From NCBI GenBank assembly GCA_913031135.1, contig CAJWEH010000006.1, positions 1 through 32,489 on the forward strand: 32,489 nucleotides of DNA, given 5' to 3'. The notes beneath the pieces were generated by a model. That model did no database searches. It worked only from the letters and a program-made list of their open reading frames with translations, and had not been told where the DNA came from. The stretch's first letter is position 1. Each line of letters begins with the position of its first letter. Origin of the DNA: an uncultured Puniceicoccaceae bacterium. Its GTDB lineage: Bacteria; Verrucomicrobiota; Verrucomicrobiia; Opitutales; Coraliomargaritaceae. Both the position numbers and the translations under genes were made by a program. Shown here in pieces: positions 1 through 32,489 of the stretch.

Positions 1-2
1 AT

Positions 3-1613
3 GGAAACAACCGACTAAAAATTTCAAAAAAGAATTTTAATAGCTACGATGTTTATTTTGAAGCTATTGAAAAAGGGCATAGGATCGGCGAATTTACTTG
101 GTGTCATCGAACGAAAAATATTTTCATTTATGTCAATGAACACCCAGAAGATGCTGAAAATTATGTTTCTTGGGAATTGCTTGAAAACGCTCATCAAACA
201 GACGCTCTCAAGGAAGCTTTAACACTAATGGAACCTTATTTAATTAAAATAGCGTACAATAAATTAATAGAGAACGCATATATTTATCGATTCAGAACCA
301 TAAAAGAGCGGAATTCAGACATTTATACAAAACAGGCACAATCTATTTATCAGAGTCAATTATGTTCCGCTATTAAAGCCATTCGTAGGATTAAAGAAAA
401 AGTATCCAATGAGCCGGTTTTGTTAGATTTGGGAAGCATTCAGTATATTTTGCCGAGTCACTTTGGCTTTTGTTTAGGCGTACAGAATGCCATCGAACGA
501 GCTTATGAAACCATCGCAAATTACCCCAATAAATCAATTTATATGTTGAGTGAATTGATTCATAACCCATTTGTTAATAGGGACTTAAACGCTAGAGGAT
601 TAAGATATTTACAGACAGATAAAGGAGAGTGGCTTGATGGAAATGGCAACATTTGTGACAAAACTGAGAAATCACAAGCGTTGTGGAATTTGCTAAAGCC
701 CGAAGACATTGTGATCATTCCAGCTTTTGGTGCAACTCATGATGATAAACTTCGGGTAATAAAAAAAGGCATCACACTTAAAGATTTTGATGCCACTTGT
801 ATGTTGGTAGAAAAAGTATGGAAAACCATTAAAGAACATGCCCAAAATAACTTTACGACGATTATACATGGAAAATATTATCATGAAGAAACGAAAGCGA
901 CATTTTCAAATGCAATTTCTTATGGACCAGCCTTAATAATATCCGATTTAAAAGAAGCAAAAATATTAGGGCAAATCATACAAGCACCAGAACCTGAAAA
1001 AACAGCTCTATTTAAGAAACATTTTTCAGATAGATGTTCCCAAGACTTTGACCCAATGCGAGATCTTGAAAAAATTGCAGTGGTTAATCAAACCACCCTT
1101 CTGCGTAATCATACGATAGCAATTATTCGTTATTTTAAAGCGGTATTATCAAAACATTACGGAGCAGATCAAATTCAGGAACACCTTTGGGAAAATGCAA
1201 AAGGAGACACCTTGTGTTACGCCACGCAAGTTAACCAAGACGCTTTAATGAAAGCATTAGACCGTTCGATTGACATAGCACTAGTTGTGGGCGGTAAAAA
1301 TAGTTCTAATACGTATCAACTCTACCAATTGTGTGCTGAGAAATTTAAGAAGTGTGCCCATTATATTCAGTCTGAAGCCAATATTTTAGACCGTAATTCA
1401 ATTAATCATTATGTGTATTCAAAATCAGCTTCTGAATTTGAAGAGCGACTGTTTTTAAAACAAACTGAAAAGCCTATTCGCATTTTGATTACCGGTGGAG
1501 CTTCTTGTCCAGATGGCATTATTCAACAGGTGATCTATAAGATTAATGGATTATTTCCCCAATCAGAACTAAGATCTATGGAAACGGTTTTAGAAGAACT
1601 TAATCGGCAATAA
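3..1613 (+). CDS. ispH: 4-hydroxy-3-methylbut-2-enyl diphosphate reductase (IspH), plant/cyanobacterial type, 5' partial
   Basis: IspH is the last enzyme of the MEP pathway. It uses a [4Fe-4S] cluster to reduce HMBPP to IPP and DMAPP. The frame is open from base 3, so the start lies upstream of the window. The three cluster cysteines are visible: FGFCLGV (codon at 471), DATCMLVEKVW (798) and DTLCYATQ (1215). Also present are ELIHNPFVN, the HGKYYHEET segment with the catalytic Glu, VVGGKNSSNT, and ITGGASCPD near the C-terminus. The wording of these motifs matches the long plant/cyanobacterial IspH rather than the roughly 310-residue E. coli form. About 156 residues precede the first cluster cysteine, more than I expect even for plant enzymes without their transit peptide, and the outermost part matches nothing I recognise. 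The 3' end overlaps miaB tail to tail by 14 bases. Confidence 0.93.
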   Translation, partial: GNNRLKISKKNFNSYDVYFEAIEKGHRIGEFTWCHRTKNIFIYVNEHPEDAENYVSWELLENAHQTDALKEALTLMEPYLIKIAYNKLIENAYIYRFRTIKERNSDIYTKQAQSIYQSQLCSAIKAIRRIKEKVSNEPVLLDLGSIQYILPSHFGFCLGVQNAIERAYETIANYPNKSIYMLSELIHNPFVNRDLNARGLRYLQTDKGEWLDGNGNICDKTEKSQALWNLLKPEDIVIIPAFGATHDDKLRVIKKGITLKDFDATCMLVEKVWKTIKEHAQNNFTTIIHGKYYHEETKATFSNAISYGPALIISDLKEAKILGQIIQAPEPEKTALFKKHFSDRCSQDFDPMRDLEKIAVVNQTTLLRNHTIAIIRYFKAVLSKHYGADQIQEHLWENAKGDTLCYATQVNQDALMKALDRSIDIALVVGGKNSSNTYQLYQLCAEKFKKCAHYIQSEANILDRNSINHYVYSKSASEFEERLFLKQTEKPIRILITGGASCPDGIIQQVIYKINGLFPQSELRSMETVLEELNRQ

Positions 1614-2955
1614 TCAGTTCACCCGTTAAAGTGCTGGTAGTCGCTTCTGTGATTTTGACAGTTACTAATTCACCCATTAACCGATCATTTGCTGGAACAA
1701 TGACCTTGCGATAGCCTCTAGTTCTTCCGACAAACACACCCTCACCGCGCTTTGCAGGACTTTCCAATAAAACTTCTTGGTTTGTACCAATTAAGGACTG
1801 ATTCCTAGCCAGCGATGAAGCGCTCAATATATTTAATAAGGTTTGATTTCGTGATTCTTTAAGCTCTTTCGAAATAGGATCGCCCAAAGGTTCAGCACTC
1901 GTATCAGGGCGAACGCTGTATTTAAATATATAAGCCATATCAAATTGTAATGATTCAAAGACCGATCTAGTCGCTTCAAAATCGGCTTCCGTTTCGCCAG
2001 GGAAACCGACAATGATATCGGTAGAAATATAGATATCAGGCTTAATAGCTCGTAGTTTTTGAATGATCTCACAAAACTTTTCTATACTATAAGGGCGCCT
2101 CATAGCTTTTAGTATCTGGTTGCTCCCACTTTGCATTGGGAAGTGCAGATACTCGCAGAGTTTAGGGAGCCGATCATAACATTCAATGAGATCGTCTTTG
2201 AAGCCTACTGGGTGTGGACTAGTGAATCGTATGCGCTCGATTCCATCGATGGCATTCACTTTTTCTAAAAGTTGTACAAAGGGACTCTTTTTATCGACAA
2301 ACGGGAACTCACGGACGGCATATTGGTTTACAATTTGTCCAAGTAACGTCACTTCCTTGGTTCCTTTATCGGCAAGCTCTTTAATCTCATCGACGATCTC
2401 ATTCATAGGTCTCGCGCGTTCAGAACCTCTCGTTTTAGGGACAATACAATAAGAGCATTTCATGTTGCATCCTTGCATGATGCTAACAAAGGCAGAAACT
2501 TGATTTTGATCTGCCTGGTGAGATCGTATAGTATTTTGAGAATCTTTTTCCTCTTCAATATCCACTATGGTGTCTGGCTTTGGACCCAACCCATTTAAGC
2601 TAGCAATCACATGATCCAAATGGTCGGGTACACGATGAAATTTTTGAGTCCCTACAATTAGATCTAAATCAGGCAGTTTATCGACGAGCGCATCGCCCTT
2701 ATTTTGTGCCATACATCCCATTATGCCGACAACCAAGTTTGGATTTCGCCTTTTGCGAGCAGTGATATATCCCGCCTTACCAATTGCTTTTTGTTCCGCT
2801 TGTTCACGAACACTACAGGTATTGAGTAAAATGATATCCGCATAGGATTCATCACTGACAATAGAATAACCCTTGTCCCTTAAAAGCGCAGCAACAGCTT
2901 CAGAATCCCGTTCGTTCATCTGACAGCCATAGGTTTTTATATATACACGATTCAC
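1600..2955 (-). CDS. miaB: tRNA-2-methylthio-N6-dimethylallyladenosine synthase (MiaB)
   Basis: This radical-SAM methylthiotransferase converts i6A37 to ms2i6A37 in tRNAs that read UNN codons. The 451 residues are full length for the family. The N-terminal MTTase domain has the three auxiliary-cluster cysteines C11 (YGCQMN), C47 (NTCSVRE) and C81 (GCMAQ). The radical-SAM triad is C163, C167 and C170 (GCNMKCSYC). A TRAM domain fills roughly residues 385-451. The start is GTG; the protein begins MNRVYIKTYGCQMN, with the usual distance to C11, and no Shine-Dalgarno sequence precedes it. The 3' end overlaps ispH. The link is functional as well as positional: IspH makes DMAPP, the prenyl donor for MiaA, whose product is the MiaB substrate. 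miaA itself is not in the window. Confidence 0.97.
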   Translation of the reverse strand: MNRVYIKTYGCQMNERDSEAVAALLRDKGYSIVSDESYADIILLNTCSVREQAEQKAIGKAGYITARKRRNPNLVVGIMGCMAQNKGDALVDKLPDLDLIVGTQKFHRVPDHLDHVIASLNGLGPKPDTIVDIEEEKDSQNTIRSHQADQNQVSAFVSIMQGCNMKCSYCIVPKTRGSERARPMNEIVDEIKELADKGTKEVTLLGQIVNQYAVREFPFVDKKSPFVQLLEKVNAIDGIERIRFTSPHPVGFKDDLIECYDRLPKLCEYLHFPMQSGSNQILKAMRRPYSIEKFCEIIQKLRAIKPDIYISTDIIVGFPGETEADFEATRSVFESLQFDMAYIFKYSVRPDTSAEPLGDPISKELKESRNQTLLNILSASSLARNQSLIGTNQEVLLESPAKRGEGVFVGRTRGYRKVIVPANDRLMGELVTVKITEATTSTLTGELIIAD

Positions 2956-3026
2956 AGTCGAAAATTAAATAGCCATTAAAGAGCGAAATTATTGAATACT
3001 GCAAATAACTTTTTTATTTCTTTTTT

Positions 3027-3422
3027 ATGCAAGTCTTTGTTTATGGTACTTTAAAGCCTGGGGGGCATTATTATGAATTACTTTGTCGCAAGGAAAAAGT
3101 CTCTAGTATTAAAGCAAAACTTTTTGGGAAGCTGTACGATTTAGATGTAGGGTATCCTGCACTACAGCTCGGTGGCTCGGAGTGGGTTTACGGCAATATT
3201 TTAAATTTTTCATCTGAGGCATTACTTAAAAAACTCGATGAACTCGAAGGCTATAATCCATTGCGTTCAATTGCACAAAATGAATATCAGCGAGTGTCTG
3301 CGATCGCTTATGATTTAAATGAAACTAAAATTGGGTTTGTTGAAACCTATACTATGGAACCAGAACAATTAAAGCATTATGAATGGCGACATTTGCCTGA
3401 AGGATATTGGAACTTAGAGTAA
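3027..3422 (+). CDS. gamma-glutamylcyclotransferase-like (GGCT/AIG2 fold) protein
   Basis: This 131-residue protein has the family's opening VFVYGTLKPGG, the YGTL loop that binds the gamma-glutamyl group. The expected acidic residue of the active site appears in LDELEGY (about residues 71-77). Family members cyclise gamma-glutamyl amines or peptides, releasing 5-oxoproline, but the real substrate cannot be told from sequence. The start is an ATG preceded by a T-rich stretch with no ribosome-binding site. It is divergent from miaB across 71 bases, and its last 9 bases overlap the convergent HAD gene. I am confident of the fold and have no evidence for a specific pathway. Confidence 0.85.
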   Translation: MQVFVYGTLKPGGHYYELLCRKEKVSSIKAKLFGKLYDLDVGYPALQLGGSEWVYGNILNFSSEALLKKLDELEGYNPLRSIAQNEYQRVSAIAYDLNETKIGFVETYTMEPEQLKHYEWRHLPEGYWNLE

Positions 3423-4058
3423 CGGCAGGCACTCCCCCAAAGAATTCAACACACGTGCATTGGTTTCTTCCAGCCGAGAGCGAGCGCAATGGCCGGAGGC
3501 AATCAAAATACATTCGACGCCAATTGCTTTAGCAACTTCATAATCATGAAGCGTATCGCCTATAAGCAGTATGTCTTCAGCATCCCAAGAGGATTCAGCG
3601 AGCCACCCATTGGCCCGAGCAATTTTCCCTTCTGCATAGATGTTGTCGGTTCCTAACAAAGCGGCAAAATGGCGATTGATTCCAAAATGCTGAGTGCCAA
3701 CGGTTAAAGCATTTTCGTGAGCGGCCGATAAAATAGAGTGCGAGATTCCTTTTCCTTGCAATCCTTTCAGTACTCGCTCTGCATCGATATGCAATTGGCA
3801 TTCCTTAAGCCAGCGTTTTTCATATTCTGAAATGAACGATTTGCTCAGCTGGTCAAAGCTAGCGGCACTTGTTTCAAAGCCTAAAAATTCATAAAAGTGA
3901 ATAACTGGAAAGTTGAAATGCTCTTTATAGGTTTCATGAGTAATGGTGGGCTTATCGCTCTCTTTAAGTAGCCCATTTAAAACCTCAACACAGAGCCAAC
4001 TGTCATCTAATAAAGTCCCATTCCAATCCCAAAGGATATGTTTATATTGTTTAAACAT
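3414..4058 (-). CDS. HAD-superfamily hydrolase (phosphoglycolate phosphatase-like)
   Basis: This is a 214-residue soluble HAD phosphatase. Motif I is WDWNGTLLDD, with nucleophile Asp11. The usual second Asp (position +2) is Asn13, a known variant in some HAD subgroups that could affect leaving-group protonation. Motif II is near HSILSAA, and motif IV is GDTLHDYEVAKAIG. The helical region between motif I and motif II fits a small C1-type cap of the PGP/Gph group. The start codon shares one base with the stop of the upstream membrane-protein gene (TAATG), so the two are probably co-transcribed and translationally coupled. The physiological substrate is unknown. A sugar-phosphate or phosphoglycolate substrate is only a family-level guess. 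Confidence 0.85.
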   Translation of the reverse strand: MFKQYKHILWDWNGTLLDDSWLCVEVLNGLLKESDKPTITHETYKEHFNFPVIHFYEFLGFETSAASFDQLSKSFISEYEKRWLKECQLHIDAERVLKGLQGKGISHSILSAAHENALTVGTQHFGINRHFAALLGTDNIYAEGKIARANGWLAESSWDAEDILLIGDTLHDYEVAKAIGVECILIASGHCARSRLEETNARVLNSLGECLPLL

Positions 4059-4474
4059 TAATCTAATAGGTCGGGGGTTTTCCTAAATAATACCGAAGGA
4101 ATTTGCAGTAACGATAAGAAAATCAATGTGCCCTCAAATCCTGGAACACCCAAACGCTCTCCTCTAGAAGCAGATGCTATATAGGCATACATGACCACCA
4201 CCACCATAAGGAAGACAAAGCCAATGCATAAGAAACAGAGTATGCCAAAGCAGATTCTCCACAACGTATCGCTAAGAGCCTGATAGGGAAGTTGTATCCA
4301 AGCAGAAAAGATTAAAAAATACACAATTTTAAACCAATAAAAAAATATGCCCTCTTTTGGACTGCCCGCTCCTATTTCTATAAAAGCAACAAACATTAGC
4401 AAGGCGCTCAATAAGTAACTCCCCCATTTTGCGAGCTTTAAGCCCGTTTCAATTGACGATTTGTCGGAATACAT
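4058..4474 (-). CDS. Small multi-pass membrane protein of unknown function
   Basis: I do not recognise this 138-residue protein. It has hydrophobic segments at about residues 15-35, 45-62 and 82-115, the last long enough for a hairpin, so three or four membrane spans are likely. Charged residues are concentrated at the N-terminus and in a loop around residues 116-125. It is the first gene of a two-gene minus-strand unit with the HAD hydrolase and overlaps it by one base. It is divergent from recA, and the 115-base shared upstream region contains a long perfect dyad, so both directions could be under one regulator. No Shine-Dalgarno sequence is visible. Confidence 0.7.
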   Translation of the reverse strand: MYSDKSSIETGLKLAKWGSYLLSALLMFVAFIEIGAGSPKEGIFFYWFKIVYFLIFSAWIQLPYQALSDTLWRICFGILCFLCIGFVFLMVVVVMYAYIASASRGERLGVPGFEGTLIFLSLLQIPSVLFRKTPDLLD

Positions 4475-4495
4475 GCGAAGATTTGATAATTAAGG

Positions 4496-4523
4496 AATGA
4501 AAATATGTGAACATATTTTCATT
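4496..4523. promoter_or_regulatory. Perfect inverted repeat, candidate operator between recA and the divergent gene
   Basis: The left arm AATGAAAATATGT (4496-4508) and right arm ACATATTTTCATT (4511-4523) are exact reverse complements around a GA spacer: 13 paired positions with no mismatch. It sits 66 bases before the recA start and 21 bases before the divergent start. This is a typical operator position, and RecA is the classic SOS gene. It matches neither the E. coli box (CTGT-N8-ACAG) nor the TGTTC-N4-GAACA type that I recall for Verrucomicrobia LexA. That LexA or any particular repressor binds here is inference. Confidence 0.6.
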
Positions 4524-4589
4524 TAAACTTGATTTTTAAGAATTTAAATGACAGTTTTACCAAATAATTAATTTAACAAAAGACAAATT

Positions 4590-5651
4590 ATGGCGGCAAA
4601 AGCACAAATCGACAAAAAAGTATCTGACACAGCGAATAAAAAGAATTTAGACCTAGCGATTTCAGGAATTAATAAGCAATTTGGCCCAGGTGCCCTGATG
4701 CGTTTAGGCGAAGCTGCTAAAATGGAAGTCAGCAAAATTTCCACAGGCTCTATAGCGATTGACTTAGCCTTAGGCATCGGTGGTCTACCAAGAGGTCGGG
4801 TTTGTGAAATCTACGGTCCAGAAAGTTCGGGAAAGACAACGTTTTGTCTAAGTATCATCGCTCAAGCTCAAAAAGAAGGCGGAAATGCTGTTTTTATTGA
4901 TGTTGAGCATGCCTTAGACCCCCGATATGCTAAAGTTGTCGGGGTTGATTTAGAAAATTTAATGGTATCACAACCGGAAAGTGGAGAAGATGCCCTAAAT
5001 ATTACGGAGACATTGATTCGATCTGGAGCCATTGACATCATCGTAGTCGATTCCGTTGCAGCTTTGGTTTCAAAAAGTGAGTTAGATGGTCAAATGGGCG
5101 ACTCAACCGTGGGTTTACAAGCCCGCATGATGAGTCAAGCCATGAGGCGATTAACGGGTGCCATTAATAAAACACAATGTGTTGTCTTGTTTACGAATCA
5201 AATTCGCGAAAAAATTGGCGTAATGTTTGGCAGCCCTGAAACACAGCCAGGTGGACGAGCATTAAAGTTTTTCTCCTCGGTTCGTATGGACATTCGAAGA
5301 ATCGGTCAAATCAAGGAATCCTCCGGAAAAGTCATTGGGAACCGAACTCGACTCAAAGTAGTCAAAAATAAAGTCGCCCCACCCTTCACGGAGTGTGAAT
5401 TTGATATTATGTACAATGAAGGAATCTCTCACTCAGGATCGCTCGTCGATTTAGGCGTCGAACACAAAATTCTTGAGAAAAAAGGCTCTTGGATTTCATT
5501 CAAAGGTGAGATGGTTGGTCAAGGGCGTGAAGCCGCTAAACAAGCAATTATTGAAGACTCTGCTCTATCAAAAGAATTAACGGATTTAATTTTAGAAAAG
5601 GTGCAGCCCAAGGTAGGCGAATCGTTAGCGACATCCTCGGAAGAAGTTTAG
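4590..5651 (+). CDS. recA: Recombinase RecA
   Basis: RecA forms ATP-dependent filaments on single-stranded DNA, drives strand exchange, and activates LexA self-cleavage in the SOS response. The 353 residues are standard length. The Walker A motif GPESSGKT is at residues 76-83. Walker B is [10 protein letters not shown] near residue 150. The L2 region has the typical [22 protein letters not shown]. The C-terminal domain ends with the acidic ATSSEEV. The start is an ATG followed by [10 protein letters not shown], with an AT-rich leader and no ribosome-binding site. A perfect dyad lies upstream at 4496-4523. mnmE follows after 53 bases on the same strand. Confidence 0.99.
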
Positions 5652-5704
5652 TTTGCACAGCAGTCTTGACCTAGAGGCGTTTTCTAGAAGAGTAGCATGC
5701 AGTT

Positions 5705-7066
5705 ATGTCTGCTACAGATACCATTTTTGCACTTTCAAGTCCAGCAGGAGAATCCGCACTCGCTATCATTCGTTTGTCAGGACCCCTATGTCTCTCATTA
5801 CAGAGTGAGTTGTCGGGCCGAAATAAGCCATTAAAACAACGGCAGGCAACATTGTGCAAGTATATGTCAATCAATGGATTAGAGCTAGATTCTGGCATTT
5901 TTTTGTACTACCCCAATGGTGCATCGTTCACTGGAGAAGCCATGTTAGAATTCATGCCGCATGGAAATCCTCTGATCGTACAAAATATTATCGAAGATTT
6001 ATTACAGAGAGGACTCCGGTTGGCAGAACCTGGAGAATTTACTAAGAGGGCTTTTTTAAACGGAAAAATGGATTTGAGTCAGGCTGAAGCGGTTGCTGAT
6101 ATCATTCACGCTCGATCTAATTACAGCCTGGAAGTCGCTCGCAAGCAGTTAGCGGGTTCTATAGGCTTTAAAATGTCTGAATTAACGGATGCGCTTTTAG
6201 AGATTATCGCAGAAATAGAGGCTTATATTGACTTTCCAGAAGAAGATTTACCGATGCAAGATCCGAATGGTCCTGTAAAAAGAATACAGTATTTGATTAA
6301 TGAAATTAGCCGACTCATTGAGACGAATCAATACTCCGCCCTACTTCATGACGGAATCAAGACCTTAATTATTGGCGCTCCAAATGCAGGAAAAAGCAGC
6401 TTAATTAATTGTTTAGTGGGCTCTCAAAGAGCCATTGTTAGCGATATTCCAGGTACGACTAGAGATTTTATCTCTTCTTTTATTATGTTAGATTCCTTTC
6501 GCATTGAAATCATTGATACTGCTGGCTTGCACGCAACGACAGATCAACTGGAACAGCAAGGAATTGAGAAGACGCTCGAACAAGCGCACTCGGCAGACTT
6601 TTTTCTCCTAATTATGGATGCTACGCAACCACCACCCCAGATACCACCAGAAATCGCCTCTTTATTGACCGATGAGAATTGTATCGTCCTTGAAAATAAA
6701 ATAGACCTTGGAAATAGCAAAGACCAGAATGATTTTTTGAAAAAACTGCCCCACTCTAGAATTTCAATTACGGAAGGATTTGGAATTGATGCATTTAAGG
6801 AAGAATGGGTAAAAAGGATAGAAAAAACCATTTCATTGCCCAAATCAAGTGACGCTATTGTTCTGAATGCACGCCATACGCAGGCTATCAAGGCCTCTCA
6901 CAAAGCACTTTCCTCTGCCTTGCAAAAAGTTGATAGTCAAGACTTTAGCGAGTTAATATGCGTTGATCTTCGAGCTGCTGTTGATGGCTTTAGTGAGGTT
7001 GTTGGTAAAATTGATAATGAGGCTATGTTGGATAAGCTCTTTGCAAACTTTTGTATCGGAAAATGA
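5705..7066 (+). CDS. mnmE: tRNA modification GTPase MnmE (TrmE)
   Basis: With MnmG, MnmE installs the carboxymethylaminomethyl group at C5 of wobble U34. The 453 residues follow the family layout: an N-terminal tetrahydrofolate-binding domain (to about 118), a helical domain, an inserted K+-dependent G domain, and a C-terminal helix. The G domain shows G1 GAPNAGKSS near residue 224, G2 GTTRD, G3 DTAG and G4 ENKID. The C-terminus FCIGK carries the catalytic C-x-G-K motif. The stop TGA overlaps the mnmG start in an ATGA junction, so the two partner proteins are translationally coupled. Confidence 0.98.
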
Positions 7067-8958
7067 GTCATAAAGTCACATTTAATTTAAAGCAAGAATA
7101 TGATGTAATTGTTTGTGGTGCGGGTCATGCTGGCTGTGAAGCGGCACTAGCAGCGGCACGACGAGGCGCTAGTACCCTACTCTTAACAGGAAATTTAGAT
7201 ACGATAGCTCAAATGAGTTGCAATCCAGCTATTGGAGGCCAAGCAAAAGGCCATATGGTTCGTGAGATTGATGCTTTAGGTGGCGAAATGGCGATTAATA
7301 CGGACACCACAGCTATTCAGTTTCGTTTACTCAATGCCTCTAAAGGTCCAGCAGTTCAGGCTCCGCGCGCCCAATGTGATAAAAAAGCCTACCAATTTCG
7401 GATGAAACAAGCGATTGAATGGCAAGAGAATCTACTCCTTTTTCAAGCAATGGTTCAATCTTTGATCTATAAAGACGGTAAAGTCATTGGAGTTAGAACA
7501 AACTTGGATCTAGAATTTAAAGCAAAATCAGTCATAGTAACCACAGGAACCTTCTTGCGTGGTTTAATGCATGTCGGTCAAAATCAAAATGAAGGCGGCC
7601 GTATGGGTGATTTTACCGTCAAAGGGCTTTCTCAATCCTTTTTAGATGCAGGAATCGCCTTGGAACGCCTTAAAACAGGTACTCCTGCTCGAATTTTGGC
7701 AAAAACGATCGACTTTACACAATTAGAGGAACAAAAGGGCGACGAAGACCCCACATTCTTTGCTTTTTATGATACTAGAAGTTCAGAGGAACTGTTCCAC
7801 GTGGAACAAGCAGGTGAATCTCGATTAGGTTGGGAACCTGGATCTGAGCAAGTTTCTTGTTGGATGACCTATACTGGAGAGAAAACGCAACGGGTCATTA
7901 AGGATAATTTGCATTTGTCACCTATTTATTCAGGTGAAATCGTCGGCAGGGGTCCACGCTATTGTCCAAGTATTGAGGATAAAATAGTCCGTTTTTCAGA
8001 TAAAGACCGACATATGTTATTTTTGGAACCAGAAGGTCGCCATACGAATGAATGGTATATTAATGGGCTATCAACGAGCTTACCGTTTGAGGTTCAAGTA
8101 GAGATGTTGCGTAGTATCAAAGGCTTAGAGAATGTGCATATCCTTAGGCCAGCTTATGCAGTAGAGTATGATTTTGCTCCACCAACGCAGCTTTTTGCTT
8201 CTTTAGAATCCAAAAAAGTTGAGAATTTGTTTTTTGCTGGCCAAATCAACGGAACCTCGGGTTATGAAGAAGCAGCTGGGCAGGGCTTATTGGCTGGGGT
8301 TAATGCCGTACAGAAAATAAGGGGAGAGGAGCCCTTAATTTTAGGCAGAGACGAATGTTACATAGGAGTACTGGTCGATGACTTGGTCACAAAGGGGACA
8401 CAAGAGCCGTATCGAATGTTCTCAAGTCGTGCAGAGCATCGTTTATTGTTTAACCATACTAGTGCAGAATTAAGACTTTTAAAGTATGCGAAACAATATG
8501 AGCTTTTATCAAAATCGAGAATAAAGGCGATCGAAGAAAAGGATTCAGTGATTCGTCATTGGGTAGAGCGTTCTGAAAGTGAGGGGAGTGCGGGCACTAC
8601 TTATGCGGTACAGTTGAGGCGTAGTCGAAACGAAGCCGACTTGCCTAAAGCCTTGGAATCTCATTCAAAGGATCTAAAAAGAGAAGTTTTTTATCAAATT
8701 GCCTTTAAGGGTTATTTAGAAAGGGAGGCAAAGCAGGTAGAGAAATTGCGTCACATAGACAAGATAAAGGTTCCGCAATCCATTGATTATAAAGTAGTTA
8801 AGGGTTTGAGGGCGGAGAGTGCAGAAAAGTTAGAACAGATTCGACCAGTTACCTTAGGGCAAGCAAGTCGCATCAGTGGAGTCAATCCTGCAGACATTAG
8901 TATCTTGATGGTCTATATTGAGGCGAGCCTTAGAGAGAAAGCGAAAAAGTCACCGTGA
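7063..8958 (+). CDS. mnmG: tRNA uridine-5-carboxymethylaminomethyl(34) synthesis enzyme MnmG (GidA)
   Basis: MnmG is the FAD/NADH-dependent partner of MnmE in U34 modification. I choose the ATG at 7063, which overlaps the mnmE stop, over a TTG 12 bases earlier. It gives [19 protein letters not shown] and places the FAD dinucleotide motif [10 protein letters not shown] near residues 19-28. Other family blocks are [22 protein letters not shown], the FAD-domain segment [31 protein letters not shown] and the C-terminal GQASRISGV. At 631 residues it is full length. In a variable stretch between HHxxFF-like and CWMTYT blocks, codons 244-249 (LFHVEQ) carry a perfect parS-type palindrome, listed separately. 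It ends 4 bases from convergent manA. Confidence 0.98.
7793..7808. other. parS-type centromere site (ParB-binding palindrome) inside mnmG
   Basis: The sequence TGTTCCACGTGGAACA is a perfect 16-base palindrome. It equals the Pseudomonas-type parS site and differs from the B. subtilis consensus TGTTTCACGTGAAACA only at the paired positions 5 and 12. It lies wholly in the mnmG coding frame and reads through Leu-Phe-His-Val-Glu-Gln, in a segment where MnmG proteins differ in length and sequence. ParB proteins nucleate on such sites, spread with CTP, and recruit SMC/ParA for origin segregation. No parA or parB gene is in the window. Confidence 0.85.
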
Positions 8959-8962
8959 ACTT

Positions 8963-9910
8963 TTAGAACTTGTCTGTAATTAAGAAGCGAGTGGGGGTTA
9001 TCGCTTTGAGTTTGGTTTCGGATACAAAAGCTTGTAGAACATTGTCGCCCGCTTGAACGCTTTGTTGTGTACTTGTGTTTTCTAAACATCCTTCAATCAC
9101 ATGAATGATTCGGGGGGATTCATGTGACGGAAGTTGGAGTGGGGCATCTTCGGGAGACTTTTCATAGGCTGTAATTCTAAAGTATTCGGTATCTGCTAAG
9201 ATCGAGCAAGCTCCTTGTAGGCGTTCTGGAGCAATTTTTGAGTTGTTAAAATCAATGGACTTTAGGGATTCATTTCGATGTAGCGCTCTCGGTTTACCAT
9301 CGAGGCCATTTCGGTTCCAGTCATAAACACGATAGGTCGTGTCTGAATTTTGCTGTACTTCTAGAATTAAATGTCCTGCGCCAATGGCATGCACAACACC
9401 ACTTTTAATTAAGAAAGAATCGTCTTTATTGGTTTCGATTGTATTGAGTAATGTGGGGATGGAATTCTGATCAAGCGCTTGTGTGAATTCTGCTTTAGTG
9501 ACGCCTTCTCTTAAACCTAAGTAAATTTTTGCATCCTGTTCATGATCAACAACATACCAATTTTCAGTCTTAGGTTCATCCTGTGAATTTTGGTCTTTAT
9601 TCGGATTCGGATGAACTTGTACGCTTAATGTTTCTTTACAATCAAGCCATTTGATTAGGATGGGGAAGGGGTTTCCTTGTTTATAGTTTGGTCCAAGAAT
9701 TTTTGCTCCATATTGATTTAATAGGGCTTTAAGGCTCATCCCGGCAAAAGAGCCATTTGTAACAATGGATTGATCTTCGGGACGATCGACGATTTCCCAG
9801 CTTTCTCCAATTTTCTCGTTTACGGGGAGTGTTCTATTGAAATGGGAGGCAAGTTTTTGACCGCCCCAAATGCGTGACTTAAGGAGGGGTTTAAAAAAGA
9901 GCAGTTCCAT
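8963..9910 (-). CDS. manA: Mannose-6-phosphate isomerase, class I (ManA)
   Basis: This zinc enzyme interconverts mannose-6-phosphate and fructose-6-phosphate, linking glycolysis to GDP-mannose and surface polysaccharide synthesis. The 315 residues match the short Bacillus-type class I enzyme. It opens with FKPLLKSRIWGGQKL. The metal-site motifs are LSVQVHPN, the Glu of KTENWYVV, and the His of SGVVHAIGAG. It also carries EVQQNSDTTYRVYDWNR, a family signature. The ATG start has no Shine-Dalgarno sequence. It is divergent from ftsK across 89 bases that hold an inverted repeat. Confidence 0.95.
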   Translation of the reverse strand: MELLFFKPLLKSRIWGGQKLASHFNRTLPVNEKIGESWEIVDRPEDQSIVTNGSFAGMSLKALLNQYGAKILGPNYKQGNPFPILIKWLDCKETLSVQVHPNPNKDQNSQDEPKTENWYVVDHEQDAKIYLGLREGVTKAEFTQALDQNSIPTLLNTIETNKDDSFLIKSGVVHAIGAGHLILEVQQNSDTTYRVYDWNRNGLDGKPRALHRNESLKSIDFNNSKIAPERLQGACSILADTEYFRITAYEKSPEDAPLQLPSHESPRIIHVIEGCLENTSTQQSVQAGDNVLQAFVSETKLKAITPTRFLITDKF

Positions 9911-9937
9911 GTTTTATGATATTGGGAAGTAGGGATG

Positions 9938-9993
9938 GATAGTTTTTAGTTTAAAATTTTGAATTGTCTAACAAAATAAAAACTATCTTATAA
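9938..9993 (+). promoter_or_regulatory. Candidate ftsK promoter embedded in an inverted repeat
   Basis: An inverted repeat with exact 11-base arms, GATAGTTTTTA (9938-9948) and TAAAAACTATC (9977-9987), lies in the manA-ftsK divergent region. A possible promoter for ftsK is TTGTCT (9965-9970), 17 bases, then TTATAA (9988-9993). The right arm would then fill the spacer between -35 and -10, a repressor-like position. Transcription would start almost at the TTG start codon. The hexamers are imperfect and the region is AT-rich, so this is tentative. Confidence 0.35.
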
Positions 9994-9999
9994 ATTGTA

Positions 10000-12465
10000 T
10001 TGAAAAAAACTAAGCGAAAATCTGTTACCACTAAAGAGCGAACTATCCCGCCAAAAAAGTTTTTTGGCGTCCTTTTTTTGACTCTCGCTATTTTAGTCTT
10101 TTTTTCTATTTTGGATTATCACCAAGAGCAGTGGAATTCCACCGACCCAAGTGAACCGAATTGGGTGGGACAATTTGGCTCCCATGTTGGCTATTATGGG
10201 TTTCACAACTTTGGTGCAGCGATTTGGATCATTCCTTTTCTTTTAGGCTTCTTGGGCTATCGATTTTTTTCTGAACAGAAGCGTGGTTTGAGAGTGCGAC
10301 AAGGCTTATTGGGGCTGGTATCATTAATTAGTTTATCGGCCTTATTGTCTATTGTGAATGAGTTAGCTGGAATTGAATTTGTAGAGCGATCGTTAGTTAA
10401 TCAATTAACTGCTGGAATCGGTGGAATTTTCGGCGACAATTTGGTATTTAAGGCATTCAAGCCAGTATTGGGATCACTGGGCTGTGTGCTGATCTTCTCA
10501 GTATCGTTTGTGAGCAGTCTCTATATTGGATTAGGCGATAATTTGGGTGCGCTTTCGCATCTAGGGCTGCAAGCCATTTCTTCACTGCTTAATGTCATAA
10601 AATCCTTTTTGGAAAAGATTTTTAAGCTGATCTGGGGAACACTGCAAGTTTTGCTTGAAGGGCTACAATCATTTGGAGGTACGATTCTTAAGCTCTTCAA
10701 ACAGTTACAAGTACCAAGAGCTTCAGCTTCTGTAAATGAGGAGCAGGGAACAAGCGGGACAACACAAGATTTATTAGATCAGCCAATTGAAACGCAATCG
10801 GAGAAACCGTTAAAAATTGCAAAGCAAAGCATTCCGCCGAAAGAAGAACCGAAAAAGCCACCTTTAGATCCAAGCGCTTTCAAAATCATTAAAGGTGAGA
10901 CGACCGAAAAAGCATTAGCGTCTATTCCTGAGCGCAGGGGCGATTATGTTTTTCCATCGATAGACTTATTGAAGAATGCTCCAGTGGCAGACGGGGGACA
11001 AACAGAGGATCATGCTGCAACGATGGAAGCTTTAGTGGACACCTTAGAGCAGTTTGGCGTTAAAGTAATCCCTGGGGAAATCTTTACAGGTCCAGTGATC
11101 ACTCGTTATGAGGTGACGCCTGCAGCGGGTGTTCGAGTTGAGAAGATCGTGAGTTTAGATAAAAATATTGCCTTAGGCTTAAAGGCTTTGTCTGTGCGTA
11201 TATTAGCGCCTGTTCCAGGGAAGGGGACTGTGGGGATTGAGGTGCCGAATCGCATTTCTCAGGCCGTTTGTATGCGTGATATCATAGAGTCAAAATCATG
11301 GGCTGAGGCAAAGGCTGAGATTCCGATTGTGCTTGGAAAAGATGTCACTGGTAAGCCAATGGTAACGGATTTAACAAAAATGCCTCACGTTTTAATTGCG
11401 GGATCTACTGGTTCAGGGAAAACGGTTTGTATCAACGCAATCATTGCCTCTTTATTGTATCACTCAGGCCCGGAAGATCTTCGTTTCATCATGGTAGATC
11501 CTAAAGTGGTCGAAATGCAATTATACAATGCCTTGCCTCATATGTTGATTCCGGTTGTTACAGAGCCAAAGAAAGTACCAGGAGCTCTAAAATGGCTGAT
11601 TGCTGAGATGGATCGTAGGTATCAGATTTTTGCTCAAACTAAAGTCAGAAATATCGCGGGGTTTAATGCCAAAATATCTAAAGATAAGGAAGAGCAAGAA
11701 CGAGCGAAAGCCTTAGAGGCGGAAATGACCCCAGAGGAACGAGCCGCATCGAGTCAGATAGAAGTCCCTCGAGATGACGATGCCTTTGAAGTGCCTAAGA
11801 AAAAGTTGCCCTACATCGTTTGTATTATTGATGAGTTGGCAGATTTAATGATGGTGGCGCCGGCTGATATTGAAACGGGTATCGCTCGTATCGCCCAATT
11901 GGCAAGAGCCGCAGGGATTCACTTAATCTTGGCAACACAAAGACCTTCAGTGAATGTCATTACAGGTGTGATCAAGGCGAATTTGCCGAGTCGAATTTCT
12001 TTTAAGGTGGCTTCAAAGGTGGATAGTCGGACTATTTTAGACGGCGGTGGTGCTGAATCTTTAATCGGTAAGGGCGATATGCTTTTTATTCCTCCAGGGA
12101 CCTCGAATTTAGTTCGAGCACAAGGGGCTTTTGTGTCGGATGATGAGATCAATGGGATTGTGGACTTTCTTAAAAGAAAGAACGACCCACCAGTCTTTGC
12201 TGAGGCGGTACAAAAGCAAATTGATTCGAGCGATGAAGAGGGCGGCGGAATGCTTGAAGGTGGTGGCGATGATGAAATGCTCAATCAGGCTTTAGAGGTT
12301 TTGAAAGCCTCTAAAAGAGCGTCTACCTCAATGTTGCAACGGCGTTTGAGGATTGGTTATAATCGAGCGGCTCGTCTTATGGAAGAATTGGAAGATCGGG
12401 GGGTCGTCGGACCTGAAAATGGGTCGAGTCCACGAGAGATTTTGGTCGACTTAGATCTCATGTAG
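10000..12465 (+). CDS. ftsK: DNA translocase FtsK/SpoIIIE
   Basis: FtsK is a septal membrane-anchored hexameric pump that clears chromosome ends and activates XerCD at dif. The 821 residues have four predicted membrane spans (about 22-42, 73-92, 100-120 and 153-178), a short linker to about 290, then the RecA-like motor. Walker A GSTGSGKT is near residue 468, Walker B VCIIDELADLMM is near 606, and ATQRPSVNVITG follows. The C-terminal gamma winged helix (about 758-821) has STSMLQRRLRIGYNRAA. The start is a TTG: a stop codon lies three codons upstream and no ATG occurs before the first membrane span. A roughly 30-residue insert rich in Lys/Glu (about 560-595) sits between the Walker motifs. Its end overlaps the DUF429 gene by 8 bases. 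Confidence 0.97.
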   Translation: MKKTKRKSVTTKERTIPPKKFFGVLFLTLAILVFFSILDYHQEQWNSTDPSEPNWVGQFGSHVGYYGFHNFGAAIWIIPFLLGFLGYRFFSEQKRGLRVRQGLLGLVSLISLSALLSIVNELAGIEFVERSLVNQLTAGIGGIFGDNLVFKAFKPVLGSLGCVLIFSVSFVSSLYIGLGDNLGALSHLGLQAISSLLNVIKSFLEKIFKLIWGTLQVLLEGLQSFGGTILKLFKQLQVPRASASVNEEQGTSGTTQDLLDQPIETQSEKPLKIAKQSIPPKEEPKKPPLDPSAFKIIKGETTEKALASIPERRGDYVFPSIDLLKNAPVADGGQTEDHAATMEALVDTLEQFGVKVIPGEIFTGPVITRYEVTPAAGVRVEKIVSLDKNIALGLKALSVRILAPVPGKGTVGIEVPNRISQAVCMRDIIESKSWAEAKAEIPIVLGKDVTGKPMVTDLTKMPHVLIAGSTGSGKTVCINAIIASLLYHSGPEDLRFIMVDPKVVEMQLYNALPHMLIPVVTEPKKVPGALKWLIAEMDRRYQIFAQTKVRNIAGFNAKISKDKEEQERAKALEAEMTPEERAASSQIEVPRDDDAFEVPKKKLPYIVCIIDELADLMMVAPADIETGIARIAQLARAAGIHLILATQRPSVNVITGVIKANLPSRISFKVASKVDSRTILDGGGAESLIGKGDMLFIPPGTSNLVRAQGAFVSDDEINGIVDFLKRKNDPPVFAEAVQKQIDSSDEEGGGMLEGGGDDEMLNQALEVLKASKRASTSMLQRRLRIGYNRAARLMEELEDRGVVGPENGSSPREILVDLDLM

Positions 12466-13159
12466 TTGGGTGCTTGAGTTCTTCATAAAAGAATTTGTAG
12501 TCCTTTGTTTGGGCTACTAATGCGAGCGCTACAGAATCGAGCAGGTCATCTATTTTACAGTTCAATGTTTTCATACTGGCGAGCTCATTTGAATAATTGG
12601 GGAGATGCTGTTCAATGATCTGCATTCGTTTCTTTCTGCCTTCAACGGTCTTTTTTGATTCAGGGAGCACAGAGCCATTGTTTAGTTGCATAAATGCGAT
12701 TTCTGGGTGGTATTCTTTTAGGCGTGTATCCTTGATGGCTTGTAGTTCTTTAATTTTTGGGAAAAGGTTGTAGCATTGGATTGATATTTTTTTACCCATT
12801 GCAAGTTGTGATAGTTGGCAAGCTTCAGAGTAAGTCTTTGCCTTTAAGGCAGTTAAGGGAGGAGCGGGAAAGACGCGGGAGTGCCATTTCCCAAGCATTT
12901 TTTTCGCGATACGGTCAAAGGCTCTCGAAGTTGGTTGATCGTTTAAGCCTAGAATCATATCAATTAAAATCACCGCTTGCTTAGGCGCAGATTCTATAAT
13001 GGGTCTAAGTGATGGAATGGTATAGCTATGGGGCGTGCTACTTTTAGACAGATGAGTCACCACCCATCCGCCGTGACAGCCATCAATCCCAATCCAGTCC
13101 CTGGGGCTTTGGTGAGGTTGTTTGAGTCGGTGTTTTAGCAAAGGTTTGGTCACTTTCAA
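12458..13159 (-). CDS. DUF429 family protein, predicted RNase H-like nuclease
   Basis: DUF429 proteins are predicted to adopt the RNase H fold; none has a settled role that I know of. The motifs are complete: WIGIDGCHGGW (first Asp), VILIDMILGL, VFPAPPL, EYHPEIAF (a His-Pro-Glu block) and KIDDLLDSVALAL (late acidic pair). Up to 233 residues are possible, but the start is uncertain. The longest version uses TTG at 13159; GTG at 13153 or TTG at 13141 are alternatives, and the domain begins only around residue 22. Every option overlaps the 3' end of the Y-family polymerase gene in another frame, by 59 to 77 bases, which suggests translational coupling. A nuclease or nucleotide-handling role in the repair block is inference. 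Confidence 0.82.
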   Translation of the reverse strand: MKVTKPLLKHRLKQPHQSPRDWIGIDGCHGGWVVTHLSKSSTPHSYTIPSLRPIIESAPKQAVILIDMILGLNDQPTSRAFDRIAKKMLGKWHSRVFPAPPLTALKAKTYSEACQLSQLAMGKKISIQCYNLFPKIKELQAIKDTRLKEYHPEIAFMQLNNGSVLPESKKTVEGRKKRMQIIEQHLPNYSNELASMKTLNCKIDDLLDSVALALVAQTKDYKFFYEELKHPTT

Positions 13160-14384
13160 TAGTTAAATCGGGAATATGGTTGAATGCAATACGCATAGGA
13201 GCAGCTTCTGTTGTTTTTTGAGCCAGCATAGCGTTGCCATAGTAGATGGAGCGATTCCCATAGCGTTGCTTGATCTGATCCATAATGGATTGAAGTTGAG
13301 CTCTTCGACGGTCTTCGGCACTTTCAAATAGGGATGGAGTGTGGTTTTTTGCATGAATGAGACCCATTAGCGTGATGGATACTTTTGTTGGATTAGGAGC
13401 CATTTTTGGGCGACAATCCCAAAGTAAATTGAGCAGTTGAGACAGCTGTAGGGTGTCTTGCGTTGGGGAACAGCGAATGGCTTCATGCCAACGCCATTCG
13501 AATCCGAATTTAACTTGGAGCACTAAATGGCTTGTGAAGTATTGCTCGACTCGTAGGCGGTGGCAGGCCTTTTCAAGCATCCGATGGAGTGTGGAAAAAG
13601 CGCCTTCTGTGCTTCTTAATTTTGGCGGAAGCACGTGAGAATGACCAAAGGTACGCTTATGCGTCTCTTGTTCGGGCAGGCTAATCCCTCTTAAGGCATA
13701 CCAAAAGCGGTCACCTTCGATAGAACCCCATATTCGATGTAAGGTCTCTCGTTTTGCCTGACAGAGTTCCTTTACATTGGTTATGCCATGGCTTTTTAAG
13801 CGGATCTGCATACGAGCTCCAATGCCCGTTATGTCGCTTAAATCAAAAGCTTCAAGTATTTCTGGAAGTTGTTCATAATCAACAAGTACTAAACCGTTTG
13901 GCTTGTTCATCTTGCTCGCTAATTTTGCGATAAAACGGTTGGGTGCGATTCCAATAGAGGCGGTTATTTCTCTGCCAATCGTTTGTTTTAATGCGAGTTT
14001 TATGGTTTCCGCTTTTTGCCGTGCTTTCTTGGGTTTTTGCCATTTAGGAGGGAGCCGGCCATACATTTCATCAATCGACAATACCTCATCTACGAAAATT
14101 ACTTCGTGTATGGTTTCCACCATTCGATTATGTATAGCGACATATTTATCATGATTTGCTTGAATAAACTGAATATTTGGGCAAAGTGCGCGCGCTTGGC
14201 GAACTGGTACCCCTGTTTTTATTCCGAAATGCTTCGCTTCATAACTAGCGGCAATGCAACTGGTCGTTTCGGCGTTGAGTGTGGGGACAATAGCAATGGG
14301 TTTCCCTCTTAAAAGAGGGTTGGATTGTTGTTCAACGGATGCATAGAAGCTGTCAAAATCGATGAATAAATATCGCAATGCCAT
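13083..14384 (-). CDS. Y-family translesion DNA polymerase (DinB/UmuC/ImpB group)
   Basis: This is a lesion-bypass polymerase of 433 residues. Catalytic acids are D9 and D11 (IDFDSFYASVE) and D105-E106 (LSIDEMYG), with Tyr14 at the steric-gate position. The finger block VPVRQARALCPN, palm ASIGIAPNRFIAKLASKMNKPNG, the helix-hairpin-helix DLSDITGIGARMQIRLKSHG and a little-finger domain (about 245-360) follow. The C-terminal APMRIAFNHIPDL resembles the ImpB/ImuB-like group more than classic DinB, and I see no clear C-terminal beta-clamp motif, so I give no symbol. AGGA 7 bases before the ATG is one of the few plausible ribosome-binding sites here. mutS lies upstream after 79 bases that contain a 13-base-arm inverted repeat. 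The DUF429 gene overlaps its end. Confidence 0.93.
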   Translation of the reverse strand: MALRYLFIDFDSFYASVEQQSNPLLRGKPIAIVPTLNAETTSCIAASYEAKHFGIKTGVPVRQARALCPNIQFIQANHDKYVAIHNRMVETIHEVIFVDEVLSIDEMYGRLPPKWQKPKKARQKAETIKLALKQTIGREITASIGIAPNRFIAKLASKMNKPNGLVLVDYEQLPEILEAFDLSDITGIGARMQIRLKSHGITNVKELCQAKRETLHRIWGSIEGDRFWYALRGISLPEQETHKRTFGHSHVLPPKLRSTEGAFSTLHRMLEKACHRLRVEQYFTSHLVLQVKFGFEWRWHEAIRCSPTQDTLQLSQLLNLLWDCRPKMAPNPTKVSITLMGLIHAKNHTPSLFESAEDRRRAQLQSIMDQIKQRYGNRSIYYGNAMLAQKTTEAAPMRIAFNHIPDLTIESDQTFAKTPTQTTSPKPQGLDWD

Positions 14385-14424
14385 AGGATGTTCCTAAAGC
14401 AATAAGTAAAGTCTTTATGAATAC

Positions 14425-14462
14425 TCAAGAAAATAGTGAACGTAAGTATACTATTTTCTTGA
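14425..14462. promoter_or_regulatory. Long inverted repeat between mutS and the Y-family polymerase gene
   Basis: The arms TCAAGAAAATAGT (14425-14437) and ACTATTTTCTTGA (14450-14462) are perfect complements around a 12-base centre, GAACGTAAGTAT. It lies 40 bases before the polymerase start and directly after the mutS stop. It could be an operator or an AT-rich hairpin ending mutS transcripts, but no T-run follows on the minus strand, which argues against an intrinsic terminator. It shares GAAAATA, GTGAAC and TATTTTC, in the same order, with the dyad before recA. Confidence 0.55.
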
Positions 14463-14463
14463 T

Positions 14464-17022
14464 TTAGGGGTTGAAAAGGTCGATTTGGGAGGAAGGATCG
14501 TTCTTAGGGGGTAATTTTTTCTGAATAATCTTTTGGGGATTTTTTGAGCCAGTCCTTTCTAGGTGGTCTAGGATGGTTTTTGCACGATCAATGACCGACG
14601 AGGGCAATCCGGCAAGGCGTGCCACTTGGATGCCATAGGAACGATCGGCTGGGCCTTGAACGATTTGGCGTACGAAGATGATTTCATCATCCCATTCTTT
14701 AACGGCAACGGAGAAATTGGCTAGTTTTGGAAGGGAGTCGGATAATTTTGTTAGTTCGTGATAATGTGTGGCAAATAAGGTTCTGGGGCCAGGTGCTTCA
14801 TTTTGGTGTAGGTGCTCAATAACAGCCCATGCAATACTCAGTCCGTCGTAGGTGCTTGTTCCGCGTCCAATTTCATCAAGGATAATTAAGCTGCGTTCGG
14901 AATGGTTGTTGAGAATATTAGCGGTTTCGTTCATCTCAACCATAAAGGTGGAATTGCCTTGAGCGAGCTGGTCAGAGGCACCAACGCGTGAGAAGATGCG
15001 ATCGACAAGGCCAATTTTGCAGGATTTTGCAGGAACCCAAGCTCCGATTTGAGCCATAAAAACAATGAGAGCAATTTGTCGTATATACGTGGACTTTCCT
15101 GCCATGTTGGGTCCTGTGATGAGGGCGATTTGGGGGGCATTCAGGCCTTGGGAAGAGAGGGTGCAATCATTAGGGACAAATGCATGTGAGCCAGCTAGAC
15201 CGAGGGGGGCGTCTTTCAGCATTTGTTCAACAACTGGGTGTCGTCCTTGAGTGATATTGAGGGTATCAGAGTCTTCAACTAAGTCGGGCTTACAGTAGTC
15301 CCAATTGCGAGCATTTTGGGCAAAGCCAATGAGAACATCAATCTCAGCGAGTGCTTGAGCGGTGGAAAGGAGTTGTTCTGAATGAGTGAGAATTTCGGTG
15401 ATGAGTTTTTGAAAAAGGGCGGTTTCTTGGGCGATCGATTGCTCGTCCGCTTGAAGGATTTCTTGTTCTTTTTCCTTTAATTCGAGGGTGGTAAAACGCT
15501 CGGCATTTTTCATCGTTTGCCGGCGAGTGTAGTCTTCGGGAACTCGGTCTAGGTAGCTTTTTGTGATTTCTATAAAATAGCCAAAAGCTCCATTGTAGCG
15601 GATTTTTAAATTTTTTATGCCTGTTTTGTCTTGTTCGGATTGCTCAAATTCACTGAGCCATGTTTTGCTGGAATAAGTGAGCGCTTTTAGGCGATCGAGT
15701 TCTGGATCAAAGCCTTCTCGGATGGTGCCGCCTTCGTCAATTTTTGAAGGCAGTTCGTCGTTTAGGGCTTCGGAGAGTCGTTGGCTTAATAGGTCAAATG
15801 TATGTACGTTTTTTGCTAGAGATGCAATGGGGGTGTCTGGGAATTCTGCGAGTATGGTTTGGATTTGGGGGAGTTTATTGAGTGAGTCTCGAATGCCTCC
15901 GAGTTCTCTAGGATTTTGTATTTTGTTTTGCAATCGACCTAAGATGCGTTCGAGGTCACGAATTTTTTTCAAGGATTGTTGCAAATCAGACATCAGTCCA
16001 GGTGCTTGAACAAATTCATGGACGCAATTTTGTCGCTGTTTTAGGGTCTCTAATGAGAGCAGGGGACTGGCCATCCAGCGTTCTAACAGTCGGGAGCCAG
16101 GAGCGGTCACGGTTTGATCCATAGCATCCAAAAGAGATCCTTGCCTTTGATTTGAAGCGGATTTGAAAATTTCTAAGTTTTGGAGAGTAGCTGGGTCAAT
16201 CAGGAGGTTTTCAGAGGCCTTATATTCTTCAATTTTCTTAATATTGGCTGGGGTGTCGCATAGGGTTTCTTTTGCGTAATGGAGGAGCGCGCCAGCCGAG
16301 CCAAGCGCTGGGTGCTCAGAGGGAATTCCGAAGCCGTTTAGATTTAAGACCGATAGGGTCTCTTTTGTTATTTGTGTGCCTGCGGTGGGATCGAAGTGGT
16401 AATCTTGAATGGTTGTTATATTGTAGTTCAGTTTAATTTGTTGGTAAGCGTTAGACCATTCAGAGTCATTTTCTTGCCATTTTTCTGATTGTTTTTCGGG
16501 AAGTAAGATTTCTTTAGGATCTAAACTTTCAATGAGCGGTAAGAGGTTTTCAAAATTGGAATCAGTGGCGATGTAAAAGGCTCCCGTTGTTAAATCAAGC
16601 CATGCCATGTGTGACTGTTTTTTTTGAAATTCTAATGCGAGCAAGAAATGATTGCGATTGGCATCGATTTGGTTTTCTGCGAGTCGTGTGCCTGGAGTTA
16701 TGATACGAGTTAGTTTTCGCTCAACCAGTTTGCCTGGTGATGCCGGTTCCATTTGCTCACAGATAGCAATTTTGATATTTTGGTCTAATAGTTTTTGTAG
16801 ATAGGTGTCGGCGGCATGATAGGGAATTCCAGCCATAGGAGTACCGTTTCGGTGGGTGAGTGTGATCCCTAAATATTGCGAGCCTTTTTCTGCATCTTGA
16901 TGGAAAACTTCGTAAAAATCACCAAGGCGAAATAAGAGCAATGTGTCGTCAGACAGTTGGCTTCGTATCGAATGCCATTGCTGCATCATTGGGGTTAATT
17001 TTTTTATCTTTTCCTTCGGCAT
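14464..17022 (-). CDS. mutS: DNA mismatch repair protein MutS
   Basis: MutS binds mismatches and small loops and, in its ATP state, recruits MutL. The 852 residues are typical of MutS1. Domain I carries the mismatch-wedge motif in GDFYEVF (Phe-x-Glu). The connector, lever and clamp domains follow, with the clamp near IRYNGAFGYFIEITKSY. Walker A GPNMAGKST is near residue 638, Walker B LIILDEIGRGTSTYDG is near 716, and FATHYHEL follows. The C-terminal helix-turn-helix dimerisation segment covers GIQVARLAGLPSSVIDRAK. The last residues, QIDLFNP, look like a clamp-binding-type motif (Q-x-D-L-F). The start is an ATG with no Shine-Dalgarno sequence. It heads the minus-strand repair block. Confidence 0.98.
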   Translation of the reverse strand: MPKEKIKKLTPMMQQWHSIRSQLSDDTLLLFRLGDFYEVFHQDAEKGSQYLGITLTHRNGTPMAGIPYHAADTYLQKLLDQNIKIAICEQMEPASPGKLVERKLTRIITPGTRLAENQIDANRNHFLLALEFQKKQSHMAWLDLTTGAFYIATDSNFENLLPLIESLDPKEILLPEKQSEKWQENDSEWSNAYQQIKLNYNITTIQDYHFDPTAGTQITKETLSVLNLNGFGIPSEHPALGSAGALLHYAKETLCDTPANIKKIEEYKASENLLIDPATLQNLEIFKSASNQRQGSLLDAMDQTVTAPGSRLLERWMASPLLSLETLKQRQNCVHEFVQAPGLMSDLQQSLKKIRDLERILGRLQNKIQNPRELGGIRDSLNKLPQIQTILAEFPDTPIASLAKNVHTFDLLSQRLSEALNDELPSKIDEGGTIREGFDPELDRLKALTYSSKTWLSEFEQSEQDKTGIKNLKIRYNGAFGYFIEITKSYLDRVPEDYTRRQTMKNAERFTTLELKEKEQEILQADEQSIAQETALFQKLITEILTHSEQLLSTAQALAEIDVLIGFAQNARNWDYCKPDLVEDSDTLNITQGRHPVVEQMLKDAPLGLAGSHAFVPNDCTLSSQGLNAPQIALITGPNMAGKSTYIRQIALIVFMAQIGAWVPAKSCKIGLVDRIFSRVGASDQLAQGNSTFMVEMNETANILNNHSERSLIILDEIGRGTSTYDGLSIAWAVIEHLHQNEAPGPRTLFATHYHELTKLSDSLPKLANFSVAVKEWDDEIIFVRQIVQGPADRSYGIQVARLAGLPSSVIDRAKTILDHLERTGSKNPQKIIQKKLPPKNDPSSQIDLFNP

Positions 17023-17096
17023 TTTTTGTTAAGAGTAATTTCTAGCATCCTAAGTGAAAAAAATAAAGTCGTGACTTCAAAAATTTAGATAAATTT

Positions 17097-17882
17097 ATGC
17101 CTGTAGAATTACATAGTACTGAGTTGGGGGACGCTAATGAGCGAAAATTGCTTTTGTTACATGGGCTAATGGGGAGTTCTCGAAATTGGTTGATGGTCGC
17201 TCGAGCGCTTTCGGAGCGCTTTCATGTGCATGTATTAGATTTGCGAAACCATGGTCAGTCGCCTTGGGCAGATTCGATGTCCTGGGAGGCTTTGAGTTCG
17301 GATCTGGCTCATTACTCTGAGCGGGCGTTTAGCGGGCGACCCTTTTGTTTGCTTGGGCATAGTCTCGGCGGCAAATGTGCGATGCATTTTGCTACGCATT
17401 ATCCTAAACAAGTGGAAAAGTTGGTAGTAGTCGATATTGCTGCGAAGCTTTATCCTCCTCATTTTAAAAAAGAGTTTGAGGCATTGTTGCGCCTGCCAAT
17501 TTCAAAACTTAAAAATAGGCAGGAGGGTTTTGAGTTTTTAGAAGCCGCCATACCAGATCGTCTTTTTAGAGAGTCTTTATTGGCTAATTTGAAGCGTAAT
17601 GTAGAGGGGTCTGGTGGTGGATTTATTTGGCAACCGAACCTTCAAATTTTATATGATCAATTAGAGGTCATTCGAACCAACCCTTTGAAAGAAGAGGATG
17701 CTTTTTTGAAAGCGGTGCTCTTGGTTCAGGGAGAACAGTCCGAGTTTATCCAATTGACGGATCATTCTCAGATGCGTTCTCATTTTCCTCAATTAAACTT
17801 TGAATGCATTGAGGATGCTGGGCACAATCCCCATATTGATCAAAAGGAAGCGTTCGTTGAGCTTTTAATGAATTGGCTTTGA
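17097..17882 (+). CDS. Alpha/beta-fold hydrolase (YbfF/ABHD11-like esterase)
   Basis: This 261-residue serine hydrolase has the oxyanion-hole motif LLLHGLMGSSRNW, then LDLRNHGQSPWA, the nucleophile elbow GHSLGGK, VVVDIAAKLYPP and the catalytic His in DAGHNPHID. The pattern GLMGSSRNW plus RNHGxS, with LLVQGEQSEFI late, is characteristic of the YbfF/ABHD11 acyl-esterase branch. The substrate is unknown, with short acyl-CoA or ester substrates being a family-level possibility. There is no signal peptide, so it is cytoplasmic. It is divergent from mutS across 74 bases and is followed on the same strand by the polyprenyl synthase gene after 48 bases. Confidence 0.88.
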   Translation: MPVELHSTELGDANERKLLLLHGLMGSSRNWLMVARALSERFHVHVLDLRNHGQSPWADSMSWEALSSDLAHYSERAFSGRPFCLLGHSLGGKCAMHFATHYPKQVEKLVVVDIAAKLYPPHFKKEFEALLRLPISKLKNRQEGFEFLEAAIPDRLFRESLLANLKRNVEGSGGGFIWQPNLQILYDQLEVIRTNPLKEEDAFLKAVLLVQGEQSEFIQLTDHSQMRSHFPQLNFECIEDAGHNPHIDQKEAFVELLMNWL

Positions 17883-17930
17883 TTTTTTGTAGTTTTTTAG
17901 GATTTCTTGCGATATATTTCATATTAAATA

Positions 17931-18953
17931 ATGACTACAATTAATAAGACAGTTAAAAGGGCAGATCCAAAGGTTGATTTTGGGGCGATAGTGGCCCCAT
18001 TGGAGGGATATTTAAAGGAGTTAGACCAGTTTCTTAAGGATCAGGTGGAATTGTTGGAGCCAGAGGTACAGTCACAGGTCGCCTATATTTTGAACCATAG
18101 TGGGAAGCGACTCCGTCCAATCTTAGTGGCATTAAGCGGTTGGGATAGTGGCTTGAAGAATCAAAATGAATTGATACGCCTTGGAGCTATTCTAGAGTTG
18201 GTTCACTTGGCGACACTCGTACATGATGATATTTTGGATGAGGCATCGATCCGTCATGGGCATCCTACCGCAGCCAATAAATATGGTAAAGATGCCGCTG
18301 TTTTAATCGGCGATGTTTTATTTGCACATGCGCTCTGTCTCGCATCAGACTTTGAAACAACAGAGGTTTGTCGAGCGGTTGCCTTAGCGACTAGTCGGGT
18401 TTGCTCTGGAGAGATTAGTCAGACCTATTCTAGGCAACAGTTGAATTTTGATCGAGCGCATTACTATCGAGTCATTGAGTTAAAAACTGCGGAACTTTTT
18501 CGCCTTGCTTGTGAGATGGGTGCAAAAGTGGCAGGCAAATCTGAGACTACATGCAATGCTTTGAGAACGTATGGAATTCATTTGGGGTGTGCGTATCAAA
18601 TTTTTGATGATGTGGTGGATTTATTTGTTAGTGAAGCAAAGGCGGGTAAGACCTTAGGTACGGATTTACAGAGTGGCAAATTCACCTTACCGCTTTTGGT
18701 CTTAATTGAGTCCTTGCCGGAGAAAGAGCGTTTAGAGTGGATAGAAAGCTATCAATCCGGCGATCCTCAAGCAGTTGCTTTACTAGTGGGCTATTTGTCA
18801 GAGTATCCTGTTTTGGCATCGGTTAAAGAGGCATTTAATGAATCTATTATCAAAGCGAGGAGTGCTCTCAATGAAATTAATTCGAGCGAACCAGTAGCAA
18901 AAGAGCTTTTCGCGCTAATTGATTTCTTGTGTGCTCAATTTGAAGCGATCTAA
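17931..18953 (+). CDS. Polyprenyl diphosphate synthase (octaprenyl/heptaprenyl type, trans)
   Basis: The enzyme condenses IPP units onto an allylic diphosphate to make the long prenyl tail of quinones. At 340 residues, the first aspartate-rich motif is D99-D100-x-x-D103 in LVHDDILDEASIRHG, and the second is FDDVVDLF near residue 225. GKRLRPILV near residue 58 is the diphosphate-binding Lys/Arg block, and GEISQ and KTAELFRLACEMGA are family helices. Residues before the first motif are small or beta-branched, which fits a long-chain (C35-C45) product, but the length cannot be fixed. It would consume the IPP/DMAPP made by IspH at the other end of the window. It ends 13 bases from the convergent DUF5069 gene. 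Confidence 0.93.
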   Translation: MTTINKTVKRADPKVDFGAIVAPLEGYLKELDQFLKDQVELLEPEVQSQVAYILNHSGKRLRPILVALSGWDSGLKNQNELIRLGAILELVHLATLVHDDILDEASIRHGHPTAANKYGKDAAVLIGDVLFAHALCLASDFETTEVCRAVALATSRVCSGEISQTYSRQQLNFDRAHYYRVIELKTAELFRLACEMGAKVAGKSETTCNALRTYGIHLGCAYQIFDDVVDLFVSEAKAGKTLGTDLQSGKFTLPLLVLIESLPEKERLEWIESYQSGDPQAVALLVGYLSEYPVLASVKEAFNESIIKARSALNEINSSEPVAKELFALIDFLCAQFEAI

Positions 18954-18966
18954 TCGGCTTGTCAGC

Positions 18967-19473
18967 CTAGGGTTGCCTATTTTGGGACTCCCATTCTTTG
19001 CGTTTATCATCACAAAATCCAGGTAGTCGTCCTTCGTCTAAATCGATCATATCCATGACGCAGACGATTTGTGGCTTAAGGTGTGGCACCCCCATTTGCT
19101 CCAACGATTCCCTAATGAAGTTTCTGCCTGCTTCCGTCTGTCCTTTATGGGTGATTTCGTGATTCCATTTTCTCACATTTAAGTCTTCAGGGAATAGTTC
19201 GCCCAATAAAGCGTCCAATGCAATTTCATCATCGCCTGCCTCTTCTACAGCTTCCACGACATCAGAGGGTTCGATTCCTAAATGTAGACACAAAAATTGA
19301 TCAAATCCACGGCAAAAGTTCTTTTTGTAGGAATCGGGAAGACCTTCTTTTAGGTGTTTGCGAATTTTTGCAATAAACCTTGGTAAATAAAGTAAGCCAC
19401 AAGGATGAGCTTCGTAAGGTGAGGGCAAATCCAAACAGATGGTGCCACGGGGACCTTCAATCGTATTGTTCAT
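18967..19473 (-). CDS. DUF5069 domain-containing protein
   Basis: This 168-residue soluble protein has no known function. It matches the DUF5069 pattern: an opening of the form L..P.P.E...G..YLPRFIAKIRKHLKEGLP, then a KNFCRGFDQFLCLHLGI segment resembling the family's DQRFLEFTGI, and an acidic helix VVEAVEEAGDDEIALDALL. DUF5069 proteins are common in Verrucomicrobia and relatives, so the gene supports the proposed phylum. No catalytic motif, membrane segment or signal peptide is visible. It is convergent with the polyprenyl synthase gene and divergent from the MerC-family gene (94 bases). Confidence 0.7.
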   Translation of the reverse strand: MNNTIEGPRGTICLDLPSPYEAHPCGLLYLPRFIAKIRKHLKEGLPDSYKKNFCRGFDQFLCLHLGIEPSDVVEAVEEAGDDEIALDALLGELFPEDLNVRKWNHEITHKGQTEAGRNFIRESLEQMGVPHLKPQIVCVMDMIDLDEGRLPGFCDDKRKEWESQNRQP

Positions 19474-19567
19474 AGTTTAATTGTTAGGGGGTTGTTTAAA
19501 TCGGTCAAGGCTGATAAGGAATTCATTTTACATTGCAATTTCAGATTAGTTTCATTCTTTAACTTTA

Positions 19568-20047
19568 ATGTCTCAGAATACAAATCAAACAAAGCATGTG
19601 CATGGATGGCTAGATCAGCTAGCGATTAGCATGGCATTAGTGTGTGCGATTCATTGTTTGATTTTGCCGATTCTGATTGTTGCATTGCCATTAGTTCAGG
19701 CAACATTTTTTGCCGATGAGGATTTTCATTTATGGATGTTAATTGCCGTTTTTCCTACGACGGTTGCTTCTATCTTTTTGGGGTGTAAAAAACATCGAGA
19801 CAAGTGGGTGGGAATTGCCTGCGCCATCGGGCTTGGATTATTGGTATGTGCATTTTTATTAGAACAGCAATCACATGTAGCTGGAGCCGATCATTCTACG
19901 GAATGCTTGCATTGTATTGCGGAGCAGCCTTTGAATCCCCTCGCATGGATTAATACATTAGGTGGGGTATTTCTTGTCATTGCACACTCTCGGAATTTTT
20001 ACTTGTGTAGAAAAAGCGCTTGTCATCATGACGGATGTAGCTCCTGA
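19568..20047 (+). CDS. MerC-family membrane protein
   Basis: This 159-residue protein has four predicted membrane spans (about 22-45, 54-72, 81-98 and 125-143). The first span carries C26-x-x-H29-C30 within LVCAIHCLILP, the MerC-type metal-binding cysteine position. MerC proteins in mercury operons import Hg(II), but chromosomal relatives without merA or merT, as here, have no settled role, and metal or zinc handling is possible. Cytoplasmic or periplasmic thiols are abundant: a C113-x-x-C116 pair lies between spans 3 and 4, and the tail has C147, C152, H153, H154 and C157. No mercury-resistance genes are nearby. The ATG has no Shine-Dalgarno sequence. Confidence 0.82.
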   Translation: MSQNTNQTKHVHGWLDQLAISMALVCAIHCLILPILIVALPLVQATFFADEDFHLWMLIAVFPTTVASIFLGCKKHRDKWVGIACAIGLGLLVCAFLLEQQSHVAGADHSTECLHCIAEQPLNPLAWINTLGGVFLVIAHSRNFYLCRKSACHHDGCSS

Positions 20048-20116
20048 GACATCCCTATTGGATTTCCATTTTTTACTCGTCTTTTTTCGGAAAGTTCTTT
20101 TTATGATATTTGATTT

Positions 20117-20198
<82 letters not shown>

Positions 20199-20215
20199 TT
20201 TACAATTTTGCTATT

Positions 20216-20968
20216 ATGATAAACCGCTTACTACTTCTTTTATTATTTTTTTCTGTTTCTAGTCTCGCTTATGTCCTTTACGAACAGAGCCTTAGCAATC
20301 AATTGACGGACACTTCAAAACTTGAGGCTAGGATGAAGGCGTTGAATGAAGAGCTTAGCTTATTAACAGACAAGTATAAATCGCTCAAATCAAGCCTCCC
20401 TGTTCCGATTGAAGAGCAATTAGAGCAAATCAGTTCAAAGATCACGCAGTTAGATAATGCGGTGACTGACCATTCCGATTTGTTGAAGAAAGTCGATCCG
20501 AATGGGTTGATTATGGATACAGAAACTTGGATCAGTGAAATGTATGAAAATGCGAATAGAAGCGAACAAAACAAATGGTCACGGCTTGAATCGGCAGAAG
20601 TCCTCGATCGCTTTAATCGAATGGATCAAGATACCGTGGATGGAATTGCTGATATCTATTTAAATGAAGAAGAAGGGCGTGGGTCTGGTTGGATTAAGGC
20701 TCGTGCCTTAGGGAGCATTGCAGATATGGAGGTGAGCAATGAGGTTAAAGATAAAATGTTCGAAGACCTAAAAGGACTCTATAACGAAGAGACGGGTGAA
20801 TATGGGAATGATTGGTATGTCGACTCGATTTTGAGGAACTTAGAAAACCAAAATTTTACCTATACGCCCGAACAAATGGAAATTGTTTATGAGCTTATTG
20901 AAAGCCATCAGAATCCAACAGTTGCAAACCGATTTGCAGCGGTTGTTGGTGCCGAGATCATTGAATGA
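20216..20968 (+). CDS. Unrecognised N-terminally anchored helical protein
   Basis: I do not recognise this 250-residue protein. The open frame reaches back into tRNA-Trp, but the ATG at 20216 is the first start outside the tRNA, and it gives a clean signal anchor (MINRLLLLLLFFSVSSLAYV, residues 1-20). A coiled-coil-like stretch covers about residues 25-90. The rest is acidic and helical, with repeated blocks of about 35-40 residues (for example LDRFNRMDQDTVDGIADIY and LGSIADMEVSNEVKDKMFED) that resemble irregular HEAT-like repeats. It is probably exposed to the periplasm. It starts 24 bases after tRNA-Trp with no obvious promoter of its own, so read-through from the tRNA is possible. One base separates it from convergent rmuC. 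Confidence 0.75.
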   Translation: MINRLLLLLLFFSVSSLAYVLYEQSLSNQLTDTSKLEARMKALNEELSLLTDKYKSLKSSLPVPIEEQLEQISSKITQLDNAVTDHSDLLKKVDPNGLIMDTETWISEMYENANRSEQNKWSRLESAEVLDRFNRMDQDTVDGIADIYLNEEEGRGSGWIKARALGSIADMEVSNEVKDKMFEDLKGLYNEETGEYGNDWYVDSILRNLENQNFTYTPEQMEIVYELIESHQNPTVANRFAAVVGAEIIE

Positions 20969-20969
20969 T

Positions 20970-22001
20970 TTAGGGTTCTTTCGAATCAAAGTCGTATTCA
21001 AGCAGTTTATTTAGGGGTCGTTCCAGTGCTTTTGTTCGGGTGGACTCTGCTTCGCTAAGTGCTTTAGTGGCTTGCTCAAGTTTTATTTCTACCGATCCAA
21101 TTTTTTCCTTATATTTGCACCATTCTGATTTGAATTTATTGAGGTCGCTTTGAAAATTTCGTGCCTCTTCTTCAATCATAAAACTTTGGATGGATTGTCG
21201 TATCATGGATAGAATGGCAAAGAGGGAGGTGGGTCCGCAAAAGACCAGCTTATGTTCCGAGGCTAAGTCGGTTAATTCTTTTTGTTTATTGATAAAATTA
21301 TAAATCCCTTCGTTTGAGATAAACAGGATGCAGAAGTCGAGTGTGCCTTCAGCTGGATTGATATAGCCTCGTTTTGATACGCCTTTTATATGGCTCTTAA
21401 TGTCGCTGAGAAACTGCTTTAGGTGTCGCTCTTTTTCAACTTTTGAATCGGCCTCTAAGTAGGCTTGATAGGCGGATATCGGGTATTTTATATCCATGTT
21501 TAAGCGCTTCTCTTTGGGCAGATAGAAGCTGAAGTCTGGACGATTACCACTTTCGGATGTTTGCTTATCGTAATTGACCCCTTCTTTTAAGCCAAAGTGT
21601 CTCAATAAGTCTTCGGCTTGGCGTTCCCCCCATTGTCCACGTGCTTGGTTATTTGATAAAACATTGTTTAGGCTGTTTGTGGTATTGGTCAGATGGGTGA
21701 TTTGTTCACGGGAGAGGTGTATGTTTGTTTTGAGTTCCGTTGTGTTTGTTTTAAAGGTTTCGAGCTCTTTATTTAAATGATTTAGTTGTTTTTCAATGGC
21801 TTCTTTTTTCGTTTCAAGGTCTGTTTGGTTGTTGGAGCGTAGTTGATTAAATTTATCTTCTGCTAAATCGAGAAAGCTTTTTTGATTTTCTTGGAGAGTT
21901 TTTAGCGCAAGGTTTTTAAAGGTGATTTTTAAAAAGAGCAAAATGAGCAATACGCTGAGTAAAAAAAAGAGGCCTAGAATAATGAGCGTCGATGTTTCCA
22001 T
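20970..22001 (-). CDS. rmuC: DNA recombination protein RmuC homologue
   Basis: RmuC proteins limit recombination at inverted repeats and are predicted nucleases. I choose the ATG at 22001 (METSTLIILG) over a TTG seven codons earlier, since it places the membrane anchor (about residues 5-25) directly at the N-terminus. A long coiled coil covers about residues 30-120. The nuclease core follows: ARGQWGERQAEDLLR, NRPDFSFYLP and NMDIKYP (the D-x-K of a PD-(D/E)xK site), then the family block TLDFCILFISNEGIY. At 343 residues it is slightly shorter than E. coli RmuC. It is divergent from secA across about 130 bases. Confidence 0.93.
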   Translation of the reverse strand: METSTLIILGLFFLLSVLLILLFLKITFKNLALKTLQENQKSFLDLAEDKFNQLRSNNQTDLETKKEAIEKQLNHLNKELETFKTNTTELKTNIHLSREQITHLTNTTNSLNNVLSNNQARGQWGERQAEDLLRHFGLKEGVNYDKQTSESGNRPDFSFYLPKEKRLNMDIKYPISAYQAYLEADSKVEKERHLKQFLSDIKSHIKGVSKRGYINPAEGTLDFCILFISNEGIYNFINKQKELTDLASEHKLVFCGPTSLFAILSMIRQSIQSFMIEEEARNFQSDLNKFKSEWCKYKEKIGSVEIKLEQATKALSEAESTRTKALERPLNKLLEYDFDSKEP

Positions 22002-22095
22002 GGTAAAAGAGTTAAAAATCAATGGGGCTTAGTTCGAGGATGTGTTTAATTATGTTTTTTTGTTTGTCTCTCTAGCTAAATTCAGTGAATAGTTT

Positions 22096-22123
22096 TTGTT
22101 CGTTGGGATTAATAAAATAATAA
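22096..22123 (+). promoter_or_regulatory. Candidate secA promoter
   Basis: TTGTTC (22096-22101) and TAATAA (22118-22123) are separated by 16 bases. The -10-like hexamer ends only 10 bases before the secA ATG, so the transcript would have almost no leader. This fits the lack of a ribosome-binding site, but the surrounding sequence is very AT-rich and chance matches are easy. Confidence 0.3.
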
Positions 22124-22133
22124 ATTATTAAAA

Positions 22134-25100
22134 ATGTTAAAACAATTTTTAAAACAATTTTCTGGCAGCCATTATAGGAAGTATCAGAAAAAGTGTGCTC
22201 CGATCATAAAACGCATCAATGAACTGGAAGTGGAACTGCAGTCTTTAAGCGAAGATGCATTGAAAGGGAAGACTCAAGAGTTCATGAATCGGATTCAAGA
22301 GGGCGAAACCTTGGATGCGATTTTGCCTGAAGCTTTTGCGGTTGTAAAAAATGCATCGAGACGGCTATGTGGTACATCTGCAGATGTTTGTGGGCATGCT
22401 TTGGATTGGGAGATGGTTCATTATGATGTGCAGTTGTTAGGCGGGATCGCCCTGCATGAAAAACGCATAGCGGAAATGGCGACAGGGGAGGGAAAGACCC
22501 TAGTTTCTACCTGTCCTTTGTATTTGAATGCGTTATCTGGGCGCAATTGCCAACTCGTTACGGTGAATGATTACTTGGCGAGGCGAGACTCTGAGTGGAT
22601 GGGGCATTTGTTCAAGTATCTGGGTTTAACCGTGGGCTGTATCCAAAATGGAATGGCTCCAGCTGAGCGAAGTGAAATGTATGCCCGTAACATAACGTAT
22701 GGTACGGCTTCAGAATTTGGCTTTGATTATTTACGAGATAACGGGATGGCGAGCCGTAAGGACGATCAAGTGCAGAAGGACCACTTCTACTGTATCATTG
22801 ATGAGGTCGACTCTATTTTGATTGATGAAGCAAGAACGCCTTTGATCATTTCTGGGCCAATGCAGGAGGATAATCCGTTGCCCTTTAAGCAAGTAAAGCC
22901 TTTGGTTCAGTCAATCGTTAGAAAACAACAGGAACTCTGTAACGAACTTGCCCTTGGGGTGAAAAAACGCTTAGAGGATGAAACTCTGACGGACGAACAA
23001 AGGGCTGAATTAATGTTGGATTTATATAAGGTTAAACTCGGGATGCCTAAAAATAAGCAGTTGTTGCGTTTAGTCGAAAACCCTACCGTTCGTCGGGAGT
23101 TGGATCAGACTGACTTAGAATTAAATAATGATTTTCGCAAAGAGGAACGCTATGCCTTAAAAGAATCGTTATACTATGTGATTGATGAGAAGCAATCGCA
23201 GGCTGATTTAACTGAGATTGGGCGAAATTTTATGAGTCCAGAGGACCCGAATGCCTTTATGCTTCCAGATTTGCCCACTCAGTTTATTGAAATCGACAAA
23301 AAGGGAGAACTCAATGATGAGGAAAAGCAGAAAGCAAAGTTAGAGGCGGAGCAGTTTTTCCAAAATACGAGCGAGCGAATACACTGCATAAGCCAGTTGC
23401 TCAGAGCGTATAGTTTATATGAGAAAGACGTTGAATATGTTGTGCAAAGTGGGAAAGTGCAGATTGTTGATCAAAATACTGGCCGAGTGATGGCTGGTCG
23501 TAGGTGGTCGGATGGATTGCACCAAGCGGTCGAGGCGAAAGAAAATTGTGTAATTGAAAAGGAAACTAAGACCTATGCGTCGGTGACGATTCAAAATTAT
23601 TTTCGTATGTATGAAAAACTTGCGGGAATGACGGGTACTGCTGAGACGGAAGCGTCTGAGTTTAGTGAAATTTACGGCTTATCCGTTATGATTATTCCTA
23701 CCCATCGTCCAAATATTCGGAATGACTATAATGATGTTTTTTACAAAACACGGAGGGAAAAATACAATGCAGTTGTTGAGACAATTTCTGAAGTTCACAA
23801 GCAGGGGCAACCGGTTTTAGTTGGAACTGCTTCGGTGGAATCTTCTGAATTGCTAAGCCGGATGCTTAAGCGTTCCAACATCATTCACAGTGTTTTAAAT
23901 GCAAAGTTTCATGCACAGGAAGCAGAAATTGTAGCACGTGCTGGTCAAAAAGGATCAGTGACGATTGCAACAAATATGGCTGGGCGCGGTACCGATATTA
24001 AGCTTGGAGAAGGAGTTGCAGAATTGGGAGGACTGTTTGTTTTAGGAACTGAGCGACATGAATCACGACGAGTCGATCGACAGTTAAGAGGACGCTGTGC
24101 TCGACAAGGAGATCCAGGGGTTTCTAAATTCTTTGTTTCTTTAGAAGATGATTTAATGCGTTTATTTGCAAATGCAGGGCCTTTATCAAATATCTTAGAG
24201 AAGAATTTTTCTGAAGAAGATAAATTGGAACACCCAATGTTGAATTGGTCGATTGAGAATGCTCAGAAAAAAGTAGAACAACAAAATTTTTCGATTAGAA
24301 AGCGCTTATTGCAGTTTGATGATGTGTTGAATACGCAACGTGAAGTGATTTATGGTATTCGCAATGAGGCAATTGTTTCGGATATGCCTCGAGATGTGGT
24401 TATGGAAATGGTTGCTGAAGAATTTGAAGAGCGCCTTGAGTCTGTATTTGCGTCAAAATCCTCAGATGATCGAGCTTCTTTCATTAGTTGGACAAATATG
24501 TATTTCCCTGTGCGATTGGAGGAATCTTTGTTAATTGAAAATAAAGCTGAAGCGGCATTAAATAAGATATTAGCATCCATTAAAAGTGCGTATGAAGAGC
24601 GAGAGACATTCGAAGATGTCGACTCTCTGAAAGCACTCGAACGCTATATTGTTATTCGTGCAGTCGATCGTCGCTGGCAGGATCACTTAACAGAAATGGA
24701 GGAGTTAAGGCGAAGCGTTAGCTTAAGAGGTTATGGGCAAAAGGATCCATTAAATGAGTATAAAAATGAGGCATTTGTATTTTTTGAAGAGCTAATGGGT
24801 TCATTGAGAACAGAGATTTGCACGTCTTTATTTAGAACGGCAACTAACCAAGCTGCCTTTGAACGATTATTTTCTAAGATGGATGCAAAAGTGAGTGCGG
24901 TTGGGCCAAGCTCGGAAGCCTCTCAGTCTAGTGCACTTGCGGGTGCTATTGCGCAAGAGGGGGCACAAACAGGAAAGCCTATGGCGCGCAAGAAAGCGGT
25001 AGAATTACCGAAGGTTGAGCCAATCCGTCGTGATTTGCCAAAAATTGGCCGCAATGATATTGTCACCATCGTTAAAAACGGTGAAGAAAAACAGCTAAAA

Positions 25101-25160
25101 TACAAGAAGGCAGAGTTGTTAATCGAGAATGAGGGGTGGTCATTACGCTCCGACAATTAG
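22134..25160 (+). CDS. secA: Preprotein translocase ATPase SecA
   Basis: SecA drives unfolded preproteins through SecYEG. The 1008 residues include Walker [11 protein letters not shown] (about 114-123), [14 protein letters not shown], the DEAD-like block [22 protein letters not shown], the preprotein cross-linking domain, [13 protein letters not shown], the second ATPase domain with [11 protein letters not shown] and [13 protein letters not shown], and the helical scaffold ([10 protein letters not shown]). An extra stretch of about 100 residues at roughly 265-420 (acidic, with [18 protein letters not shown]) resembles the insertion seen in Bacteroidetes and PVC-group SecA. The usual C-terminal Cys/His zinc motif is absent, and the protein ends in a basic tail, [16 protein letters not shown]. 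lnt follows after 13 bases. Confidence 0.98.
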
Positions 25161-25173
25161 CTCTTTAAAAACT

Positions 25174-26784
25174 ATGAAGCATTCGGTTTTAATAAAATGC
25201 TTTTTGGTTCTACTCACAACAGGGCTTTGGGTTTCTTCAATGCCTCCCTATAATGTAGCCGAGAGTGCCTATGTATTATTTGTGCCATTGCTCCTTTGGG
25301 TAAGCACGAGCCCAAATTGGAAGTCGGTAACGGTTGTCGGTCTTTGCTCTGCATTTTTTTCTTGGTTGTTGCTTTTCGTATGGTTGCGACATGTAACCTA
25401 TATTGGAACTATTATACTTTCCTTCTATTTAGCTTTTTATGCTTTAGCGTGGATCTATTTCGTTCGTTTTATGTGGCCTAGGTTGCTGAAAAAAGGATAT
25501 GTGGCTCGAACATTTGGAAGCCTATCAATTGCTGGAGCATGGGTTTTCTTAGAGTGGTTGCGCTCATATATGATTTACGGTACGCCAATGGCGCCGTTAG
25601 CATTAAGTCAGTGGCAACGCCCGGTTATCCTTCAAGTCTCTGCTTGGACTGGTGCTTATGGCGTTTCATTTTTCCTTATATTTTTTAATTGCTGTATCGC
25701 TTTGGCATTTTTTCGATTGATACAAAATCGTAGGGAAATGACGGTTTCTAGATGGTTTAATACCGACTTTTACACAGGAGTGGGGTCTTTGCTCCTTTTA
25801 TTTTTTATCTTTATACAGTGCATTCCCAACAATCTGAATAATGAAAGAGAGTCTTTTGATGTCGCATTTGTTCAACCAAATTTTCAGCCACTTAGAGAAT
25901 GGGATCCGTTAGCTAACAGTGAGCGATTGGCTGTTTTAGAAACAGAGTTTAGGCGGGTGGAGCTATTAGATTTTGACGCACTCCTTTTGCCTGAAGCAGT
26001 GACGGCAAACCCTGTATTAGGTGATTATGATACCTTGTACTTTTTTGAATCCTGGGCACAGGAATTGCAAAGTTCAATATTATCAGGCAACACAGCTCAC
26101 ATAGAAGACTCGTTGGTTTGGTATAATGGTGTTTTTAAAATTAGCCCTACCAATGGTCTCGATCCAGCTTTTTATGCTAAGAGGCGATTAGTTCCTTTTG
26201 GTGAGTATGTGCCATTTCCTTTTGATAGTGTATTAAAGTCATTTGGTGCGGTGCAAGGCAGTTTCAAGAAAGGGGAATCGCTTTCATTAATTCCAATGAC
26301 GCTGAATGGGCACACTTTTGCCTTTGGATCTTTAGTGTGTTATGAAGATATGTTTCCGGATTTAGCTAGGGCGTCTGTATTGGGTGGAGCGGATGTTTTA
26401 TTTGTTGCTACGAATGATGCTTGGTATGGAGAAGAAGGTGCAGCCCACTTTCATGCCGCACATTCGACTCTGCGTGCAGTTGAAAACAGACGGCCGGTAT
26501 TGCGATCTGGAAATGCAGGATGGAGTGGTTGGATTGATGCTTTCGGTAAAGTACGATTTATTTTAACGGACAGTACGCAATCAATCTATTTTCGGGGAAG
26601 TGGGGCGACGACCATTCACGTCAATAAATCTTGGAGCCATCGTAAGAGTTTTTATACGGAACGAGGAGACTGGTTTGTCGGAGTTTGCCTGTTATTGGCA
26701 CTGACTGGGTATTTAATTATTCCGAAAACAAAGCATCAAGCCACTGTGTCAGAGTCCTCGCTTTGTTCATCTATAAATTCTTGA
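25174..26784 (+). CDS. lnt: Apolipoprotein N-acyltransferase (Lnt)
   Basis: Lnt adds the third acyl chain to lipoproteins in the inner membrane, the last step of lipoprotein maturation in Gram-negative bacteria. I use the ATG at 25174, just after the secA stop, not an earlier in-frame start inside secA. The protein has 536 residues with six predicted membrane spans before about residue 220, then a nitrilase-type domain and a final span. The Glu-Lys-Cys triad is visible in LLLPEAVTA, RRLVPFGEYVPF and LVCYEDMFPDLAR. ATNDAWYGEEGAAHFHAAHS is also diagnostic. It probably shares a transcript with secA. Its last 49 bases overlap the convergent sigma-factor gene. Confidence 0.96.
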   Translation: MKHSVLIKCFLVLLTTGLWVSSMPPYNVAESAYVLFVPLLLWVSTSPNWKSVTVVGLCSAFFSWLLLFVWLRHVTYIGTIILSFYLAFYALAWIYFVRFMWPRLLKKGYVARTFGSLSIAGAWVFLEWLRSYMIYGTPMAPLALSQWQRPVILQVSAWTGAYGVSFFLIFFNCCIALAFFRLIQNRREMTVSRWFNTDFYTGVGSLLLLFFIFIQCIPNNLNNERESFDVAFVQPNFQPLREWDPLANSERLAVLETEFRRVELLDFDALLLPEAVTANPVLGDYDTLYFFESWAQELQSSILSGNTAHIEDSLVWYNGVFKISPTNGLDPAFYAKRRLVPFGEYVPFPFDSVLKSFGAVQGSFKKGESLSLIPMTLNGHTFAFGSLVCYEDMFPDLARASVLGGADVLFVATNDAWYGEEGAAHFHAAHSTLRAVENRRPVLRSGNAGWSGWIDAFGKVRFILTDSTQSIYFRGSGATTIHVNKSWSHRKSFYTERGDWFVGVCLLLALTGYLIIPKTKHQATVSESSLCSSINS

Positions 26785-27761
26785 AGCACTTCCATTTTCT
26801 TTTGCTGAATCAATTCTTTATGAAGTTCCTCTTTCGATTTTTGTTTATTTATTTCTGTTAGGAAGGCTCTCATTTTTCGGATCGATAAATTTTGGATTTG
26901 TCGAATACGCTCTCTTGTGACCTTGAATTTATCTCCGACTTCTTCAAGGGTTAACGGTTTCGATCCGTCTAGACCAAAGCGAAGACTGATAATCTCTGCT
27001 TCTCTTGGTTCTAATTTCGCTAAGACATCGCTGATGTCTTTATTTCGCATTTTAATTTCTAAATTTTCGAATGGAGTTGATTGATTCTCGTCTCCAACAA
27101 ATTCGCCAAAAGACGTCTCGGAATCTTCGTTCACTGGAGCGTCGAGCGAGCTAGGATGCAAACTGATGGATTTAAGATGGCTTACTTTATTTGTGGGAAT
27201 TCCCATTGCGTATGCGATTTCATCATCGCTAGGCGGCCGATCTAATGTATCCGCAAGTTCTTGAGCGATCTTTCTCATCTTGGAAATGCGATCAACTAAA
27301 TGTACGGGAATGCGTATGGTTTTGCTGTTATTAGCTAACGAACGTTTGATTGATTGCTTGATCCACCATGCTGCATAGGTGCTGAGCTTACCGCCTTTGT
27401 AGGGGTCAAAACGCTCCACCGCTTTAATGAGCCCAATATTTCCTTCGCTTATGAGGTCCATTAAAGGTAGTCCAAAATTCATATAGTCTCGTGCAATTTT
27501 TACTACAAGCCTAAGGTTGGATGAAATCATTTTTTCTCGAGCTTTTAAATCACCTTTTTTTATTTTATTAGCGAGAATAATCTCTTCTTTTGGGGTTAAA
27601 AGAGGATTTTTAGAGATTGCTTGCATGTAGGATACCATCGCATCTCGGTCGTTAGACGTTAAGCTAGCGTTTGAGTTTGAGCTACTCGCATCAACGACTC
27701 CACGTGGAACCGATTTGATGCTTGTATTTTTGCTTCTATTAACTGATTGGATGGATTTCAT
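26736..27761 (-). CDS. RNA polymerase sigma-70 family factor (RpoD/RpoS-like, group 2)
   Basis: This 341-residue sigma factor has regions 1.2, 2, 3 and 4 but no region 1.1. Region 1.2 is DAMVSYMQAISKNPLLTPKEE. Region 2 contains NLRLVVKIARDYMNFGLPLMDLI, EGNIGLIKAVERFDP and STYAAWWIKQSIKRSLA. Region 4.2 contains TLEEVGDKFKVTRERIRQI, the intact -35 reader. In region 2.4, Gln136 matches sigma-70 Gln437, but Lys139 replaces Thr440. The N-terminal 40 residues are Ser/Asn-rich, and a charged tail (Lys/Glu, then Asp/Glu) extends past region 4. The absence of region 1.1 suggests a non-primary factor, though I cannot exclude that it is the main one. AAGGTGA just before the ATG is a rare good Shine-Dalgarno site in this window. 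Confidence 0.93.
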   Translation of the reverse strand: MKSIQSVNRSKNTSIKSVPRGVVDASSSNSNASLTSNDRDAMVSYMQAISKNPLLTPKEEIILANKIKKGDLKAREKMISSNLRLVVKIARDYMNFGLPLMDLISEGNIGLIKAVERFDPYKGGKLSTYAAWWIKQSIKRSLANNSKTIRIPVHLVDRISKMRKIAQELADTLDRPPSDDEIAYAMGIPTNKVSHLKSISLHPSSLDAPVNEDSETSFGEFVGDENQSTPFENLEIKMRNKDISDVLAKLEPREAEIISLRFGLDGSKPLTLEEVGDKFKVTRERIRQIQNLSIRKMRAFLTEINKQKSKEELHKELIQQKKMEVLQEFIDEQSEDSDTVA

Positions 27762-27815
27762 ACGTCACCTTTAAAAGAGATCGTTTAATGAGCTGAAACC
27801 TTACAAAAAAAGCGT

Positions 27816-29318
27816 TTAGTTGGTTGACTGCTCTATTTCCATCTTTTCAGCAATCGCGACCGCTCGAAACATCGCTTTAGCTTTATTGATGGTTTCTTGG
27901 TATTCATCTTCAGGTTTTGAGTCCGCAACGACTCCAGCGCCAGATTGTATGTATATGGTCTCGTTTTTAATGACAGCGGTTCGAATTCCGATACAAGAGT
28001 CGTGGTTGCCATTATAGCTAAAGTATCCTAAGGCACCACCATAGAGCCCTCTTTGACTGTTTTCTAGCTCTGAAATGATCTGCAAAGCTCGAACTTTGGG
28101 CGCTCCACTGAGGGTTCCTGCAGGAAAAGTGGCTTTCATTAAATCATAGGCGCTTTTATTGGAAGCGAGTGTTCCTGTGACTTGAGAAACAATGTGCATA
28201 ACATGTGAATAACGTTCAATGGTCATGTAATCAGAGACTTGGACAGAGCCGTATTCTGAGACTCTCCCTAAATCATTCCTCGCTAAGTCAACTAGCATCA
28301 AATGTTCTGCACACTCCTTGTTATCGGCTAATAAATCTTGTTCTAGTTCTTGGTCTTCTTGTTCGTTTTTCCCTCTGGGTCGAGTGCCAGCAATGGGGCG
28401 AATTTCAATCTGCTTACCAGTTAGGCGGACATGTATCTCTGGGGAGGCTCCAACGATCGAAAATTCTGGATCCTCAAGCAAAAACATGTAAGGGGAGGGG
28501 TTGACGGTTCTCAAAGCTCTGTAAAGCGTCAATGAAGAAGCCTTAAGGTCTTTACTAAACCGTTGAGATAGAACAGTTTGTATGACATCTCCCGCTTCTA
28601 TGTAGGACTTTATTTTTGCAACGGCAGACTCAAATTCCGCCTGTTCAAAATTGCCTTTAGGTGCGATTGTATTGGGAGCATTCGCTAAGGCTTTATAAGT
28701 GATTTTGGAGGGCGAATTAAGCCGCTTAAAAATTCTCTGAATTTCTTTAATTGCTTCATTGTAAGGCGTTTCAATAGCGTCACTTACTTCTGCATAAACA
28801 CAAATTCTTAGTATTTGTTTCACATGATCAAAGATAATGACGGAATCCGTAATGAAATAATACAAATAGGGGAGATTTAGTTCATTTTGAGTGGGCTTTT
28901 TTACTGTAGGTTCGACTGTGTGAATAAACTCATGTCCAACATAGCCGACAGCTCCACCATTAAAGGGGGGCATATCCTCTAATTCTAATGTTTTAAAGCG
29001 GGCGAGCTCTTTTTCAATTAAGCTGAGAGGGTCTTTGGGTGTTGCTATCGTTTCAACTGAGCCATTTTTATGATGAATCGTGGATTCTTCCTCATAGACG
29101 CGAAAGATTTTTTTGGGAGCAGATCCCAAAAAAGAGTAACGACTGATATTCTCGCCTCCGACAACGGATTCAAACAGAAAAGCCGGAGCTTCTTGGGCAA
29201 TTTTTGAATATGCGGTGATCGGGGTCTCGCAATCGGCGGTTAAGTCCATATAGATTGGAATCCGTAAACCGGGTTTTGCGATGGATTTAAACGTCTCTAA
29301 GTTAGGGTATATCGTCAT
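27816..29318 (-). CDS. trpE: Anthranilate synthase component I (TrpE)
   Basis: TrpE converts chorismate to anthranilate, using ammonia from TrpG, as the first committed step of tryptophan synthesis. The 500 residues show the N-terminal feedback region (PAFLFESVVGGENISRYSFLG, where many enzymes have LLES) and the chorismate-binding domain: VIQTVLSQRF, PSPYMFLLEDPEFSIVGASPE, PIAGTRPRG, HLMLVDLARNDLGRV, FPAGTLSGAPKVRA and the late GAGVVADSKPEDEYQE. These favour TrpE over PabB. The start overlaps the purK stop by 4 bases (ATGA), making it the third gene of a purE-purK-trpE run. No trpG or other trp gene is nearby. Confidence 0.95.
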   Translation of the reverse strand: MTIYPNLETFKSIAKPGLRIPIYMDLTADCETPITAYSKIAQEAPAFLFESVVGGENISRYSFLGSAPKKIFRVYEEESTIHHKNGSVETIATPKDPLSLIEKELARFKTLELEDMPPFNGGAVGYVGHEFIHTVEPTVKKPTQNELNLPYLYYFITDSVIIFDHVKQILRICVYAEVSDAIETPYNEAIKEIQRIFKRLNSPSKITYKALANAPNTIAPKGNFEQAEFESAVAKIKSYIEAGDVIQTVLSQRFSKDLKASSLTLYRALRTVNPSPYMFLLEDPEFSIVGASPEIHVRLTGKQIEIRPIAGTRPRGKNEQEDQELEQDLLADNKECAEHLMLVDLARNDLGRVSEYGSVQVSDYMTIERYSHVMHIVSQVTGTLASNKSAYDLMKATFPAGTLSGAPKVRALQIISELENSQRGLYGGALGYFSYNGNHDSCIGIRTAVIKNETIYIQSGAGVVADSKPEDEYQETINKAKAMFRAVAIAEKMEIEQSTN

Positions 29319-30481
29319 TGGGTATTAGAGAGGGATTCTTTTTGTGAATTTAATTGAAGAAAAAGAGCTTGAGAATCGGATTCTGCGCTTTTTGCATCGG
29401 AGTGAAGAAGCGTGAAGTGCCCCATTTTACGTCCTGGTCGGGCTTCGCCTTTATCGTATAAATGCAGTTTAATTCGGGGGTCTTTAAGTAAGCATGCCCA
29501 ATCGGGAGCGCCCTGTGACCAAACATCCCCTAATAAATTAATCATAACACCGTTGGAATGTAATTCAGTTGAGCCAAAGGGAAGGTCTGTAATTGCGCGT
29601 ATGTGTTGTTCAAATTGTGACGTGATACAGGTGTCGATACTGTAGTGACCTGAATTATGAGGTCTAGGCGCCATTTCGTTCACGATGAGTTGATGTTCCG
29701 AATCTAAAAAATATTCGATGGCAATTAATCCAACGACATCTAAGGCATCTGCTATTGCTTTTGCTAGAGCCGCAGCTTTCTCGGAAATTTCATTGGGTAG
29801 GAGAGCCGGCACAGAGGAGCTGTGTAAGATGTGATTGATGTGCACATTTTTGGCCATGGGGAAGGTTGTCGTTTCTCCGCTTTTTTTTCGTGCACAGACA
29901 ACAGAATACTCACCTATGTGATTAATCCATTTTTCAACGACGACTTTATTTGGTTTATCTAAACGACTCCATAACTTGGAACAATCGCTGATGTTTTTGG
30001 GCTCTGTTAATTTAATTTGCCCTTTTCCATCATATCCAAAAGCGGCTGTTTTAATTACGCTTGGAAACCCAATCGCTTTAACGGCTTTTTCTAATTCTTC
30101 GGGGGAAGTGGCATAGCGAAAGTCTGCGCAAGGAAAGCCGTTTGATTTCAAAAAGTCTTTTTCTCGTTGTCTGTGTTGGCAAATATAAAGCACATTGGCA
30201 TTGGGGGCAATAGGCTTTAAAGTACTTAGTTTTGAGAGGGCTTGAGAGGGAATATTTTCAAATTCAAAGGTGATGCAGTCAACTTGGCTAGCGAATGCTT
30301 CGAGAGCTTCGAGATCTTCATAAGACGCTTGCGTGAAGGTATCTGCTATAGCTCCTGCGGTAGCGTTTTTTTCGGGGCAATACACATGAAATCGAAAGCC
30401 TAATGGTCTACCTGCAAGAATTATCATGCGACCTAATTGGCCGCCTCCAAGAATACCGATAGTGGATCCAGGCGCGAACAT
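29315..30481 (-). CDS. purK: N5-carboxyaminoimidazole ribonucleotide synthase (PurK)
   Basis: PurK uses ATP and bicarbonate to carboxylate AIR to N5-CAIR in purine synthesis. It is an ATP-grasp enzyme of 388 residues. The opening STIGILGGGQLGRMIILAG is the family signature. The ATP-grasp core includes FPSVIKTAAFGYDGKGQ and VVEKWINHIGEYSVV, and the metal-binding end is VNEMAPRPHNSGHYSID. The ATG shares one base with the purE stop (TGATG), and its own stop overlaps trpE by 4 bases. The arrangement implies one transcript with coupled translation. Confidence 0.97.
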   Translation of the reverse strand: MFAPGSTIGILGGGQLGRMIILAGRPLGFRFHVYCPEKNATAGAIADTFTQASYEDLEALEAFASQVDCITFEFENIPSQALSKLSTLKPIAPNANVLYICQHRQREKDFLKSNGFPCADFRYATSPEELEKAVKAIGFPSVIKTAAFGYDGKGQIKLTEPKNISDCSKLWSRLDKPNKVVVEKWINHIGEYSVVCARKKSGETTTFPMAKNVHINHILHSSSVPALLPNEISEKAAALAKAIADALDVVGLIAIEYFLDSEHQLIVNEMAPRPHNSGHYSIDTCITSQFEQHIRAITDLPFGSTELHSNGVMINLLGDVWSQGAPDWACLLKDPRIKLHLYDKGEARPGRKMGHFTLLHSDAKSAESDSQALFLQLNSQKESLSNTQ

Positions 30482-30984
30482 CAGTCTTTGGGTAGTGCTT
30501 TCTTTAAAACCGTGTCTGTTTGTTGGCTGCGAAAGTCACCTAATTTCTGGGCTACATCTGCATCGCTTAGTGCAATAATGGAGGCGGCAGAAATAGCGGC
30601 ATTTTTCGCACCGGCTACTCCAATAGCTAGAGTCATAACAGGAACACCTGCTGGCATTTGTACAATAGATAGCAATGAGTCATAGCCACTCAATGCTTTA
30701 GATTGAACGGGCACCCCTAAGACTGGGATTGGAGTCATTGAAGCCGTCATTCCAGGGAGATGAGCGGCACCTCCCGCACCTGCGATGATAACTTTAAGTC
30801 CGCGAGATTGAGCGGATTCTGCATAGGAATACAGTTTTTTAGGCGTTCTGTGTGCGCTAACCACTTCTGTTTCATATGGGATTCCAAAATGCTTTAATAA
30901 TGAAGCAGCTTCTTTCATTGTGTCCCAATCTGAGTCACTGCCCATTATGATTCCTACTATTGGTTTAGATCGTTCTGTATCCAT
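30481..30984 (-). CDS. purE: N5-carboxyaminoimidazole ribonucleotide mutase (PurE, class I)
   Basis: PurE moves the carboxyl group of N5-CAIR to give CAIR, directly following PurK. The 167 residues contain [14 protein letters not shown] near the N-terminus, the active-site [24 protein letters not shown], and [19 protein letters not shown]. The presence of purK makes this the class I form. The ATG is preceded by TATAGA only a few bases upstream and no Shine-Dalgarno sequence. A short AT-rich palindrome, AAGAATA-CAA-TATTCTT (31009-31025), lies in the 48-base region upstream and overlaps a weak -35-like TTGTAT. It could be an operator, but evidence is thin. Confidence 0.97.
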
Positions 30985-31032
30985 ACTTCTATAAAAAGTG
31001 ATATTTAAAAGAATACAATATTCTTATAACAT

Positions 31033-31875
31033 TTACTTTATATCCTTTTTTAAAGCATGGATAATCGTTTCTTTAAATCGATCAATTTTTTCTTGTAAAA
31101 ATAGTTGAATGGAATGCTCCGGATTTTGAATTAAGGGCATTAAATCAATAGCATAGGTGACTTCCTTGAATTCATCTTTTTTGCGTGGTTTTAAAAGTGT
31201 GGCATTCGCAATTCTTCTTCCTGTTATTGCCTCAGCATAATTTTTGCCGCCGAGTATTTGAGAAGAAAAGCACTGGTTTAGTCGGTGTGCTAGGTCAAGG
31301 TGCTTAGAATGATCTAGGATTTGCTGATCGTCATTCGATAGCCACTCTAAGGAACCCCAAACCTCACAACCCCAAAATGAGACGAGTGGAAGGTCCTGGC
31401 GAACAGCTCGAATGGCCTGAATCACTGCCAATGAGACGATTCTATGCGTTTTATGGCGATCGGCAGGGCTATGGGTATAGATATAAGTTGGCTTTGTTTT
31501 TATTAATTCTTCTTGGAGTGTTTCAACTAAGTTATCGAAGGATTCAGCGGTGGCTATTTCCTGACTTTGAAAACCTAGTAAATGGACATAGCTGTAATCT
31601 CCAATTTTTGAGGCCTTTATTTGTTCTTCGCTTCGGAGGGCGATCCATTCTTCTTCGGTCAGATTTTTTTGATTTTTAGGCCGTATACTACCGCGACCAT
31701 CTGTGCAGATAATCCCTGAAAACCAATGGTTCGGGCATTCATAGCATTCTGATATTCCATGAATCGCCATAAATTCGAGATCATCAGAGTGAGCTCCAAT
31801 TCCCAGATGAGTGGTTTGCTGATGGGCAACCGTTTTAGTAATGTTTTTAGGGCTATAGAAAGTGCGCTGAGTCAC
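31033..31875 (-). CDS. PIG-L family deacetylase (LmbE-like)
   Basis: This 280-residue zinc hydrolase belongs to the GlcNAc de-N-acetylase family (PIG-L, LmbE, MshB, BshB). The metal motif is GIGAHSDDLEF (the A-H-x-D-D form), with a distal metal/catalytic block in HSPADRHKTHR. The substrate is not deducible: family members act on GlcNAc-inositol, GlcNAc-malate or antibiotic precursors. The C-terminal 60 residues are charged and helical. The start is GTG, the first possible one upstream of the domain, and no ATG lies before the metal motif. It is divergent from rapA across 86 bases and 48 bases upstream of the purE start on the same strand. Confidence 0.9.
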   Translation of the reverse strand: MTQRTFYSPKNITKTVAHQQTTHLGIGAHSDDLEFMAIHGISECYECPNHWFSGIICTDGRGSIRPKNQKNLTEEEWIALRSEEQIKASKIGDYSYVHLLGFQSQEIATAESFDNLVETLQEELIKTKPTYIYTHSPADRHKTHRIVSLAVIQAIRAVRQDLPLVSFWGCEVWGSLEWLSNDDQQILDHSKHLDLAHRLNQCFSSQILGGKNYAEAITGRRIANATLLKPRKKDEFKEVTYAIDLMPLIQNPEHSIQLFLQEKIDRFKETIIHALKKDIK

Positions 31876-31961
31876 GAATTTATTTTATAGGATTGATAGA
31901 AGCATTTAAGTTTTCAGAGTGTGGTTTTGACTTAAACTAATCTAGTTGTTTGACTGACAAT

Positions 31962-32489
31962 GTGAAGTTTTTAAAAGGGCAACGATGGATAAGTGAAAGT
32001 GAGCCAGAGCTCGGACTCGGACTCATCAGTAGTGTTTCAAAATATCAGGTAGAAATCCACTTTCCTGCCTCTGAGGAAACGCGAATATTTGCTACGGAAA
32101 ATGCTCCTTTAAAGCGAGTTGTTTATACGGTTGGAGATACCGTTCATTCAAAAGACGGAACGGCGATTGTGATAGAAACAATCAATGAGGTGGAGGGCTT
32201 ATTCGTTTATCAATCAGCTAATGAAAGCCTTGTAGAGTCAGAGCTTTCCGAACAGTCCAATTTTGGGAAGCCAGAGGAGCGATTGTTCCAAGGGCAGGTA
32301 GATCGCTCCGATGCTTATGCTCTGCGCTACAAGACTTTGAATGCATATAGTAAGGCGAGGCAATCTTCGGTGGCGGGCTTTTTGGGCGGACGCATTGATT
32401 TAATTCCGCACCAGCTTTTTATTGCAAATGAAGTGGCTTCTAGGCACTGCCCTAGAGTTCTGCTCTCTGATGAAGTAGGGCTTGGTAAG
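31962..32489 (+). CDS. rapA: RNA polymerase-associated ATPase RapA (HepA), 3' truncated by the window
   Basis: RapA is a Swi2/Snf2 ATPase that binds RNA polymerase and promotes its recycling after termination. Only the first 176 codons are present, ending inside Walker A (LLSDEVGLGK). The N-terminal domains match the enterobacterial protein closely: KGQRWISESEPELGLG at the start, a Tudor-like barrel, then ERLFQGQVDRSDAYALRYKTL and LIPHQLFIANEVASRHCPRVLL. The start is GTG at 31962. An ATG two bases earlier is out of frame and stops at once, and TTG at 31950 is a less likely alternative. No Shine-Dalgarno sequence is seen. Confidence 0.93.
   Translation, partial: MKFLKGQRWISESEPELGLGLISSVSKYQVEIHFPASEETRIFATENAPLKRVVYTVGDTVHSKDGTAIVIETINEVEGLFVYQSANESLVESELSEQSNFGKPEERLFQGQVDRSDAYALRYKTLNAYSKARQSSVAGFLGGRIDLIPHQLFIANEVASRHCPRVLLSDEVGLGK

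Follow-up and report, generated by a model that had tools for sequence, protein, structure and literature searches.

A candidate lineage-specific LexA operator with Gram-positive-type geometry upstream of recA in an Opitutales genome

Repression by LexA, relieved when RecA filaments trigger self-cleavage of the repressor, is established LexA biology. For Verrucomicrobia, Erill et al. in 2016 (Front Mol Biosci 3:33) reportedly described TGTTC-N4-GAACA as the LexA motif; a literature search on LexA motifs of Opitutales returned nothing relevant, this 2016 study of Verrucomicrobia LexA lying outside its reach. In Gram-positive bacteria the flanks of the LexA box are C and G. The box itself, known from Bacillus subtilis and Mycobacterium tuberculosis, is GAAC-N4-GTTC (PMC3323433, PMC4234289), and the LexA of Alphaproteobacteria uses the direct repeat GTTC-N7-GTTC (PMC8565304, PMC3323433). 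The element described here resembles the Gram-positive box in its inward GAAC half-sites, its 4-bp spacer and its presence before lexA, recA and error-prone polymerase genes, but its flanks are T and A (TAGTGAAC...GTTCAYTA), one of its half-sites is degenerate in this family, and its host belongs to the Verrucomicrobiota. With the Verrucomicrobia motif it has the GAAC/GTTC half-site word and the 4-bp spacer in common, and lexA promoters of the family contain the one-mismatch form TGTTC-N4-AAACA; however, the half-sites face inward here and outward there. The alphaproteobacterial repeat is built from the same half-site word, whereas the present element is inverted and spaced by N4. The original prediction had called the site unlike known LexA boxes, which is correct with respect to TGTTC-N4-GAACA but not with respect to the Gram-positive box, because the core has the GAAC-N4-GTTC geometry.

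The window, that is, the whole stretch of 32,489 nucleotides that was analysed, belongs to a 1.28 Mb draft genome that is 97.6% complete. The best named relatives of its RecA are found in MAGs of Opitutia, Opitutales and Puniceicoccaceae (91% and 84–87% identity), which assigns the genome to the class Opitutia of the Verrucomicrobiota. One LexA is encoded (TIGR00498); it looks intact, with HTH and S24 domains and the AAG, GDSM and TLKRL motifs, and the recognition helix in this lineage is STNAVMGHLRALE. Between recA (ATG at 4590, plus strand) and the divergent gene of a 138-aa hydrophobic membrane protein (ATG at 4474, minus strand), for which no known family was matched, the DNA at 4496–4523 reads AATGAAAATATGT-GA-ACATATTTTCATT. 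The arm at 4496–4508 pairs without mismatch to that at 4511–4523, so that the two 13-nt arms are 100% complementary around a 2-nt centre (4509/4510), and the 26 paired bases announced for this intergenic region are there as described (Table 1). The reported absence of TGTTC-N4-GAACA from the site is likewise borne out, since the sole match in the window with one mismatch, at 10628–10641, lies inside ftsK. Perfect inverted repeats with 13-nt arms and a loop of up to 20 nt averaged 0.05 per shuffle when the window was shuffled forty times with its dinucleotides preserved, and no shuffle had one with a loop of at most 2 nt; the real window has exactly two (loop up to 20), at 4496–4523 and 14425–14462. 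An imperfect inverted repeat with 15-nt arms, 93% complementary and 20 nt apart, is located at 9938–9987 between ftsK and the divergent gene for phosphomannose isomerase.

Table 1. Coordinates of the genes and of the observed and predicted elements in the window.
Feature	Position	Strand	Remarks
Divergent gene, 138-aa hydrophobic protein	4058..4474	-	a conserved neighbour of recA in most family members
Perfect dyad of the original prediction	4496..4523	.	two 13-nt arms around 2 nt; left arm private to this genome
Invariant 34-nt block	4504..4537	+	same in all five genus members holding recA
Core LexA operator of recA (predicted), TGAAC-ATAT-TTTCA	4508..4521	+	match of model R2; kept at recA across the family
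Probable recA -35 (TTGATT here, CTTGCC elsewhere in the family)	4529..4534	+	from position and conservation; promoter function inferred
recA	4590..5651	+	TIGR02012, 503 bits; PF00154
Y-family (translesion) DNA polymerase gene, DinB/UmuC superfamily	13083..14384	-	PF00817, PF11799; NCBIfam Pol IV models below cut-offs
Second perfect dyad	14425..14462	.	13-nt arms, 12 nt between; concentric with the enclosed operator 14434–14453; just downstream of mutS
Second SOS operator (predicted), TAGTGAACGTAAGTATACTA, before the Y-family polymerase gene	14434..14453	+	R2 12.3 bits, E 0.007 in the window; orthologous sites in the family

Conservation in relatives divides this dyad in two. The stretch TATGTGAACATATTTTCATTTAAACTTGATTTTT (4504–4537) is unchanged across four congeners, in which the next longest invariant run within 143 aligned columns measures 4, and the corresponding block before recA reads TAGTGAACAAATTATCATTTANNCTTGCC elsewhere in the family. 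The left arm, AATGAAAA, was found in none of the four congeners holding recA. The core is thus kept across genus and family and the full dyad is not, and a single functional unit made up of the 26 paired bases, as the original prediction implied, finds no support here; the left-arm extension is private to this genome and probably dispensable for operator function. Of 80 named Opitutia RecA loci, 14 have a perfect palindrome, TAGTGAAC-N4-GTTCATTT, at the equivalent place before CTTGC. Because the genus and family block and this intact palindrome align there, we place the core of the window at TGAACATATTTTCA (4508–4521), centred at 4514/4515 and one mismatch away from TGAAC-N4-GTTCA, with TTTC instead of GTTC in its right half. 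Such asymmetry is general in this lineage, where the recA site has TGAAC on one side and TTTCA or TATCA on the other. Model R2 matches 4505–4524 with 16.8 bits (E 0.00023 in the window search), its top match in this genome, and among 20,000 shuffles of the intergenic region 28 matched TGAAC-N4-GTTCA with at most one mismatch.

The centre of the dyad lies 5 bp off that of the operator, and the full 28-bp dyad, centred at 4509/4510, might be read as a species-specific site for another dimeric repressor or as a second, overlapping LexA dimer. Perfect 13-bp arms are rare, and the 8 pairs beyond the conserved core are hard to ascribe to chance alone at a place specified in advance, since their probability is about 1.6e-4 given the local composition. 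The left arm is missing in four of four congeners, however, the LexA model gives no second site on the left, and the dyad core has no further copy in the genome, so this reading is very improbable. When the dyad core AATATGTNNACATATT was tried as a genome-wide motif with up to two mismatches, it returned the recA site and three places with two mismatches, fewer than the reversed control. The simplest account of the left arm would be a quasi-palindrome correction that copied the right arm, and its perfect symmetry may have some extra function specific to the species. An RNA hairpin such as a terminator or attenuator is extremely unlikely: although a long stem could form in the transcript of either strand, the dyad is A+T-rich with a 2-nt loop, its pairing is not conserved, and its position is only 22–49 nt before the divergent start codon and on the upstream side of the probable recA -35. 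We regard the conserved part of the dyad as very probably the LexA operator of recA, which would be derepressed by LexA cleavage. A LexA operator accounts for that part, and the site for another repressor that had been offered as an alternative is not needed; of the lineage-specific SOS operator proposed at the same time, the LexA-type element stands and is also present before lexA, but the 28-bp dyad as such, with its displaced centre, is not supported as the operator.

The promoter of the genome's own lexA carries AAGTGTTCACATAC between TTGACA and the start codon. The exact 13-mer AWRTGTTCACATA occurs only before recA and lexA in the entire 1.28 Mb; the pattern was derived from these two sites, and the informative point is its absence elsewhere. 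Every one of the 39 family lexA promoters that were extracted has TGAAC at the matching place on the opposite strand, and in 38 of them the site reads GTGAAC, then N4 and, in most cases, GTNCATT. In L094, the most divergent genus, the lexA promoter contains a perfect TGAACGTGCGTTCA. The lexA site lies downstream of the -35-like TTGACA, whereas at recA the -35-like TTGATT follows a few bases after the end of the site, and a position upstream of the likely -35 is the less usual placement of a repressor site. The lexA promoters of the family (for example, L029 and L034) contain an array of GAAC-like half-sites with a period of 8 bp, GGAC-N4-GTTC-N4-AAAC-N4-GAAC, which extends from the -35 to the start codon and includes the one-mismatch TGTTC-N4-AAACA mentioned above; its AAACA part coincides with the expected position of the -10 and is not kept in the genus of this genome. 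A canonical TGTTC-N4-GAACA was looked for before the genome's own lexA with one mismatch allowed, and none was found. As a genome-wide candidate with one mismatch this motif has 38 matches (control: 26), neither recA nor lexA being among the places matched, and with at most one mismatch it is also absent before recA in 80 Opitutia loci. Three further loci (L317, L318, and L319) encode a second kind of LexA with the recognition helix ASQTA, and there the palindrome AGTGTTCATGAACACT, or a close form of it, overlaps the lexA start codon.

Similar sites precede genes of translesion synthesis. A sequence-only model made from the recA and lexA sites (R1) was run over 44 family genomes, and beyond recA and lexA it matched upstream of the Y-family polymerase gene (G026 and G023) and upstream of an ERCC4/Xpf-like nuclease gene (G023), both absent from its training set. 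The latter site (L301, G023:C129) is a perfect TGAACATTTGTTCA, and the nuclease may be an additional SOS gene. GTGAAC-type sites are present in nearly all orthologous polymerase upstream regions from 20 family genomes; in the window, this gene lies about 9 kb downstream of recA. The three ImuB/DnaE2-type cassettes examined all have TAGTGAAC...CAC before their first gene, which had no Pfam or NCBIfam match and is imuA-like by position only. R2 matches 18 of the 20 Y-family polymerase loci and all three cassettes, a recovery that is partly circular because this model had been built with some of the polymerase sites and with the sites of all three cassettes; as a negative control, none of the 23 Pol IV (dinB) loci in the family matches it. 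The upstream regions of recA, lexA and imuA-like genes in relatives, which had been suggested for comparison together with those of dinB, thus share the element except for dinB. The same distribution bears on the possibility that the 34-nt block is a mere core promoter or activator element of recA in which LexA has no part. The block does contain the conserved CTTGAT/CTTGCC, probably the -35, but TGAAC-N4-NTNCA recurs at lexA, the Y-family polymerase and ImuB/DnaE2 in either orientation and at varied distances from the start, is not found at dinB, and in lexA sits downstream of TTGACA rather than upstream; we consider a pure promoter element very unlikely.

When this genome was searched with R2 (E≤10), three sites emerged among the candidates scored, those of recA, lexA and the Y-family polymerase gene, the last two with modest scores of 12–13 bits. 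More sites may exist, because genome searches score a first-look subset of candidates only. Low-scoring extra matches of the model within the genus (at tgt, an RNA methyltransferase gene and others) were taken as chance, as they lie inside genes or away from gene starts. The second perfect dyad of the window, which encloses the predicted polymerase operator, might also serve as the terminator of mutS. Elsewhere in the family, LexA-type sites occur near the start of related genes in L297 and L298 (G010:C22 and G025:C9); the L298 protein matched integron integrase models below the cut-off, as would fit integrons under SOS control. In L299 (G027:C29), TAGTGAACAAATTATCATAT, which nearly copies the recA operator, lies about 100 bp ahead of the gene for a single-strand-binding protein. 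The presence of LexA compared with that of a TGAAC-N4-GTTCA site at recA in 30 hand-picked genomes gave 7/15 versus 3/15; this difference is weak, owing in part to the incompleteness of the MAGs, and carries no weight in the argument.

Several features expected of a LexA operator are found here in combination: one element is common to lexA and recA, a LexA with HTH and S24 domains is encoded, and the element recurs at translesion polymerases and ImuB/DnaE2. Inward GAAC/GTTC half-sites around a 4-bp spacer are intact in the lexA promoter of L094, at the G023 nuclease site and at the 14 Opitutia recA loci. On these comparisons, a lineage-specific LexA operator with Gram-positive-type geometry is well supported as a prediction. 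Among Opitutales, the recA operator takes the inverted form TGAAC-N4-GTTCA in many members, while that of this family is asymmetric, with only one of its half-sites good. Three neighbouring Opitutales (L136, L138, and L146) have a direct repeat before recA, TGTTC-N4-GTTCA, with a nearly unchanged LexA recognition helix; its N4 spacing sets it apart from the GTTC-N7-GTTC of Alphaproteobacteria. Throughout the order this helix is nearly constant (STNAV[MV]GH[LI]RALE). It is conceivable, if somewhat doubtful, that LexA in Opitutales tolerates several orientations of its half-sites, and that these loci would form a natural series of operator rearrangement. Such tolerance is possible because the 8-bp array of half-sites at lexA could yield either arrangement.

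From sequence comparison, we infer that LexA would bind these sites and repress the adjacent genes, which DNA damage would induce. At recA, a LexA dimer would bind the core as a degenerate copy of the TAGTGAAC-N4-GTTCA(Y)T that is intact in other Opitutia, and because only a few bases lie between the site and TTGATT, the bound repressor would hinder RNA polymerase and keep recA repressed. Upon DNA damage, RecA filaments would trigger the self-cleavage of LexA; the genes for RecA, LexA and the Y-family polymerase would then be induced together. For this family of Opitutia, in which the phylum-level motif fails, the element provides a candidate SOS operator from which SOS regulons would become predictable. 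It would also place a Gram-positive-type LexA box in the Verrucomicrobiota, which bears on the evolution of LexA specificity. In the streamlined 1.28 Mb genome studied here, the predicted SOS regulon is very small and would comprise lexA, recA and one Y-family polymerase.

Follow-up and report, generated by a model that had tools for sequence, protein, structure and literature searches.

A probable chromosomal parS centromere inside the mnmG coding sequence of Verrucomicrobiota

The stretch of DNA analyzed here (the window, 32,489 nucleotides) carries the tRNA-modification gene mnmG together with mnmE, and a short palindrome lies within the mnmG reading frame. The relevant features are as follows:

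5705..7066, + strand: mnmE, directly upstream of mnmG and overlapping it
7063..8958, + strand: mnmG (gidA), which carries the site; ATG at 7063 to stop at 8958; TIGR00136
7777..7857, + strand: variable MnmG loop holding the site, residues about 239-265
7793..7808, no strand assigned: putative parS site TGTTCCACGTGGAACA, in frame (C)TG TTC CAC GTG GAA CA(A) = L-F-H-V-E-Q, codons 244-249

The host protein was assigned to MnmG by TIGR00136 (762 bits against a cut-off of 525), and the downstream neighbor of its gene is manA on the opposite strand. TGTTCCACGTGGAACA is a perfect 16-base palindrome, whose position and LFHVEQ reading in an earlier note on this DNA were reproduced here; the general in-frame reading of the 16-mer is NTG TTC CAC GTG GAA CAN, or x-F-H-V-E-[QH]. 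Compared to the parS consensus TGTTTCACGTGAAACA (PMC7383237; here and below, cited papers were drawn on in excerpts), it shows two symmetric differences. The identity to Pseudomonas-type parS that the earlier note had asserted is exact for P. aeruginosa parS2 and parS3, and parS1 and parS4 are one base off (PMC4368675).

No second match to TGTTCCACGTGGAACA was present in the window even when three mismatches were allowed, and 100 shuffled windows gave a mean of 0.11 matches at this tolerance, with 8 shuffles containing at least one. In the draft genome (1,279,557 bases, 95 contigs, 97.6% complete), 7793-7808 was the sole site within two mismatches, so that scattered copies were not found, and the reversed-pattern control gave 0 matches. 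Chance occurrence was rejected on the basis of the shuffles and this uniqueness, in line with the earlier judgment that such a 16-mer is improbable by chance. The palindrome is probably the sole parS of this genome. When the protein is aligned with the solved MnmG chains 2zxh and 3cp2, most of FHVE lies opposite gaps, which bears out the view that the host stretch is variable in the MnmG family, and in an AlphaFold model of MnmG the site lies within a low-confidence stretch (mean pLDDT 72, from a shallow input of 18 rows).

Among the 43 genomes of the family that were examined, 37 contained a match within two mismatches, located in mnmG in 36 of these and outside it in G013. Wherever mnmG extends to the position, the site was present (36/36 genomes). 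Of the seven genomes lacking a site in the gene, five gave no mnmG match and two a gene fragment ending before the position. Two-mismatch matches outside mnmG were disregarded because the reversed control also matches many family genomes at this tolerance (up to 5). For the exact IUPAC pattern, the reversed control matched 1/130 genomes of the order and 0/96 of the phylum.

Across the order (130 genomes, completeness ≥85%), the exact site was found in 95 genomes. With up to one mismatch, it occupied the mnmG loop of 92/102 ParB-positive versus 3/17 ParB-negative genomes (Fisher p = 1.7e-9, a value that ignores shared ancestry). In this comparison mnmG was located by protein search, the loop was readable in 119/130 genomes with the other 11 left out, the absence of ParB in G159 and G160 was inferred, and 12 genomes were scored positive from coordinates or earlier results. 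The ParB-positive exceptions without a site in mnmG (ten genomes) comprised six from family f23, two from f2, G110 and G044, in the last of which an exact site lies 20 kb away from mnmG. Conversely, three genomes with no strong ParB carried the site, exact in G050 and G159 and with one mismatch in G108. The sampled genomes of the small-genome families f6, f22 and f24 yielded no ParB match and no exact site, and wherever their loop was read the site was absent.

Some individual genomes of the order merit description. Family f23 consists of small ParB-positive genomes such as G115 and G134, both of which carry exact sites on other contigs. G109, a single-contig 2.3-Mb genome rated 95% complete, gave no match to mnmG, parB or dnaA. 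At L174 (G072:C2:518950-520960), mnmG is split at the parS-bearing loop into ORFs of 250 and 391 aa, which is either a real fission or an assembly fault.

The survey was extended to 96 genomes of the phylum (completeness ≥92%), 83 of which lie outside the order. The exact site was present in 49/96 genomes overall and in 38/83 outside the order, and in 35 of these 38 it was located inside mnmG. In G180 the sites lie only just upstream of mnmG, and in G164 and G222 they lie on other contigs. By hand tally, an exact site anywhere in the genome was found outside the order in 38/49 genomes with a strong ParB (E below 1e-40) versus 0/34 others. Of the 11 genomes that have a strong ParB but no exact site, seven show a version with one or two mismatches in the mnmG loop; no site was found in the mnmG stretch examined of G205 and G235, and no mnmG match in G163 and G204. 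In 14 mnmG regions from families f31, f36, f41, f42 and f47, which have no strong ParB, nothing within three mismatches was detected to ~2 kb on either side. Both f28 genomes are without ParB and their loop words have decayed to GGTTTCACGTGAAGCA and AATTTCACGTGAGGCA, read as FHVKQ and FHVRQ. In 7/10 genomes of the f25 genus g69, the site lies near mnmG codon 548 and not in the loop. Use of the mnmG address is an ancient trait of the phylum rather than one peculiar to the window's own genome. As further observations, the f28 words stand as RFHVKQ in L292 (G193) and KFHVRQ in L293 (G211), relics of the site in 0.9-Mb genomes, and f25 loci such as L300 (G181) and L303 (G190) carry KKMFHVEHLDAIA near codon 548, a second address within mnmG.

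The intragenic position of the site, and the extra copies that some genomes have just upstream of mnmG or 19-33 bases downstream, would also suit a ParB that mainly regulates mnmG (or mnmEG), with partition being secondary or served by other sites; ParB effects on expression near some parS sites are mentioned in a review (PMC7022226). We regard this as very unlikely. As no other site within two mismatches exists in the draft genome, partition would be left without a known site, and the placements near codon 548 in the seven f25 genomes and outside the gene in G180 would be intolerable for a regulator of fixed geometry. Furthermore, genes next to B. subtilis parS are described as unaffected by lack of Spo0J (PMC7022226).

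The presence of parB in the organism, as anticipated in the earlier note, was established by a single ParB encoded on contig C40 (TIGR00180, E = 1e-51) and not on the window's contig. This protein passes the TIGR00180 cut-off (173 bits; cut-off 58) and falls below that of the Noc model TIGR04285 (243 bits; cut-off 315), and its solved-structure relatives are ParB, Spo0J and Noc chains. Its higher bit score with the Noc model and its best structural match, a Noc chain, raise the alternative that the 16-mer is a binding site for Noc, a nucleoid-occlusion relative of ParB, and not a partition site. However, the Noc binding site (NBS) is TATTTCCCGGGAAATA, which differs from the sequence found here, and the specificity residues of Noc are Q/K/K/R, with R173 and G201 absolutely conserved in ParB where Noc has Q and R (PMC7383237). 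The residues of the ParB studied here at 173/179/184/201 are R, A, G and G (hand count on the structural-chain alignment, Caulobacter numbering), giving it the parS-type pair R173/G201. At 172 and 204, DNA-contact positions common to ParB and Noc (PMC7383237), it has G and K (again by hand count) versus S and R. A ParB encoded beside ParA at L377 shows the same pattern (225 bits with the Noc model, 185 with TIGR00180), and a single site per genome would be ill-suited to nucleoid occlusion. A Noc site is accordingly a highly improbable reading of the 16-mer.

One strong ParA-type ATPase was found in the genome, on contig C16. The protein matches PF13614 (AAA_31, E = 3e-55), a family that is not restricted to ParA, is 262 aa long and by eye resembles Soj; its gene does not adjoin parB. 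This gene overlaps the start of a tyrosine-recombinase-like gene on the same strand (L445), the product of which is 307 aa long and XerC/D-like by eye.

Codon usage was examined in 69 mnmG genes picked by protein, each with exactly one FHVE in the loop, which avoids a circular choice by the DNA site; genes with a stop sign in the translation were excluded, including the window's own gene, whose end stop had been included. The four FHVE codons ranked as the top four of 257 conserved degenerate codon columns, with 97-100% of genes using one codon, followed by 74% for the next-ranked column and a median of 42%. As the pool of 69 genes had partly been fetched by the DNA pattern, the codon count was repeated on the protein-search loci alone. 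Here, FHVE was present in 85/107 distinct genes, and 100 of 108 FHVE copies read TTCCACGTGGAA, with the remaining eight carrying one transition; synonymous changes in relatives, which the earlier note had named as evidence against its reading, are thus rare. For the window's gene, the chance of obtaining its four FHVE codons from its own codon usage was 5e-4.

The reading frame of the site also varies. In loci of the family and order, every one of the 156 exact copies is read in the FHVE frame (at least one copy in 119/154 distinct genes, two or more in 37/154). Outside the order, this loop contains the identical 16-mer in FHVE, VPRGT or CSTWN reading, and L268 contains three copies in three frames within one mnmG, while L260 and L261 each contain two copies in two frames. 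Among 288 exact copies from distinct genes overall, 271 are in the FHVE frame, 10 in VPRGT and 7 in CSTWN, counted on ORFs extended to the previous stop, so that a few copies precede the likely start and not all are in the loop. The predominance of FHVE, including its exclusive use in the family and order, would be expected if FHVE[QH] were a functional MnmG motif and the palindrome a by-product of coding for it. As a general account this is already contradicted by the frame changes, since one 16-mer occurring in three frames is hard to reconcile with selection on the peptide as the overall cause. In addition, TTC CAC GTG GAA stays fixed, unlike the variable codons for F, H, V and E elsewhere, the segment sits mostly in gaps of the solved chains, and the ParB-less families f6, f22 and f24 are without the FHVE site where the loop was read, leaving a peptide motif a scarcely tenable explanation. 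The frame changes, the gaps and the in-frame tandem copies described below strengthen the earlier suggestion that the protein has been shaped to fit a DNA site.

Loop repeat units, mostly of 9-18 codons (27-54 bases), bring further copies of the 16-mer in relatives; in the family and order, multiple copies are mostly 48, 51 or 54 bases apart, and the repeats diverge outside the 16-mer. We considered whether the 51-base spacing reflects helical phase and dropped the idea, as spacings between exact copies less than 300 bases apart range from 33 to 128 bases and differ between families (non-exact pairs in f2: 27). That the extra copies of several families come with such units could point to a palindromic repeat or mobile sequence inserted and kept without function, by chance or hitch-hiking, but this is barely credible given the divergence of the units outside the 16-mer, the lack of dispersed copies in the window's own genome, the synonymous freezing, and a presence that follows ParB.

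The window makes up an entire contig (G000:C6) of a draft, so nearness to the replication origin was assessed in relatives. Sampled GC skew switched from minus to plus at or near mnmG in 6/6 closed or near-closed genomes of the order: the switch brackets mnmG in G071 and G137, does so coarsely in G153 (noisy in the fine scan), and is roughly 20 to 100 kb distant from the gene in G019, G121 and G046. The leading strand is usually G-rich, and by this convention the switch near mnmG would mark the origin; a strand check left this polarity unconfirmed (44-65% of ORF bases leading; tRNAs 11 against 11). The distance from mnmG to parB amounted to 15-49% of the contig and that from mnmG to dnaA to 7-46% in seven genomes, of which G019 and G057 have a second contig, and the respective values were 18% and 46% (parB) and 6% and 29% (dnaA) for G069 and G146, based on rounded lengths. 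With distances ranging this widely, dnaA is near mnmG in some genomes. In the window's own genome, parB, the ParA-like gene and dnaA are all on other contigs than mnmG. The earlier proposal of an origin-proximal window is favored by the skew switch in six relatives, with polarity assumed, and weakened by the position of parB, and often dnaA, far from mnmG in closed relatives. In the closed genomes G137 and G071, dnaA and parB are close to the opposite skew switch, on the presumed terminus side.

The origins of 12 gut strains including Akkermansia muciniphila were placed with parS and skew, in agreement with read coverage, and dnaA was not always present there (PMC10197239). The origin of Methylacidiphilum infernorum was mapped 250 nt upstream of dnaA (PMC2474590), which speaks against a phylum-wide rule.

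Overall, we are highly confident that the 16-mer is the origin-proximal chromosomal parS centromere of a ParABS system, kept inside mnmG by selection on the DNA, with ParB as its predicted ligand. This reading is supported by the uniqueness of the site, the presence of ParB, codon freezing, the use of three frames across the phylum, the joint loss of site and ParB, and the skew switch nearby. Judging from sequence, ParB (C40) would load on the 16-mer as a CTP-dependent clamp and spread from there over the origin region, and ParA, for which the C16 gene is the candidate, would move ParB so that sister origins separate. The location of parS within mnmG coding letters would follow from mnmG staying at the replication origin in this lineage, possibly as a remnant of a classical origin neighborhood from which parAB and dnaA have moved away. 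Selection would keep the DNA word, and the MnmG loop would tolerate FHVE, VPRGT or CSTWN as well as tandem repeats.

A further-reaching interpretation, which we consider rather unlikely, is that mnmG is a long-standing Verrucomicrobiota centromere address that has outlasted the break-up of the origin operon, and that the embedding may itself matter. The parAB genes and dnaA would have moved, in some species to the terminus side, and parS would have stayed in mnmG, where it was repeatedly duplicated, relocated within the gene or put in another frame. Either transcription of mnmEG across the sole site at which ParB loads, or the presence of ParB clamps on mnmG, might then link tRNA modification or growth state to the segregation of origins.

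For the preferred reading of a parS kept inside mnmG by DNA selection, several known systems provide comparisons. In Bacillus subtilis, one parS site lies in spo0J. This resembles the present case in that parS overlaps a coding frame, the host there being parB itself; here, by contrast, much of a phylum uses a tRNA-modification gene as the host, and the site switches frames and occurs in coding repeats. The P. aeruginosa ParABS system (PMC4368675) shares the identical 16-mer and a ParB-family protein with the system described here, where the site is near the skew switch in closed relatives. It has ten putative parS sites, and according to the title of that paper a single one from the cluster nearest oriC is both required and sufficient for segregation, whereas mostly one locus is found here, inside mnmG and with parAB not adjacent. 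A. muciniphila YL44 is likewise a member of the Verrucomicrobiota with an origin mapped by parS, skew and read coverage; the excerpts of that paper make no mention of mnmG and report no known condensin for the species (PMC10197239).

GTDB species genomes were also scanned for parS followed by MnmG-like codons, yielding at least 119 stretches, of which 80 were examined. All 80 were in mnmG, largely by construction, as the pattern requires MnmG-like codons downstream. Most of those examined are labeled as Verrucomicrobiota lineages, including the isolates Cerasicoccus frondis and Pelagicoccus. By the labels as deposited, at least four are from Acidobacteria, Acidobacteriota or Vicinamibacterales, and at least one each from Acidobacteriaceae, Acidimicrobiia and Prevotellaceae. 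In the Acidobacteria-labeled L377 the order is mnmG (with parS), rsmG, a second parS, a ParA-family gene and parB, and in the Acidobacteriota-labeled L369 dnaA and mnmE precede the parS-bearing mnmG. L377 shows the downstream and L369 the upstream side of the classical operon mnmE-mnmG-rsmG-parA-parB with dnaA nearby, and the region of mnmG that carries parS, read as FHVE, is the same as here; in contrast, mnmG in the window is followed by manA on the other strand, and parB, the ParA-like gene and dnaA are elsewhere. By eye, the insertion point in Acidobacteriota appears to lie ~17 codons earlier; we therefore take it as an embedding of its own, likely of independent origin, in the same origin-linked gene.

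Among the matches listed in a search of mostly non-subscription literature, titles and abstract openings contained no report of parS in mnmG. On this basis, what appears to be new is how deep and strict the mnmG address is, that three frames are used, that repeats lie in coding sequence and that parAB is separate from the site. The site offers a natural case of one DNA stretch serving as both centromere and protein-coding sequence across much of a phylum, in which frame switches allow selection on DNA to be told apart from selection on protein. In draft genomes of this little-studied phylum, where dnaA and parB are poor guides, it can also serve to mark the origin, and it raises the question of why a centromere repeatedly picks mnmG, here as well as in some Acidobacteriota-labeled assemblies and one labeled Prevotellaceae.

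Several loci from the scan show additional arrangements. L354, labeled Akkermansia muciniphila, has the site at the mnmG loop in an Opitutales-like context with 65% identity to the window, and is perhaps mislabeled. In the Acidobacteria-labeled L377 and L366, the parS in the mnmG frame reads FHVEH and a second copy lies 664-666 bases past the mnmG open frame. The Prevotellaceae-labeled L373 carries three exact copies, at codons 257, 555 and 574 of the mnmG open frame, all read as VPRGT. At L320, L343, L355, L357, L359 and L374, a second exact parS follows 19-33 bases after the mnmG open frame.
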